A stretch of 64,000 nt of DNA from Acidobacteriota bacterium (GTDB taxonomy: Bacteria; Acidobacteriota; Terriglobia; Terriglobales; Acidobacteriaceae): positions 62,001-126,000 of the forward strand of contig JABCZH010000007.1 in the NCBI GenBank assembly GCA_013289795.1, given 5' to 3'. The position numbers and the translations under genes were made by a program. This document shows, in pieces, positions 1-64,000 of this stretch (positions are counted from its first letter, which is position 1; every line of letters starts with the position of its first letter). The notes beneath the pieces are model-generated. The model searched no databases. It had not been told where the DNA came from and was given only the letters and a program-made list of their open reading frames with translations.

Positions 1-587
1 GCTTCACCCTTAATGTTGGTGATACTTACCAAGCAGAACCGTGCGGCGGGAGCATGTGTGTTCACCTCGTGTACGGCAAACACAGCAAGGCAGCGATCAT
101 TCGGTATGCGATTGTTGAGACTGTGGGCAGGCCACAGCCTCAGCCGCCTCCGGCGCAGGAACCTCCTCTGTCCAAGGAAGCCCCGCCCTCCATCGAGGCA
201 CCGAAATCGGCGGGCGCAAACTCTGGATTCCCTGCCCGCTGGAAATCCATGATGAGCGGAACAATCCGAACCCTTCGTTTTGAAGGCGAATACATCTACG
301 GCGAAACAGTTCTTTCGGAAGCTGCGGTGAAGGCTGGCGCGTTCGCCCTCATGGACGTCAAGAAGGATGGTGACAAGTATGTGGGCAAGGTAAACGGTCG
401 CCTCGTGAGGCAAGACGGCGGCGCATCCTGTTCGGCTACTCGGCCCATTGAACTCACGCTCGTAACGCCAGATCGCATCGAAGGTCGCTCTTTTTATCCG
501 CCTCTGAATGCGAAGATTGATTGGAACACGTGTACCTATGCACTGCCAGCGAATTGGCAACCGTTCACATGGATTCCTGTGAGGTAG
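1..587 (+). CDS. Unknown protein, 5' end outside the window
   Basis: An open frame runs from the first complete codon (base 3) to a TAG at 585-587. It has no stop upstream of the first internal ATG (54), so the true start probably lies left of the window. The visible part is about 194 residues. A proline-rich linker (about residues 85-130 of the window counting from 54 as 30-60) is followed by a compact C-terminal half with a GASC-type cysteine and a second cysteine in the sequence NTCTY, which could form a disulfide. I do not recognise the family. It lies in the island that ends at 8288 and reads toward the leftward methyltransferase gene, so its product could be island cargo. No membrane segment is visible. 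Confidence 0.5.
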   Translation, partial: FTLNVGDTYQAEPCGGSMCVHLVYGKHSKAAIIRYAIVETVGRPQPQPPPAQEPPLSKEAPPSIEAPKSAGANSGFPARWKSMMSGTIRTLRFEGEYIYGETVLSEAAVKAGAFALMDVKKDGDKYVGKVNGRLVRQDGGASCSATRPIELTLVTPDRIEGRSFYPPLNAKIDWNTCTYALPANWQPFTWIPVR

Positions 588-651
588 CCACGGAAGCGAA
601 GCCGTGCCAGGCCCATGACTAGATTTTGATTTGCGAAGGCTTCCGGGTCTG

Positions 652-2235
652 CTACGGGTTACGCTTCCGACCGCTCCGTCTTGCCAGTCTTTGCCGTATG
701 AAGTCAGTGAGCGCAATTCCCTTCAGCTTCTGTTTGTTTCCATCAACTTTGACCCAGGCGTCACCGCCACTGGTGTAGTATGGCTCAGCTGAGTGAGAAG
801 CTGGCACAATCATTTCCACGACACATAGATCAGGCACTTTCTGCCCGTGCTCATCATGGACCTCGTGAATCTCTACTCGGTACCTCGAAGGATCAACTCT
901 TGGCTCAATCTGATTTAGTTTTGCGCTAACGTCGCGCCTCACCTTATCGCGATCTTGATAGCTCAAGCGGACGCCGACAACAATTCTGTCCCTGTCTCTG
1001 ATGCCCCAAAGAATCCTGCCACCCTCACTATTCAAAAAGGAGACTGCATATTCGTCAGATGTGTTCACAATACTGCTAACCGCGCCGGTCGGGCTCTTGA
1101 TTTCCTTGAACTCAAAATGTCTTGTTTCCTCGAAAGGTACTTCATGGTCCAGGATAAACTCTATTTGGCCCATCGAGACGAAGTCGTCTATCCTGACGGC
1201 CACTCGCTTAAACTCAGCTCGTTTAACCGGGATGGGACTGAGGCTGTCGGCATCACCCACTGAGAACTTCATAGGCTGAGTGTGCCCGAACTCCCGAATA
1301 AGCCTTTGGGTGGTGATTTCGATGGCTTCTTTGGACGTGTCGCATGCAATCCACCGTCTTTGGTGACGCTCGGCTGCCACAACGGTCGTGCCGGAGCCAC
1401 AGAATGGGTCCAGTACGACTTCGCCCTCGTTTGATCCTTTATACAAAAGTCTTTCCAGCACCCCCAGTGGTTTCTGGGTTGGGTACTGTGTGTTTTCCTT
1501 GGATGCCGGGGAGAGGCGGGGGATATCAGTCCAAATAGTTCCGACCTCAACACCCTCGTTTTCATTCAAGAACACCTTGAGTCTTGGTACTCGCTCTTTC
1601 CCACTCTGATAGATCCTACCGTCCTGTTCCAGCTGCTGAAGTGTCCCTAAGCCGAAACGCCAGGATCGGCCCTCAGCCGGCGTGATGCCGTTCCATTCAA
1701 ACTGGAGATTAGGTTGGACAACAGACGCTGTCAGATCGGCTAGAGCGAATGGGCCGCGAGTATCCGATTTCGTGAAACGTCGCCTTTCGTCACGGTTGAG
1801 GGCTCTGAAGATGGCGTTGTCCGTGGATTTGTTTGACTTACTGTAGTGAAGAATAGCATCGTGTTGCGTGCCAGATCTCCTTGTGCGCGAATGGGGTCCT
1901 TGATGGTATTTCCAGACTATCTCGTCCCTGAAGTGCGCCTCTCCGAACACTTGGTTGAGAATGAGACGGATGGAGAAGGCTGATAAAGGCTGAGCCTGAA
2001 AGAAAAGGACACCGGTTGGTTTCAAGACTCGGTGAGCCTGCTGGCAAACCCTGGAAATAAATTGCAGTTGCTGATAATCGGAGTCGTCTTCGTTTCCGGT
2101 GGATACGCTTTGCCGGATGTTTGAGCGTGAGGAAAGGGGCGGGTCCAAGTACACAAGGTCAATTGACTCTGCATCCAAGCGCTGCATCAAGTCAATACAA
2201 TCTGCCTGGAACAAAGCGTTTGGCGTTATTACCAT
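652..2235 (-). CDS. Beta-class DNA methyltransferase fused to a C-terminal AlbA_2-like domain
   Basis: A 527-residue protein. The N-terminal part is an amino-DNA methyltransferase of the beta class: the catalytic motif IV DPPL (31-34) comes first and the S-adenosylmethionine motif DPFCGSGTT (276-284) comes last, with a probable target-recognition stretch between them. DPPL rather than DPPY or SPPY leaves the base (N6-adenine or N4-cytosine) open. From about residue 369 the protein changes character. The motif RHFEFKE, then GGRILWGI and a following Val/Gly-rich strand, resemble the AlbA_2 (Schlafen-like, ATP/nucleic-acid-binding) domain. Such a fusion is unusual for a modification enzyme. The gene is divergent from the restriction pair at 2376-7900, with 140 bp between starts. 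It may protect against that nuclease or be a separate modifier. The methyltransferase call is firm; the AlbA_2 call is moderate. Confidence 0.82.
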   Translation of the reverse strand: MVITPNALFQADCIDLMQRLDAESIDLVYLDPPLSSRSNIRQSVSTGNEDDSDYQQLQFISRVCQQAHRVLKPTGVLFFQAQPLSAFSIRLILNQVFGEAHFRDEIVWKYHQGPHSRTRRSGTQHDAILHYSKSNKSTDNAIFRALNRDERRRFTKSDTRGPFALADLTASVVQPNLQFEWNGITPAEGRSWRFGLGTLQQLEQDGRIYQSGKERVPRLKVFLNENEGVEVGTIWTDIPRLSPASKENTQYPTQKPLGVLERLLYKGSNEGEVVLDPFCGSGTTVVAAERHQRRWIACDTSKEAIEITTQRLIREFGHTQPMKFSVGDADSLSPIPVKRAEFKRVAVRIDDFVSMGQIEFILDHEVPFEETRHFEFKEIKSPTGAVSSIVNTSDEYAVSFLNSEGGRILWGIRDRDRIVVGVRLSYQDRDKVRRDVSAKLNQIEPRVDPSRYRVEIHEVHDEHGQKVPDLCVVEMIVPASHSAEPYYTSGGDAWVKVDGNKQKLKGIALTDFIRQRLARRSGRKRNP

Positions 2236-2308
2236 CTTCGCCCTGGCGCCCTCAGCTCCACTGGGATAACTTTATGCCCCGCTCCGGGCGGTAAGCTAGT
2301 ATTTGTTG

Positions 2309-2344
2309 TGTCCGGCAAGATAAAATCCTCTATTCTTCCGGACA
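2309..2344. promoter_or_regulatory. Inverted repeat in the divergent restriction-modification promoter region
   Basis: TGTCCGG at 2309-2315 is mirrored by CCGGACA at 2338-2344, with a 22-base A/T-rich spacer containing TAAAAT at 2321-2326. It lies 32 bp before the rightward methyltransferase start, in the only gap between the two divergent methyltransferase genes. It could be an operator or a leader hairpin. No controller (C) protein gene is seen beside it. Confidence 0.35.
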
Positions 2345-2375
2345 ACTCTAGCACGCAAGAGGTTAGCTCTCTCAG

Positions 2376-5054
2376 ATGCCACGAAAGAAAAGAACTGGCG
2401 GGCCGCCGAAGCGTCCGATTGGCCGTTACGAACACACCGACAAGAAGCGCATCAACAATCCTCCCGTCGGTTTGGTCACGCCCCAGACTGATCCCCTGCT
2501 ACCCACCCACAAAATCTACGACTACACTCAGCCCGTCCCAACGGTAAAGCCCGGCAAGGATTTGGACTATGATCCTCATCTTGACCCGCAACTGGTCTGG
2601 GCGGGCAAGAAAGAGCACACCTCGTTCGAAGTTCATACCGCCTCGCTGCATGTTCACGAGCGCATTGACCCCTCAACCATTATCGAAGCCGTTCGCCAGC
2701 GCAACGGCAACGGACTGCCGGAGCAGCCCTCGCTTTTCGAGCGCAAGGAAGAAAACCCGCCGCTCCGCGAGGCCATTGATTTCTACAAGCACGCGCACGG
2801 CTGGTCGAACCGGCTGATTGCCGGCGATTCGCTGCTGGTGATGAACTCGTTGCTGGAGAAGGAAGGCATGGCGGGACAGGTGCAAATGGTGTACATCGAC
2901 CCGCCATATGGGATCAAGTATGGATCGAATTTCCAGCCGTTCGTGAACAAGCGGGATGTGCGCGATGGGCGGGACGAAGACCTGACCCAGGAGCCGGAAA
3001 TGATCCGGGCCTTCCGGGATACATGGGAATTGGGCATCCACTCCTATCTAACTTACCTAAGAGACCGTGCTCTCCTTGCGAAGGAACTGTTGCACGAATC
3101 TGGATCGTGTTTCGTTCAGATCAGTGACGAAAACCTGCACCGTGTAACTTGTGTTCTTGATGAAGTGTTCGGGCCGAGCAGTCTTATCTCCATAATCGCG
3201 TTTAGGAAAACGACTAGTGCTTCGGGCGATTTGCTCTCTAGCGTAAGCGATTACCTGCTGTGGTATGCCCGCGATGGACAGAAACTGAAGTATCGCCGCC
3301 TCAACGTTGCCAAGCGGCTCGGTGGTGTCGGTGCTTCTCAGTACACATGGGTCGAGCTGCCCGACGGCCGAAGGCAAGATTTCGGTTCCGCAGAAAGATT
3401 GAACAGCGCGCCAGCGGGTTCGCGCATTTTTCAGCACGATAATCTCGTTAGTCAGAGACCGGCACAGGGAACTGACGTTAGAGAATTTCACTTCGAGGGC
3501 AAGGAGTTTGCGCCGGGTAAAGGGACATTCAAGACGGACCTGAAGGGCCTCAAACAGCTTGCGGCAGCACGTCGCTTGATGGCCCTTGGAAATACTCTGC
3601 GGTATGTTCGTTATCTAGACGACTTCTCCGTGTTTCCAATATCGAACCTGTGGGATGACACTAGCATTTCAGGATTCGCGAGCCCTAAATCTTACGTAGT
3701 CCAGACTGCACCCATCATCACCCAGCGCTGTCTCCTTATGACCACCGACCCCGGCGATCTCGTCCTCGATCCCACCTGCGGCTCCGGTACCACCGCCTTT
3801 GTTGCCGAGCAGTGGGGCCGCCGCTGGATCACCTGCGATACTTCCCGCGTCGCCGTGACACTCGCCAAGCAGCGCCTCATGGCCGCCGACTTCGATTACT
3901 ACGAACTCGCCCATCCCCAGGAAGGCATCGGCAGCGGCTTCAATTACAAAAAAGTCCCGCACGTCACCCTGAAATCCATCGCCAACAACCCCGAGATTCG
4001 CGAGGGCATGACTCGCGAGCAGATTGACGCCGCCATCGCCCGCTACGCCGACCAGGAAACGCTCTACGATCAGCCTTACATCGACAAGTCCCGCGTCCGC
4101 GTCACCGGCCCGTTCACGGTTGAGGCCGTGCCCGCTCCGACAGTCAGATCGCTCGAAGACATTGAAGTAAGAGGCTCCGAAGCAACACCGGGCAAGCCCC
4201 AGCAATCCCTGGCAGATTTTCGCCACGCGGCCACGCCCTTGCTTGACGCTTCCATCACCCGCTCCGGCCCCACACTCCGCCACACCGAATGGCGCGACGA
4301 GTTGCTGAAAACCGGTATTCGCGGCAAGGGAGGTCACAAGATCGATTTCTCTCGCGTCGAGCCGCTGGCTGGAACACGCTGGCTGCATGCCGATGCCGAA
4401 ACCCAAGGCGTAAAACCAGAGCGCGTCGTCATTTCCTTCGGCCCGGAATTCAGCCTGCTGGAGCAGCGCCAAGTCGAGCTGGCATGGGAGGAAGCACGAA
4501 CCCTCAGCCCGAAACCGGCCATTCTACTATTCGCGGCTTTTGAATTCGATCCCGAAGCCGCCAAAGATATCGACGGCCTGACCAAAGAAAAAACCGGGAT
4601 GACTTTCCTTACCGCCCAGATGAACGCCGACCTGCTCACCGAAGACCTCAAGAAGAAACGGGCCTCGAACCAAAGCTTCTGGCTGGTGGGCCGTCCCGAT
4701 GTCGATTTGCGGCGTATTAAAGACAAGTGGGAACTCGAAGTCCGAGGCTTCGACTATTACAACACGCGCACTGGCACGATTGAATCCGGGGATACATCGA
4801 AGATTGCCATGTGGCTGCTTGATACGGACTACGACGGCCGGAGTCTTTATCCGCGACAGGTCTTCTTCCCCATGGCCGATGATGACGGCGGCTGGGCGCG
4901 GTTGGCACGCAATCTGAAAGCGGAGATCGATCCAGAGCTGATTGAATCTTACCGCGGCGTGGTGTCGTTGCCGTTTGAGGCAGGCAAGTACATCGCCGTG
5001 AAGGTGATCGACGATCGAGGGATTGAGAGTTTGAAGGTAGTGGAGGCTAAGTAG
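2376..5054 (+). CDS. Type III-like site-specific DNA methyltransferase (Mod subunit)
   Basis: An 892-residue beta-class amino-methyltransferase. Motif IV DPPY is at 175-178, preceded by MVYI. The S-adenosylmethionine motif DPTCGSGTT is at 465-473, after a long variable region that probably reads the DNA target. DPPY with this order fits N6-adenine methylation, as in type III Mod proteins. About 170 residues before motif IV and about 400 after the SAM motif are extra compared with small orphan methyltransferases. The C-terminal extension may dock the nuclease partner. The stop codon TAG (5052-5054) shares its last G with the GTG start of the next gene, so translation is probably coupled and the two proteins made in fixed ratio. 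The start ATG follows a GCACGCAAGAGG stretch. Confidence 0.88.
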   Translation: MPRKKRTGGPPKRPIGRYEHTDKKRINNPPVGLVTPQTDPLLPTHKIYDYTQPVPTVKPGKDLDYDPHLDPQLVWAGKKEHTSFEVHTASLHVHERIDPSTIIEAVRQRNGNGLPEQPSLFERKEENPPLREAIDFYKHAHGWSNRLIAGDSLLVMNSLLEKEGMAGQVQMVYIDPPYGIKYGSNFQPFVNKRDVRDGRDEDLTQEPEMIRAFRDTWELGIHSYLTYLRDRALLAKELLHESGSCFVQISDENLHRVTCVLDEVFGPSSLISIIAFRKTTSASGDLLSSVSDYLLWYARDGQKLKYRRLNVAKRLGGVGASQYTWVELPDGRRQDFGSAERLNSAPAGSRIFQHDNLVSQRPAQGTDVREFHFEGKEFAPGKGTFKTDLKGLKQLAAARRLMALGNTLRYVRYLDDFSVFPISNLWDDTSISGFASPKSYVVQTAPIITQRCLLMTTDPGDLVLDPTCGSGTTAFVAEQWGRRWITCDTSRVAVTLAKQRLMAADFDYYELAHPQEGIGSGFNYKKVPHVTLKSIANNPEIREGMTREQIDAAIARYADQETLYDQPYIDKSRVRVTGPFTVEAVPAPTVRSLEDIEVRGSEATPGKPQQSLADFRHAATPLLDASITRSGPTLRHTEWRDELLKTGIRGKGGHKIDFSRVEPLAGTRWLHADAETQGVKPERVVISFGPEFSLLEQRQVELAWEEARTLSPKPAILLFAAFEFDPEAAKDIDGLTKEKTGMTFLTAQMNADLLTEDLKKKRASNQSFWLVGRPDVDLRRIKDKWELEVRGFDYYNTRTGTIESGDTSKIAMWLLDTDYDGRSLYPRQVFFPMADDDGGWARLARNLKAEIDPELIESYRGVVSLPFEAGKYIAVKVIDDRGIESLKVVEAK

Positions 5055-7900
5055 TGAGTACCAGTCACAATCCCGGCATTGCCACCATCGATCAACTCAT
5101 CATCAATTCTCCATACGAAGAGCCGACCGAGCACTGGAAATACCATCGCGAAACGCGCCTGTTTACGCGCGAACCCGAGCGGCGCAAAGCTGGTTATATT
5201 CGGGCGTCGGATTCCTCGCGATCATTCGATGATCCCGGCATTTTCGTGGAGTTGCCGCTGGTCAACAAGATTCGCCCGCGGATCAACGCTTGGCGGCGAG
5301 CCGACTATCCGGGTGCGACTGGCATCACGAAGCGACTCTTGCAACATTGGCGCGACCACGAGCAGCGGGAAGACCGACGTTTTTTCTTCTGTCAGCTTGA
5401 GGCCATTGAAACTCTGATCTGGACGGTGGAAGCAGCGCCTTCGGAGCGAACGGGTATTGACATTCCCAGTGACGGCGGGCCGTTTACGCGGATGTGCTCG
5501 AAGATGGCGACCGGCTCGGGCAAGACCATCGTCATGGCGATGCTGATCGCCTGGCAGGTGCTGAATAAAGCGACCTATCCACAGGACAAGCGTTTCTCCA
5601 AGAACATTCTGATTATCGCTCCGGGGCTCACGGTTAAGAGCCGTTTGGAAGTCCTGATACCTAGTAGTCCGGGAAATTACTACAGCGAGTTCCAGATCGT
5701 TCCGCCGGGCCTCGAAGACAAGTTGCGCCAGGGACAGAGTTGCCGCGTGATGATCCACAATCGGCACAAACTGGATTGGGAAACCGAAGAACAGGTGGCC
5801 CGAAAGCGCAGCGTGGACAAGCGCGGAGCCAAAAGCGACGAGGCTTATGTACGCGACGTGCTGGGCGAAATGGCTTCTGCGGAGAACATCGTCGTGATCA
5901 ACGATGAAGCCCATCATGCCTGGCGAGTGCCACCAAAGAGGAAGCTTCCCGGAGTTTCCAAAGAGGAATTAAAAGACGCGGCCAACTGGATTGAAGGCTT
6001 GGACCGCATTCATCGGGCGCGTGGCATTCTGACTTGCTTCGACCTGACAGCAACGCCCTTTGCTCCGACTGGCAAGAAAAGTGGCGATGAAACGCTTTTT
6101 GGATGGATCGTAAGCGACTTTGGATTGAATGATGCAATTGAATCTGGCCTGGTGAAAACGCCGAGAGTGGTAATTCGCGACGACGGCGAACCCGGGGCTA
6201 ACTACAAGTCGAAGTTCTACCACATCTATGCGGACTCCGACGTAAAGACCGATCTCAACCGGAAGGCTGAACCGCAGGTACCATTGCCGGATTTGGTGAC
6301 GATTGGCTACTACTTCTTGGGAAAAGACTGGCTGGAAGCGAAGAAACGATGGAAAAAGGAGAAGCAGCCGACCCCGCCGGTGATGATTACGGTGGCCAAC
6401 ATTACCCACACAGCCGCACGCGTGCAATTCGCTTTCGCGCACAAGAAAATTTTCATCGAGGAACTGTGCGACGAAGACAGGATTCTGCACATCGATTCAA
6501 GAGTCCTGGGTGAAGCGGAAGAAGAAGATGACCCGGTGCAGTTAAATCTGACCGCGCTCGATTTGGAGTCCGAAGATTCGGAGGGCGAGGACGAGAGCAC
6601 TCCCAAGCGCAAGCTCTCCAAGAAAGAGCAAGCTGAGAAGTTACGGCTCCAGGTAGATACAGTTGGCCGTCCAGGAACGCGGGGCGCTCAGATTCAGAAT
6701 GTAATCTCCGTCGGAATGCTTTCTGAAGGGTGGGACGCCAAGACCGTCACCCACATCATGGGGCTGCGGGCATTCACTTCGCAGCTTCTGTGCGAGCAGG
6801 TTGTGGGGCGAGGTTTGCGAAGGGCGTCATACGAGGTTGACCCGAAGACTGGGCTCTTCCAGCCCGAATATGTCAACATCTTCGGCGTTCCCTTCACCTT
6901 TCTTCCTCACGAGGGCACAGGAGATGGGCCGGCCCCACCTCCTCCGGCTCCTAAGACCCTTATTGAAGCGCTGCCGGAGCGCAAAGCGTACGAGATCAGC
7001 TGGCCGAATGTTCTGCGTGTTGACCACGAATACCGCCCCCAACTGTCTCTCGATATCCCGAAGGTCCCGCTACTGATGCTCAACGCCTACGAGACACCCA
7101 CTCTGGCTCAGCTTGCGCCGGTCATCGAAGGCAAACCCGATGTAACGCGAATTACTGAGATCGTGATCCGAGACCTGGGCCAGAAGTTTCGGATGCAGAA
7201 GATCATCTTCTCAATCGCAAGCGATGTATTCGATCAGATGAGGACCACATGGAAGGGCAGCCAGGAATATCTTCTTGCCCAACTTATCCGCTTGGTCGAA
7301 CGCTTCATTGAGAGTGACAGAGTCCGCGTCGATCCGGATCTATTCAACAATGACGACTTAAGGCGGCGAATTGTTATTACGCTGAATATGGCGAAGGTGG
7401 TCGAACACATCAGGCAGGCGATCCGCTTCGCAAATGCGCTGACACTGGTTCCCGTCTTCGATACCGAGCGGCCGATCCGTTCCACCGGCGACATGCTGCC
7501 ATGGCGAACAGGCAAAGCGTGTGAACATACCAACCATTCGCATATCAACATGTGTGTATTCGACAGCCGATGGGAAGCAAATGAAGCTTTCGAACTTGAC
7601 CGCAATCCCTATGTGCGTGCGTGGGCCAAGAACGATCACCTGAACTTTGAGATTGCTTACTCGTTCCGCGGTATTGTCCACAAGTTCCGGCCGGATTACC
7701 TGGTTCGACTGGCAAATGGCAAGATGCTGGTTCTTGAGGTAAAGGGCCAGGACGATCAGCAGCAGCAAACTAAACGCGAATTCTTGGCCGAGTGGGTCCG
7801 GGCTGTGAATGGTCACGGCGGTTTCGGCGAGTGGGCCGCGGACGTGTCACGGCACCCTAATGACCTGCTTGACATTCTGGGGAGACACAGCAAACCGTGA
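5054..7900 (+). CDS. Superfamily 2 helicase-nuclease, type III-like restriction subunit (Res)
   Basis: A 948-residue protein starting with GTG. The order is: short N-terminal region with a Q-like motif (FFCQLEAIETL, from about 111), Walker A ATGSGKT (152-158), DEAH-box NDEAHH (283-288), helicase motif VI QVVGRGLRR (about 582-590), and a C-terminal PD-(D/E)XK nuclease core with D881 and E895-V-K897. This is the layout of type III Res subunits and related single-chain restriction helicases: ATP-driven translocation plus DNA cleavage. An acidic, low-complexity stretch lies near residues 490-525. It overlaps the upstream methyltransferase gene by one base. With that gene it makes a complete restriction-modification pair, and all catalytic motifs are intact. 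The exact type (III or a type III-like family such as BPTD_3080) cannot be settled by eye. Confidence 0.88.
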   Translation: MSTSHNPGIATIDQLIINSPYEEPTEHWKYHRETRLFTREPERRKAGYIRASDSSRSFDDPGIFVELPLVNKIRPRINAWRRADYPGATGITKRLLQHWRDHEQREDRRFFFCQLEAIETLIWTVEAAPSERTGIDIPSDGGPFTRMCSKMATGSGKTIVMAMLIAWQVLNKATYPQDKRFSKNILIIAPGLTVKSRLEVLIPSSPGNYYSEFQIVPPGLEDKLRQGQSCRVMIHNRHKLDWETEEQVARKRSVDKRGAKSDEAYVRDVLGEMASAENIVVINDEAHHAWRVPPKRKLPGVSKEELKDAANWIEGLDRIHRARGILTCFDLTATPFAPTGKKSGDETLFGWIVSDFGLNDAIESGLVKTPRVVIRDDGEPGANYKSKFYHIYADSDVKTDLNRKAEPQVPLPDLVTIGYYFLGKDWLEAKKRWKKEKQPTPPVMITVANITHTAARVQFAFAHKKIFIEELCDEDRILHIDSRVLGEAEEEDDPVQLNLTALDLESEDSEGEDESTPKRKLSKKEQAEKLRLQVDTVGRPGTRGAQIQNVISVGMLSEGWDAKTVTHIMGLRAFTSQLLCEQVVGRGLRRASYEVDPKTGLFQPEYVNIFGVPFTFLPHEGTGDGPAPPPPAPKTLIEALPERKAYEISWPNVLRVDHEYRPQLSLDIPKVPLLMLNAYETPTLAQLAPVIEGKPDVTRITEIVIRDLGQKFRMQKIIFSIASDVFDQMRTTWKGSQEYLLAQLIRLVERFIESDRVRVDPDLFNNDDLRRRIVITLNMAKVVEHIRQAIRFANALTLVPVFDTERPIRSTGDMLPWRTGKACEHTNHSHINMCVFDSRWEANEAFELDRNPYVRAWAKNDHLNFEIAYSFRGIVHKFRPDYLVRLANGKMLVLEVKGQDDQQQQTKREFLAEWVRAVNGHGGFGEWAADVSRHPNDLLDILGRHSKP

Positions 7901-8243
7901 GGATGTTGCAGGTACCGTTCCACCTCGGTAAGCATGCTACCGATTAGGCCCCGGCGTGAGCATGATCTGAGCAACCTGGAAAATTTATCGAGCGGTCTAT
8001 GGACTGTCCACACCCCCAACCGACCACCGTTTTTGCCCCCCTGGGTCGGCCAAAGCATAAGCGGAGGCTGTGACCGTTTTTGTGTCGTTGTTTGTGTCGT
8101 AACCTGGTCTGAGCACCCCAGTCAACGCGTGTCCGCTCGTGTCATCTCCTGCCCTCTGCACTTCGTGTAAATGGTAGGCACCTCAAGCGTTACTGTTCAC
8201 TTCTGGCCATCCGAGTCATTTGCTGTCCCCATCATTCGGGGAA
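7901..8243. other. Non-coding right end of the genomic island
   Basis: This is a 343-bp gap between the restriction gene and the tRNA fragment. No convincing gene is present; the short open frames have no recognisable content. It contains a direct repeat (8079-8100) and a 5-bp hairpin, TCCCC at 8226-8230 with GGGGA at 8238-8242, immediately before the tRNA homology begins. Such gaps next to attachment sites often carry integrase arm-binding sites, but this is inference. Confidence 0.5.
8079..8100 (+). repeat. Direct repeat of TTTGTGTCGT near the attachment site
   Basis: TTTGTGTCGT occurs at 8079-8088 and again at 8091-8100, a 12-bp period. It lies about 145 bp inside the presumed attachment site. 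It could be an arm-type recombinase site or chance. Confidence 0.4.
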
Positions 8244-8288
8244 ATGGCATGGAAGAGGTCGTCGGTTCGATCCCGACCAGGTCCACCA
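8244..8288 (+). other. Displaced 3' half of tRNA-Ala(GGC): attachment-site scar
   Basis: The sequence reads as a tRNA from the anticodon loop to the CCA end. Loop ATGGCAT is at 8244-8250 with anticodon GGC at 8246-8248, followed by stem strand GGAAG, variable loop AGGTC, T arm GTCGG-loop-CCGAC (8261-8277), acceptor strand CAGGTCC, and ACCA (8285-8288). U70 in the acceptor strand fits the G3-U70 identity pair of alanine tRNA. The bases before the loop (CGGGGAA) cannot pair as the 5' anticodon strand (CTTCC expected), and no D arm or 5' acceptor strand is found upstream. It is therefore a fragment and not a gene. Integrating elements duplicate the 3' part of the tRNA they enter, so this marks the island's right boundary. 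The intact tRNA should lie to the left, outside the window. Confidence 0.85.
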
Positions 8289-8312
8289 AATTCCTCAACA
8301 ATTCCATTCTGC

Positions 8313-9638
8313 TTAGCGGTTGAAAGGGTATTCCTGAATCCAGTGGAAGCCGCGGTTGAGTAGCAGGAACTTGCTGCGGTCAACCAGGCGTAATTGCATG
8401 TGGATTTTGTGGCTATCCATGTTGCCGTCGAGGATCAATTGATCCTCTGCCGCGCGCTGGAAGGTGAAACTGGCTTTCCAGTTCTTGTCGCTGCCCTTGG
8501 TCAGCGCGATTGTCTTGTCCTTGGCGTTGATCGAGGCGCGATAGTGGGCGAATGAATCGTCCATGCGCTGAAAGGCCATCTCGTCGGGAAAGTCAAAAAT
8601 GGCGCGGCGCCAGCGGTCGTAATCAATGAGAAGGGGTGAGCGGAGCTGGCTGTCTATGGAAAGCTCGTCCACGTTCCAGATTCCGTAAAGTGCCGACTTC
8701 GGGCGTGCGCCGCCATAAGTGTGCCAATCGTTCCACCCGCTATAGGCATTCATTCCGAGCAGCCAGACACCCCATATGATCTGTGCGATGAGTGCGATAC
8801 GGTTGGCACGGCGCGTGTTGAAAAGTTGAGGTTGCGTGGAAGGCGCAACGATGCGATTGCAGAAAAAGAAGTCGGCCAGCCGCTGAACCTCGGGCGCGAG
8901 CAGGAACAAGCTCATCAGAATGATGTGGAACGAGAAAAGCTTGACCGGAACGTCGTAGGTCATATTCAGCATGAAGACCTGAGTCATGGCTGCCAGGGAA
9001 ACCAGCGCCCCAGGCATGGTTGTCCGGGGAAAGATGAGCAGGATTCCACCCAGCATTTCTACGCACCCGGCAAAGATTTCATAGCCGGGGGAAGCGCCGA
9101 TCGAAGACCATAGAACTGCCATCGGAGAAAAGTCCCGGAAGGGCTCAAGCAATCTGGTTAGATACGGGTACGGCATTTGCAAAGGAATGACCTTACTCAT
9201 GCCGTACGCAATCAGTTCGGAGGCAAGCGCAAAACGAATGAACAGCAGAAACCATTTGTATAACGCGACATAGTTTTCACATTTGCGGTCGAAAGCCGAC
9301 CAAACACCCGCCGCCAGTGCGGCGACCACGAGCAGCCAGAAGGCTAAGACCCAGTCGAACGTCTTGTCACCGCTGCCGCTGTCCGTGTAGACGAGCGGAA
9401 GCTTGGCATGGAAGACATGTGCGGCAGTCCAGAAGGTGATCTGTCGCATCGGCCAGAGTGTGCTTGGGTCCGGGATGTCTACTTTTGGAATAGGGAATAG
9501 GCCCCCCAGGATTTGGTTGGTAAGGCAGAACAGTCCGAAGTACACGAAACAGACGCGAAACGCGACGCGGCAGGCAAGGCCCCACTGCGGCGTATGCGAA
9601 TCTTCTTGGAACTGAGCGATCTGGGTCTGGGTAACCAT
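8313..9638 (-). CDS. DoxX-like multi-pass membrane protein
   Basis: A 441-residue protein with about seven hydrophobic segments in its first 300 residues (around 30-50, 95-115, 130-150, 190-215, 220-250, 285-305) and a soluble C-terminal region. The helix pattern with a MSKVIPLQMP stretch and a Gly-rich following helix resembles the DoxX superfamily of acidobacteria, whose role is largely unknown. The C-terminal 130 residues look like a small beta-rich domain. It is the first chromosomal gene right of the island scar and is divergent from the M23 peptidase gene. Membrane location is firm; family assignment is moderate. Confidence 0.65.
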   Translation of the reverse strand: MVTQTQIAQFQEDSHTPQWGLACRVAFRVCFVYFGLFCLTNQILGGLFPIPKVDIPDPSTLWPMRQITFWTAAHVFHAKLPLVYTDSGSGDKTFDWVLAFWLLVVAALAAGVWSAFDRKCENYVALYKWFLLFIRFALASELIAYGMSKVIPLQMPYPYLTRLLEPFRDFSPMAVLWSSIGASPGYEIFAGCVEMLGGILLIFPRTTMPGALVSLAAMTQVFMLNMTYDVPVKLFSFHIILMSLFLLAPEVQRLADFFFCNRIVAPSTQPQLFNTRRANRIALIAQIIWGVWLLGMNAYSGWNDWHTYGGARPKSALYGIWNVDELSIDSQLRSPLLIDYDRWRRAIFDFPDEMAFQRMDDSFAHYRASINAKDKTIALTKGSDKNWKASFTFQRAAEDQLILDGNMDSHKIHMQLRLVDRSKFLLLNRGFHWIQEYPFNR

Positions 9639-9747
9639 GCGAGATCTCCCGAAGCGCTAGAGTGTACATCAGACTCACGCTACGCAACGCGAACTAGTTC
9701 TTGAGATGATCCTTGTCCGAAGGTAGTCTGGAGCAACGAGATTCCAA

Positions 9748-10650
9748 GTGCTCACTTGCCGAAAGATCGCGGCGTTGCTGTTGATGGTCATCTCCCCTCT
9801 CGCTGCCGGCAATGCGGCTGCAACGAAACCCGGGAATCAAAGTCTCCATTCCTGGTCGGTGCGCTGGCAGCCAAAGCGGGTGGTGAATGGATCGCCAGTA
9901 ATGTTGGAGGTGAGTTCGCCGCAGAGATTGGAATCTCTTTCAGGAAAATGGCTGGAGCATGATGTGTTCTTTTTCTTTGATCCACCTAGCAAGACTTGGC
10001 GAGGAATCGCCGGTGTCAGCCTCGAAACAAACCCTGGCAAATATGTCTTAACCCTGGATGGGAAGACAAAGAGCGGTAATGAGATTTCGTTTCAGGAGTC
10101 GATCCCAGTTGGGAAAGCGAAATATCGCCAGATCGCCGTAACCGTTCCCAAGCAGTACACGGAGCCAAGCCCGGAACAACTGCATGAGATTGAACAGGAC
10201 AAGACCCTCAAGCAGCGCGTGCTTGCGCACGTCAGCCCGGAACGCGATTGGTCAGGGAAGTTTCTTCCGCCTGTGAATGCTCCGATTTCCGACGTTTTCG
10301 GTACTGCTCGGGTTTTCAATGGTAATGTCCAGAGCGTTCACCAGGGGCTCGACTTCGGCGTGCCAGCCGGAACGCCGGTCGCTGCGCTCAATTCCGGAAC
10401 CGTTTTGCTGGCGCAGACGCTCTTCTTTGAAGGCAATTGTGTGGTGCTTGACCATGGTCAGGGACTGCTCACCATCTATATGCACCTGTCGAAGATCGAA
10501 GTGAAAGAGGGCGAAGTGGTGAAGCGCGGACAGCAGATTGCCCTGAGCGGAGGCACCGGACGCGCCAGCGGACCGCATCTGCACGTGGCCGTACGTTGGC
10601 AGGGAATCTATTTGGATCCGGCGATTCTGCTGAGCTTGAGGATGCCGTAA
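9748..10650 (+). CDS. Secreted M23 (LytM) family metallopeptidase
   Basis: A 300-residue protein with a GTG start and an N-terminal signal peptide (basic, then hydrophobic to about residue 25). The C-terminal third is a LytM domain with the zinc and catalytic pattern H198-x3-D202 and H277-L-H279. It should cut peptide bridges in murein or act in the periplasm on cell-wall peptides. The middle region (30-170) is probably an Ig-like or beta domain of unknown job. A later ATG at 9784 would remove half of the signal peptide, so the GTG is preferred. The stop lies 12 bp from the stop of the convergent helicase gene. Confidence 0.85.
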   Translation: MLTCRKIAALLLMVISPLAAGNAAATKPGNQSLHSWSVRWQPKRVVNGSPVMLEVSSPQRLESLSGKWLEHDVFFFFDPPSKTWRGIAGVSLETNPGKYVLTLDGKTKSGNEISFQESIPVGKAKYRQIAVTVPKQYTEPSPEQLHEIEQDKTLKQRVLAHVSPERDWSGKFLPPVNAPISDVFGTARVFNGNVQSVHQGLDFGVPAGTPVAALNSGTVLLAQTLFFEGNCVVLDHGQGLLTIYMHLSKIEVKEGEVVKRGQQIALSGGTGRASGPHLHVAVRWQGIYLDPAILLSLRMP

Positions 10651-10662
10651 GGATCTGACGTA

Positions 10663-13600
10663 TCAGTCCATCGCCAGCGATTGTGGCAGGGAGGGATGTT
10701 CGGCCGCCTGAACTGCCACACCATCACGGAAAGTCACAATCTTGCCTGAAATGGCGGGCACGCGTTCCCCAGGGACGATGATGCCCACAAGGTTCAAGGG
10801 ATCGGCGGCGGAAAGCGTGATGGTCTCCTGGGTGGGCGGCAGTTTGCGGGCGGCGCGCAGGGATTCGACGGCTACAGGCAGAGCAAATTGCTCACCCACG
10901 AAACCATCCACAAAGCGGCCGCCGCGGATTTCTCCACGGTCTTCGATGCGGCGATAGGCGACTTGCAGTTCGCGCCACTTGGGTAGGTTGGTTTCGCGGG
11001 CAAGCAAGTCGCGGAACACGATCCCATAACGCTTCAACAGCATCCAGCAGGCGGCCTCGACCGCCCGCGTTCGTTCCACAGCTTGATCGGTATAAAGCAA
11101 CGCCCACCGCCCGGAGTTGTGCCGGGGACGCGCACTGCGCCCACTACCTTGCCCGGCGCGGCGTTTGGGATCGATGAGCGAGCGCAGATTGTCGAAGCCG
11201 TCGGCTGTCACCACTCCGGCAGCCACCAGTTCCCAGAGCGCCGTTTCCACTTCAGCCTTCAGCTTGTCGGTGCCGCGAACAATGTCGGCGAAGAAGGACG
11301 CGCCCCGCTGCCGCAGGAAATCCAACACCTGGCGTGCGCCTTCACTCAGACCGCGGGCTTCGGGTTGCTGGCTGGCCGAATGTTGCGGCATCATCCAGTC
11401 GGCTTCTTCGCGAATGAAAAATGTGATTGGCGCTACGCTGGTAGGAATCACGCGCCGCTTGCCGGCGGCTGAATCCTCGAGAGTCGCGGGATGAGGGGAC
11501 AGACGTCCCCAGCCAACCGCTCCTGTGAGGCAGAGCTGATCGAGCCACTTGGGATCGTAATCGGCGATGCGGCGGGCCAGAATCTGGCGCTCCCAGGCAT
11601 TAGCGGGAATTTCAAATCCCTGAAGCTGGCGCACGATCTCGAGGGTGGCGCGCTCCCCCTGGACCTGGGTTCCAGGGGCGATATGCTGCCAGCGTAAAAG
11701 CCACTGCATGAACTGGGCGGATGTGACCGGCTCAATCTGTTTGCGGAGTGTGGCAACGGTGAGGCGATGGATGCGCGCCAACAATCGCCGTTCGCACCAC
11801 TCGGGGTGCTCGGAGTGACCACCCGTGAAGTTTCCCCGCAAAATCGCGCCGCTGGCTTCCATGCGCAGCAATGCAGTATCGATTTCAGACGAAGGCAGCC
11901 CCAGCAATTCGCCCAGTTGCCCGGCAGTGGCAGGACCGAGGTGCGACATCCAGCCGGTGACTAAAGCCAGCAAGGCGTCTTCGCGGGAGGGAAGGGGGGT
12001 GTCCAGTTCTGCAACCGGGCTATCGAAAGTCGCGTTGGAAAAGAGCAGAGAGAAAGTCTTCGCCCGCTCTGCCGCGACCCAAAAGTGCCGCTCCTTGGCG
12101 ACGGCGCTTGCTGCTCTCCCATCTCGAACCAGTTTCTCAAATGCGGTAGACCATTGTGAAATGGCAAGGCTCGCGTAGGAGCAGACGCCCTCGCTTGTCC
12201 GGCCGAGCGAAGTTTGACTATCGCTGGGCATGGCAATCAACGTATGCAGGACATCGTGCAATTCGTCGGCATCGCGCACATCCGGCCAGGCTTCTTCGCG
12301 GACTTGGGCAATCGCCGCTGGATCGAGCTTGCCAACCTCTTCGAGAACCGATTCCGGCAGCACGCGGCGCATCTCGACAGCACGAGCACGGCGTTCCTCG
12401 AGCGGGGCATCGTCGAGGTATGCGTACGGATTCGCGTTCAGAATCTCATGGGAAAACTGCGACGGCACAGGCGTGTCTACGGCGACGCAGCGGATGCGGC
12501 CTTCGTCCATATCGCGCAATAGCTTCTTCAGGCCGTCCAAATCCATGGCCTCGGTCAGAACATCTTTCATTACTTCCTTGATCAGGGGATGATCGGGAAT
12601 CTGAATATCACCTTCGATGTTCTCCTGACACGCGGCGACGTCGGGAAACACGGAAGCCATCAGATCATCGGAACGCATGCGCTGAATCTGTGGTGGGACC
12701 TTCTTGCCGCTTTGAAAACGCAACAGGGCGAGGGCACGGCCGGCGTCCCAGCGCCAGCGGGTGGCGAAGAACGGCGAGGCCAGCGCGGCCTGCTCCAGAA
12801 TCGGCTGGACAGTTTCTGCGTTCAAGAAGTGGAACACATCGGCGAGAGGAAAGCTGTGCTGCTCGGCTAGCGCGATGTTCAGGCCGTTGTCGGTGGCCGC
12901 GGCCTGCAATTCGAAATTGAAGCTGCGGCAGAAACGCTTGCGTAGAGCCAATCCCCAGGCTTTGTTGATACGCCCGCCGAAGGGAGCATGAATCACCAGT
13001 TGCATGCCGCCACCTTCGTCAAAGAAACGCTCGGCAATGATGGTGTCTTGCGTCGGTACGTCTCCCAGCACGGCCCGGCCTTGCAGAATGTATTCAATCG
13101 CTTGTTCGGCGCCGGAATCGTCGAGACCACATTCTTCTTTCAGCCAGGCGACGGTCTCGGCGACTTCGGGCTGGGCCTGCGAGACGCCGACGGGAAAAAT
13201 GTTGCGCAGGCGGTAGCTAATCTCTTTTCGCAGGTCCGCCAGATGGAAAGAAAGTTCTTGGGTACGCGCCGGGGCTTCGCCGCGCCAGAAGGGAACGGTG
13301 GGCGGCGCGCCGTGTGCGTCTTCGACCAGCACGCGCCCGGATTTGCTCTCAACCCGGTGAATGCGCCATGAAGTATTGCCGAGCAGCATGATGTCGCCGG
13401 CGTTGGCTTCCACCGCGAAGTCTTCATCCAACGTGCCGACCATAATGCCTTCCGGCTGGGCAACAACCGTAAATAATGCGGTTTCCGGAATCGCACCGCC
13501 GCTGGTGATGGCTGCCAATCGGCTGCCTCTCCTTGCGCGCAGTTTGTGATTCACGCGGTCGCGATGCAGGTAGGCGCCATAGCGGCCGCGACGGGCAGCA

Positions 13601-15024
13601 ATCCCTTCGGAAAGCATTTCGAGGATGGAGTCGTAAGTCTCGCGAGTCAGATTGCGGTAGGGATAGGCGCGCTTGACCAAAGCGAACAGTTCATCTTCAT
13701 CCCAGCCCGAATCTTCTTCTCCAGGGGGGACCGTCGTTCTGGTTGTTCCTGCGGCGCACATCGCTACGATCTGCTGGGCGAGGATGTCAGCGGGCGCTTC
13801 GGGAATCATCAGAAGGTCAAGATCTCCGTGGCGGATCGCTCGCACCAGCGCGGCGCATTCCTGCAACTCATCGCGAGTGGTGGCAAAGAATCGCCCTTTG
13901 GGAATTGCCCCACGCCAGTGACCGGAACGGCCAACCCGCTGGAGCCCAACTGCGATCGCGCGCGGTGAGCTGATCTGAATGACTAGGTCAACCGTGCCGA
14001 TGTCGATTCCGAGTTCCAATGACGCCGTGGCGACCAGCACCTTCACCTGGCCGTCTTTGAGTTTGTTCTCGGCGGTGAGACGCAACTTGCGCGACAGGCT
14101 GCCGTGGTGCGCAGCGACGTTGTCCTCACCCAATCGTTCCGCCAGTTGGTGCGAAACTCGCTCGGCTAGACGGCGTGTATTCACAAACACCAACGTCGAG
14201 CGGTTCTGGCCGACAAGTTCCACAATTCGGTCATAGATTTCGTCCCACATTTCGTTGCTGGCGATGGGGCCAAGTTGGGTGGCGGGAACTTCGACCGCGA
14301 GGTCGAGAGGCCGCTTGTGTCCGACGTTGACAATGACCGGTTCGGGCCGGCCGTTTCCAGTCAGGAAATGGGCAATTTCCTCAATAGGCTTCTGGGTCGC
14401 TGAAAGGCCGATGCGGACAAGCGGGGAAGAGTGGCAGAGTGCCTCCAGCCTTTCCAAGGACAGCGTCAAGTGCGCGCCACGCTTGTCGTCTGCCACGGCA
14501 TGGATCTCATCGACAATCACGGTCTCAACGTCCCGCAGGATCGCCCGGCTTCTCTCGGCAGTGAGGAGGATGTACAGCGACTCGGGCGTAGTCACCAGAA
14601 TGTGCGGAGGGTGTTTCAACATGGCCCGGCGCTCGTGCATCAGCGTGTCGCCGGTGCGGACTGCGGTGCGAATCTGCGGCATCAACAGGCCGCGCTGGCC
14701 GGCCATTTGCAGAATTTCGCCGAGCGGAATCTCCAGGTTCTTCTGGATGTCGTTGCCGAGGGCCTTCAGCGGCGAGATATAGAGCACCTCGGTGCGGTCG
14801 TGCAGATCGCCGGCGAGTGCTTTGCGCACTAGACGATCAATGCAAGCGAGGAATGCGGCTAGAGTCTTACCAGAGCCGGTAGGCGCGGAGATCAGCGTGG
14901 TGCGGCCAGCGAGAATGTGCGGCCAGCCCTGCTCCTGAGGCTCGGTGGGCATGCCGAATCGCTGGACAAACCAATCCCTAACCAGAGGGTGAGCCCAGGC
15001 AAGCGAGGCAGGGAAGGAGGACAT
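10663..15024 (-). CDS. lhr: Large ATP-dependent helicase of the Lhr family
   Basis: 1453 residues from ATG at 15024. The frame stays open upstream to 15537, but those 171 codons overlap kdsC and the small gene on the other strand and read as low-quality sequence, so 15024 is chosen. Walker A APTGSGKT is at 47-54, then a DEIH box, a SAT motif, and motif VI QRVGRSGH. The rest is the long Lhr-core winged-helix/beta-barrel and Lhr C-terminal region, matching the usual length of about 1450-1550. Lhr proteins are 3'-5' DNA/RNA-DNA helicases linked to DNA repair. It is convergent with the M23 gene and not in an obvious operon. Confidence 0.9.
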   Translation of the reverse strand: MSSFPASLAWAHPLVRDWFVQRFGMPTEPQEQGWPHILAGRTTLISAPTGSGKTLAAFLACIDRLVRKALAGDLHDRTEVLYISPLKALGNDIQKNLEIPLGEILQMAGQRGLLMPQIRTAVRTGDTLMHERRAMLKHPPHILVTTPESLYILLTAERSRAILRDVETVIVDEIHAVADDKRGAHLTLSLERLEALCHSSPLVRIGLSATQKPIEEIAHFLTGNGRPEPVIVNVGHKRPLDLAVEVPATQLGPIASNEMWDEIYDRIVELVGQNRSTLVFVNTRRLAERVSHQLAERLGEDNVAAHHGSLSRKLRLTAENKLKDGQVKVLVATASLELGIDIGTVDLVIQISSPRAIAVGLQRVGRSGHWRGAIPKGRFFATTRDELQECAALVRAIRHGDLDLLMIPEAPADILAQQIVAMCAAGTTRTTVPPGEEDSGWDEDELFALVKRAYPYRNLTRETYDSILEMLSEGIAARRGRYGAYLHRDRVNHKLRARRGSRLAAITSGGAIPETALFTVVAQPEGIMVGTLDEDFAVEANAGDIMLLGNTSWRIHRVESKSGRVLVEDAHGAPPTVPFWRGEAPARTQELSFHLADLRKEISYRLRNIFPVGVSQAQPEVAETVAWLKEECGLDDSGAEQAIEYILQGRAVLGDVPTQDTIIAERFFDEGGGMQLVIHAPFGGRINKAWGLALRKRFCRSFNFELQAAATDNGLNIALAEQHSFPLADVFHFLNAETVQPILEQAALASPFFATRWRWDAGRALALLRFQSGKKVPPQIQRMRSDDLMASVFPDVAACQENIEGDIQIPDHPLIKEVMKDVLTEAMDLDGLKKLLRDMDEGRIRCVAVDTPVPSQFSHEILNANPYAYLDDAPLEERRARAVEMRRVLPESVLEEVGKLDPAAIAQVREEAWPDVRDADELHDVLHTLIAMPSDSQTSLGRTSEGVCSYASLAISQWSTAFEKLVRDGRAASAVAKERHFWVAAERAKTFSLLFSNATFDSPVAELDTPLPSREDALLALVTGWMSHLGPATAGQLGELLGLPSSEIDTALLRMEASGAILRGNFTGGHSEHPEWCERRLLARIHRLTVATLRKQIEPVTSAQFMQWLLRWQHIAPGTQVQGERATLEIVRQLQGFEIPANAWERQILARRIADYDPKWLDQLCLTGAVGWGRLSPHPATLEDSAAGKRRVIPTSVAPITFFIREEADWMMPQHSASQQPEARGLSEGARQVLDFLRQRGASFFADIVRGTDKLKAEVETALWELVAAGVVTADGFDNLRSLIDPKRRAGQGSGRSARPRHNSGRWALLYTDQAVERTRAVEAACWMLLKRYGIVFRDLLARETNLPKWRELQVAYRRIEDRGEIRGGRFVDGFVGEQFALPVAVESLRAARKLPPTQETITLSAADPLNLVGIIVPGERVPAISGKIVTFRDGVAVQAAEHPSLPQSLAMD

Positions 15025-15096
15025 CCCGGATATTTTAGCGGGAAAGTATAACTTCGTAAAATGTTCGCCTATAATCAGGTCTTGGAGGGGCGTGGC

Positions 15097-15294
15097 ATGA
15101 AGCGATCGAAACCTGCCAGATCCCAGACGAAAAAGATAGGGAAGGACGAGAACCCTTTGCCGCCCGTGACCGAGGACTACATCAGCAGCCTTCGCGGTTG
15201 CTGCAAGGGCGAAGACTCGCTGGTCGAGGCCCGCGAGCGAGAGCATCGTGAGGAGAGCTTCGCTGAGCGACGCTGGAACCGGAGAGCCAGATGA
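15097..15294 (+). CDS. Small highly charged protein of unknown function
   Basis: 65 residues from ATG at 15097, chosen because GGAGG at 15084-15088 sits 8 bases upstream. An earlier ATG at 15061 lacks such a site. A TATAAT at 15070-15075 could be the -10 element of its promoter, though no good -35 is seen. The N-terminal part is Lys/Arg-rich, the middle has EDYISSLRG, and the C-terminal third is Glu/Arg-rich. The middle recalls C-terminal tails of some small antitoxins, but no toxin gene is beside it. It ends 30 bases before the kdsC ATG (6 before a possible TTG start) and may be co-transcribed with it. Confidence 0.5.
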   Translation: MKRSKPARSQTKKIGKDENPLPPVTEDYISSLRGCCKGEDSLVEAREREHREESFAERRWNRRAR

Positions 15295-15324
15295 GGTCCC
15301 TTGACGAATGCTAGAATCCCCGCC

Positions 15325-15948
15325 ATGCTTAAAGTGTCCCCCAAAGCCCGCGCCAAGAAGATCAAACTCCTGCTTTTTGATGTGGACGGCGTCCTGACCG
15401 ACGGCAAGCTGTTCTTTCTTCCTGCTCCGCCGGGGTTTCAGCAGACGACACTCGATCATGCTGCCAAGCATGGCGGACAGGGTGGTTTTGGACTGGCCAG
15501 TTCTTCGATGATCGAGGCCAAGGGCTTCCATGCGCATGACGGCACAGCCATCTCGCTGGCCCGTCTAGGCGGGATCAAGACCGGACTGATTACCAAACGC
15601 ATCTCGGAAACAGTCGCCGTGCGAGCTCGTGATCTGAAGCTGGACCACATCCACCAGGGCATTCAAGACAAACTGACGGTCCTCAAGGACATTCTGCGGC
15701 AGGAAGGCTTAAGCGCCAGTGAAACAGCGTTCGTCGGAGACGACGTTATCGATCTCCCCGCGATGCGCCATTCGGGTTTTGCTGTCGCTGTCGCCAACGC
15801 CCGCGCCGACGTGAAAAAAGAGGCACATTACGTTACCCCCCACGCCGGGGGGGACGGCGCTCTGCGAGACGCGATTGAGTATGTCTTGAAAGCTCAGGGG
15901 AAATGGGATCGGGTGGTGGAACAGTACATCGGGGAAAGAAGCTTTTAG
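15325..15948 (+). CDS. kdsC: Kdo-8-phosphate phosphatase-like HAD protein
   Basis: 207 residues from ATG at 15325; an in-frame TTG at 15301 is an alternative. The HAD nucleophile motif DVDGVLTDG lies near the N-terminus, followed by a Thr/Lys site in the LITKRIS stretch and the metal motif FVGDDVIDLP. The spacing, lack of a cap domain and HDG motif are those of KdsC, which removes phosphate from Kdo-8-P to give Kdo for the lipopolysaccharide core. It is slightly longer than the 188-residue E. coli protein, with a short insertion after the nucleophile loop. kdsA and kdsD lie about 7-10 kb to the right on the other strand. The stop codon lies inside the left arm of an inverted repeat. Confidence 0.85.
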   Translation: MLKVSPKARAKKIKLLLFDVDGVLTDGKLFFLPAPPGFQQTTLDHAAKHGGQGGFGLASSSMIEAKGFHAHDGTAISLARLGGIKTGLITKRISETVAVRARDLKLDHIHQGIQDKLTVLKDILRQEGLSASETAFVGDDVIDLPAMRHSGFAVAVANARADVKKEAHYVTPHAGGDGALRDAIEYVLKAQGKWDRVVEQYIGERSF

Positions 15949-16089
15949 CTGTTGGCTCTTGGCTTTTAGCTTGAACCCCATGGTGGAACGATTTCGTGGA
16001 CGTAAGCGCGAATGTCTTACCTAGTGGACGCACTTAACGCTTACTATGAGGGTTCAAGCCAAAGCCAAGAGCTAACAGCCAAAAGCCAA
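15940..16089. repeat. Imperfect long inverted repeat of an AGCTTTTAGCTGTTGGCTC-type unit
   Basis: The left arm (15940-15979) and right arm (16050-16089) are near-reverse complements over about 36 bases, with a 70-base spacer. Both arms are built from short GGCTTTTAGC/GGCTCTTGGC units. The left arm overlaps the end of kdsC. Such internally repetitive palindromes are typical dispersed extragenic elements, as I recall for this phylum. I see nothing coding in it. Confidence 0.7.
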
Positions 16090-16145
16090 AAAAAAGCCCA
16101 CCGATTGTCTGCTTGGGGCGTGCTCGGGTCGACAACCGATGGGCT
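16088..16145 (-). terminator. Intrinsic terminator for the PBP-TPR transcript
   Basis: Read leftward, AGCCCATCGGTTGTC (16145-16131) pairs with GACAATCGGTGGGCT (16109-16095) over 15 positions including two G-U pairs, with a 21-base loop. It is followed directly by eight T residues (16095-16088). On the + strand the two wobble positions become mismatches and no T-run follows, so the signal is for leftward transcripts. It lies about 125 bases after the TPR stop codon. The 16146-16269 stretch between holds no gene I can support. Confidence 0.8.
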
Positions 16146-16269
16146 ACCGTTTCTCCTTACTCACCCTGTTGCTTTCAGGAGTATTTCCCATAGAAACACA
16201 AAGCCCGGCGAAAGTTGCGGCCCCGAAGTGTAAAGTTTTGTAATTTCTAAGTAGCTGAGAGAGCTTGCC

Positions 16270-17067
16270 TTACTCCGGTATCGCAGGGGGCTTGGATGCC
16301 ATCAACTGGGCGAATCGTGTGTCCTTGCGCAAACCTTCAAAATCCGAATCCTTATAGACGTCATTGATTCCTGGGTAGCCTTCCTCCATCGCCCGCCGCA
16401 AGTACTGCAGGGCATGATCGGTTTCTCCCTGTCGGGCATAAAGCTTTGCGATCAGATACTCGAAGCGCGCGCGTTCCTCGGGCGAAGGCAACTGGGCCGT
16501 AACTCCAGTTCGCGAAGTGCGCTCGAAAATGTCGGGGTCGAGTTGCAAAGCATGGCCGTAGGCGCTGGTAGCTTGTTCCCATTCTTTTTTCCCGTAGTAT
16601 GCCGCCCCCAGATTGTTGTAGAAGGACGCGACCTCCGGCTTCAGCTTGATGGCCTTCTCGTATTCCTTGATTGCCCTTCCGTACTTCTGCTGCAAATACC
16701 AAGCCACGCCCAAGTTGTTCAATGCGTCAGCGGATTGATGATCTAACTTTACCGCGCGCTCGAAATCCTTTGTGCTTTCCAGGTCGCGTCGAAGTTCCAG
16801 CTCAGTGATGCCAGCCTTGTTGTAAAGGGAGGCGGAACGTTTTTTCGCCAAGGCTGCCCGGTAGTAGTCCAATGCGTCGAGGTACGCCTTTTGACCGCGG
16901 AGCTCATCGCCGCGGGCATCCAGTTCCTCCGCAGAAGCATTGGACGCGGGTGGAGCGGCGCGGCGCAGCGGCGGAGGCGTGATTTGCACCAACTCGGTTT
17001 GGGCGTGCAGGTTGGGTAAGGCAAGTAAGACTGCAACTGCCAGGCAGAACACAAAGCAGCGATACAT
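16270..17067 (-). CDS. Secreted tetratricopeptide-repeat protein
   Basis: 265 residues. A signal peptide (1-22, ending LHAQ) is followed by a Pro/Ala-rich stretch and then TPR units from about residue 45 to 240. The clearest are the units holding ADALNNLGVAWYLQQ and ASFYNNLGAAYYGKK. TPRs mediate protein-protein contacts, so a periplasmic scaffold or adaptor is likely. It lies 40 bp after the PBP gene on the same strand and the two are probably co-transcribed, which suggests a link to cell-wall assembly. A strong terminator follows. The specific partner is unknown. Confidence 0.8.
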   Translation of the reverse strand: MYRCFVFCLAVAVLLALPNLHAQTELVQITPPPLRRAAPPASNASAEELDARGDELRGQKAYLDALDYYRAALAKKRSASLYNKAGITELELRRDLESTKDFERAVKLDHQSADALNNLGVAWYLQQKYGRAIKEYEKAIKLKPEVASFYNNLGAAYYGKKEWEQATSAYGHALQLDPDIFERTSRTGVTAQLPSPEERARFEYLIAKLYARQGETDHALQYLRRAMEEGYPGINDVYKDSDFEGLRKDTRFAQLMASKPPAIPE

Positions 17068-17107
17068 AGACTCACCTCGTTAACGAATAGACACCGGCTT
17101 CAGCGTG

Positions 17108-19678
17108 TCAGCGCGGACTATTTCCGCTGTCCGCCGGCGGCGGCGACGCGTTGTTAGACGACTTGTCATCCTTAAAGATACCCGCCACCTTGCCAAAGAA
17201 ACCCTTTTTCTTCTTCGCGGCCTCGCCGGAGGCGTCACCCGACGCTGCTGCGCCACCCGGCTGTTTTGCATCCGGCGCCGGTGGAGGCATGGCCTTGTCT
17301 CCTCCCAGCCCGAACATGCGAGAAAAAAATCCTTTGACTCCGGTGCCTTGCTCGCAGGTATTGGTCGGCTCCGTGCCTACGATGAATGCCGAGTTGTAGG
17401 TATCCGGGCAGGCCGGCGTGGCCAGCAGATTGGTGGCCTTGTCCAGTTGCACGTCGACTACACCGGTTGGCTGCGCGAAGGCGTGCACATCCGAATAGGG
17501 CCACAAGGTGACCGCTTTTTTCATGAACTCCGCCCAGATCGGCGCGGCGGTCTGGGCGCCGCTCAGGCGAATATCACTGTAGTCGTCAAAGCCCACCCAG
17601 ACAATGCAAAGCAGATTGCTGGTGTAGCCCGCGAACCAGCCGTCGTGGGAGGTCCCGGTCTTTCCCGCAGCGGGGGCGGTGAAGCCGAGAATGCGCACGG
17701 TGTACGCCGTCCCGAAATTAAACACCCCCTCCATCATGTTGGTCATGACATAGGCCACGCGCGGATCAAGTACCTCGCGTTTGTCCTGCTTCCAGTCCAT
17801 GACCACGTCGCCGGCCGCGTTGCGTACCGAATTCACCAGCAGTGGTGACATCCGCACCCCTGAGTTGGCGAAGACGGTATAAGCCCCAGTCATGTCCAGT
17901 GGCGTGGCATCATAGGCTCCGAGCGCCATAGCTGGGGTAGGTTTCACCGAGGCGACGCCGGCGGCTTTGGCCAGGTCAGCGACCTTATCGTAGCCCACCT
18001 CTTCCGCCAGCTTCACGGTGGCGTTATTGAGCGACATCGCCAGGGCGTACCGGGCAGTGACCTCGCCGTGATATTCCTCTTTGTAATTCCTCGGCTCGTA
18101 GATCTGATCGCCGTACGCAAACGTTGTGGGCTGGTCGGTGACCATGGAAGCCGGAGTGAACACGGGACTCCCGCCGCTCACGGCGGTGTTCATGGCTGCG
18201 GCATAGACGAAGGGCTTGAAGATGGATCCTGTGGGGCGCTTCGCAACCGCGTGATCCAGTTGGCTGAAGGCGTAATTCCTGCCTCCGACCAGCGCGAGCA
18301 CTTCGCCGGTGTGGGGATCCATGGCTACCAGTGCCACCTGCGCTTGCGGGCCCGGTTCGACCTGGGTCTCGAACTTGTTCTTGCCCACCTTGATGCGCTT
18401 GGTCCGACGCTTCGTGACCTGGTCATCGACCAGCTTGATTCCGGATTCCACCGCTTGAGCAGCCGCTCGCTGGAGGTCGGGATCCAGGGTCGTATAGATG
18501 TGGTAAGACTGTTCGTTCAACTCACGTTCGTTGAACTTGCTGGTCAGGGTGTCGCGGACCAGGTCCACAAAATAAGGAGCGTCGCTGGCTTCCACATTAG
18601 GGGGCGCGAGCTTCAACGGCGCGGCTTTAGCTTTGTCGGCGCCGGCCCGGGTAATCGCGTGGGTTTCCACCATGCTCTCCAGAACCAGGTTCCGGCGTTC
18701 TAGAGCGCGCTCCGGGTGTCGGTAGGGAGAAAGATAACTGGGCCGCTGAATAATACCGGCCAACAGGGCTGCTTCCGGCAAGGTGATGTCTTTCAGATCT
18801 TTGTTGAAGTAGGCGCGAGACGCCTCAGCCAAGCCGCTGATGGTAAAAGAACCCCGCTGCCCCAGGTCCACCCAGTTGGCGTAGAACTCAAAGATCTCCT
18901 GTTTGCTGAACTTTTGCTCGAGTTCCTCGGCAATCAGCATTTCAGTGAGCTTGCGCTTGATGGTTTTCTCCGGTGTCAGAAAGAAACCGCGGGAAAGCTG
19001 CATGGTCAGCGTGGACCCGCCCTGCTCATGCCGCTCATGCATGAAGTCAATCCACGCTGCCTCTGCCATACGAAGGAAATTCACCCCGCTATGCTGGAAG
19101 AATCGCCGGTCCTCAATGGCCAGCACCGCATCCACCATGATCTTCGGAATCTGATCGTATTTCACCACCTGACGCTTGGAACGCTGCTCCACGTCAAACA
19201 GCGCTGTGATCATCTGGGGTTCCAGTTCGTAAGCTGACAGGTCACCTGATTTGCCGGTGATGCTGGCCACGTGTCCGTCCTGGATACGGATAGTGGCTGG
19301 TTCCGGGCTGTGGTAGGACTGCGGGCCGGGCCGGACCTCGATACGGCCGTTCAGCAGCCGGTAGCTTCCAATGGGGGAGTTCTCATTGTCCGAATACCCG
19401 GCGCGCTGGAGTTGGGCCGCAATCTCGCGCGCCTCGATTTTCTCATCCAGCTTGACCAGGTGCGGTATGGCGTAAATCTTTGCGGAACTGCTGAACACCG
19501 GCCCTTTGAATCGTTGTTGAATGATGCGGTCGTACTTGATGTAGTAGTAAGAAAACCATGCGCTGATGACTATTCCCAGCACGACGAACGTTGCCAATGC
19601 AACCCGAATGACGGGATCACGGGAAGCCGGCGCCTTGCCGGACTTGCTGCGCCTCGGAATCTTGACTTTGATGGCCAC
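17108..19678 (-). CDS. Class A penicillin-binding protein (bifunctional murein synthase)
   Basis: 856 residues. A basic cytoplasmic tail and one membrane anchor (about 22-45) precede a UB2H-like region. Next comes a glycosyltransferase 51 domain with the EDRRFFQHSG catalytic motif and GGSTLTMQL. The transpeptidase domain has the nucleophile S485 in SIFK (K488), the SLN triad and KTGT. It polymerises and cross-links murein at the inner membrane. The arrangement resembles PBP1B more than PBP1A. The C-terminal tail after about residue 770 is Gly/Ala/Lys-rich low-complexity sequence. It follows the small gene at 19859-20215 after a 180-bp gap and precedes the TPR gene by 40 bp. Confidence 0.92.
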   Translation of the reverse strand: MAIKVKIPRRSKSGKAPASRDPVIRVALATFVVLGIVISAWFSYYYIKYDRIIQQRFKGPVFSSSAKIYAIPHLVKLDEKIEAREIAAQLQRAGYSDNENSPIGSYRLLNGRIEVRPGPQSYHSPEPATIRIQDGHVASITGKSGDLSAYELEPQMITALFDVEQRSKRQVVKYDQIPKIMVDAVLAIEDRRFFQHSGVNFLRMAEAAWIDFMHERHEQGGSTLTMQLSRGFFLTPEKTIKRKLTEMLIAEELEQKFSKQEIFEFYANWVDLGQRGSFTISGLAEASRAYFNKDLKDITLPEAALLAGIIQRPSYLSPYRHPERALERRNLVLESMVETHAITRAGADKAKAAPLKLAPPNVEASDAPYFVDLVRDTLTSKFNERELNEQSYHIYTTLDPDLQRAAAQAVESGIKLVDDQVTKRRTKRIKVGKNKFETQVEPGPQAQVALVAMDPHTGEVLALVGGRNYAFSQLDHAVAKRPTGSIFKPFVYAAAMNTAVSGGSPVFTPASMVTDQPTTFAYGDQIYEPRNYKEEYHGEVTARYALAMSLNNATVKLAEEVGYDKVADLAKAAGVASVKPTPAMALGAYDATPLDMTGAYTVFANSGVRMSPLLVNSVRNAAGDVVMDWKQDKREVLDPRVAYVMTNMMEGVFNFGTAYTVRILGFTAPAAGKTGTSHDGWFAGYTSNLLCIVWVGFDDYSDIRLSGAQTAAPIWAEFMKKAVTLWPYSDVHAFAQPTGVVDVQLDKATNLLATPACPDTYNSAFIVGTEPTNTCEQGTGVKGFFSRMFGLGGDKAMPPPAPDAKQPGGAAASGDASGEAAKKKKGFFGKVAGIFKDDKSSNNASPPPADSGNSPR

Positions 19679-19858
19679 TTGATAAGCGGAGTCCGCTCAG
19701 CCAGAACCCAGTTGCTTCATGAAGCGACACGGGACCCATTTCTTTGGATGCAGGAACCCTCACTTCGCGCATCCTGGGCGGAGCGAAAACGGTCCTGCGG
19801 ATCTGTAGGATTTGGAGTCCAGCGACATTCTAAATCACTGCGGTCGAGCCCGCTCGGT

Positions 19859-20215
19859 TTAGAAAGGACTATGGTTCTCAGTCGAGGGGTCGAAGTGCAG
19901 ATCCAGAGGGTACCCTGGCAGGTCCACATGCACGATGTAGGGGGCCCGAATACTGAGCGAACCGGTTCCGGTGGTGCCGTGGCGCGAAACCTTGATCTGG
20001 TCTTTGCTCAGCGGGATCTGGAGTTCTTGTGCCTTCTTGAAGATGCCGTCCTGAATTTCGGACTCGGGCTTGGTGGTGTAGGTTTGCAGGGTCGCTTCGC
20101 TCGCGATGATGTCTTTAAACTGGTAGTTCGCGTAGTAAACAGGGACGAGTTCCGCCCCCAGAAAAACCGAAGCCACGATGATGAATATGCCAAAAAGAAG
20201 TTTGATGGTACCCAT
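19859..20215 (-). CDS. Small membrane-anchored protein, DUF4845-like
   Basis: 118 residues from the ATG at 20215. The frame is open further upstream but that part overlaps proS. One N-terminal membrane helix (about 3-25) is followed by a soluble domain with alternating charged and hydrophobic strands. The size and layout resemble DUF4845 proteins, which have no firm function. It lies 31 bp after proS on the same strand and so is probably in its transcript. Confidence 0.65.
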   Translation of the reverse strand: MGTIKLLFGIFIIVASVFLGAELVPVYYANYQFKDIIASEATLQTYTTKPESEIQDGIFKKAQELQIPLSKDQIKVSRHGTTGTGSLSIRAPYIVHVDLPGYPLDLHFDPSTENHSPF

Positions 20216-20246
20216 GGCGCTCCCGTTCCAGCGCGCCAGATGCCAA

Positions 20247-22010
20247 CTAGCGCGCCCGCCGCAGAGCCTTGAAATGCTCTGCCACTGCGCCGATGCTAGC
20301 ATCCTGCACTAGCCGAGTCGAGCGCTCAACCACTTCTACAGTACCTTCGGTAACCTTTTTCCCTACCGTGACACGAAAGGGTATGCCCACTAGGTCAGCG
20401 TCTTTGAACTTCACCCCGGGCCGTTCGTCCCTGTCATCCAGCAATACGTCGAAACCGGCGGCTTCCAGGTTGCCAGCGATGTCTGTGGCGGTCTTCAGCA
20501 GCACGTCGTCCTTTACATTGGTCGGACAGACGACGATCTCGAACGGAGCGATCTGCGGCGGCAGCCAGAACCCGTTCTCATCGTTGCTCTGCTCAATGGC
20601 AGCGGTGAGAATGCGCTCGATTCCGATGCCGTAACTGCCCATGATCACCGTGACTTCTTTGCCGTTCTTATCGAGCACGCGCGCGCCCATCAATTCGGAA
20701 TACTTGTAGCCGAGCTTGAAGATGTGGCCAACTTCCACCGCGGTGTCGATACGAAGGGGCTGGCCGCAATTCGGACACGCTTCGCCAGCGCTAACCCCTC
20801 GCAGGTCAGCGTACGCCGTCGGCCGAAAGTCTTGGCCTGGGGCGAGATTCTTCAGGTGGTAGTCTTCCTTGTTCGCCCCGGCGATCAGGTTCTTGCGGCC
20901 TTGCAGTGCCTGGTCAAGCAACAGGATCGGGCGGTCATCTTTGAAATCCTTTGCCCAATCGATGCCCACAGGCCCCAGGAATCCAGCGGGAGAACGAAAC
21001 AGTTGCTTGATTTCTTCTTCCTGCATGGGACGAGTTTCTTTGCCGCCGTTGGCCGCGGCGAACTTCGCTTCATTAAGCTGATGATCGCCGCGCATGAGCA
21101 CAACGATCGCGCGCGCGTGTGACTCCCTGGTCTTCACATCTTTCTCTTCGGCCATGTAGGCCAGGGTCTTGATCTTGTTTTTGGGCGAAACACCGAGAAA
21201 TCTTGCTACATCTTCGATCGTCTTCTGGCCAGGGGTATGAACTTCGAGCGGCTTACCGTCACCTTCGGGGGCAAGGTCTTGCACCGCTTCGAGCTTCGAA
21301 GCTGCCTTCTCTAGATTCGCGGCGTAGCCGCATGCGTCGCAGCTCACGACTTGGTCTTCACCAACTGGCGTCCGCACCATGAATTCCTGCGACTGCGATC
21401 CGCCCATGGCGCCCGAGTCCGCTTCCACTACCACGTACTTCAGCCCGCAGCGGTCGAAGATCCGGCGGTATGCGTCGTAGTGTTTCTTATAAGAAATATC
21501 CAGCGCGGCGGCGTCGATGTCGAACGAATACGCGTCCTTCATCATGAACTGCCGCACGCGCAGTAGCCCGGACTTGGGTCGAGGCTCGTCACGAAACTTT
21601 GACTGAATCTGATACCAGATCTGCGGCAGTTGCTTGTAGCTGCGCAGCTCCTTGCGGGCAATCTCGGTCATGACTTCTTCTTCGGTCATGCCCAGGCAGA
21701 GGTCGGCGCCCTTGCGGTCTTTCAGGCGAAACAGATTTTCGCCCATGACCGACCAGCGTCCGCTGGCTTCCCATAGCTCTCGCGGATGAAGCGCCGGTAA
21801 GTAAAATTCCTGGCCGATCTTGTCCATTTCTTCGCGGACGATGGCCATGATCTTGTTAAACGACCGGTTTCCAAGAAACAGAAAAGAGTAGATTCCCGCA
21901 GCCAGTTGGCGAATGTATCCAGCCCGGACCAGAAATTTGTGGCTGGCGACCTCGGCATCCGCCGGAGCCTCGCGCAGCGTAGGAATAAACGATTCTGACC
22001 AGCGATGCAT
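20247..22010 (-). CDS. proS: Prolyl-tRNA synthetase
   Basis: 587 residues, the bacterial-type length. Class II motifs are present: motif 2 around [17 protein letters not shown] and motif 3 with [11 protein letters not shown]. The long insertion between them (about 225-400) is the YbaK-like editing domain that clears Ala-tRNA(Pro). The C-terminal 100 residues form the anticodon-binding domain. It charges tRNA-Pro in the cytoplasm. It is divergent from hicB and first in a leftward gene run with the DUF4845-like gene. Confidence 0.96.
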
Positions 22011-22122
22011 GGGTATGAGTCCTGAGTAGCAGGGAATCGGCTATTGTAAATGATTGGATGGTCACCGCCGGAGCCATGCACTCACATAGGGAGAACACTT
22101 TGTGCGCCTTTTCGAGCCGTCT

Positions 22123-22151
22123 TTGACTCGGCCATGCCGCCGAGATAGAAT
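22123..22151 (+). promoter_or_regulatory. Sigma-70-type promoter of hicBA
   Basis: TTGACT (22123-22128), a 17-base spacer, and TAGAAT (22146-22151). The predicted transcript start near 22158 lies about 7 bases before the hicB ATG, which implies a nearly leaderless message. Confidence 0.6.
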
Positions 22152-22164
22152 CGGCCTCAGTCCA

Positions 22165-22404
22165 ATGCCGAAAGCGCGCTACCACTACAACATCATGCTC
22201 AGGCCCGAACCTGAAGGCGGATTTACCGCCATCGTGCCGGCCTTGCCGGGCTGCGTCACTTACGGGCGTACTCTAGCTGAGGCGCGGAAAATGGCGAAGG
22301 ATGCCATATCTGGCTACATTGCGAGTCTCAAGAAGCACAAGGAGCCGGTTCCCACCGCCGACGAAACCTTGGTTGCCTCCTTGGACTTGGAGTATTCGCA
22401 CTAG
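22165..22404 (+). CDS. hicB: HicB-type antitoxin
   Basis: 79 residues from ATG at 22165. The upstream in-frame ATG (22102) lies before the promoter and is not used. The protein is the small partial-RNase-H-fold HicB type, with the signatures EGGFTAIVPALPGC and ARKMAKDAISGYI. HicB neutralises the HicA mRNA interferase. The usual second gene is present 28 bases downstream but is broken (22433-22663). The frame here is intact and well conserved in form. Confidence 0.85.
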   Translation: MPKARYHYNIMLRPEPEGGFTAIVPALPGCVTYGRTLAEARKMAKDAISGYIASLKKHKEPVPTADETLVASLDLEYSH

Positions 22405-22432
22405 AAAATTGGCCTGCGGTGTTTAACTCAAT

Positions 22433-22663
22433 ATGAAACTACCCGCAGTCAGGCCACGCTAAATCATTCGATTCCTGGAGCAGAAGGGGTTCATCCTCGA
22501 CCATGCTTCCGGAAGCCATCTCATCTTCTACCACCCGGTATCAAGAAGCAGGGCTGTGGTTCCTCGACATAACCGTGACATGCCCAAGGGAACCCTTCTT
22601 TCGTTGCTAAGGGAGGCAGGATTTACGCGAGAGGATATGATTGCCTTTCTGGAAGGCGAATAG
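22433..22663 (+). pseudogene. hicA: hicA toxin gene broken by a nonsense codon
   Basis: Starting at ATG 22433 the frame reads MKLPAVRPR, then TAA at 22460-22462, then 66 more sense codons to TAG at 22661-22663. The downstream part is a clear HicA: IIRFLEQKGFILDH, the catalytic-type GSHLIF histidine, RAVVPRHNRDMPKGTLLS and a final alpha helix. HicA proteins usually have Glu/Asp-like sense codons at this position (e.g. R-E-I), so one base change (GAA to TAA) explains the break. No other frameshift is seen. The first later in-frame ATG is past the catalytic His, so a restart would not make an active toxin. The lesion appears recent because the rest of the frame is open. Confidence 0.85.
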
Positions 22664-22708
22664 CGCGGCCCGGAGAATCGACTGGCGCTGCTCGATCCGG
22701 CGCGGTAG

Positions 22709-22918
22709 CTACCCCGCCAGCCGCTTCAGAATCTCTTTCCCCAGCTTCTGCGTCTCGCCGAAAAACTTCTGATATTCGACGAACAGACGGTTCATCTCCA
22801 GCGATTTGTCTGCCGAGAGCCGCTTGCGCAGAATCATGTCACGCACATGGACCGGGTTGGGGAGGGTCGCTTCTTCTGTCAGCTCTTCGAGAGCGGTTGC
22901 AGGATCATAGTGGTACAT
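22709..22918 (-). CDS. Small helical protein of unknown function
   Basis: 69 residues, all apparently alpha-helical, with no signal or membrane segment. It lies 21 bp after kdsD on the same strand. No clear ribosome-binding site is seen. The composition (regular Leu/Glu/Lys spacing) looks like a real protein. I do not recognise it. Confidence 0.5.
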   Translation of the reverse strand: MYHYDPATALEELTEEATLPNPVHVRDMILRKRLSADKSLEMNRLFVEYQKFFGETQKLGKEILKRLAG

Positions 22919-22939
22919 GCGGCTATTGTAGCGCTCGCG

Positions 22940-23929
22940 CTACATCATTTCTGTTCCCCACAAGTCGTGCAGATGCACAACTCCTTCCAACTTGCCTTTG
23001 CCGTCCACTACCGCCAGCGACGTGATTTTCTTTTCTTCCATCAGCGCCAGAGCTGTCGCCGCGAACTCGTTGGACGCAATCGTCTTCGGATTCTTGGTCA
23101 TGCACTGGCCGGCAGTCAGATCCAGTGCGTCCTTGCCGCGCTTTTCCAATAGCCGCCGAAGATCGCCATCGCTGATCACTCCCACGAGCTTCTTGCCTTC
23201 AAGCACGGCCGTCATACCGAGTTTTTTGCGTGACATTTCATAGATCACATCCGGCATTTTCGTTTTAGGGGTCACACAAGGAATGGCATCGCCGGAGTGC
23301 ATTAGCGATTCGACTCGCGCCAAGCGCTTGCCCAGCTTGCCCCCAGGATGAAGGTTGGCGAAGTCTTCTTCCTTGAATCCGCGCTTCTCGGCGAGGGTGA
23401 TGGCCAGGGCGTCACCTAAAGCGAGCATGGTCGTAGTGGAAGCGGTCGGCGCCAAACCCAGGGTGCAGGCTTCTTTAGCTACCGAGCAATCGAGGGCAAC
23501 GTCGGCTGCAGACGACAGAGTCGAGGGTTGTGTAGCGCGGTCCGCGTTAGTGTCATCGCACGTCATCGCAATCAACGGCACCTGCAATCGCTTCAGGGTC
23601 GCCAGCAATCGCAGAATCTCCTCGGTCTCACCGCTGGCCGAGAGTGCGAGCACCACGTCACCTCGCACTACCATTCCCAAATCCCCATGTACTGCTTCGA
23701 CGGGATGCATAAAGAGGGCGGGTGTGCCGGTGGAATTGAGGGTTGCCGCGACCTTGCGGGCAATAATCCCGCTCTTGCCCATGCCCGTGACCACCACGCG
23801 GCCTTTACATCCGTACATTAATTCCACGGCACGACCGAACGCCTTGGCCATGGGGCCGGAGATGCGGTCGGCAAGCGCGCGTAGCGCTTCGGCCTCAATG
23901 CGTACGACGTTCTCGCCAATTGTCTTCAT
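22940..23929 (-). CDS. kdsD: D-arabinose-5-phosphate isomerase
   Basis: 329 residues. An N-terminal SIS sugar-isomerase domain (GMGKSG at 49-54, later LSASGETEE) is followed by two CBS motifs (about 200-329). It converts ribulose-5-P to arabinose-5-P, the first step of Kdo synthesis. The length and domain order match KdsD/KpsF. It lies 34 bp after the ion-channel gene, in a leftward run with pyrG and kdsA, so the Kdo precursors are probably made from one transcript with kdsA. The phosphatase kdsC is elsewhere (15325). Confidence 0.93.
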   Translation of the reverse strand: MKTIGENVVRIEAEALRALADRISGPMAKAFGRAVELMYGCKGRVVVTGMGKSGIIARKVAATLNSTGTPALFMHPVEAVHGDLGMVVRGDVVLALSASGETEEILRLLATLKRLQVPLIAMTCDDTNADRATQPSTLSSAADVALDCSVAKEACTLGLAPTASTTTMLALGDALAITLAEKRGFKEEDFANLHPGGKLGKRLARVESLMHSGDAIPCVTPKTKMPDVIYEMSRKKLGMTAVLEGKKLVGVISDGDLRRLLEKRGKDALDLTAGQCMTKNPKTIASNEFAATALALMEEKKITSLAVVDGKGKLEGVVHLHDLWGTEMM

Positions 23930-23963
23930 TAGAAGGAAAAGATGTTAGCACGCATCGAGAAAA

Positions 23964-25124
23964 CTAGAAGTGGTCGTCCGCCTTCTGCGGCTGAACGCTC
24001 GGCTGCCCCAACACTATCAGGCTCTTGGCCTGAATTGCGCGATCCCAAGGGCCTGCCTCCCAGTTGTCTCTTTTCTTCTCCGAGTGAATCCAGGGGGGAA
24101 GAGTGATCAGCAGAGTTCGCGCGATGGACAGTGAGTAAGGCTCATAGAGCGAGCGCAGGTGTTTAAGCTTGTCTTCGAACTCCGGACCTTCTTTCAGGTT
24201 CACGCTGCGCTCCGCAAGTGTCTTTCGCAGTCGCGCCAGCTCCGAGGCGGGCAATCGGTCAGGGTACTGGGGATCGTAGGTGGCGTTGCTCACTTGGGCG
24301 AGATCGACGACGGCGTGGCGCGCCATTGCGAACGTGACTTTGGCCTGGTCGCTGCGTAAATTGTCCACCCCGGCAATGATCAGCGCCGTCGCGTCCAGGA
24401 TCGTCGTCAAAGCACCCAGCCACGACTGGTTGCTGTGTTGCGAACGGAAGAAACCGAGCGGTGGATAGGAAATGTGACTCTCCAGCACCTCGCCTGCCCA
24501 GCGCTCCCATTCGCGCAGAATCTGGTCGAACTCGAGTTGTTGCGGCCGGTTGCCAAACCGGCCCAAGAGCTCGGCTGCCGTGGGTGGAGATCCAGCACGC
24601 GCGTCCAGCAGCGAAATTTGGATTTCACGCCGCGAGAAAGCAGCGTAAATCGTGGGCAAGTAACCGATTACGGTACCGAGGAAACCGAAGCCCATACCCG
24701 CTTCCAGCACAGCCAGCAACCGGGCCATGGGCGAAATCGGAACAATGTCGCCGTAGCCCAGAGTGAAAAAAGTTTCCCCGCTGTGATAGAGCAAGCGGCC
24801 GAAGGTGATGGGCTCTCCACTCAACTGAACATGTTCACCCGCGCCGTATTGCAACAGGGCAAAACCGAAGATAAGGGTCGCCGCCCATAGTCCAAGCAGC
24901 CACAACAGCGAGAGCGGCCCGAAGTAGCCTAGGAAATTTTCCCGCCGACTGGAGGATTTTATGTGAGTGGTGATTTTTCGCCAGTGAACCCAAGTCCGCC
25001 GATAGAACCACGACGTAATGCGATACTGCCGGCGCACACGCCGGGGTAGGACCACGGTCTCAAAGGCGTCCAGCAGGACGGCGAAGACGACGACAAGGCC
25101 GATGATGGTGATGACAACGTGCAT
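23964..25124 (-). CDS. Single-pore ion-channel protein
   Basis: 386 residues. Two membrane segments near the N-terminus and a second pair around residues 70-95 and 130-155 flank one pore loop with the filter TLGYGD (121-126), close to the TVGYGD of potassium channels. The C-terminal 220 residues are soluble and contain no RCK/TrkA-N nucleotide motif that I can see. It should carry ions (probably K+) across the inner membrane. Its place between kdsA and kdsD is odd for function but consistent with a shared transcript. Confidence 0.8.
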   Translation of the reverse strand: MHVVITIIGLVVVFAVLLDAFETVVLPRRVRRQYRITSWFYRRTWVHWRKITTHIKSSSRRENFLGYFGPLSLLWLLGLWAATLIFGFALLQYGAGEHVQLSGEPITFGRLLYHSGETFFTLGYGDIVPISPMARLLAVLEAGMGFGFLGTVIGYLPTIYAAFSRREIQISLLDARAGSPPTAAELLGRFGNRPQQLEFDQILREWERWAGEVLESHISYPPLGFFRSQHSNQSWLGALTTILDATALIIAGVDNLRSDQAKVTFAMARHAVVDLAQVSNATYDPQYPDRLPASELARLRKTLAERSVNLKEGPEFEDKLKHLRSLYEPYSLSIARTLLITLPPWIHSEKKRDNWEAGPWDRAIQAKSLIVLGQPSVQPQKADDHF

Positions 25125-25181
25125 GTCCGGGGCAATTGTCTCGATGAAGTGGGATGGTAGCAGATTCGAAGGGACGTCGGC

Positions 25182-26030
25182 TTAGGGCTTCACATGCGCC
25201 GCCGCTAACGCCGCGTGCACTGCCAACAACTCTTTCAACACACCCCGCAACTTGGTTGAGTCGAGCGCGTTGGCGCCGTCCGACTTGCCCTCTTTGGGGT
25301 TGTCGTGGACTTCCATGAAAACGCCGTCCACTCCGGCCGCGACTGCGGCACGGGCTAGCACCGGAATGAATTCCGGCTGCCCGCCGCTGGCTGCGGGCTG
25401 ATCTCCGTCGCCGGGTGCGGCGGAAGGCAACTGTACCGAGTGGGTTGCGTCGAATACCACAGGCGCAAACTTGCGCATAATGGCCAGCGATCGCATGTCG
25501 ACCACCAGATTGCCGTATCCAAAGGTGGAACCGCGCTCAGTGACGAAAACCCGGTCGTTGCCTGCCTGGCGGCACTTCTCGACCGCGTGCTTCATGTCCC
25601 ACGGAGAAACGAATTGGCCCTTCTTGATGTTCACCACCCGCTCACTCATAGCGGCAGCCACGACCAAGTCAGTCTGGCGGCAGAGCATGGCGGGAATCTG
25701 CAGGACGTCGGCTACTTCGGCGACTTTGCCGACGTCCTTGGTCTCATGCACGTCGGTGAGCACGGGCACGTGGACTTCATCTTTCACTTTTTTCAGGATG
25801 CGCAGACCCTCGACCAACCCCGGCCCACGAAAGCTGCGGATCGAGGTGCGATTGGCCTTATCGTAAGAGGCCTTGAAAATGAAGGGGACGTTCAAGGCCC
25901 GAGTGACGCCCTTGATCACCTCAGCCATAAAAAGGGCATGCTTCTCGCTCTCGATCACACAAGGCCCGGCGATGAGGAATAAGTTGCCGGAGCCAATGTT
26001 GATCCCTTCGACTTGGAAAGAAATGCTCAT
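25182..26030 (-). CDS. kdsA: Kdo-8-phosphate synthase
   Basis: 282 residues, the normal length. It has the AGPCVIESE phosphate-binding start, [12 protein letters not shown], and the metal/PEP residues in DVHE and DATHSVQ. It condenses arabinose-5-P with phosphoenolpyruvate to Kdo-8-P for lipopolysaccharide. It follows pyrG by 75 bp, and the gap holds a dispersed palindrome (26037-26101). Confidence 0.95.
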
Positions 26031-26036
26031 GCATTA

Positions 26037-26101
26037 ACCACGGAGGGCACAGAGTTTCACAGAGGAATCATACGCTCTGTGGTCCCTGTGCCCCCTGTGG
26101 T
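26037..26101. repeat. CCACAGAG-type palindromic repeat between pyrG and kdsA
   Basis: The left arm (26037-26054, ACCACGGAGGGCACAGAG) and right arm (26084-26101) are near-reverse complements, 30 bases apart. Related units recur at 31182-31282 and, more degenerate, at 43727-43812. It occupies almost the whole pyrG-kdsA gap, so it would lie inside a shared transcript and fold as a hairpin. Confidence 0.7.
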
Positions 26102-26105
26102 AGGT

Positions 26106-27791
<1,686 letters not shown>

Positions 27792-27926
27792 CTAAATTGT
27801 GATTGGAAAGTTGTGCAGATGGGGTGCACGAGCAATTATGCCAGAAAGGGCTGTGGAAGGAAATGGCGATCATGTGTCCGATTGCGAAGAGGGCAGGCGA
27901 GTTCGACAGCTGAATGCGTTATCTAA

Positions 27927-27988
27927 TGTCATTTCTATAACATCGTGTCATTGATGTATAATAGTGTCACGGTGATGAATATATGACA
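27927..27988 (+). promoter_or_regulatory. vapBC promoter with TGTCA repeats at 19-bp steps
   Basis: TGTCA occurs at 27927, 27946 and 27965, exactly 19 bp apart. Its reverse complement TGACA occurs at 27984, again 19 bp on, overlapping the vapB start codon. A -10 element TATAAT lies at 27957-27962, between the second and third copies. AbrB-type antitoxins bind their own promoter, so these are probable operator sites. No good -35 hexamer is present at the expected distance. Confidence 0.65.
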
Positions 27989-28240
27989 CTACGACAGGAA
28001 GCCCGAACCCGCGTCAATGAAAACGGGCGGGTAGTCATCCCGGCGGCGTTTCGCAAAGCCATGGGGATCAAGGCTGGAGACGAAGTTGTGTTGCGCATCG
28101 AGGATAACGAATTGCGCATCTTGACTCTGAAGCAGCGCATCGAGCGTGCTCAGCGCCTTGTCCGGCAGCATGTGAAACCGGGTACCTCGCTGGTTGATGA
28201 ACTGATCGCAGACCGGCGCGAGGCGGCGAAGCGTGAGTAG
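27983..28240 (+). CDS. vapB: AbrB/MazE-type antitoxin of a VapBC pair
   Basis: 85 residues. The N-terminal swapped-hairpin domain has VNENGRVVIPAAFRKAMGI and GDEVVLRIEDNELRI, the AbrB/SpoVT signature, which binds DNA. The C-terminal 35 residues are a charged helix that would wrap the toxin. It overlaps the vapC start by 8 bases (28233-28240), so the pair is translationally coupled, and the promoter carries repeats consistent with autoregulation. Confidence 0.9.
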   Translation: MTLRQEARTRVNENGRVVIPAAFRKAMGIKAGDEVVLRIEDNELRILTLKQRIERAQRLVRQHVKPGTSLVDELIADRREAAKRE

Positions 28241-28631
28241 GATCGTGTTGGATGCGTCGGCGGTGATGGCCATTCTTAGTGGCGAGGCCGGCGCGGACAC
28301 GTTGACTCCTCGACTTTTGAGCGATGCGACTGTCAGCACGGTGAATCTGGCCGAGGTACAGACCAAACTTGTCAGCCGAGGACTGGACCCCGATGATGCC
28401 TGGGATGCCGCTCTCGGGCCGGTTCGTGAATCCCAGCCGTTTACTGCCGAGCATGCGAGAATCGCGGGAAGCCTGGTTTCCGAAACCCGTCCGCTTGGGC
28501 TGTCGCTGGGGGACCGGGCTTGTTTGGCGCTAGGAATTGCGCTTGGGGCGGCGGTTTACACCGCTGATCAATCGTGGAAAGGCCTCCGCCTCGGCATTCG
28601 CATACATTTGATTCGCCAGCCTCTTCACTAA
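28233..28631 (+). CDS. vapC: PIN-domain ribonuclease toxin (VapC)
   Basis: 132 residues, GTG start. The acidic residues of the PIN active site are all present: D7 in IVLDASA, E41, D94 in LSLGDRACLA and D112 in TADQSW. VapC toxins cleave specific tRNA or rRNA sites when the antitoxin is lost. It overlaps vapB and is intact, in contrast to the nearby hicA. Confidence 0.9.
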   Translation: MSRIVLDASAVMAILSGEAGADTLTPRLLSDATVSTVNLAEVQTKLVSRGLDPDDAWDAALGPVRESQPFTAEHARIAGSLVSETRPLGLSLGDRACLALGIALGAAVYTADQSWKGLRLGIRIHLIRQPLH

Positions 28632-28663
28632 CGTCACCCACTCGCATCATAATAGTGCAGGTC

Positions 28664-29662
28664 ATGAAAGCAGGCACCAGAACTCGCGTGGCGCTCTTGC
28701 TGGCAGCGACTGCCTTGATCCTGGCCACAGCCCCAGTCTCCGCTCAGCAACTCGCCAAGCGCCTCATCCTCAAAGACGGCACCTACCAGCTGGCCACCAG
28801 ATGGGAGATTAAAGGCGATCGCGTCCGCTACCTGAGCGCGGAACGCAATGATTGGGAGGAAGTGCCAGAGGAGCTGGTGGATTGGAAGGCTACCTCGAAG
28901 TTCGAGCAGGATCGTGCCGCCGGCGTTCCCAGTCCCGAGGCGGTCGAGGTGGACAAAGAGCTGGCTGCGGAACGCGCGCAGGAAGAGGCCAAGACCCCCC
29001 TGGTCGCTCCGGATTTGCGCCTTCCGGAAAATGCATTGTTCCTGTTGCTGGATACTTTTCAGAATCAGCCGCAGCTGGTGGAACTGCAACAGAACGACGG
29101 AGAGGTGAACCGCAACCGGGGACAAAACATGGTTCGCGCCATGATCATCCCTATTCCGATTACCAGTAGCAAGCAGACGATTGAAATCCAGGGCCTGCAC
29201 GCCACCGTGCAGGCGCACACGACTCTGCCTTCGATCTATATAAATCTTGCATTCGAACAAGCACCCGCGGATTCCAACGCGGCATCGCAAGCGCAGCGGC
29301 CGCAGCAACCCCAACAGCCTGAGCAACCCTGGGATCGCTTCCACATCGTGCATGCACAGGTGAAGAACGGGAAACGCATTGTCGGAGTGATCAAGGTAAA
29401 CCCGCTGGGCAAGGCGACCCAAACCCAAAACCTGGTGACGACGACCTGTCAGCAGGTGAGCGGCGGCTGGGTCAAAGTCACTCCGACCATACCGCTTGAG
29501 CCGGGAGAGTATGCCGTGGTGGAGTTGCTCGGCCGCGATGGTATGAACACCTACGTGTGGGACTTCGGAGTGAACCCCGCGGCTCCCGCAAACGCGGCGG
29601 CGGTGAAGCCCGCCATACCAGTAGCGACTCCGGCGCCACGCGAAAAGGCGCAACCTCACTAG
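28664..29662 (+). CDS. Secreted protein of unknown function
   Basis: 332 residues from ATG 28664; the frame is open from 28574 but a signal peptide begins at this ATG. The signal peptide (1-27, ending PVSAQ) leads to a short domain with LILKDGTYQLATRWEIKGD, which resembles the start of many acidobacterial secreted proteins. A mixed central region follows, then a Pro/Gln-rich linker (about 205-220) and a beta-rich domain. The C-terminal tail is Ala/Pro-rich. I do not recognise a catalytic motif. The opposite strand carries an equally long frame, but the signal peptide and codon pattern favour the + strand. Confidence 0.65.
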   Translation: MKAGTRTRVALLLAATALILATAPVSAQQLAKRLILKDGTYQLATRWEIKGDRVRYLSAERNDWEEVPEELVDWKATSKFEQDRAAGVPSPEAVEVDKELAAERAQEEAKTPLVAPDLRLPENALFLLLDTFQNQPQLVELQQNDGEVNRNRGQNMVRAMIIPIPITSSKQTIEIQGLHATVQAHTTLPSIYINLAFEQAPADSNAASQAQRPQQPQQPEQPWDRFHIVHAQVKNGKRIVGVIKVNPLGKATQTQNLVTTTCQQVSGGWVKVTPTIPLEPGEYAVVELLGRDGMNTYVWDFGVNPAAPANAAAVKPAIPVATPAPREKAQPH

Positions 29663-29724
29663 TGGCACGGATCGTGAGTGCCTAGAGCAAGAGTCGGAGG
29701 GGCGGGCCTAGCGAAGCTGGGCAG

Positions 29725-31161
29725 TCACGCGACACGTGTCGCCTCTTCCTGAATTCTCTTCCATGCCCGCTCCACATGACGCGCTTCGGTATTCGTCTGG
29801 CCGACGCACAGTCGCAAAGTCGTGCGATTCGCCAGTTTGGTGTGAGTCAGGTAGAGATCCCCGCTGCGGTTCAATCGGTCCATGAGTCCTTGATTCACTT
29901 CGTCCCCACCTTTGTGGCGAAAGCAGACTAGGTTCAGTGGTACTGGCGCAGCCAATTCAAAGCGGTTGTCGGCCTTCACCCAGTCCGCGAACTGCTGAGC
30001 CAGTTCGACATGGCGGCGAATATGGTGCTGCAAGCCTTCGACCCCGTAGTGGCGGATTACAAACCATAATTTCAAAGCGCGAAAGCGCCGTCCCAGCGGA
30101 ACCTGCCAATCGCGATAATCAATGACCGCGCCCGACTCCGTGGCCTGGTTCCGCAAATACTCCGGCAGAACGCTCAATGTCTGGATGAGAGCCTTACGGT
30201 CGGCCACGAAGAAGCAGCTGCAGTCGACATTGGTGAACATCCATTTATGTGGATTGAAGACGTAGCTGTCGGCAAACTCGACGCCGGCGTGTGTGTGGCG
30301 GAACTCGGGACAAAGCGCCGCCGTGCCGGACATGGCGGCATCCACATGAAACCAGATGTTGTTCTCGCGGCAGATGCGGCCGATCTCCGACAACGGGTCG
30401 ATTGCGTTAGAGGAGGTTGTGCCAATGGTGGCGCACACAAAGCAAGGGGTCAGGCCCGCTCTGCGGTCGGCGGCAATTTGCTGCGCCAGGGCACCGGGGC
30501 GCATGGCGAAGTTTTCGTCCACCTCGATCAATCGCAGGTTGTCGAGCCCCACGCCGGCTATTCGAATATCTTTCTCGATGGAAGAATGGGTCTGGGTCGA
30601 GGTGTAAGCCACCAGTTTCCCATCACAGCCCCGGCGATTGCTTGCGTAGTTAGTGGCACGCTCACGAGCGGCCAACAGTGCGCAAAGTGACGCGCTCGAA
30701 GCCGTATCCTGGATCACGCCGCCGCCAGTACTTGTCGAGAGAAACTTTTCCGGCAGGGCGAGCATGCCCACCAGCCAGTCGAGAACATGCGTCTCCAGTT
30801 CCGTGCAGGCGGGACTCGTGGCCCAGAGCATGCCTTGCACGCCCAGTCCAGAAGAAAGCAAATCTCCGAGGATCGCCGGGCCAGACGCATTGGCACAAAA
30901 GAAGGCAAAGAAACTCGGTGACTGCCAGTGGGTGATTCCGGGAACGATGAGTTTCTCGATATCGCCGAGAATGGCGTCGAACGTCTCGCCCCGCGCCGGC
31001 GGATTCGCGGGCAGGGAAGCGCGAATCTGTCCGGGTTTGGCCCGCGACAACACGGGATACGATTCAATGCGCGCGTAGTAATCGGCAATCCAGTCCACGA
31101 CCGCGTGGCCGTGGCGGCGGAATTCGTCGGGAGTCATATGGAAAGTTTTGTCTTGTGGCAT
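29725..31161 (-). CDS. Group II pyridoxal-phosphate amino-acid decarboxylase
   Basis: 478 residues. The cofactor lysine is K306 in FNPHKWM, with the conserved HVDAAMSG loop before it. The N-terminal MTPDEFRRHGHAVVDWIADYY and the length match aromatic-L-amino-acid decarboxylases (tryptophan, tyrosine or DOPA). The protein releases CO2 and an amine in the cytoplasm. Substrate cannot be told from sequence by eye. It stands alone, with a dispersed repeat upstream. Confidence 0.9.
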   Translation of the reverse strand: MPQDKTFHMTPDEFRRHGHAVVDWIADYYARIESYPVLSRAKPGQIRASLPANPPARGETFDAILGDIEKLIVPGITHWQSPSFFAFFCANASGPAILGDLLSSGLGVQGMLWATSPACTELETHVLDWLVGMLALPEKFLSTSTGGGVIQDTASSASLCALLAARERATNYASNRRGCDGKLVAYTSTQTHSSIEKDIRIAGVGLDNLRLIEVDENFAMRPGALAQQIAADRRAGLTPCFVCATIGTTSSNAIDPLSEIGRICRENNIWFHVDAAMSGTAALCPEFRHTHAGVEFADSYVFNPHKWMFTNVDCSCFFVADRKALIQTLSVLPEYLRNQATESGAVIDYRDWQVPLGRRFRALKLWFVIRHYGVEGLQHHIRRHVELAQQFADWVKADNRFELAAPVPLNLVCFRHKGGDEVNQGLMDRLNRSGDLYLTHTKLANRTTLRLCVGQTNTEARHVERAWKRIQEEATRVA

Positions 31162-31181
31162 ATGGGTTCTTGATTCAGGTT

Positions 31182-31282
31182 TTCTCTGTGTTCCTCTGTG
31201 CCCGCTGTGGTGAAGGTTTTTTCCAATCGCGACCCTTCAAGAGCAACAACCACAGAGGTCACAGGGGAACACAGAGGTCTTC
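31182..31282. repeat. CCACAGAG-type palindromic repeat, second copy
   Basis: The left arm 31182-31215 (ending GCTGTGGTGAAG) and right arm 31249-31282 (starting ACCACAGAGGTCACAG) are reverse complements with a few mismatches, with a 33-base loop. The unit is the same type as at 26037-26101. It fills the gap between the decarboxylase and the methyltransferase, and it overlaps the latter's stop codon. Confidence 0.75.
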
Positions 31283-32045
31283 ACGTGATCTGTCCGTAAT
31301 ACACGCGAGTCGCATACGTCAGCACGACCTGTCCATTATTCTGGTGCGCGTCAAATATCTCACGCAACTCCCGCAGCATAGCTTCGTAGCTTGGATGACC
31401 GAAAGCCGGTATGTAAGACGACGACAGTAACCGGCCTTCGAGTGCGGCATAGTCACAATCCTGACGCATCTCCAGCACAGCTGACTGGAACGGCAACGGT
31501 GCGAAGAAGCCGGCAATCTCGTCGGTAGTGCGCTCGTGCCGAACTTCCTTATAGTCGGTACCGTAGGTCAGCAGCAACTTTTCGTAGTCGCGAAGGAATG
31601 GAGTCGAATCGGTCTCGCGTTCATTCCAGATCAGCACCATCCAGCCGCCTGGCTTCAGAACGCGGACGAATTCGCGGCGGGCCTGGGCACGATCAAACCA
31701 GTGCGCCGCCTGTGCAGCTGAAACGAGGTCCACACTGAGATCGGGCAGCGTAGTCGCCTCCGCGGATCCCGCCACGCTGGTGAAGCGCGCATAGGACGCC
31801 AGATATTTTTCACCCGCGCGGCGCATCTCCGGGTTCGGCTCCACGCCGAAAACACAGTTGCCATTCTCCAGAAGCAATCGCGTGAAGATGCCCGTACCCG
31901 ACGCGACGTCTGCGATGACCGAGTCCGAAGTAAGGCCACACTTGTTCTGGAGCAGTCCCAGGACTTGCCTCGGATAGCTGGGGCGATAGCGTACGTACTC
32001 TTCGACGCGGGACGAGAAACGAGCGGTAGCATCTTGCGCAGGCAT
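31281..32045 (-). CDS. Class I SAM-dependent methyltransferase
   Basis: 254 residues. The SAM-binding motif IADVASGTGIFTRLLLENG is followed by the acidic end of strand beta-2 in VFGVEPN and the KPGGWMVLIWNERETD motif. It resembles small-molecule methyltransferases of the Methyltransf_11/UbiE type. Substrate is unknown. Neighbours give no clue, because it is the last gene of a leftward set and the repeat at 31182 follows it. Confidence 0.85.
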   Translation of the reverse strand: MPAQDATARFSSRVEEYVRYRPSYPRQVLGLLQNKCGLTSDSVIADVASGTGIFTRLLLENGNCVFGVEPNPEMRRAGEKYLASYARFTSVAGSAEATTLPDLSVDLVSAAQAAHWFDRAQARREFVRVLKPGGWMVLIWNERETDSTPFLRDYEKLLLTYGTDYKEVRHERTTDEIAGFFAPLPFQSAVLEMRQDCDYAALEGRLLSSSYIPAFGHPSYEAMLRELREIFDAHQNNGQVVLTYATRVYYGQIT

Positions 32046-32159
32046 GCGTCTATTTTAAAAGGTTTTGATGACTCGGGTTGCCTTGCGGGTTTGCTACTAT
32101 GAATTCCAATCTAGCGGCGGTGTCTGGATGGCGCCTCAACCCGGAACCGCGGGAGCCTG

Positions 32160-34340
32160 ATGAAAGTTTCGACCGAAGTCGTTCTTTTTCTCTTTGTTCT
32201 GGTTACGGTCTCATTTGAATTCGGCGCCGCCAAGGGCCCGAAACCGTCTTCATCCTCTGCGATCTTTGGATTCCAGGATGCCTCCGTTGAAGCGGGCATC
32301 GAGAGCCGCTTTCTGGCAGTTCCCGACCCCAAACTCGCCGAGCAACATTTGCGCACGCTGACCGAAGCTCCGCACATGGCCGGGACTCCGGAGGACAAAG
32401 CCACTGCGGACTACGTCGCACAAAAATTCCGCGAGGCCGGCCTCGAAACTGAGACTGTCGAATACCGCGTCTGGATCAACTATCCCTCCGAAATCAGTGT
32501 GGACGTGACCGCGCCCGCCGGTGTTCTGATGCACGGGCCGACCCGCGAGCATGTGGATGGCGACCCTCTACCCGACGATGCTCGTGTGGTGATGCCGTTT
32601 AATGGGATGTCGCCTTCCGGCGATGTTGAGGCCGACGTGGTCTACGCCAACTATGGCTCGCCCGAAGACTTCAAGAGACTGGAGCAACTGAGGGTCGATG
32701 TGCGCGGCAAGATCGTGTTGGCGCGATACGGACAGAATTTCCGTGGCGTCAAGGCGTTGGTGGCGCAGGAGCACGGTGCGGCTGGACTGATCATCTATTC
32801 CGACCCTGCCGACGACGGCTGGCGCCGAGGTGACAAGTATCCCGACGGGCCCTGGCGTCCGACTACCGGCGTGCAGCGCGGGTCGATCGGCTTCATGTTC
32901 GAGTTCCCCGGTGATCCCACGACCCCGGGAATTGCTTCGGTGCCTTCGCTGCCCGACTCCAAACGCACTTGCCCGCAGCAATCTGCTCAGTTGCCGAAGA
33001 TTCCAACCACGCCGCTTTCGTACGGAGATGCCTGGCCGATTCTCGAGCACCTCGCCGGTCCGGATTCGCCTCGCGAATGGCAAGGCGCTTTGCCTTTCAC
33101 CTATCACGTTGGCCCAGGCCCGGTGAAGGTGAAGATGCACCTCAAGCAGGATTACCAATTCCGCACCATCTGGGACGTGATCGGCCGAGTGCGGGGTAAA
33201 GACTCGCCCGATGAATTGGTGGTCGCGGGAAATCATCGCGATGCCTGGGTCTATGGCGCGGTCGATCCCAACAGCGGTACCGCGGCCATGTTGGAGACGG
33301 TTCACGGATTGGGTGAACTGCTGAAGTCAGGATGGAAACCCAAGCGCACAGTCGTTTTCGGAAGCTGGGACGGAGAAGAAGAAGGGCTGGTGGGCTCGAC
33401 GGAATGGGGCGAACAACACGAAACCGACCTGGCCAACGCAGTCGCGTATTTCAATATGGACGTAGCAGTGTCGGGCGCGGCGTTCGGCGCTTCGTCGGTC
33501 CCCAGTCTTAAGCGCTTTCTCTCTGATGTCACCAAAGCTGTGCCCAGCCCGAAGGGCGGCACGGTGTATGACGTTTGGAAAAAAGCCACCCAGCCGGGAT
33601 CGCAATCCGCGCAGGCGCCCACCGATGCCATCGGAGACAGCAGGCGAACGCCCGCGGCGCAGGGGAACCTGGATGTCCCGGTTGGCGACCTGGGCAGCGG
33701 CTCCGACTACACCGTCTTTCTGCAACATCTGGGCGTGCCTTCGACCGATATCACCTCGAACGGTCCCTACGGCGTGTATCACTCCGCTTTCGACAATTTC
33801 AACTGGTTCAAGCGTTTCGCCGATCCCGATTTCCTGTACGAACAGGAAATGGCGCGTGTGTTCGGGATTGAGGTCCTGCGCATGGCCGATGCCGACGTTT
33901 TGCCCTACGATTACGAGGAATATGGCAAGGAAGTGACGGTCTACATCGAGGCGGCCAGAAAAAAAGCCTCCGCCGAGTTCGGCGTCGAGCAGGTGATTTT
34001 CCTCGATGCGGTACGAGCGGCACGGCGCTTCGAGCAGGCAGGGGCGAAGATTCTCGGGAAGCAAGCGAAGCCGAACGGAGACTCCGCCAAACTTAATCAG
34101 GGGTTGCGTGCCACCGAACGCGGCCTGTTGATTCCTGAGGGCCTGCCCACCCGTCCGTGGTTTCACCATGCCATTTACGCTCCCGGACGTTACACGGGGT
34201 ATGCGGCGGTGGTGATTCCCGGAATCAATGAAGCCATTGACCGGCACGATTCTGATCACGTGCGCCAGCAGATTGCGGCTTTGGCGGCGGCGCTGGATCG
34301 CGCGGCCGGCGTGCTGGAAGCTCTGCCGGACGGGCGATGA
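32160..34340 (+). CDS. Secreted M28 peptidase, glutamate-carboxypeptidase II type
   Basis: 726 residues. A signal peptide (1-23) is followed by a PA domain (about 130-320), an M28 zinc domain and a transferrin-receptor-like dimerisation domain. Zinc ligands by pattern are H359, D369, E407, D434 and H541, with E406 as the catalytic base in WDGEEEG. This matches bacterial members of the GCPII/PSMA family. It should trim C-terminal acidic residues from peptides outside the cytoplasm. The stop lies 21 bp from the stop of the convergent CheB-CheR gene. Confidence 0.9.
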   Translation: MKVSTEVVLFLFVLVTVSFEFGAAKGPKPSSSSAIFGFQDASVEAGIESRFLAVPDPKLAEQHLRTLTEAPHMAGTPEDKATADYVAQKFREAGLETETVEYRVWINYPSEISVDVTAPAGVLMHGPTREHVDGDPLPDDARVVMPFNGMSPSGDVEADVVYANYGSPEDFKRLEQLRVDVRGKIVLARYGQNFRGVKALVAQEHGAAGLIIYSDPADDGWRRGDKYPDGPWRPTTGVQRGSIGFMFEFPGDPTTPGIASVPSLPDSKRTCPQQSAQLPKIPTTPLSYGDAWPILEHLAGPDSPREWQGALPFTYHVGPGPVKVKMHLKQDYQFRTIWDVIGRVRGKDSPDELVVAGNHRDAWVYGAVDPNSGTAAMLETVHGLGELLKSGWKPKRTVVFGSWDGEEEGLVGSTEWGEQHETDLANAVAYFNMDVAVSGAAFGASSVPSLKRFLSDVTKAVPSPKGGTVYDVWKKATQPGSQSAQAPTDAIGDSRRTPAAQGNLDVPVGDLGSGSDYTVFLQHLGVPSTDITSNGPYGVYHSAFDNFNWFKRFADPDFLYEQEMARVFGIEVLRMADADVLPYDYEEYGKEVTVYIEAARKKASAEFGVEQVIFLDAVRAARRFEQAGAKILGKQAKPNGDSAKLNQGLRATERGLLIPEGLPTRPWFHHAIYAPGRYTGYAAVVIPGINEAIDRHDSDHVRQQIAALAAALDRAAGVLEALPDGR

Positions 34341-34360
34341 CGTCCGCGCCCTGGTGGCCC

Positions 34361-37315
34361 CTACTTGATCGTCACATCTTCGATATACAAGAGAATCAAC
34401 TTCTGCCCGGGTTGCGGCTCGATGCGCCGGGCATTGAGCATCATCCTGCGCGATCCGAGGTGCGGGAAATCGTGGGTGACTTCGAAGTCCTGCACCTGGC
34501 CGTTATTGGGAAGAATGTTTTCCAGTAACTCGCGCAGTCTGGGAATGTTCCATTGCCCATTTCCCAGGTCATAGATTGGCCGGTTCTGTGTTTCTTCGCG
34601 AGCGACTTCGAAATTCCGGTAGAAGGTAAGGTTGGCGCTGATTACTTGCAGTTTGTGGTCAAGGATCAGAATCGCTTCACGGGCAGTCTCAATGAGGGCG
34701 TCCGCGTGGTCGTGCATCTGGTCGAGACTGCGCTTCATGATGTCAATGTCCTGGAAACTGATCACAGCGCCGTCAATTTTGCTATCCCAGGTCTTGTAGG
34801 GACGTACGCGCAGGAGGTGCCATGCCCCGGTTCCCGTTTCTCGTACTTCGCGTTCCAGGGTGGTCACATTCTCAATGCTTTCGCCTGCGATCTGCCCCAG
34901 ATCCTCGACGTCTAGATTAGGGCGGATATCGCTCAACCGGCGCCCCACGTCACTGGGCAGCAGGTTCAGCAGCTTTTGCGCCGGGGTAGTAAAGCGGCGA
35001 ATGTGGAGGTCTTGCCCCACAATCACCACCGGGATGGTTACGTTGCCCAGCACGTTGAGCAGGTCGTTGTTGACCGCGGTCAGTTCCGAGTTCCGGCTTT
35101 GCAATTCCTCGTTAAGAGTAGTGAGTTCTTCGTTGCTCGACTGTAGTTCTTCTTTGGCCGTCTCCAGCTCTTCGTTGGTGCTTTGCAGTTCTTCGTTGGC
35201 GGAGAGCACTTCTTCGTTGGCCGACTTGAATTCCTCGCTCACCGTCTCATGCTCTTCGATCAGCGTCTGGAACTGTTCCCGGGTCTCGGCCAGTTCGCGT
35301 TTCAGGTGGGTGCTATCTCGGGAGCCGCGGGTCCTTGCTTTGGAAGCTTTGTTTTTCCCCTGACCGCCTTTGGTGGGAGCGGGCGTCTCCTGAAAGACAA
35401 TCACGTAGCAACGTTCTCCCGTGCTCTGTCGGCGCAACGGACTGACTTCCAGAGTTACCTCACGGGTGTGCCCGTTGGAGCGCACTCGGACTCCGGCCTT
35501 GCGCACTGCGACATTTCTCTTCTTGGCTTTCGTCAGGGCCGCGCGGAGATCCACCAGCAGACCCTCTCGCGCCATTTTGGAGAGGCTGAAGGTGGGCTGG
35601 CCGGTGGCCGGTTCCAGGTAATGGCCGGTCTTCCCCCGAAAATGCACAATCTCCATCTGCTCGTTGACGACGATGCTGGCGGGCACGAAGCGGTTGAGCA
35701 GCAGTCGATCTACTTCTTTCTCGACCGTGGAAACGGGCTGCGCCTGGTGTATGGCTTTGGCGCCGGCCCGGCGGCGAATGGCGGAATCAGGGGAGCCGAA
35801 GTGAGCCGGCAGACGAGTGGACGAATTCGTCTTCTGGTAGATCCGGTTTTTCTTGTCCAGCGGCGCGAAGTACTCCGAAAATGTTCCCAAGCTTTCGGCC
35901 CCGCCGAGCAACAGAAAACCGCCGGGTTTGAGCGCATAGTGCAAAGTCGGGACCACGCGCTTCTGTAGCAACGGACCCAGGTAGATCAGTAGATTGCGGC
36001 AACTGATCAGGTCCAGGTTGGAGAAAGGCGGATCTTTGGCCACATTCTGCTTGGCAAAAATGCACATTTCCCGTACCGGTTTAACAATCTGATATCCGCC
36101 GTCAATTCTCATGAAGAACCGCCGCAGGCGCTCCGGGGAGACGCCGGCGACCGAGGCCTCGGAATAGAGGCCGGCGCGGGCGCGGTCAAGGGAACCGTCG
36201 CTGATGTCGGTAGCGAAAATCTGAAATGGAGTGGTACCCAGACCGGGCTTCGCAGTCTTCGTCGTCTCCAGCCACAGGTACTCCAACATGGCCATGGCCA
36301 GCGAGTAAGCCTCTTCGCCCGTAGAGCATCCGGGGACCCAAATTCGCGCCGTGCCCTTTGTGTTGTCCCGGAACAAAGTGGGCAAGACGTGCTTACGCAG
36401 CGCCTCGAAGGCCTCAGGGTCACGAAAAAAGCCGGTCACGTGGATGAGAATGTCCTGGTATAACTCCTCGATTTCCCCGGTAGTGTTGCGGACATAGCGC
36501 ACGTAATCCTTCAGCTTCTCCAGTTTGTGCAGGACCATGCGGCGCTCGATGCGGCGTCGCAGCGTGGTCTGCTTGTAGTGGGTGAAGTCCACACCGATAG
36601 CTTCGCGTAGCAGCGACAGCAGAGCTTCCATGTGGCCGCTAGTGACGATGGCCAGGTCTGATTTCTCCAACGCAGTCGGCGCGAGATAAGGATGCTGCGC
36701 CACTCGGGCGAGTTCTCTTGAGATTCCAGGGGGCGGAAGAATGAAGTCCACGCAACCGGCGGTGACCGCGCTGTGCGGCATGCTCGAATATTTGGCAGAC
36801 TTTTCATCTTGGGCAAAAGTGATTCCGCCGGCCGCCTTAATGGCGCGCGAGCCCTCGGTTCCGTCAGAGGCCGTACCCGAGAGGATCACGCTGATGGCTC
36901 GGTTGCCGCGATCTTCCGCTAGGGAACGAAGAAAATGGTCAATGGGCATGTGCTGCCCGCGGGTGAGCACACGCGCTGCCAGCCGCAAAACACCATTTTC
37001 TAGCGCCATGCTGGTGTTAGGCGGGATCACATAAATGTTGTCCGGCCGGACGGCTACGCCGTCGGTCACTTGCTGCACCGGAATCTTTGTGATCCGTGCG
37101 AGGATTTCTCGCAGGTCGCTGGAATGGCTGGGATCGAGGTGCTGCACCAGCACAAACGCCATGCCGGTCTTCTCCGGCAATCCACGCAGCAAGTCGGTGA
37201 ACGCTTCCAGGCCTCCCGCCGAGGCCCCGATGCCCACAATAGGAAATAACTCAGCTTGGCGCACCGGGGACGGTGCGCGGCTGGCTGAGTTTATTCTTGC
37301 GACAGGACCCTTCAT
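34361..37315 (-). CDS. CheB-CheR fusion with two PAS domains
   Basis: 984 residues from the ATG at 37315; upstream in-frame codons to 37384 are less likely. Domains in order: CheB methylesterase (S32 in GASAGG, HLDPSHSS, GTASDGTEG), CheR methyltransferase with its N-terminal helical domain (SAM motif PGCSTGEEAYS), a Glu-rich coiled coil of NEELQSSNEE-type repeats, then PAS domains that end the protein. CheR adds and CheB removes methyl groups on receptor glutamates. Many homologues continue into a histidine kinase, but this one stops after the second PAS (DVTIK). The CheB receiver domain is absent, so phosphorylation control must differ. No chemoreceptor is nearby. Confidence 0.9.
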   Translation of the reverse strand: MKGPVARINSASRAPSPVRQAELFPIVGIGASAGGLEAFTDLLRGLPEKTGMAFVLVQHLDPSHSSDLREILARITKIPVQQVTDGVAVRPDNIYVIPPNTSMALENGVLRLAARVLTRGQHMPIDHFLRSLAEDRGNRAISVILSGTASDGTEGSRAIKAAGGITFAQDEKSAKYSSMPHSAVTAGCVDFILPPPGISRELARVAQHPYLAPTALEKSDLAIVTSGHMEALLSLLREAIGVDFTHYKQTTLRRRIERRMVLHKLEKLKDYVRYVRNTTGEIEELYQDILIHVTGFFRDPEAFEALRKHVLPTLFRDNTKGTARIWVPGCSTGEEAYSLAMAMLEYLWLETTKTAKPGLGTTPFQIFATDISDGSLDRARAGLYSEASVAGVSPERLRRFFMRIDGGYQIVKPVREMCIFAKQNVAKDPPFSNLDLISCRNLLIYLGPLLQKRVVPTLHYALKPGGFLLLGGAESLGTFSEYFAPLDKKNRIYQKTNSSTRLPAHFGSPDSAIRRRAGAKAIHQAQPVSTVEKEVDRLLLNRFVPASIVVNEQMEIVHFRGKTGHYLEPATGQPTFSLSKMAREGLLVDLRAALTKAKKRNVAVRKAGVRVRSNGHTREVTLEVSPLRRQSTGERCYVIVFQETPAPTKGGQGKNKASKARTRGSRDSTHLKRELAETREQFQTLIEEHETVSEEFKSANEEVLSANEELQSTNEELETAKEELQSSNEELTTLNEELQSRNSELTAVNNDLLNVLGNVTIPVVIVGQDLHIRRFTTPAQKLLNLLPSDVGRRLSDIRPNLDVEDLGQIAGESIENVTTLEREVRETGTGAWHLLRVRPYKTWDSKIDGAVISFQDIDIMKRSLDQMHDHADALIETAREAILILDHKLQVISANLTFYRNFEVAREETQNRPIYDLGNGQWNIPRLRELLENILPNNGQVQDFEVTHDFPHLGSRRMMLNARRIEPQPGQKLILLYIEDVTIK

Positions 37316-37431
37316 GGGAACCGCCTGCGAATGTAAAGTTCTGGAGCCCCGGGGCACGATTCGTCTGCAGGAGAGAAACTGCAAGCGGACAGGTTCTGAA
37401 CAAGTTCAGCACTAAATCGTCCGCGGGACGG

Positions 37432-37460
37432 ATTATATTCCGCTGGTATGGTAGGGTCAA
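37432..37460 (-). promoter_or_regulatory. Sigma-70-type promoter of the CheB-CheR gene
   Basis: Read leftward: TTGACC (37460-37455), a 17-base spacer, TATAAT (37437-37432). The expected transcript start near 37425 gives a leader of about 110 bases before the 37315 ATG. A short palindrome around GCTGAACTTGTTCAG lies within the leader. Confidence 0.7.
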
Positions 37461-37836
37461 CGAAAAATCTGCTTTCGGACTGAGCGGATGTTCTGTCCTG
37501 GGAAGGCCCGCAGGGTCCACAGCTTCGGAACTAAGTTGATGTGACGAGCGTCACAGCAAGACCGCCAGGGAAGGAATTAATCTACGCAAATGCTCGAAGA
37601 AATTCAAAGACTTACTGGAATCACCGCCCTGATTCGATTGTTGCATTTACCTCCTGTAGCTAGACCTAAAGACGTACAAGTCTCTGTGCTGGAGAAGGCT
37701 TACTTGATGCAGGTCCGTCTTGACCTGGAATCGAAGGTGGAATCGGCGATTTGGGGGAGTTAGTTTTATCGCGTCTGAGGTCCGTCGCGTGACCCAGCGG
37801 GCGTACGCATCAGTGCGCCGGTGTTTGGGCAAAGGT
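37461..37836. other. Non-coding gap between the CheB-CheR promoter and thiC
   Basis: About 376 bp with no open frame that I believe. The few frames over 60 codons have no conserved content. No terminator with a T-run is visible after thiC. Confidence 0.5.
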
Positions 37837-39312
<1,476 letters not shown>

Positions 39313-39354
39313 TTAACTAACCTGGATTATACGCCGCTGATCGCTGGAGAGGCC

Positions 39355-39398
39355 GGTGGAGGCAGAGTCGTCCGAGCGAAGTCAAAGGATCCTCCACC
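39355..39398. repeat. GTCGTCCGAGCGAAGTC-type dispersed repeat in a hairpin
   Basis: GGTGGAGG (39355-39362) pairs with CCTCCACC (39391-39398). The 28-base loop holds GTCGTCCGAGCGAAGTCAAA, which resembles a very common short repeat of acidobacterial intergenic regions. It lies upstream of thiC. Confidence 0.5.
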
Positions 39399-39418
39399 CG
39401 GAAAGGTTGGGTTCAGAA

Positions 39419-39604
39419 CTATGTCTTGGCGTTATCCGCAGGCCAGCTCAGTTGCACCCCAATTGCGACAATGATGGTAAGGAAAAAGCCCGCAAGCTGA
39501 GGATGCGCAGGCCAAAACATGCGTGTCAGATCAAGTTTCCAGGCCCAGAAACCGGCCGCAGTCCCAATCAGACTCGCGATCAACGAGATTTTGAAAGTCC
39601 TCAT
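39419..39604 (-). CDS. Small two-helix membrane protein
   Basis: 61 residues with two hydrophobic segments (about 5-22 and 38-53) and a short loop between them. A GAGGGG ribosome-binding site lies directly before the ATG. The codon pattern and lack of a competing frame support a real gene. No family recognised. It lies upstream of thiC on the same strand with a 127-bp gap. Confidence 0.55.
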   Translation of the reverse strand: MRTFKISLIASLIGTAAGFWAWKLDLTRMFWPAHPQLAGFFLTIIVAIGVQLSWPADNAKT

Positions 39605-39750
39605 GGGCCCCTCGGTTCTCTATACGACGAAGAGTTCCAGCCGGTTCCGTAAGATCTGACCTGCAAGTATATCCGGGCTTACCTTTTAGGGGGTTGTTCG
39701 TCCAACTGCCTCGGGCTTACAATCGCCAGTTCAAACCCAACGAGGTCACT

Positions 39751-41787
39751 ATGCGCTCTTGCCGTCTCTTGCCCGCGTTCTTTCTGCTTTTCGCCCTGGG
39801 CAGCTTTGCTCAGTCCGCTCCGTCCGAGAAGGCGGTCGGCTTCAGCATTGACAACATCGACAAGACGCTTGATCCCTGCGTCGACTTCTATCAGTATGCC
39901 TGCGGCAACTGGCTGAAGAACAACGAAATTCCGGCTGACCAAAGCGCCTGGGTAAGTTTTGTCGAGCTGGACGAACGAAACCTGGTGACCTTGGAAGACA
40001 TTCTGGAAAAAGCGTCCACCGGCGGCGCTAACCGTAGCCCGGTGGAGCAGAAGATCGGAGACTTCTACGGCTCCTGCATGGACGAGAAAACCGCAAACGA
40101 GAAAGGTCTGGCCCCGTTGCAGCCGGAACTGGATCGAATTGCAGCGGCAAAGGACAAAGCAGTGCTGATCGACGCAATCGCGCGTGTGCACATGATCGGG
40201 CTCAACCCGCTGTTCAATTTCTATTCCGGGTCTGATTTGCACAACGCCAACCAGGTAATTGCTTACATTGACCAGGGTGGATTGTCCCTCCCCGACCGCG
40301 ACTACTACATCAAGGACGATGCCCGCATGGTTGAAATGCGCAAACATCTGGTGGAATATGTGACTGAGACGTTCACGCTGGCGGGGCGGACACCGCGGCA
40401 GGCGGGCGATTCAGCGCAGACGGTCCTGCGCATTGAGACAGCCCTTGCCAAGGCTTCGATGGACCGCACCCTGCGCCGTGACCCCAAGAACCGCGATCAC
40501 AAGATGACGCGCGATGCGGCCGTCGCATTGGCGCCGAATTTCTATCTCAACCGTTACTTTGCAGACGAAGCTGCGCCGAGTTTCTCCGAGCTCAACGTTT
40601 CCAATCCGGATTTCTTCAAGCAGGTCAATGCTGTGTTGGACAGCGAGTCGCTGGACAGCCTCAAAACGTATGTCGGTTGGCATCTGCTGCGCGGATCGGC
40701 TGCCTGGCTCTCCCAGCCTTATGTGGATGCAAGTTTCAAGATGCGGCAAGCCTTGACCGGGCAGAAGGAAATCCAGGCACGGTGGAAGCGCTGCGTCGAA
40801 CTGACTGACAACTCGCTGGGTGAGGCGCTTGGCCAGAAATACGTAGATCTGACGTTCGGGGCCGATGGCAAGCAGCGCATGTTGAAAATGGTGGACGCGC
40901 TGGAAAAATCGCTCGATGAAGACATCCAGGGCCTGCCCTGGATGTCGGATGAAACCAAGAAGCAGGCCAAAGTGAAGCTGCAGGCCATCCGCAACAAGAT
41001 CGGATATCCGGATGTGTGGCGGGATTACAGTTCACTGACTGTTGTGAGCGGCGATTTGCTGGGCAATTTCCAGCGGGCCAATGAATTCGAATCGAAGCGC
41101 GAGATTGCGAAGATTGAAAAGCCGCTCGACCGCAAGGAATGGGCGATGTCTCCGCCGACGGTGAACGCCTACTACAGTTCCAGCATGAACGACATCAACT
41201 TCCCCGCCGGCATTCTGCAGCCGCCGTTCTTCGACAAAAAGATGGACGATGCGGTGAACTTTGGGGCCATTGGATTGGTCATTGGGCATGAACTCACCCA
41301 CGGGTTCGACGATCAGGGGCGCAAGTTCGACCCAGAAGGCAATCTGCGCGACTGGTGGACCGCCGACGACGGCAAGGAATTCGAGAAGCGAGTCAGTTGC
41401 GTGGCCGATGAATACAGCAATTTCGTCGCCGTGGATGATCTGAAACTGAATGGAAGGCTGACCTTGGGCGAGAATACCGCAGACAACGGTGGCGCCCGCG
41501 TCGCGCTCATGGCCCTCGAACACATGATTGCCGACGACAAGACCGGGAACGAAGGCAAGAGTATCGACGGCTATACTCCTGAGCAACGCTTTTTCCTGGG
41601 GTTCGCGCGGGTGTGGTGCGAGAAGCGGCGGCCGGAAACTGCCCGCGTGCAGGTTAAGACCAATCCGCACTCGCCGGGAAAGTATCGCGTGGATGGCGTG
41701 GTGCAGAACATGCCGGAGTTCCAGAAAGCGTGGGGCTGCAAAGCCGGACAGCCGATGGTCGCACAGAACGCCTGCCGGGTCTGGTAG
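39751..41787 (+). CDS. Secreted M13 (neprilysin-type) metallopeptidase
   Basis: 678 residues from ATG 39751, with GAGG at 39742-39745; an earlier in-frame ATG (39694) gives a poorer leader. A signal peptide (1-20) is followed by the M13 N-terminal helical domain (DPCVDFYQYACGNW) and the zinc domain with H513-E-L-T-H517 and third ligand E574 in GENTAD. The substrate-binding NAYYSS and a C-terminal CRVW end are also typical. It cleaves oligopeptides in the periplasm or outside the cell. A terminator follows at 41818. Confidence 0.95.
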   Translation: MRSCRLLPAFFLLFALGSFAQSAPSEKAVGFSIDNIDKTLDPCVDFYQYACGNWLKNNEIPADQSAWVSFVELDERNLVTLEDILEKASTGGANRSPVEQKIGDFYGSCMDEKTANEKGLAPLQPELDRIAAAKDKAVLIDAIARVHMIGLNPLFNFYSGSDLHNANQVIAYIDQGGLSLPDRDYYIKDDARMVEMRKHLVEYVTETFTLAGRTPRQAGDSAQTVLRIETALAKASMDRTLRRDPKNRDHKMTRDAAVALAPNFYLNRYFADEAAPSFSELNVSNPDFFKQVNAVLDSESLDSLKTYVGWHLLRGSAAWLSQPYVDASFKMRQALTGQKEIQARWKRCVELTDNSLGEALGQKYVDLTFGADGKQRMLKMVDALEKSLDEDIQGLPWMSDETKKQAKVKLQAIRNKIGYPDVWRDYSSLTVVSGDLLGNFQRANEFESKREIAKIEKPLDRKEWAMSPPTVNAYYSSSMNDINFPAGILQPPFFDKKMDDAVNFGAIGLVIGHELTHGFDDQGRKFDPEGNLRDWWTADDGKEFEKRVSCVADEYSNFVAVDDLKLNGRLTLGENTADNGGARVALMALEHMIADDKTGNEGKSIDGYTPEQRFFLGFARVWCEKRRPETARVQVKTNPHSPGKYRVDGVVQNMPEFQKAWGCKAGQPMVAQNACRVW

Positions 41788-41817
41788 CCGGGAGCATAGT
41801 TCAACACTGGTGAAATT

Positions 41818-41851
41818 GGCCGGAGCCGGCCGCGCTCCGGCCATTCTTTTC
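41818..41851 (+). terminator. Intrinsic terminator after the M13 peptidase gene
   Basis: GGCCGGAG (41818-41825) pairs perfectly with CTCCGGCC (41835-41842), with a 9-base GC-rich loop, followed by ATTCTTTT. It lies 31 bases after the stop codon. Confidence 0.75.
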
Positions 41852-42063
41852 ACACTATCACTGCAATTTCTTCCAATGTAACTTCCTTGTCGCACGCCCG
41901 TGACAGAAAAATGACACTGTAGTGACGAGAATTAACCGTGCCATGACCGCACGGTGACAACGCCCCAATCGATTCTTCATACCTTGGGCTCACCCCGGAA
42001 CACAGATTTCCGGCAATCCCCAGAACAGGCCTCTCGGTACCTGAGAGGCGGTGAGCAGGAGTC

Positions 42064-42804
42064 ATGAAAATCAGAAACGGTCTCTTCTTGGTTGCATTGG
42101 TAGTGACGGCTCTTTTTCTTAATCAACGAGCAGCGAACGCTGCTGGCCCCATGAATGTCAGTACTGGAACCATTTCGTTGAAAGGCACAGTCAAGTTCCT
42201 GGGAACTGTGCCTGCGCCCAAACCCATCAACATGTCCGCCGATCCGAGTTGCGCCAAACAGCATTCATCTCCGGCGATGAGCCAGGATGTTATGGCTGAC
42301 GCGAAGGGCGACCTGCAAAATGTCGTCGTTTTCGTCTCCGAGGGCCTGGGTGATCGTACTTTTGACCCTCCCAGCCAGCCCGCCGTCATCGAACAGAAGG
42401 GTTGCCTGTATGCGCCGCACGTTTTGGCGGTGCGCGCCAGCCAGCAATTGGAGGTGGTCAACAGCGATCCCACGCTGCACAACATTCATCCTCTGCCTGC
42501 CAACAACCGCGAATGGAACAAAGCGGAAGCGCCGGGCACAACCACTCAAGAAACCTTTGCGCGGGAAGAAATTGCCATCCCCATCAAGTGCAACGTTCAT
42601 CCCTGGATGCGCAGCTACGTCGCCGTATTCAACCATCCCTACTTCGCCGTAACCGGCAAAGACGGGAGCTTCGAACTGCCCAACCTGCCCCCCGGGACTT
42701 ATACCATCAAGGCCTGGCATGAAAAGCTGGGAACCGCTACCCAGCAGATCACCATTGGCGCCAACGAAACCAAGCACGTGGATTTTGTCTTCAAATCCAT
42801 GTAG
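42064..42804 (+). CDS. Secreted cupredoxin-like protein with a carboxypeptidase-regulatory domain
   Basis: 246 residues with a signal peptide (1-26). The type-1 copper ligand set is present: H139, C176, H179 and M182 in the C-x2-H-x2-M pattern of plastocyanin-like proteins. A C-terminal beta domain (about 195-246, GSFELPNLPPGTYTIKAWH) resembles CarboxypepD_reg. It could bind copper or carry electrons in the periplasm. It sits upstream of the cytochrome c maturation genes, which also suggests a redox role. The gene ends before a strong hairpin (42822). Confidence 0.8.
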   Translation: MKIRNGLFLVALVVTALFLNQRAANAAGPMNVSTGTISLKGTVKFLGTVPAPKPINMSADPSCAKQHSSPAMSQDVMADAKGDLQNVVVFVSEGLGDRTFDPPSQPAVIEQKGCLYAPHVLAVRASQQLEVVNSDPTLHNIHPLPANNREWNKAEAPGTTTQETFAREEIAIPIKCNVHPWMRSYVAVFNHPYFAVTGKDGSFELPNLPPGTYTIKAWHEKLGTATQQITIGANETKHVDFVFKSM

Positions 42805-42821
42805 AAGGAGGAGCTGGCAGT

Positions 42822-42874
42822 GAGACGAAGGTGTGAAGGGAGCATTGAAGCAGGACCCTTCAAACCTTCGTCTC
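42822..42874 (+). terminator. Long hairpin after the cupredoxin-like gene
   Basis: GAGACGAAGGT (42822-42832) and GAAGGG (42835-42840) pair with CCCTTC (42856-42861) and ACCTTCGTCTC (42864-42874), 17 base pairs with a symmetric 2x2 internal loop. No T-run follows, so it may stop or stabilise the message rather than be a standard intrinsic terminator. Confidence 0.5.
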
Positions 42875-43277
42875 CTCGCGATGCAAACCAGTCTTTCTGC
42901 CAATGGGGTAGTTGATCTGCTCCCAGAATTTACTCGGAATTGACGAATCGGTTACGGCGCCGTGACAAACGCCGCCAGGCCAGGACTAAAGTTGAATCTC
43001 GCGCGCTACAACTGGAACTTCAGCATTTCAGTTGTTACACGCGTCATTGGCGCGGGCGAAAGCCGCTCTCCGATTTCGTCTTCAAGTCAATGTCAACGGC
43101 GACGCGGCGAGAGGGAGTGACAACCCGACCAGCTGCTGGTTCTCCTAGCTGGTCGCGTGTTCTCCTCTTCGCCGTCGTTCGCCGGGTCCGCCAGCCGCCC
43201 GGTCAATTTGTGATTGCCGGAGAGCTTGACCCGCACCCGAGCTGGGACTAGATTCTTATCTAGAGTCGAGTGTTTCT
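42875..43277. other. Non-coding gap before ccmE with a gene-end remnant and a hairpin
   Basis: About 400 bp. 43072-43092 encodes DFVFKSM, the last seven residues of the cupredoxin-like protein (18 of 21 bases identical to 42781-42801), without a stop. A perfect 8-bp hairpin, CGACCAGC (43126-43133) with GCTGGTCG (43148-43155), follows. No convincing gene; a 103-codon frame here lacks other conserved content. Confidence 0.5.
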
Positions 43278-43715
43278 ATGTCCACGCAAAGCAGCCGGTT
43301 TCTGAGGTTCGGTGGCGCTATCGCGCTCATCCTGGTGTCGCTTGCCTACCTCGCTTACACCGGGGTGCAGCAGAGCAAGAGCTACTACGTCACCATCAAG
43401 GAACTGCGTGGCATGGGCAACGACGCCTACACCAAGCGCTTGCGCGTCGCCGGCAACGTGCAGCCGGGTTCCATCAAGCGGGTGGGAATCAAAGTGGAAT
43501 TCCTATTGGTGGAAAACGACCAGACTCTGCCGGTTGTCTACACCGGAAGTGAAGCCCCTCCCGACACCTTCAAAGACAATTCCCAAGCGTTGGCCGATGG
43601 CAGCTTCGGACGCGACGGTGTATTTCACGCCAAACAACTGCAAGCCAAGTGCGCCTCCAAGTATGCCCCCCAGCAGCCGGGAATCACGACCGCACCGACG
43701 AAGGGCACGACATAA
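43278..43715 (+). CDS. ccmE: Cytochrome c maturation heme chaperone CcmE, CxxxY type
   Basis: 145 residues: a short cytoplasmic tail, one membrane anchor (about 10-30) and a beta-barrel OB-fold. The usual heme-binding histidine is replaced by C125 in CASKY (C125-x3-Y129), the CxxxY variant known from Desulfovibrio and archaea. CcmE receives heme from CcmC and passes it to apocytochrome c. It is the first clear gene of the ccm set. A dispersed repeat separates it from ccmA (183 bp). Confidence 0.88.
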   Translation: MSTQSSRFLRFGGAIALILVSLAYLAYTGVQQSKSYYVTIKELRGMGNDAYTKRLRVAGNVQPGSIKRVGIKVEFLLVENDQTLPVVYTGSEAPPDTFKDNSQALADGSFGRDGVFHAKQLQAKCASKYAPQQPGITTAPTKGTT

Positions 43716-43726
43716 ACGAAAACCAG

Positions 43727-43812
43727 CCACGGATTTTCACGGATACGCGCGGATAGGTAGAAGAGCTTCAATCGCAGAGATCGCTGAGGAACCACGCAGA
43801 GGGCGCGGAGAA
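43727..43812. repeat. Degenerate CCACGGA/CCACGCAGAG-type repeat units between ccmE and ccmA
   Basis: Short units of the CCACGGATTTTCACGG and ACCACGCAGAGGGC kinds follow each other. They resemble the palindromic repeats at 26037 and 31182 but do not form a clean hairpin. The gap otherwise holds nothing. Confidence 0.5.
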
Positions 43813-43898
43813 AAACTGAACACCGTCCAGACGCCCTCGACTTCCCACCCTGCTTCGGATATCTTCACTCAGTTCAATCATCTTTCATCTTTGCGACT

Positions 43899-44567
43899 GT
43901 GACTGATTCCCCCATCATCGCCGTCAATGGTCTCGTCAAACAATTCGGGCGATTTGCTGCACTACGAGGAGTGACCGCCAGCTTCGAAGCCGGGCGCCTC
44001 TATGCAATCCTCGGTGACAACGGGGCAGGGAAGACGACGTTGTTGCGCGTGCTAGCGGGACTGACTCCGGCAACCCGCGGCAGCATTGCCGTGCTCGGAG
44101 CAACCAACCTGCGCGAGGTTTGCGCGCACCTTGGCTACATGGCACATCCTTCGCTGCTCTACGACGAGATGAGCGGCATGGAGAACCTGCGCTACTTCGC
44201 CCGCTTGTATGGAATACAAGATGACGCACGCTGCCAGGCCGTGATCCGCTCGGTCAATCTGGATCCGTCGTTGGCGCTTCCCGTGGGTCAGTATTCGCAG
44301 GGCATGCGGCAACGCATGTCGCTGGCGCGAGCGCTGCTGAACGATCCGAGGATTCTTTTGCTCGACGAGCCCTTTTCCAATGTGGATGTGCGCTCCGCGC
44401 GGGAAATGGCTGGACTGCTGGGTCAGTTGCGAGATAGTGGCAAGACGATATTGGTGGTGACGCATCAAGCAGCGTTGCTGCGCGAGGTCGCGGACGAGTT
44501 CGTTTGGATGGAGGCGGGGCAGATTGTGAGCCGCACTCGCGAGTTCCAGCCGGAGGAGGCAAAATGA
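43899..44567 (+). CDS. ccmA: Heme exporter ATP-binding protein CcmA
   Basis: 222 residues, GTG start. ABC ATPase motifs in order: Walker A GDNGAGKTT, signature YSQGMRQRMSLARALL, Walker B RILLLDEPF, H-loop VVTHQ. With CcmB it forms the ABC part of the CcmABCD complex that releases holo-CcmE. The stop overlaps the ccmB start (ATGA at 44564-44567). Confidence 0.9.
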   Translation: MTDSPIIAVNGLVKQFGRFAALRGVTASFEAGRLYAILGDNGAGKTTLLRVLAGLTPATRGSIAVLGATNLREVCAHLGYMAHPSLLYDEMSGMENLRYFARLYGIQDDARCQAVIRSVNLDPSLALPVGQYSQGMRQRMSLARALLNDPRILLLDEPFSNVDVRSAREMAGLLGQLRDSGKTILVVTHQAALLREVADEFVWMEAGQIVSRTREFQPEEAK

Positions 44568-45241
44568 ACAGCCCTCCGGGCGTGACCCGGGCGACGCTGG
44601 TGAAGGACCTTCGCCTGGAATGGCGCTCCAAAGATGCCATCAACTCGATGTTGTTCTTCGCCCTGCTGGTGGTGGTGATTTTCAGCTTTTCTTTTGATCC
44701 GACTGCCGAAGAATCCAGGCGCATCGCCGGCGGGCTGGTGTGGGTGGCGTTTCTATTTGCTGCCGTGGTCGCTCTCAACCAGACCTGGGCGCGAGAGCTG
44801 CGCAACCAAGTGCTGGATGCATATCGGGTATCGCCGGCGCGGGCGAACTCGCTGTTCCTGGCCAAGGTGACGGGAAACTTCATTTTCGTCAGCGTGCTGG
44901 AAGCGTTAATGACGCCGCTGTTCGTGGTCTTCTACAATCTGCGGGCGATTGGTCCGGCTTATCAGTTATTGTTCGTCGCTGTGCTCGGAACCTGGGCGCT
45001 GGTGGTTAACGGCACGTTCTTTGCTGCCATGTCGATTCGTACCCGCAGCCGTGAGATCATGCTGCCGCTGCTGCTTTTCCCCATCACCATTCCGGCGCTG
45101 TTGGCCATGGTTGAGGCCACTTCGTCCATCTTGACCGGCGAATTCTCCGCCAGGTTCTGGATCGTGTTGCTTGCCGTCTACGATGTGGTGTTTACTACAG
45201 GTTGTCTTCTTTTCTTTGAGATCGTGCTGCACGGCGAATGA
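44564..45241 (+). CDS. ccmB: Heme exporter membrane protein CcmB
   Basis: 225 residues from the ATG at 44564; an upstream ATG (44504) would overlap ccmA widely. About six hydrophobic segments. The ATG overlaps the ccmA stop and the TGA overlaps the ccmC start, so the three are translationally coupled. It is the channel-like subunit of CcmABCD. Confidence 0.9.
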   Translation: MNSPPGVTRATLVKDLRLEWRSKDAINSMLFFALLVVVIFSFSFDPTAEESRRIAGGLVWVAFLFAAVVALNQTWARELRNQVLDAYRVSPARANSLFLAKVTGNFIFVSVLEALMTPLFVVFYNLRAIGPAYQLLFVAVLGTWALVVNGTFFAAMSIRTRSREIMLPLLLFPITIPALLAMVEATSSILTGEFSARFWIVLLAVYDVVFTTGCLLFFEIVLHGE

Positions 45242-45927
45242 AACGCGCCTTCCCCATCTTCGCAATCTTGACCGCCGGCTTGCTTAGCTATGGCCTTTAT
45301 GGGGCTTTAATCCAGGCGCCGACCGAGCAGACGATGGGCGATGTGCAGCGTATTTTCTACTACCACGTTCCCTCGGCGTGGACCGCGTTCTGTTTATTTT
45401 TCGTCAATCTGGTGGCTTCGATTGTTTATCTGGTTCGGCGTAGTCCCAAGGTTGATGCCCTCGCTTTGGCATCCGCGGAGGTCGGGGTTGTGTTCTGCAC
45501 CGTGGTGTTGGTGACCGGACCCATCTGGGCGCGGCCAGTGTGGGGAATTTGGTGGACATGGGACTTGCGCCTCACCCTGACACTGGTTCTGTGGCTGATT
45601 TACGTCAGCTATCTGATGTTGCGGCGGTTCTCCAGCAGCGGTCAAACCCCGGTTATGGCCGCGGTGCTGGCAGCGCTGGGCGCACTGGATGTGCCGCTGG
45701 TCTATTTTTCCATTTGGTTTTTCCGAACTCAGCACCCACAGCCGGTGATCGGCGGTGGTGGATCGATCGATCCTCGAATGCTGCACGTACTGCTCATGAA
45801 CTGGCTGGCCTTCATGTGCTTTGCAGCGCTGGTTTGCTGGTCACGTTATCGCCTCGAGATTTTGCGTCGCCAGGTGGAGGAGACACAAGCGCTGGAGTCG
45901 CTGCTGGCAGGCGGGAGTTCCCGATGA
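45238..45927 (+). CDS. ccmC: Heme-delivery membrane protein CcmC
   Basis: 229 residues with six membrane segments and the tryptophan-rich heme-handling motif WGIWWTWDLRLT, between helices flanked by conserved histidines (FYYHVPSAW). It loads heme onto CcmE in the periplasm. It overlaps ccmB and ccmD by ATGA. Confidence 0.93.
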   Translation: MKRAFPIFAILTAGLLSYGLYGALIQAPTEQTMGDVQRIFYYHVPSAWTAFCLFFVNLVASIVYLVRRSPKVDALALASAEVGVVFCTVVLVTGPIWARPVWGIWWTWDLRLTLTLVLWLIYVSYLMLRRFSSSGQTPVMAAVLAALGALDVPLVYFSIWFFRTQHPQPVIGGGGSIDPRMLHVLLMNWLAFMCFAALVCWSRYRLEILRRQVEETQALESLLAGGSSR

Positions 45928-46046
45928 CCTATCTCTTCGCCGCCTATGTTGCCACGTGGGTCATCCATATTGCCTATCTCGGGCACTTGGCCCGCGGCTA
46001 CGCCCGCCTGAACAGAGAGATCGAGGAATTGAACCGAAAACGGTAG
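45924..46046 (+). CDS. ccmD: CcmD-like small membrane protein
   Basis: 40 residues: one membrane helix (about 3-22) followed by an amphipathic helix rich in Arg and Glu. It begins in the ATGA overlapping ccmC and ends with TAG at 46046. Size, position and layout match CcmD, which holds CcmC, CcmB and CcmE together. Sequence conservation in CcmD is low, so the call rests mainly on context. Confidence 0.7.
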   Translation: MTYLFAAYVATWVIHIAYLGHLARGYARLNREIEELNRKR

Positions 46047-46178
46047 TCTCTCTGCGGATACAGCAAGTCTCTTCGGAAGAATCGTCGATTCTGCCGAAAA
46101 TTGGAACGTCCGGCGGCATCTCAGGGCCGTATCCGGCGCATCTGAGGATTCCAAAGGGCCGAAAGGCGATGCAGCGGC

Positions 46179-46207
46179 TTGACATGCTATCCGTCAGATG
46201 ATTAAGT
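46179..46207 (+). promoter_or_regulatory. Possible promoter before the SBBP-repeat gene
   Basis: TTGACA (46179-46184), a 17-base gap and TTAAGT (46202-46207). The -35 is perfect, the -10 weak. It lies about 118 bases before the TTG start at 46325. The rest of the 46047-46324 gap holds no gene that I can support. Confidence 0.4.
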
Positions 46208-46324
46208 AGTTAGTTGTTTTTCGCAAACAATTTCAGGTGACGAGCCAGGTTCGCGAGCAGCGCAGCCAGGCCTGTACGCCGTCCTTACTTCCTCTCCAGG
46301 GAATCAGGAAATCCGGAGGAGCTC

Positions 46325-49300
46325 TTGAGATTGAATCGCCGTCGGTTGGTAGCGGCTTGCGCGCCGGGCGGAATTTTCGCGGCCGTAGCAGTGCTGATGG
46401 CCCTCGCGGCCATCGTCCTTGTTCTTGGGTCGCGTGCGAGTCGAGCTGCCGGCGGGGCACATAAAGCTCAGCGGCAAAGTTCGAATTCAGTGGCATCTTC
46501 TCAGGGTGCGCTTCCAATCATCGCTGCCTACCGCCGTCTTCCGCTGATCTTCGAGCCAAACCAGGGGCAAAGCGATCCGCAAGTGAAGTTCCTGGCTCAC
46601 GGCAGCGGATACGGCCTCTTTCTTACGGCCGACAAGGCCGTGCTCACCCTCCGGCATTCCGCTCTGCAATTTTCCGTGGTCCGCATGGCGCTGGAAGGCG
46701 CCAGTGCGAATTCCGAAGTGAGTGGGGCCGACGAGCTTCCGGGCAAAAGCAATTACTTTATCGGGGATGATCCGGCGAAATGGCAGACCGACGTTCCCCA
46801 GTTCGCGCGGGTGCGTTATCACGGAGTTTATCCCGGCATCGACCTGGTTTATTACGGAAAGCAGGGTCGGCTGGAATACGATTTTGAAGCTGCTCCCGGA
46901 AGCGATCCGGGAGAGGTAACGCTCCGCTTCCAAGGAGGCGGGAATCTTGCCATCAATGCCGCGGGCGACTTGGTGCTGGCAGTCGGCGGCGGCCAGGTAA
47001 CTCTGCAGGCGCCGCACGTCTATCAACGCTTCGGAGCAGATGAGCGCAGGGTGGATGGCCGGTTCGAGTTGCGGGGCCGCGATCGTGTCGGTTTTGCGCT
47101 GGGTGAATACGACCAGCGCCGCACGCTAATCATCGATCCGGTGCTCACCTATTCCACCTACCTTGGGGGCAGTGGCGACGAAGCTTGCACGGTAATTCTG
47201 AAAGTGGCGACGGGAGTCGCTGGCTGCCCGGCCGTTGCGGTGGATTCATCTCTCAACGCCTACATCGCAGGGTCCACCATGTCCACAAATTTCCCCAGTG
47301 GATCTGGATCGCCGTTTCAGGCCGGCTTGAAGGGCACTGCCAACGTTTTCATCGCGAAATTCAACAGTACCGCGAACACCCTTCTGTTTTCGACCTACCT
47401 CGGAGGCAACACCATCGACACGACTGCTGGTCTTGCCGTGGATGCTGGTACCAACGTAATTGTGGCGGGCAATACGACCTCGACCAATTTCCCCACAAAT
47501 GGGAGCAATGCGGCTTTTCAAACCACGCCGTTGAGTACTCACAACCACGTCTTCGTGAGCAAGCTGGATAGTCTGGGTCACACGTTGATCTACTCCACCT
47601 ACCTGTCAGGCAATGAGGTTGACACCGCGACCGGGTTGGCCCTCGATCCCAGCGGCAATGCCTACGTGACGGGGACAACCACGTCGACAGAAATAGACAC
47701 GGGGTTCCCTTCGACACTGGGTTCTTTTTCGGACTCGCAGTACACAAGCACGGGTAAAAGACCGGGGGGAACGAGTTCGTTTTTCATCACAAAACTGAAC
47801 CCGTCGCTTTCCGGCGCGAGCAGCGTTCCTTATTCGACTTACTTTGGCGGTAGCACTCCCAGCAATGGCGAAACTCTGGGAGGCGGTGTCGCCGTGGACG
47901 TCAATTCCAACGTGTATATAACCGGCGGAACAACCTTTACCGACATGCCGGTATTGAACGCATTTCAGGGAACGCTGGCAGGTGGACTGGACGTCTTTGT
48001 GGCCTCGCTGAATCCTGCCGCGGTCACGGGCACGCAGTTGCTGTATTCCACCTATTTGGGCGGCCTAGGCAACGATATCGGGTATGGAATTGCAGTGGAC
48101 TCTGCGCTCAGCGCGTATGTCACGGGCTCGACCACTTCCCCTGATTTCCCGGCAGCAGGGACTGGCGTATTCCAAGCGACACTCGGCGGCGGAACCGATG
48201 CCTTCCTCGCGAAGCTTGGATCTCCCGGTACCAACGGTGTCAACGTAGGAACGGTTCCCCTCAACTACTTCACCTACTTGGGAGGATCGGGAGACGACGT
48301 AGGGCTCGGGGTAGTGGTGGATAATATTGGCCAGTCCTCGATTGGCAGTCAGGGCGCCCGAATTACGGGATGGACTGCCTCGGCGGACTTCCCAGTAAGA
48401 AACAACCCCGTGCAACCGGTTTTCGGAGGCGGCCATGACGCGTTTGTCGCACGCGTCGATACGACTGCCACCTCTCCAACTGCCACAGGGCACTACGCAA
48501 CCTTTCTTGGCGGAAGCGGCGACGACTTCGGCACCGGGATTGCGGTGGATTTTCAGGGAGCCAGTTACGTGGCCGGGGAGACCAAGTCTGCGAATTTCTT
48601 GACCGAAGCGCCGTTCCAACCCAGCCTCGACGGAGGGAGCGATGCTTTTCTAAGCAAGCTAGGGCCGCTGCTTGACCTGCAAGTCTCGGTGGTCGCGTCT
48701 CCTACCACGGCTGGCGTGGGCAACCAGGTCACCTTCACCTACACGATAGAGAACGCCGGCGACTTCACCAGCGGCATAACATTCACGGACGCGCTTGGTA
48801 CCGGCGCAACGTTCGTCTCAGCTACCACCTCGACCTCGAGCAATGCCTGTGGCCAACCCAGCGGTGGAACTGTCCTATGCAACATTGGGGCGCTGAATTC
48901 GGGTGGCAACGGAGAAACCGGAGGAACGGCTACCGTTACCGTTATTCTGACGCCCATCGCCAACACTACTCCCCAAACCAGCGCGGTTTCGTTGTCAAAC
49001 AGCGGCTCGGTAAGCGTTGCCGGTTCCACGTTCTCGCAATCGGCCAGCGCGACGGTCACCGTGAATGACTTCAACCTTACTTTGGCGCCGTCCACAGCCA
49101 CGGTTCCGGCGGGCGTACCGGCACAATACACTGCCACCCTCGCACCCACTGGCATCTTCACGGGTACTATTTCGGTTGCCTGTAGCTCGGGCCTGCCAAC
49201 GGCGGGAACCTGTACCGCAACAACTCCGAGCTTCCAGAACTTGAACGGAAGTGTGAGCACCGATCTCATAATCAATACCGTTGCAAGGGTAACCACTACC

Positions 49301-49585
49301 ACTCACTTGTCGCCGGGAGGAGGACTGATCTATGCCATGGGACTACCCGTATTCGGTTTGGCGGGACTGGGCATAAGCAAGCGGAAAGTCTCAGGCACGC
49401 GGCGTGCTTTGATAGGCCTGTTGCTGGCTGGATTCTTCGCGCTGATCGCCATCCAAGTGGGTTGCAGCTCCAGCTCGACCACCACCAATACAGTCGGGAC
49501 CCCGGCTGGAACCTACGTAGTGACGGTGAGCGCAATCTCGGGTAACGCCACGCGCACCCAGACAGTGACACTGGTAGTGCAGTAG
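46325..49585 (+). CDS. Secreted SBBP-repeat protein with an internal hydrophobic module
   Basis: 1086 residues from TTG 46325, with GGAGGAG just upstream. An N-terminal signal anchor (about 14-35) leads to a beta region, then about eight SBBP repeats with the recurring YSTYLGG / AVD..GNAYV pattern (about 275-780), and a DUF11-type Ig domain (about 790-900). A final Ig-like domain is interrupted by two hydrophobic segments (998-1017, 1028-1046) around a basic patch (SKRK, TRR), ending GC (1046-1047) and a Ser/Thr-rich stretch, then GTPAGTYVVTV. It is probably a surface or secreted protein. Ligand is unknown. Confidence 0.85.
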   Translation: MRLNRRRLVAACAPGGIFAAVAVLMALAAIVLVLGSRASRAAGGAHKAQRQSSNSVASSQGALPIIAAYRRLPLIFEPNQGQSDPQVKFLAHGSGYGLFLTADKAVLTLRHSALQFSVVRMALEGASANSEVSGADELPGKSNYFIGDDPAKWQTDVPQFARVRYHGVYPGIDLVYYGKQGRLEYDFEAAPGSDPGEVTLRFQGGGNLAINAAGDLVLAVGGGQVTLQAPHVYQRFGADERRVDGRFELRGRDRVGFALGEYDQRRTLIIDPVLTYSTYLGGSGDEACTVILKVATGVAGCPAVAVDSSLNAYIAGSTMSTNFPSGSGSPFQAGLKGTANVFIAKFNSTANTLLFSTYLGGNTIDTTAGLAVDAGTNVIVAGNTTSTNFPTNGSNAAFQTTPLSTHNHVFVSKLDSLGHTLIYSTYLSGNEVDTATGLALDPSGNAYVTGTTTSTEIDTGFPSTLGSFSDSQYTSTGKRPGGTSSFFITKLNPSLSGASSVPYSTYFGGSTPSNGETLGGGVAVDVNSNVYITGGTTFTDMPVLNAFQGTLAGGLDVFVASLNPAAVTGTQLLYSTYLGGLGNDIGYGIAVDSALSAYVTGSTTSPDFPAAGTGVFQATLGGGTDAFLAKLGSPGTNGVNVGTVPLNYFTYLGGSGDDVGLGVVVDNIGQSSIGSQGARITGWTASADFPVRNNPVQPVFGGGHDAFVARVDTTATSPTATGHYATFLGGSGDDFGTGIAVDFQGASYVAGETKSANFLTEAPFQPSLDGGSDAFLSKLGPLLDLQVSVVASPTTAGVGNQVTFTYTIENAGDFTSGITFTDALGTGATFVSATTSTSSNACGQPSGGTVLCNIGALNSGGNGETGGTATVTVILTPIANTTPQTSAVSLSNSGSVSVAGSTFSQSASATVTVNDFNLTLAPSTATVPAGVPAQYTATLAPTGIFTGTISVACSSGLPTAGTCTATTPSFQNLNGSVSTDLIINTVARVTTTTHLSPGGGLIYAMGLPVFGLAGLGISKRKVSGTRRALIGLLLAGFFALIAIQVGCSSSSTTTNTVGTPAGTYVVTVSAISGNATRTQTVTLVVQ

Positions 49586-49621
49586 AGCGGTAGCTACGGG
49601 TTTAGCCTCTGGCTAACCGCT
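49584..49621. terminator. Hairpin between convergent SBBP and DinB genes
   Basis: AGCGGTAGC near 49585 pairs with GGCTAACCGCT near 49611-49621, about nine base pairs with one bulge. It lies between two convergent stop codons and could stop both transcripts. There is no T-run, so this is suggestive only. Confidence 0.4.
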
Positions 49622-50195
49622 ATTTCTTGGGACGCGACTCCGGTGGTACCAGACCCGCCACACGGTAGTAGACGGCGAGCTGGCCATACTGCTCTCCGCT
49701 GTGTTCGATCAAGCCGTAGGCGAGGTCGGAAACCCGTGTTTCCTGGTGGGCGTCAGGATCGACCACGAGGCTGGACATGCCCTTGTTGCCCCTCGTCTTG
49801 ATCGCGGCCGCACCGTCGGCAAACGATTTCTTCACGAACGCCACTACATCGGCCTTAGTCTTGTATTTTTCGCGTTTCGGATCCTCTTCTGGTGGTGGCT
49901 TCAGTCCCAGGGCCAGATTGGTGAAGAAGTAATTCGCGCCGGCTGCATGCAGCAGTTTTTCTGCAAAACCGCTTTGTGAAGGGGTGGGCTTGAAGTCGTA
50001 TTTGTCCTCGGGGAAATCCTCTGCCATCGCAATCAGCTTCCTCCCGATATCGTTCCACGCTTCCAACACTGCTTGCGACACACTGGGCGCGGGCTTGATG
50101 GCTACGTCTTTCTTGGTTGCGTGCTGGGCGTAGGCGGGTAGAGTCAAAACACCGATCCCTAACATCACTGCGACTGCGCAGATCACTCTTCGCAT
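49620..50195 (-). CDS. Secreted DinB-family protein
   Basis: 191 residues with a signal peptide (1-24, ending AYAQ) and a four-helix DinB/YfiT-like domain, with a C-terminal SGEQYGQL histidine-loop stretch and an earlier LLHAAGAN helix. DinB proteins bind a metal through histidines, and their roles vary (thiol-transferase or hydrolase-like). A signal peptide on a DinB domain is common in this phylum. No specific function claimed. Confidence 0.8.
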   Translation of the reverse strand: MRRVICAVAVMLGIGVLTLPAYAQHATKKDVAIKPAPSVSQAVLEAWNDIGRKLIAMAEDFPEDKYDFKPTPSQSGFAEKLLHAAGANYFFTNLALGLKPPPEEDPKREKYKTKADVVAFVKKSFADGAAAIKTRGNKGMSSLVVDPDAHQETRVSDLAYGLIEHSGEQYGQLAVYYRVAGLVPPESRPKK

Positions 50196-50300
50196 GATTT
50201 CTCTCCTTGGGTTGATTTGGACGAAGTATACCCGAGAAGGTCAACCGGAGAAATGCGGGAGTGGCACACGTTTGGCGCGGTTACCGAGGGTGTCGGCTGT

Positions 50301-51710
50301 TTACGCGCCGGCGGACAGCTTGTGATGACCCTTCGCCTGCGCGATGCCGTATTGGCGGATCTTGTACAGCAGGGCCTTGTAGCTGATTTTCAACAGAGCC
50401 GCAGCCTGTTTCCGGTTCCAGTTGGTTTCGTCGAGCGCCTTGGCGATGGCTTCGGCCTCGGCTCCGTCTTTGGCGGTGCGGGCCAGAGATTTTAGGCCGC
50501 CACCCGAGCTTTCGGAAGCCTTCCCCGCAGTGTCGAATTGAGCTCCGCTGCCGTCGCTCTTGGGGCGCAGTTCGTTGATGGCCAGCTTCTCGTCTCCCAG
50601 GACCAGGTACCGTTTAACGAAGTTGCTCAGCTCGCGCAGATTGCCGGGCCAGGGATGATCCATGCAAGCTTGCAGCAGGTCGGGGGTGAGCGGCAAGGGC
50701 GCGCGGGCATAGCGTTCCGCCTGACGTGACATGAAATGCTTCAGCAGAATCGGAATTTCTTCTTTGCGCTGGCGGAGCGGCGGAACGTTCAAAGTGAAGG
50801 CATTCAACCGGTAATACAGGTCCTCACGCAGCCGCTTGGTGGCCAGAGCCTCCGGGATGTTGATGTTGGTGGCGGCCAGGATGCGCACGTCGGCTTTGAT
50901 CACCGAACGGCTGCCCAGGCGGGAGAATTGTCCGTCCTGCAGAATGTGCAGCAGTTTGGCTTGCAGCGTAGTCGGCATTTCGCCGATCTCGTCCAGCAGG
51001 ATCGTACCCTTGTTGCACAGTTCGAACTTGCCCGGCTTGGGATGGTTGGCGCCCGTGAAAGCCCCGGCTTCGTAGCCGAATAGTTCGCTCTCCAGCAGAT
51101 CGGCGGGGACGGCGGCGCAGTTCACTTTGAGAAAGGTGCGATGAGCGCGCGGCGAAAGTTTATGAATCAGGCGTGCCATGACCTCTTTACCGGTACCGCT
51201 TTCTCCCAGCATGAGTACGGGAATATCGACATTGGCGACCAGGGCGGCCTCGGAACGCAGCTTCCGCATGATCGGACTGGCGGCTACAAAGAACTGGTCC
51301 TCCGCCAATTCCTCCACCTCGCCCGCATAGTTCTGCTGGTTGGTGCCCAGGCACTGGTTGAGGACTGCATCCAATTCCGCCTTCTGAAACGGTTTGGTTA
51401 AGTAGTCGTAGGCGCCGAGGCGCATGGCTTGCACCACTTTGCGGGTGTCACCGACGCAGGAGAGCATCACCACTTTCGCTCCGGGCTGAAGATGGCGGAT
51501 TTGTTCCAGCGTCTGCAAGCCATCAATGCCCGGCATCAGCAGATCGCACAAAACCAAGTCCGGACGCGAGCCCTTTTGCACGCGCTCCACCGCCTCTTCT
51601 CCCGTGCTTGCGGTTTCAACTTTGTAGTCTTCCACTTCGAGCAGGGTACGGATATACCGCAGCATCCCCGGTTCGTCGTCGACCAGCAGAATATGGGCTT
51701 TGTCTGTCAT
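50301..51710 (-). CDS. NtrC-type sigma-54 response regulator
   Basis: 469 residues. Receiver domain with the phosphoacceptor D56 in CDLLMPG and acidic D11-D12, AAA+ domain with GESGTGKE, GAFTGA and the second-region GEMPTTLQAKLLHILQDG, and a Fis-type helix-turn-helix at the C-terminus (WNRKQAAALLKISYKALLYKIR). It activates sigma-54 promoters when phosphorylated. Its start overlaps the kinase gene's stop (ATGA at 51707-51710), so the kinase is its likely partner. The helix is nearly identical to that of the orphan activator at 53541. Confidence 0.93.
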   Translation of the reverse strand: MTDKAHILLVDDEPGMLRYIRTLLEVEDYKVETASTGEEAVERVQKGSRPDLVLCDLLMPGIDGLQTLEQIRHLQPGAKVVMLSCVGDTRKVVQAMRLGAYDYLTKPFQKAELDAVLNQCLGTNQQNYAGEVEELAEDQFFVAASPIMRKLRSEAALVANVDIPVLMLGESGTGKEVMARLIHKLSPRAHRTFLKVNCAAVPADLLESELFGYEAGAFTGANHPKPGKFELCNKGTILLDEIGEMPTTLQAKLLHILQDGQFSRLGSRSVIKADVRILAATNINIPEALATKRLREDLYYRLNAFTLNVPPLRQRKEEIPILLKHFMSRQAERYARAPLPLTPDLLQACMDHPWPGNLRELSNFVKRYLVLGDEKLAINELRPKSDGSGAQFDTAGKASESSGGGLKSLARTAKDGAEAEAIAKALDETNWNRKQAAALLKISYKALLYKIRQYGIAQAKGHHKLSAGA

Positions 51711-52636
51711 TCGTGTTTCCCTTGATTGATGGGAGGATGCAGGGGAATGATGAAGGAAAACTTGCAGCCGGCGCCGGGTTCACTTTCCACCCAGATTTTT
51801 CCGTCCATGTTGGTGACCAGGCGGCGTGCGATGGCCAGCCCCAGCCCCATGCCAGCCTGACGTTCGTTCTGGGGTAGGCGGAAGAAGTCATCGAAGACTT
51901 CGATGTGATATTCCGCAGGAATTCCCGGGCCGGTATCGGCCACGCTGACTTTGACCGAATTCGGCTGAGAACTCGGCTGCCGCCGCCGTTCCGCCGGGAG
52001 ACCGCTTGAGTCCACGCTGCGGCGCTCCCACATGTAGGGTTCGGCATGCAGCCACACCGTGCCGCCCCCGGGTGTGAACTTAGAAGCGTTTTCCAGCAGA
52101 TTCGAAACCACTCGCTGCACTTTGGCGGAATCAAAAGCGAACTCCGCCAGCTTGTCGTTGCCCAGGAAATAAAGCGCCAGCCCCTTTTCCTGAAAAGCGT
52201 GGGACCAAAGCCGGCAAACTTCCGACAGGCAGGCATTGATGTCGCCCATCTCGAAGCGCATTTTCAATTCGCCGGTTTCCAGCACGCTGTAGCTGAGAAA
52301 GTCCTGGATGAAGTGCTGCAGCCGTTGTCCGCTGGAACTCATGTCGCGCAAAACCTCGCGCTGGCGCTCGTTCAGCCCACCCAACTTCTCGCTTTGCAGA
52401 AGCTCCACGTATCCATTGAGAATGGCCAGGGGAGTTTTCAGATCGTGGGCGGCCGAGGCCAGTGCATGGGTGGTCCGCGAGAAGCGATCTCGAAGCTGAG
52501 CATACTGCTGCTGCAAGTCGGGACCGGTAACGGCGTCCGCAGCCAGTTCGAGGGCCCCAGGCTTAGGCGAGCGGGAATCCGCCACCCCGGCAGCCAACCC
52601 CTGGGGGAGACACGTGTTTTCTGGCACTACTGCCAT
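51707..52636 (-). CDS. Soluble sensor histidine kinase
   Basis: 309 residues. No membrane segment. H64 in the HDLKTP dimerisation box, N-box SNLLENASKF, G-box DTGPGIP and GMGLGLAIARRL. The N-terminal 60 residues lack a PAS or GAF domain that I can see. It autophosphorylates and should pass phosphate to the response regulator that overlaps it. A promoter is at 52680-52708. Confidence 0.92.
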   Translation of the reverse strand: MAVVPENTCLPQGLAAGVADSRSPKPGALELAADAVTGPDLQQQYAQLRDRFSRTTHALASAAHDLKTPLAILNGYVELLQSEKLGGLNERQREVLRDMSSSGQRLQHFIQDFLSYSVLETGELKMRFEMGDINACLSEVCRLWSHAFQEKGLALYFLGNDKLAEFAFDSAKVQRVVSNLLENASKFTPGGGTVWLHAEPYMWERRSVDSSGLPAERRRQPSSQPNSVKVSVADTGPGIPAEYHIEVFDDFFRLPQNERQAGMGLGLAIARRLVTNMDGKIWVESEPGAGCKFSFIIPLHPPINQGKHE

Positions 52637-52679
52637 GGCGAAAACTCAGTTGATGGACGAAGAGGGAGGAATGAAAACG

Positions 52680-52708
52680 ATGTTAAGGTAGCCGTTTCCC
52701 ACTGTCAA
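52680..52708 (-). promoter_or_regulatory. Sigma-70-type promoter of the kinase-regulator pair
   Basis: Read leftward: TTGACA (52708-52703), a 17-base spacer and TAACAT (52685-52680). It lies about 44 bases before the kinase ATG, so the pair is probably under constitutive-type control. Confidence 0.7.
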
Positions 52709-52928
52709 CGGAAAACGCAAGCAAATTGCCATTCATGGGCAAAAGTATGCAGTCGAAAGTACTTACGGCAGCTTGCTGGAAGCTGCCGCCGGGCGAAAGC
52801 ATGGCAAATAATTGGTCTCTGGAAAGTCAGTGTTTGCAGGCGGATTTCCCGAAAAATACCCGTGCTGCGCCGGTTTTGACCCGACAGGAGCCTGACGTCA
52901 ATGGGTCATTTGGCCCCCTAGGTGCGGT

Positions 52929-53342
52929 ATGAAGACGTTCATTCCGCGTTTTGGAGCCCTCTTGAATCGAAATCGACCGCAAGACGAACGCCGAAAGTGG
53001 TCACGCCTGCCCCTGGCGATTCCGGTTTTTGTCCGCAGCCATGATAAGAATGGGAAAGACTTGCTGGAATTCGCCACCGCGTTGAATATTTCCGCCACCG
53101 GAGCCTTGCTGGCCGTGCGACGCTCGCTGCCGCTCTCCTCGCAGGTTTTGCTGGAGATTCCCAGCGTCCCCCTGGCCTCGACTACAGATTTGCCCAAGTC
53201 TTGCCGCAACTTGCGAGCCAAGACCATGTGGATCACCCACGCCGAAACCTACCAACTAGTGGGCCTGAGATTCGCCCAACCCTTGCTCAACCATAACGGC
53301 CCTCGAACCCCGGCGCGGAGGAAAGTTCTTTCTTCAGTGTGA
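52929..53342 (+). CDS. PilZ-domain protein
   Basis: 137 residues. The cyclic-di-GMP signature is intact: R22-KWS-R26 (RxxxR) and N53-I-S55-A-T-G58 (the D/NxSxxG box). No other domain. PilZ proteins change shape on binding c-di-GMP and act on motility or exopolysaccharide systems. It lies between two sigma-54-type regulator genes, which may be regulated or regulating partners. Confidence 0.88.
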   Translation: MKTFIPRFGALLNRNRPQDERRKWSRLPLAIPVFVRSHDKNGKDLLEFATALNISATGALLAVRRSLPLSSQVLLEIPSVPLASTTDLPKSCRNLRAKTMWITHAETYQLVGLRFAQPLLNHNGPRTPARRKVLSSV

Positions 53343-53368
53343 AAAGTCTTTCCTACCCGAAAATCGAG

Positions 53369-53409
53369 CTATGAGACCTAAGACCATAGTCGTTCCGAGT
53401 TTCTCATAG
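53369..53409. other. Perfect inverted repeat between the PilZ and activator genes
   Basis: CTATGAGA (53369-53376) is mirrored by TCTCATAG (53402-53409) with a 25-base spacer. It may be an operator or a weak terminator. Confidence 0.4.
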
Positions 53410-53488
53410 GTCGCCATTTTCCGCGTAACCAATTGAAATCTTAGCCACTAAGGCCAACAAATCGCCTCTGTCCGGACTGCGCAAAACT

Positions 53489-53506
53489 TTGGCGCTCGGG
53501 GTGCAC
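53489..53506 (+). promoter_or_regulatory. Sigma-54-like -24/-12 promoter of the orphan activator
   Basis: TTGGCGCTCGGGGTGCAC has the invariant GG (53491-53492) and GC (53503-53504) 12 bases apart, as in the TTGGCACG-N4-TTGCA consensus. The transcript start would be near 53516, which supports a coding start at 53541 rather than 53511. It fits autoregulation by a sigma-54 activator. Confidence 0.5.
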
Positions 53507-53540
53507 ATTCATGCGTGCCTGCAACATTCGCAGGCGTCTT

Positions 53541-54626
53541 ATGGCTATGCAAACGACCAATTCGTTTAGTTCGCTGGTTCAATCCCTGGGTGAGTTTCCT
53601 CCGGATGCAGTGGTCTTCGGCAAGTCCGAAGCCATGCAGGCGTTACGGGCACGCATGAACAAAGTGGCCAGCGCCAACGTCCCGGTCCTGATTCAAGGGG
53701 AAAGCGGTACCGGCAAAGACATTATCGCCCGCATGATTCATGCTCTGTCACCGTGGAAGAGCGGCCCATGGGTCAAAGTCAACTGCCCGGCCATTCCCGG
53801 GACGCTCCTCGAGAGTGAACTCTTCGGCTACGAAAAGGGCGCTTTCACCGGAGCCTATGGCTCCAAACCCGGGCGCGTCGAGATGGCCCACCGCGGCACG
53901 CTTTTTCTGGATGAAATCTCCGAGCTCGACCTGTCCCTGCAATCGAAGCTTTTGCAATTGCTCCAGGACGGACAGTTCTGCCGCATCGGCGCCCAGGAAG
54001 ACAAGAAAGTAGAAGTGCGCGTGGTCTGCGCCACCAATCGCCAATTGGAAAATGAAATCGAAACCGGAACTTTCCGTCAGGATCTGTACTACCGCATCAA
54101 CGTCGTCAATCTGCAATTGCCTCCGCTGCGGGAGCGCCGCGGCGACATCGAAGACTTGGTCCACTACTTCCTGGCGTACTACAACCAGAAGTACAACTGC
54201 CGGGCGCGCGCCCTGTCTTCCGACCTGATTGCAATTCTTCAGAAGTACCACTGGCCGGGGAACGTGCGCGAACTCGAAAACCTGATGAAGCGTTATGTGA
54301 TCCTGGGCACCGAGGACGTGATAAGCAACGACCTCATCGCCCGCAACGACAAAGAATTCTACAATCCCGACATCGACCTGGATGGCCCGATCTCACTGAA
54401 GAAGGTGACTCGCGCGGCCACGCGGGAACTGGAACGCAAGATCATCCTGAAAGTCCTGCAAGCCCACCACTGGAACCGCAAGCAGGCGGCACGTGCGCTG
54501 AGCATCAGCTATCGGGCATTGCTGTACAAGATTCGCGACGCCGGCCTGCCGCCCAACCGCATCGCCCGCAAACGCCCCGAAGCCCTGGTCAGCGAAGAAG
54601 TCGGCCAAGACACGGCGGTGGTGTAA
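53541..54626 (+). CDS. Orphan sigma-54 activator without a receiver domain
   Basis: 361 residues from ATG 53541, with alternatives at 53511 and 53547. AAA+ domain with GESGTGKD, GAFTGA, DEISELDLSLQSKLLQ and the ATNRQLE sensor, and a Fis-type helix-turn-helix (WNRKQAARALSISYRALLYKIR). No receiver, GAF or PAS domain precedes the AAA+ part, so it cannot be controlled by phosphorylation in the usual way. Control may come from expression or a binding partner. Its DNA-binding helix is nearly the same as that of the response regulator at 50301-51710, so both may use the same sites. Confidence 0.9.
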   Translation: MAMQTTNSFSSLVQSLGEFPPDAVVFGKSEAMQALRARMNKVASANVPVLIQGESGTGKDIIARMIHALSPWKSGPWVKVNCPAIPGTLLESELFGYEKGAFTGAYGSKPGRVEMAHRGTLFLDEISELDLSLQSKLLQLLQDGQFCRIGAQEDKKVEVRVVCATNRQLENEIETGTFRQDLYYRINVVNLQLPPLRERRGDIEDLVHYFLAYYNQKYNCRARALSSDLIAILQKYHWPGNVRELENLMKRYVILGTEDVISNDLIARNDKEFYNPDIDLDGPISLKKVTRAATRELERKIILKVLQAHHWNRKQAARALSISYRALLYKIRDAGLPPNRIARKRPEALVSEEVGQDTAVV

Positions 54627-54696
54627 GAGGTCGCCGCGTCTGCCCTGCATCTTGGTCAAGATATCGCAACGAGGGGAACCATATGCGGCACGCGGC

Positions 54697-55701
54697 CTAT
54701 AGCTTAGAAACGATGGCCCCCTGACTGTTTGCTGTCCAAACGTTGGCCCCGTCGAAAGTGACCCCAGTTGGCGAGTAAGGCCCGGTTGTGGGCGGTGAGA
54801 AGAAGCCCAAGAGGCTGCCGTCGCTCGGGCGCAACTCGTCCAACCCCCCGGTGTCGGGCAGCGTCACCCAAATGTCAACCCCGTCGAAAGCGATACCATA
54901 AGGCGCCCCCTGCGTGTTGAACGTGCCGAGCGTCGCTCCGTCACTGGCGCGCAGCTTGGTCACTGTGCCGTCGCTGTTGTTTGCCACCCAGATGCTCGCG
55001 CCATCAAAAGCGATTCCCAGCGGGTTATGGCCCACCGTAAATGTACCGGCATTCTCGCCGTTCCGCTTCAACCGAACTACCGTGGTAGTGTAGGTGGTCA
55101 CCCAGATATAGTTGCCATCGAAGGCCACCGCTATCGAGCCGCCTGTGTTTATCGTGCCCAGGTTCTTGCCGTCGCTGGCCCGCAGTACACTCACCGTTCC
55201 CTCCGCGCTGTTGGCCACCCAGATGCTTTGCCCGTCAAAGGCCATCCAGAAGGGACCTTTCCCCACTGGGAACGTGCCCAGACTCTTGCCATCACTGGCC
55301 CGCAGCTTGGTTACAGAGTTGCCGGAGTAACTTGAAACCCACATATCGGCGCCGTCAAATACCACCCCCATTGGGTTGATCGGACCGTTGAACGTGCCCA
55401 GCACGGTGCAATCGCTGGCACGTATTTTGCTCACGGAGCCGCTGCCGCTATTCGCTGTCCAGATGTTCTCGCCATCAAAGGCAACGCCATAGGGCGCATT
55501 GCCAACGGTGACACTGGTTGTCAGATTGGCCGGATACCACTTCAGCAGCGCCACTTTCAGCGGGTTTGACAGCGGTGGCGCTCCGTTCCCGGCGGGCAGA
55601 TGGGTCGGCTCGCTCGCGGCCTTTTGCGCTTGTCCTGCAATGAAGCTGGCCAACGCCAAAACCACCAATACCAGCGACATTCCACCCACTATTCGTTTCA
55701 T
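54697..55701 (-). CDS. Secreted beta-propeller protein with about eight repeats
   Basis: 334 residues from ATG 55701, with GGAGG about 10 bases upstream; the frame is open to 55785. A signal peptide (1-25) is followed by a run of about 43-residue repeats with the cores GVAFDG.NIWVAN and KLRASDG.LGTF. They form a beta-propeller of the NHL/YncE kind. Likely a binding surface in the periplasm. Ligand unknown. It reads in the same direction as the phosphoesterase and YncE genes but is separated from them by 185 bp. Confidence 0.8.
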   Translation of the reverse strand: MKRIVGGMSLVLVVLALASFIAGQAQKAASEPTHLPAGNGAPPLSNPLKVALLKWYPANLTTSVTVGNAPYGVAFDGENIWTANSGSGSVSKIRASDCTVLGTFNGPINPMGVVFDGADMWVSSYSGNSVTKLRASDGKSLGTFPVGKGPFWMAFDGQSIWVANSAEGTVSVLRASDGKNLGTINTGGSIAVAFDGNYIWVTTYTTTVVRLKRNGENAGTFTVGHNPLGIAFDGASIWVANNSDGTVTKLRASDGATLGTFNTQGAPYGIAFDGVDIWVTLPDTGGLDELRPSDGSLLGFFSPPTTGPYSPTGVTFDGANVWTANSQGAIVSKL

Positions 55702-55885
55702 GATCTTGTACCTCCCCGGGGCGACAAAACCCAGAACGATTTCTAGAGGGAGACAGAATTTGTGATAAATGGTACCCGAAAGCAAGTGCGCGAAACCACT
55801 TACGCAGACAGTATCATGGCTTTCAGGTCTGTCAAGGGATTTGCTCTTGTTACGAAATCCGGACGGGGAGGGATCTCATCCCCAG

Positions 55886-56884
55886 CTACTCTCCTTTCGC
55901 TGCGGCCTTCGCCGCCGGCACCGAAATCACTACCGAATCAGGTGTCGTCCAGACGGCCGTGCCGCTGGTCAAATCCAGACGATGCATGGTGACCTTGAGT
56001 TTGCCGCTGTCAACGTCCACTAACAGGTAATGGTAGTTAATTTCCTTACTCTGGAAAGGATCGTCCGGAGCACGTTCAATCGGATAAGCATGCGCACCCG
56101 CACCGCCGGTCACAAAGTAAGTCACGCCGCCGTGCTCGTGGCGTTCGTAGTTGTGCACGTGTCCGGAGAAGACGACAATCCTGGCGCGGAGGTTCGGCTG
56201 CCGCGTCTCCAGCATTTTGGCCATATCCTGCTCATGGGAGCGGGCGGAATGGCCACCTCCAAACTTCTTGGCATCCGACGAGCTGGTGTAAGGAGGATGG
56301 TGAAGGACAATGAACACGAAGTCCACATCGCCGGGAACGTGGTCGAGTTTCTCGGCGAGCCATTGGCCTTGCGGGCCGGAGGTTTCGTCGAGAGAGCTGT
56401 CGAGGGCGAGCAGCAGCGTGTTGGCGGCGCGGACGGAATAATAGCGGCTGTTCTTCAGGTCAGGGAAGCGCTGGAAATAGTTGGCCAGCGCAACCTTCTC
56501 ATCGCCGTGAAGATCATGATTGCCCAACGCCGGGAAAACCGGGATCTTGTTCTCGCGCCACACCGCGGTCTCGCTGTCCCAGACTTTCCAGTCATTAGCG
56601 TCGAAACCGTTATAGACGATGTCGCCACCGAACGAAATGAATGCAGGATGAACCTGCGCGATGGCCTGCACCAGCGTCTGGCGCACGGTTGGATTCGCTG
56701 CGTCGGTGTCTTTGGGATCATGGAAACGCGAATCTCCATAAGTGACGAACTGGAAGGGAGTGCTCACTTGCAGTTGTAGTTCCGCCGGAGGAGTTGCCGG
56801 CGGCGGGTTTTGGGAGTGCGAGCGTGAGCAGGCAGCGCAACTTAGAAAGAAAATAACTACTGGCAATCCTCGGAAGCGTTTCAT
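55886..56884 (-). CDS. Exported calcineurin-type metallophosphoesterase
   Basis: 332 residues. Metal-site motifs in order: YGDSRFHD, GGDIVYNG, GNHD, HHPPY and GHVHNYE. The N-terminus is a signal peptide, possibly of lipoprotein type (LSCAAC around residue 14-19). It should hydrolyse phosphoesters outside the cytoplasm. It overlaps the YncE-like gene by ATGA (56881-56884), so the pair is coupled. Confidence 0.88.
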   Translation of the reverse strand: MKRFRGLPVVIFFLSCAACSRSHSQNPPPATPPAELQLQVSTPFQFVTYGDSRFHDPKDTDAANPTVRQTLVQAIAQVHPAFISFGGDIVYNGFDANDWKVWDSETAVWRENKIPVFPALGNHDLHGDEKVALANYFQRFPDLKNSRYYSVRAANTLLLALDSSLDETSGPQGQWLAEKLDHVPGDVDFVFIVLHHPPYTSSSDAKKFGGGHSARSHEQDMAKMLETRQPNLRARIVVFSGHVHNYERHEHGGVTYFVTGGAGAHAYPIERAPDDPFQSKEINYHYLLVDVDSGKLKVTMHRLDLTSGTAVWTTPDSVVISVPAAKAAAKGE

Positions 56885-57873
56885 TGGCGGCCTACCACCA
56901 GCACTTCAAATTGTCCTGATTCAGCTGTTGACAGGAAAAGCTGATGCGTCTTGGGGTCAAGCGCCATGGTCTTCGCGCGTGGAAGAGTCTTTACATTCTC
57001 AACTAAGGAGTACTTATCAGGGCTTTCTTGGTGAATTACCGTAATGGTTCCTTCGCCGTTGGAGTTGAAGATCAATCCGTTTGCGGAATCGAAAGCAGTG
57101 GCATCTACGTGGTCGCCGATGGGCAGGGTAGTGATGACTTGTCCCGTATCCGCGTTCATCACGGCCATCACCTTGCTGCGGCAACCAAGAAACAATCGCC
57201 GGTTCGGCCGGTCCATAGCCATGCTCGAAGGCGAAGCACAGGGAGCAGTCGGCCAACGCTGCTCAACTTTCAGCGTGCGCGAGTTGATCTTCAGCACCAG
57301 ACTCTCGTCCTCAAGGTTATCGTAAACATAACCCGCGCCGTCGGCCACGGCAAACTCAGGGCCGCCGCCAAGATCAACCGTGCCGGCCACCTTTCCATCC
57401 GCAGCCTGAATCGCAGTGGCGCTGTTACTGCCGCCATTGAATGCAAAGACTCTCGAGGTGGCGGAATCATAAATAATCGCATCGGGCTTATTGCCGGTGG
57501 GGACTTGCGAGATAGTGTTCAGCGTCTTCAAATCGAAGATGGTGACGGTTGAGGACTTCCCATTGCTGACAAATCCTCTTCCCAGTTCCGGGGCAATGGC
57601 GATTCCGTGCACGCCGAGAGTATTTGCGATCTTGCCGACGATCGCCCCTGTATCGACATCGAGCACCTCGACCCGGGTTCCGTGAGAAACATACAGACGC
57701 CGCGCGGCTTCATCAACGGTGAGGTAGTCCCAGCTGCCGTCGCCGGGAATTGAAATCTTCTTGACCACGCTGTAACCGCCGCCAGAGGGCGCTGCCCATG
57801 AGGCAGCCAGAAACAACAGAAATAAGGTGACCTCCGCAAGAACGGTAAATCTGGATCGGCTTTCGAACCTCAT
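56881..57873 (-). CDS. Secreted YncE-like beta-propeller protein
   Basis: 330 residues from ATG 57873, with AAGGA about 10 bases upstream; the frame is open to 57975. A signal peptide is followed by propeller blades of the kind LYVSHGTRVEVLDVDTG and IFDLKTLN. These resemble YncE and surface-antigen propellers. It stands upstream of, and overlaps, the phosphoesterase gene, and it is downstream of the TonB receptor gene on the same strand. Confidence 0.8.
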   Translation of the reverse strand: MRFESRSRFTVLAEVTLFLLFLAASWAAPSGGGYSVVKKISIPGDGSWDYLTVDEAARRLYVSHGTRVEVLDVDTGAIVGKIANTLGVHGIAIAPELGRGFVSNGKSSTVTIFDLKTLNTISQVPTGNKPDAIIYDSATSRVFAFNGGSNSATAIQAADGKVAGTVDLGGGPEFAVADGAGYVYDNLEDESLVLKINSRTLKVEQRWPTAPCASPSSMAMDRPNRRLFLGCRSKVMAVMNADTGQVITTLPIGDHVDATAFDSANGLIFNSNGEGTITVIHQESPDKYSLVENVKTLPRAKTMALDPKTHQLFLSTAESGQFEVLVVGRQ

Positions 57874-58011
57874 TGTGTAGGATCCTTTCGGTGCTGCTTG
57901 AAAATGATAATCCCGGACCATGGAACACCCCGATTCTACGCAGGCAACCTGAAACCTAGCTGAATTTAGAAGCAACTGCCGCTAGGCCGTCCCAGATGAC
58001 CCGGTGCACGG

Positions 58012-61000
58012 CTAGAACTCAACCCGAACCATAAGTTCGAGCTGACGAGGCAACCCGGTACCAGTATTCGGAGAAGTCGCGTTGTCGTTATTGTTGTTGA
58101 AATTGTTTGTGGTGGTAATCTGACCGAGATTCCCTGCCGGCTGAAGAACCCACGCACCACTGGCTAGCTGAGTGTAGTTAAACTGCAGGTTATTAGTATT
58201 TGGATCTCCAAGTTGAACGTGATTGAAAATGTTGAACACCTGCACTCCGAACTTCAAGGCAACACGCTCCGTGATCTTGGTTGTTTTCACCAGGGACATG
58301 TCGATCTGCCACACGTCCAGTGCCCGAATCAGGCCGTTGGGAGCGTCGCCGAACCGGCTGACCAGGCCATAGGAAGCCTCCGAAACCCCAAATTGATCCG
58401 TCCCTGTGGCGAGAGGGGGCGGGGCAAACGCCGCCGGGTTGATCGGGATCGTATGGTTCTGGACTCCTCCTGGCAGCAGCAAAGGAACTCCCGGAACCAA
58501 GTCTGGCCTCTGGGTAGTCTGGTCATTGCCGTCGGGCAGTTGCGTGGGCGAGATATTCATCGTGATCGTGAGGGGATGGCCTGTATGCCAGAACCCGATA
58601 CTGCTGAAACTCCACCCGCCGAAGATCTTGTCCAAGACTCCCCCTTCATTCAGGTAAGCTTTGCCGGGTCCAAAAGGCAATTCGTACACAGCGTCGGCAG
58701 TGAAATTGTGGCGAACGTCGAATACGCTGGGGCCGAAGTCGCACGCCAGGCACTTCACGTTTTCTGGCCCGTTTGATTCCCCGCCGCCGACCGACCCGTC
58801 ATTGATGGAATGAGACCAAGTATAGCCCGCCTGGAAAGAGAACCCGTTGGTAAAACGGCGCTCCAAGCTCAGGCGCAGGGCATCGTAGTGGCTTCCACCG
58901 ATATCAGATTTGTAGTCCACCGAACCGAAGGGATCACCACCGGGATAGAATGGATCCAGCGTACGAGTACAGTTTCCGTTGTGGTCCGGCACCGTACTGC
59001 AGAAATTGACCCCTCCTCGAGAAAACAACCGCACGCCGTGCGAACCAAGATACTGCACCGATGCCAGAAAGTTGGCGGGCAGTTCTTGGTCGATGTATAG
59101 CCCCCATGTCTCGCTGTAAAGGTCGCGGCGTTCCTCGCGCTGCAAGGCACGAGGTTGCTGGAGGTTTGCGACGTTGCTCCCCAAACTGCTCAGGTTAGGG
59201 ATCGTCTGCTGGTACGCCGGATGGAGGGGTGTGCCTGGACCGCTTGGGTCCAGATTGACGAATGCCGTAAACCTGTCGCTCTCAAGACCAGCGTTCAAAT
59301 CATCGTTCTGGGCTGCGCCGTGGTAGATCCCGAACCCGGATCGAATGACAGTCTTGCCGTGGAGCGAGCTCGGTGCCCAGGCAAAGCTGACCCGTGGGTC
59401 GAAGTTCCGGTAGTCGGCATTGTACAAAGCGGGATTCTTTGGACAAGGTGGTGTGTTAATGGGCGCTGGAATTGGGCCGTTGGTCGAGCCTGATCCCAGG
59501 CATACGCCGTGAAACGCATTGAGATCGAAGACCGTAGTGCGATTGTCGGCCTCATTGGCCACTCCGTAATATTCCCAGCGTAGTCCCGCGTTGAGAGTCA
59601 AGTTGGGAGTGACCTTCCACTCGTCCTGGAAATATGGGAGATAGAAAGTGCGGCGGTATTTGTGGCAGCACCACGGGGCGGTGAAGGCAATCTGATAGAG
59701 ATCGGCATTCACGAAGCCGGTGTCCAAACTCCCGCTGTTGTCGGAAAAGGTGAGGTTGTTGTCAGCAGTCTTGCCTTGATTCAGTCGAATTCTGCGAATC
59801 TCCATTCCCGTCTTGAAGGTATGCCGGCCGTGAACCCAAGTCAGGTTATCAACTATCCCGTAGGTGGTACCCACTTCGTGATCTGCGTTGTCGTCGTTGA
59901 TCGTGACCCAGTTATTGGTGTGAACCGCATAATTCAGCGGAGCTACCTGGGGATTGATGAACGGGGCACGGTTCACGAAGACTTTGACCTCGTTCAGGAG
60001 GGTGGGAGAGAAAGTTTGCTGAAGGGCAATAAAATAATTCGCGGGATGGTTGATGGTTTGAATCAGGTCATAGGGAACGCTGGCACCATTTGTGCCGCTC
60101 ACCAGGCTGATGTCGCGCTGGGCGCGTCCGTATAACAGAGTCTTGGCGTTGACTTTGTAATCGATTCGCGCAAGCCAGGTATCTTCATGGACGGTAGTCG
60201 GCGCCGGGGCCGTGAACTGATCGGAGTCGGGGAGGCCACTACTGGTTTGATCGACAAAGGCGCCATCTGGGTAAACAAAGAGCGGCTTGCAGGTTCCGAT
60301 GGAGCCAGTGGATGCACGCCATGGGAAGGCCTGAAGAATGGAGCACATCTGTGGCGACTTAGCCAAGGTTTGCCTTTGTATGGATGGTGAAGGTACGAGG
60401 ACGCGTGTCGTCGAACCTCCGTATTGGCGAAGGCCTTCGTAGTTCAGAAAAAAGAACACCTTGTCCTTGACGATGGGGCCTCCAACACTCATCCCATATT
60501 GTCCGTAACGAAACGGAGGAATGGCGGGATTCCCGTTGATATCGAAATCATTGAAGTTGCGGGCGTCGAAGGCGGAGTTTCTCAAGTAACCAAAAAGGGA
60601 ACCATGAAGCTCATTCGTGCCCGACTTTGTGACCACGTCGATCTGGCCGCCTGCCTGGGTGCCGTATTCTGCGTCGTACAAGGCGCTGCTGACCCTGTAT
60701 TCCTCGATTGCGTCTTGTGATATCTGGAGGCGGGTCTGCGATTTCTGGGTCTGCTCTTGAATTCCTCCCGCGTCGACCCCATCAATCTGGAAGTTGTTGT
60801 CATCTCGCGCCCGGCCAGCAAAGCGAATCGTTCGCTGGTCGCCACCACCATCGTCTTGGGCAAAAGGAGCGAGTAGTGTGAAACTGGCCCAATCGCGTCC
60901 GTTGTTGGGCAGGTTCTGGATCTCATGGATGTCGATTACCGTGGACGCGTCGGCGGAACTACGGTTCACAGGTTCCCCAGATGCCTTGATTTCCACTTTC

Positions 61001-61383
61001 TCAGCCACCCCGCCAACTTCAAGCTTGATATTGAAGGTGCGTGTTTGCCCTACCTGTAGCACAACATCGTCAATGATTTTGGTGGCAAACTTCGGATTCG
61101 TGACAGTCACTTTGTAACGCCCAACCGCCAAACCCGGAAAGCGGTAGTAGCCGTTCGCATTGGTTTGCTGTTCTTGACTGATACCAGTGTCCACCGCCGA
61201 GACTTGCACCTTAGCCCCCCGGATGACAGCCCCGGTTGTATCCATCACCGTGCCTTCAAGCTCAGCGCGGTCGATCTGTGCGGATGCACCGACGCAGGCG
61301 ATGGTTAGGAGAAGCAGAACCGGAAGAGCAGGTTGCAACCTGGCTGACAGAGAGGTGGTGCGAGATGCGCAGTTTGACCGCAT
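58012..61383 (-). CDS. TonB-dependent receptor, Oar type
   Basis: 1123 residues. A signal peptide (1-36) is followed by a carboxypeptidase-regulatory domain (about 38-120, ELEGTVMDTTGAVI... to GVAEKVEI), a plug domain with NFQIDGVDAGG, and a large beta-barrel ending in F. This Oar-type layout is very abundant in acidobacteria and takes up or exports unknown substrates through the outer membrane using TonB energy. AGGAG lies just before the ATG. Substrate cannot be told. Confidence 0.9.
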   Translation of the reverse strand: MRSNCASRTTSLSARLQPALPVLLLLTIACVGASAQIDRAELEGTVMDTTGAVIRGAKVQVSAVDTGISQEQQTNANGYYRFPGLAVGRYKVTVTNPKFATKIIDDVVLQVGQTRTFNIKLEVGGVAEKVEIKASGEPVNRSSADASTVIDIHEIQNLPNNGRDWASFTLLAPFAQDDGGGDQRTIRFAGRARDDNNFQIDGVDAGGIQEQTQKSQTRLQISQDAIEEYRVSSALYDAEYGTQAGGQIDVVTKSGTNELHGSLFGYLRNSAFDARNFNDFDINGNPAIPPFRYGQYGMSVGGPIVKDKVFFFLNYEGLRQYGGSTTRVLVPSPSIQRQTLAKSPQMCSILQAFPWRASTGSIGTCKPLFVYPDGAFVDQTSSGLPDSDQFTAPAPTTVHEDTWLARIDYKVNAKTLLYGRAQRDISLVSGTNGASVPYDLIQTINHPANYFIALQQTFSPTLLNEVKVFVNRAPFINPQVAPLNYAVHTNNWVTINDDNADHEVGTTYGIVDNLTWVHGRHTFKTGMEIRRIRLNQGKTADNNLTFSDNSGSLDTGFVNADLYQIAFTAPWCCHKYRRTFYLPYFQDEWKVTPNLTLNAGLRWEYYGVANEADNRTTVFDLNAFHGVCLGSGSTNGPIPAPINTPPCPKNPALYNADYRNFDPRVSFAWAPSSLHGKTVIRSGFGIYHGAAQNDDLNAGLESDRFTAFVNLDPSGPGTPLHPAYQQTIPNLSSLGSNVANLQQPRALQREERRDLYSETWGLYIDQELPANFLASVQYLGSHGVRLFSRGGVNFCSTVPDHNGNCTRTLDPFYPGGDPFGSVDYKSDIGGSHYDALRLSLERRFTNGFSFQAGYTWSHSINDGSVGGGESNGPENVKCLACDFGPSVFDVRHNFTADAVYELPFGPGKAYLNEGGVLDKIFGGWSFSSIGFWHTGHPLTITMNISPTQLPDGNDQTTQRPDLVPGVPLLLPGGVQNHTIPINPAAFAPPPLATGTDQFGVSEASYGLVSRFGDAPNGLIRALDVWQIDMSLVKTTKITERVALKFGVQVFNIFNHVQLGDPNTNNLQFNYTQLASGAWVLQPAGNLGQITTTNNFNNNNDNATSPNTGTGLPRQLELMVRVEF

Positions 61384-61603
61384 AGGGCTCCTGGTCCGAA
61401 GTAAATTGTTACTTGGTGGTGACAGCGATATTAGGAAGGTGATGTGACGGGGATGTTAAAGGACGATTAATTAATCGTTTTAACTTCTTTAGAATGGACT
61501 GGCACCGCACCGGCGCTCGGACGGTGACTCGCCGCTTTGAGAAGTTCCGCCTGAGGAAATTCCAGCTCAACCCGGTCTGCGGTGGACGCCCGAGAGGGTG
61601 GCG

Positions 61604-61609
61604 ATATAA
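61604..61609 (+). promoter_or_regulatory. Possible -10 element before the lipase-maturation-factor gene
   Basis: A perfect TATAAT 13 bases before the ATG at 61622. The -35 region is poor. If used, the message would be nearly leaderless. Confidence 0.35.
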
Positions 61610-61621
61610 TTGCCCACCGTA

Positions 61622-63211
61622 ATGGACTGGGCAGGGTCCTTTCGTTGGTTGTTTGATTCGGAGCGCGGCGCCTCGAACCGCCTGATTCCGCGCTGGCTGT
61701 TCCTACGCGCACTCGGCCTGATCTACTTTTCCGCATTCTTCCCGCTGCTTTTTCAAATCCGCGGATTGATCGGCCCGAACGGCATCCTTCCTGCCGGCGA
61801 CTACCTGCAAGCGGTGGGGCAATCCCTCGGCCATGTTCCCCGCCTGTGGTATGCGCCCACTCTGCTGTGGTTCTCCAGTGGCTCGCAAATGCTGGTGGCG
61901 CTCTGCTGGATCGGGATGATCGCCTCGCTGCTTCTTGTGTTTAATTTGTGGCCTCGGGTCATGCTGGCAATCTGTTTCGTGTGTTTTCTGTCGTTTGTGA
62001 GCGCCGCGCAGGATTTCTCTGGTTATCAATCCGACGGCATGCTGCTCGAAGCCGGATTCATCTCACTCTTCTTTGCTCCGCCGGGAATTCGCCCACGACT
62101 GGGGCGCAGCCATCCGCCATCGCGTGCCAGCATGTTTCTTCTGCTCTGGGAGTGGTTTCGCATCTACTTTGAATCCGGTGCAGTGAAACTTCTGAGCGGC
62201 GATCCCGAGTGGCGCAACTTCACCGCTATGGACGAGTACTACCAGAACGGCCCGCTGCCCACCTGGATCGGCTGGTATATGCAGCACTTGCCCCACTGGT
62301 TTCATGCCGCAAGCGTCTATGCGACGCTGGCCCTCGAACTGGGCTTGGTATGGATGTTCCTTCTCCCGCGTCGCTGGCGCATCGCGTGCTTTTTCATCGT
62401 GACCCCGTGGCAGGTGGGGGTTATTCTGACCGCCAACTATACGTTCCTGAATTATCTGGTGCTGGTTCTGGGCGTGTTGCTGCTCGACGACAAATTGTTC
62501 AACCGTTGGGCGCCACACGTCTCGCCGCTCTTGCGAGACGCGAGAGCGGAGTCTGCCATTGTCCCCGAAGCCGCACACTCCCCGCTTCGCTCAACGATCA
62601 ACACAATCAAGCTTTCTTTTTCTTCCGCAATCCTGCTCTGGATCTTCTACGCCACAACGGTGCTAATGCTGTGGATGTTCTGGCGGTCCATTCCTTTGCC
62701 CACTCAGCCCATCGTTGCGCTCGAGCCGTTTCGCATTGCCAATCGCTACGGACTGTTCGCGGTCATGACTCGCGGCCGATACGAAATCGAATTCCAGGGC
62801 TCAAACGATGGCCAGAACTGGGTCGCATATCCATTCGGCTACAAGCCCCAGGACGTAGGCCAAGCGCCGCGAATCTATGCGCCTTATCAGCCGCGCTTTG
62901 ATTGGAACCTGTGGTTCGCGTCTTTGGGCGAATGGAGGGATTATCCCATCGTGCTCAATACTGAAGTGCGCTTGCTTTCTAACGACAAAGATGTACTCGC
63001 GCTCTTCGCGGGCAATCCCTTTCCGCAAGGTCCGCCCCGCCAAGTACGTGCCGTTCTCTGGCAATATTGGTTCACCACGTTGGCCGAGAAACAGATTACC
63101 GGGGCGTGGTGGCGACGCGAGATGCGAGGCTTGTATGCGCCGACGCTAGAGCGCAGGGCCGACGGCAAGATCGGCGCCATCGAGATGCCTACAGTGACGC
63201 CGCGCGAATAG
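61622..63211 (+). CDS. Lipase-maturation-factor family membrane protein
   Basis: 529 residues from ATG 61622; a TTG at 61610 is an alternative. About eight membrane helices with the family core FRIYFESGAVKLLSGDPEW and a conserved NYTFLNYLVLVLG helix, then a soluble C-terminal domain (about 365-529) with a Trp/Pro-rich VALEPFRIANRYGLFAVMTRGR stretch. It resembles LMF1/LMF2, needed for folding of secreted lipases in animals. The bacterial role is not settled. It is divergent from the TonB receptor gene. Confidence 0.85.
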   Translation: MDWAGSFRWLFDSERGASNRLIPRWLFLRALGLIYFSAFFPLLFQIRGLIGPNGILPAGDYLQAVGQSLGHVPRLWYAPTLLWFSSGSQMLVALCWIGMIASLLLVFNLWPRVMLAICFVCFLSFVSAAQDFSGYQSDGMLLEAGFISLFFAPPGIRPRLGRSHPPSRASMFLLLWEWFRIYFESGAVKLLSGDPEWRNFTAMDEYYQNGPLPTWIGWYMQHLPHWFHAASVYATLALELGLVWMFLLPRRWRIACFFIVTPWQVGVILTANYTFLNYLVLVLGVLLLDDKLFNRWAPHVSPLLRDARAESAIVPEAAHSPLRSTINTIKLSFSSAILLWIFYATTVLMLWMFWRSIPLPTQPIVALEPFRIANRYGLFAVMTRGRYEIEFQGSNDGQNWVAYPFGYKPQDVGQAPRIYAPYQPRFDWNLWFASLGEWRDYPIVLNTEVRLLSNDKDVLALFAGNPFPQGPPRQVRAVLWQYWFTTLAEKQITGAWWRREMRGLYAPTLERRADGKIGAIEMPTVTPRE

Positions 63212-63266
63212 CGGATGTGTTCTCGCGGGATGTGCCATCATGAGATGACATGCGGAGAAGCCCCGA

Positions 63267-64000
63267 ATGAGCCGTAAAGCATGCGTGGTCGGTGCCGGCC
63301 CCAACGGCCTGGCGGCAGCCATTGTTTTGGCGCAGGCTGGTTTCGACGTGGATGTGTTCGAGGCTGAGCCAACTCCAGGTGGCGCGGCGCGCACGCTTCC
63401 TTTGACGCTGCCCGGCTTTCTTCACGATTTCGGATCGGCGGTCCATCCCTGGGTGGTTGGGTCGCCTTTCTTCTCCTCGCTGCCGTTGCGCGATTACGGG
63501 TTGGAGTGCATCCACCCACCTGCGCCTCTAGCCCATCCTCTGGACGACGGCACAGCTGTGGTGTTGGAGCGCAGTCTTGGCGATTCTGAAGCTGCGCTGG
63601 GTGCTGACGGTAAGGCATGGCGGCGGCTGATGAAGCCATTCGTCGAACATTGGCAGGAATTCGCGCCAGAGGTACTTCAGCCGATTCACTTGTTCAGTCG
63701 TCATCCCTTGCTCATGGCGCGCTTCGGACTGAGTGCGTTTCGCTCGGCGGAATCACTGGCGAGCGCGTTTCGTGACGAACGCACACGAGCGCTCTTTGCC
63801 GGACTTGCGGCCCACTCTTTTCTGAAAATGGACGACACACTGAGCGGGGCATTTGGAATTCTGTTGGGAGTAAGCGCTCACGCGGTGGGCTGGCCCATTC
63901 CCCGCGGAGGTTCGCAGTCGATTACCAACGCCTTGTGTGGCTACCTGGCGAAACTCGGCGGCAAAGTGAAGGCCTCCACCCGCATTGAGAATCTTGAAAC
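63267..64000 (+). CDS. FAD-dependent oxidoreductase of the phytoene-desaturase type, 3' end outside the window
   Basis: At least 244 residues from ATG 63267, open to the end of the window. An N-terminal dinucleotide-binding motif VVGAGPNGLAAA (GxGxxG) is followed by VFEAEPTPGGAARTL and a DFGSAVHPW stretch. This matches flavoproteins related to CrtI and other FAD amine/carotenoid oxidoreductases. Substrate cannot be predicted from the visible part. It lies 55 bp after the lipase-maturation-factor gene and may share its transcript. Confidence 0.85.
   Translation, partial: MSRKACVVGAGPNGLAAAIVLAQAGFDVDVFEAEPTPGGAARTLPLTLPGFLHDFGSAVHPWVVGSPFFSSLPLRDYGLECIHPPAPLAHPLDDGTAVVLERSLGDSEAALGADGKAWRRLMKPFVEHWQEFAPEVLQPIHLFSRHPLLMARFGLSAFRSAESLASAFRDERTRALFAGLAAHSFLKMDDTLSGAFGILLGVSAHAVGWPIPRGGSQSITNALCGYLAKLGGKVKASTRIENLE

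Follow-up and report, generated by a model that had tools for sequence, protein, structure and literature searches.

A displaced tRNA-Ala(GGC) half as the right attachment scar of a genomic island with defence-like cargo in an Acidobacteriota draft genome

The 45 bases at positions 8244-8288 of the window, a stretch of 64,000 nucleotides from an Acidobacteriota bacterium, are almost certainly the attR scar of a genomic island integrated into a tRNA-Ala(GGC) gene. This reading is carried by both ends of the element, by an integrase gene beside a restored tRNA gene, by repeats inside either end, by conserved flanks and by parallel elements in other genomes. The host genome (G000) is a draft of 4,674,986 bases (4.67 Mb) in 33 contigs, and the window represents positions 62001-126000 of contig C7.

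The two ends of the island

The features defining the ends are as follows, positions being those of the window unless a contig is named.

8244-8288, + strand: attR core, the displaced 3' part of tRNA-Ala(GGC) (positions 32-76), 45/45 identical to C7:48761-48805
8289-8298, + strand: extension of the homology beyond CCA, 9 of 10 bases as on the attL side
8080-8104, + strand: repeat pair TTGTGTCGT(N3)TTGTGTCGTAACC, putatively arm-type, starting 164 and 152 bp left of the core
C7:48820-50022, - strand: tyrosine integrase of 400 aa (PF00589, E 1.1e-23; phrog_1 integrase, E 8.1e-58)

The fragment had been described in the first-pass annotation as the 3' half of tRNA-Ala(GGC) lacking its 5' half, and this description was borne out. 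The 45-nt core gave a single match in the window with 0 mismatches and 0 matches in 100 shuffles, and the anticodon GGC, the T arm, U70 and CCA were all read directly from the sequence. As had been proposed, the homology sets in at the anticodon loop, at the first base of the 7-nt loop; the sequence preceding 8244 bears no match to the 5' half of the tRNA, and no complete tRNA was reported in the window by ARAGORN. The best other match in the genome was C7:48761-48815 on the same strand (54/55 nt, 98%), and in pairwise alignment the agreement between attL and attR stops after the 10-base stretch right of CCA. Searching positions 7000-9500 against Rfam at a loose threshold returned four matches, all below gathering score and none of them to the tRNA family; three overlap the fragment, the best over it being permuted tmRNA (18.1 bits against a gathering score of 47). 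Given the 45/45 match to tRNA-Ala(GGC), a tmRNA identity was rejected.

The intact same-strand tRNA-Ala(GGC), expected left of the window with an integrase gene beside it, was located by ARAGORN on the same contig at C7:48730-48805, and the stop of a convergent tyrosine-integrase gene lies 14 bases after its CCA. The integrase contains Arg, Lys, His-x-x-Arg, His and Tyr residues (read by eye) that we take to be the usual tyrosine-recombinase set. Past the integrase come a 203-aa protein (no Pfam match), a pair of HTH_17 genes with one excisionase-like member (phrog_66, E 9.7e-10), and an AAA_25 ATPase. No further tRNA-Ala part was detected at E 0.01 between the intact gene and the displaced half. 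With the intact tRNA and the tyrosine integrase at the left end, the fragment stands as the right border of a tRNA-inserted island, as first suggested. From core to core the island measures 21,528 bp, of which the last 8.3 kb lie in the window, in keeping with the earlier estimate of at least about 8.3 kb of foreign DNA.

The pair TTGTGTCNT(N3)TTGTGTCNTAACC is present in the same orientation at both island ends (C7:48852-48876 and C7:70080-70104, the latter corresponding to window 8080-8104). Repeat pairs were first spotted by eye and then tested using a pattern and a reversed control. The pattern matched exactly twice in the whole host genome, once inside each island end, and the reversed control gave 0 matches there; among the 61 genomes, three were matched. 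Allowing up to three mismatches, one match each was obtained in the window and in locus L039, and 0 in shuffles. An automated repeat search in which each end was taken alone did not list the pairs. The pair at the integrase end sits within the last codons of the integrase, so that coding accounts for part of its conservation; next to the displaced half, the copies fall outside the listed island genes. The pairs resemble integrase arm sites, and the integrase would bind them. A repeat pair also adjoins tRNA-Asp(GTC) in one relative (L171:1501-1648, G011:C23).

The uninterrupted site would have read tRNA-Ala(GGC), then AATTCCTCAACAATTCC, then the DoxX-like gene. The attP of the island would have carried the tRNA-Ala(GGC) sequence between the anticodon loop and a point just beyond CCA, and the island's tyrosine integrase would have recombined it with the chromosomal tRNA-Ala(GGC), strand exchange presumably falling within the 7-base anticodon loop. 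At the left end, the tRNA gene (attL, C7:48730-48805) would have been made whole by the island copy, and the native 3' half displaced by 21.5 kb to the right, to window 8244-8288. During insertion, the integrase would sit on the arm-type repeats within each end, which would bring the two ends together; for excision, the integrase seated on the repeats would act with an excisionase-like protein. Recombination of this kind is established for the class and presumably applies to this element, and we infer that the island may be mobile at present.

Cargo and flanking genes

The following genes were found on either side of the border.

54-587, + strand: hypothetical protein, cargo, no Pfam match; a longer frame starts left of the window
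652-2235, - strand: DNA methyltransferase-Schlafen/AlbA_2 fusion, cargo (Pfam N6_N4_Mtase, E 1.4e-41; SLFN_AlbA_2, E 3.9e-15)
2376-5054, + strand: type III DNA methyltransferase (Mod), cargo (Pfam N6_N4_Mtase, E 6.8e-28; PADLOC MTase_III, E 1.2e-163)
5054-7900, + strand: type III restriction (Res) subunit, cargo (Pfam ResIII, E 4.8e-10; PADLOC REase_III, E 4.5e-8)
8313-9638, - strand: DoxX-like membrane protein, first gene right of the border (weak Pfam DoxX match, E 7.5e-4, 20.5 bits against a cut-off of 23.6)
9748-10650, + strand: M23 peptidase, chromosomal right flank (Pfam Peptidase_M23, E 8.2e-31)
10663-15537, - strand: large ATP-dependent helicase, chromosomal right flank (NCBIfam PRK09751.1, E 1.1e-204, 682.5 bits against a cut-off of 1496)

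Restriction genes left of the border and chromosomal genes right of it, the arrangement given in the first-pass annotation, were recovered as the type III Mod/Res cargo and the M23/helicase flank; the helicase is one that we take to be Lhr-like. The methyltransferase-Schlafen/AlbA_2 gene is divergent from the Mod/Res pair. The 290-aa frame at L040:1715-2587, which is the longer form of the 54-587 protein, had no NCBIfam match. Beyond the genes of the left end, the cargo includes ASCH, GNAT-PIN and Ser/Thr kinase-HD proteins, and an operon-like set on the - strand (L039:10970-16474, C7:54970-60474) comprises kinase-HD (945 aa), GNAT-PIN (736 aa) and ASCH (155 aa). Two of these proteins correspond to phage-defence candidates of PADLOC (GNAT-PIN to PDC-M11A and ASCH to PDC-M11B). 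The cargo would have a role in defence, likely as anti-virus genes.

No relaxase or conjugation family was found by Pfam among 16 island proteins; matches to relaxase PF03432 were confined to contig C4, outside the island, which was not classed as an ICE. Similarly, PHROGs returned no phage structural family among 10 island proteins, a set without the Res subunit and several smaller frames, and the island was not classed as a prophage. The G+C content is 0.53-0.58 in the window part of the island and 0.56-0.61 in the right flank, a mild difference only. An integrative island carrying defence-like genes is the most fitting description of the element.

The insertion site in relatives

Relatives lacking the island had been expected to carry the DoxX gene directly after the tRNA, an arrangement that was not found. 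A DoxX homologue at E<=1e-10 is present in 8 of the 61 genomes, the window's own included, and no tRNA-Ala was detected in 10 loci (2.7-4.3 kb) around the relatives' DoxX copies. DoxX being unhelpful as an empty-site marker, the M23 and helicase genes were used instead. The expectation held in its broader form, with the helicase as flank marker beside tRNA-Ala(GGC) in relatives, and failed only in its DoxX-adjacent wording. The helicase lies 3' of tRNA-Ala(GGC) or its displaced half in G004, G006, G007, G011 and G025; in G023 it is about 9 kb away. Left-flank genes (a sigma factor and its neighbours) were found upstream of tRNA-Ala(GGC) in many of the relatives fetched. Left-flank genes, intact tRNA and helicase occur together in G007 and G025, the helicase lying across the tRNA from the left-flank genes (about 4.7 and 1.7 kb from the tRNA, respectively, by the tblastn match), with no integrase-like frame and no PF00589 match at the site. 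The site is unoccupied in these two genomes; as the 60 relatives included none of the same genus, it is seen empty in other genera of the family only. The tRNA 3' flank of G025 contains a decayed tRNA-like stretch (by eye), and this site may have eroded after older insertions.

The helicase gene of G001 and G029 lies 5' of tRNA-Ala(GGC), an arrangement suggestive of inversions. In G006 a displaced tRNA-Ala half stands beside an M23 homologue, as in the window, but without a DoxX match; displaced half and intact tRNA are 19 kb apart in opposite orientations (G006:C23:315585-334656; L085, L086). Inversions at the tRNA-Ala site are likely in all three genomes.

Displaced halves were surveyed in 31 of 44 matching relatives, a non-random choice by match quality, paired matches and contig size. 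Eight of the 31 carry displaced tRNA-Ala halves (G006, G009, G011, G015, G019, G021, G027 and G028), that of G011 being imperfect (shifted one base), and G004 has a T-arm piece of tRNA-Ala. The left contexts of these halves differ from that in the host genome, for which reason they are read as scars of other insertions; G027 and G028 hold the same element type. The occurrence of the fragment in island-free relatives, named in the first-pass annotation as contrary evidence, was accordingly not clearly encountered: halves are present in relatives, with different left contexts.

An integrase-like frame or remnant was found at the 3' end of tRNA-Ala(GGC) in 5 of 28 relatives, some of which (G001, G014, G018, G030) offered under 2 kb of downstream sequence. 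A sixth relative, G015, was missed in this survey and detected with PF00589, so the survey is not exhaustive. G015 contains several integrase-like frames near tRNA-Ala(GGC), and its intact tRNA-Ala(GGC) and displaced half are about 107 kb apart on one strand (G015:C24:53926-161557; L105, L106), possibly as a large or compound island. The tRNA-Ala(GGC) gene looks like a hotspot for more than one kind of element.

The host genome itself has 14 PF00589 matches (E<=1e-6, some of them short pieces), 11 of which are no more than 200 bp away from a tRNA gene. Ten of these 11 are convergent at the tRNA 3' end, and four are near contig starts. The tRNA genes concerned are at the following positions.

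C1:490940, C3:211422, C4:31230, C7:48730, C8:61792 and C9:1712
C10:8082, C11:1893, C12:132303, C14:1525 and C17:8457

In the contig pieces fetched, displaced 3' halves of tRNA-Arg(ACG), tRNA-Lys(TTT) and tRNA-Cys(GCA), starting from positions 33, 31 and 28 near the anticodon loop, were found at 11-20 kb, together with a weaker one of tRNA-Ser(TGA); the first three are scars of the type seen at tRNA-Ala. Tandem scars occur at tRNA-Ala in G027 and at tRNA-Arg and tRNA-Lys in the host genome.

Related elements, alternatives and known systems

With 84,980 species represented by one genome apiece, a scan for the integrase yielded 19 loci. Seventeen of them, some being remnants only, reach at least 74% in their best segment; the other two (21-25% identity, Bacteroidales) were left out. 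The 17 loci come from Acidobacteria, Terriglobia and like-named MAGs, one being labelled Formivibrio. Close homologues or remnants adjoin a tRNA-Ala(GGC) core in 13 of the 17. Among the remaining four, L153 ends 29 bases past the match, no tRNA is seen at L155 and L156, and L158 has a 75% integrase homologue beside tRNA-Val(GAC) (L158:7238-8558).

A displaced half was also present at L152, L154, L157 and L162 and in G028, which belongs to another genus. In these five elements the integrase is 79-86% identical (84-86% in G028), one being a remnant only. The G028 match lists one in-frame TAG; the frame read alone has 387 residues and ends in a stop. The identity of attL and attR starts at the same base (ATGGC) in all six elements, the G000 island included, whose core-to-core lengths range from 5,955 to 21,528 bp. 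Each end holds TTGTGTC twice at a 12-bp interval, the offsets being +46/+58 relative to attL and -175/-163 relative to attR (-174/-162 in L162 and -164/-152 in the G000 island). In L157, one of the four copies (TTGTGTCAC) was unlisted at one mismatch and was read from the sequence itself.

By BLASTP at 1e-5, only the integrase links the island with 14 other complete or partial elements. The frame set used omitted the two HTH genes; a separate tblastn search (E 0.01) found weakly related sequences for them in G028 and at several further loci (29-50% over 34-80 aa), and none for the ATPase or the 203-aa protein. The AAA_25 family is common to the ATPase and genes of L152 and L157. Among the cargo of the other elements are repeat proteins of the Sel1, TPR, NHL and FG-GAP types, and G028 has two serine recombinases; 10 such cargo proteins had no PADLOC match at 1e-4. 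Defence cargo is thus taken as a feature of the G000 island and not extended to the family.

These data bear on other origins of the fragment. It is very improbable that the half was left by an earlier, unrelated insertion or by partial duplication of tRNA-Ala, with the left integrase belonging to a different event. Such a history would fit a hotspot at which 8 of 31 relatives carry displaced halves and tandem scars exist, but the repeat pair at the fragment is that of the integrase end and has only two copies in the genome, a like pairing recurs in five other elements, and the interval holds no further tRNA-Ala part at E 0.01. Retention of the half-tRNA for a function of its own, e.g. as a small RNA, could be read into its 100% identity to gene positions 32-76; that identity is, however, expected of an attachment core and a recent insertion, and the explanation is extremely improbable. 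An assembly or sequencing artefact, in which the half would belong to a complete gene, might be suspected in a draft of 33 contigs, but its probability is practically nil, as both copies lie deep within one contig of 307,778 bases, the left flank of the half is non-tRNA and the layout resembles the ends of other elements.

We lean slightly towards viewing the island as a member of an undescribed, widespread Acidobacteriota family of small integrative elements, in which integrase and attP are common and nearly all of the cargo is exchanged, this member carrying stacked anti-phage systems; as part of the same joint reading, the family attP would consist of the tRNA-Ala(GGC) half and the TTGTGTC repeat pairs. 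On this view the family may have been re-aimed at other tRNAs, as these repeats or a close integrase, found next to tRNA-Asp and tRNA-Val, suggest, and a change of tRNA target within the integrase family is possible (tRNA-Asp in G011, tRNA-Val in L158). The analysis provides exact ends for an island of defence-like cargo in an apparently little-studied soil phylum and presents one tRNA gene as a repeated landing site across genera. The six natural attL/attR pairs and the predicted integrase-binding repeat form a basis for excision tests and island searches.

Insertion of genomic islands in tRNA genes is well known, and their sublocation was reportedly treated by Williams in 2002. tRNA-targeted insertion is a textbook mechanism, of which this island is a clean new example, the principle being already known. 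An attP of the lambda type has a core with arm-type integrase sites. The island is similar in having a core and direct repeats on both sides, and unlike lambda attP in that the repeat sequence and spacing belong to its element family and the binding is predicted.

Candidate islands associated with tRNA genes are reported for another acidobacterium (PMC3174227). Among the titles listed on acidobacterial tRNA genes (tRNA-Ala included), integrases and genomic islands, none describes the element family, which is not proof of its absence in print. Partial tRNA genes created by the insertion of mobile elements are treated for a set of 20 Thermococcaceae genomes (PMC9897764); the fragment studied here has the same type of origin, in a bacterium instead of archaea. 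The Islander paper (PMC4383910) defines islands by an intact tRNA, a displaced 3' fragment in the same orientation and a tyrosine-integrase gene between them, and its table counts 2083 anticodon-centred islands against 1836 at the T stem region. The island shows the same signature, an anticodon-centred site and a length inside the 2-200 kb filter (PMC4383910). Residing in a draft genome, it would probably be lacking from the whole-genome set of Islander, from whose islands, as there described, it does not differ in kind (PMC4383910).
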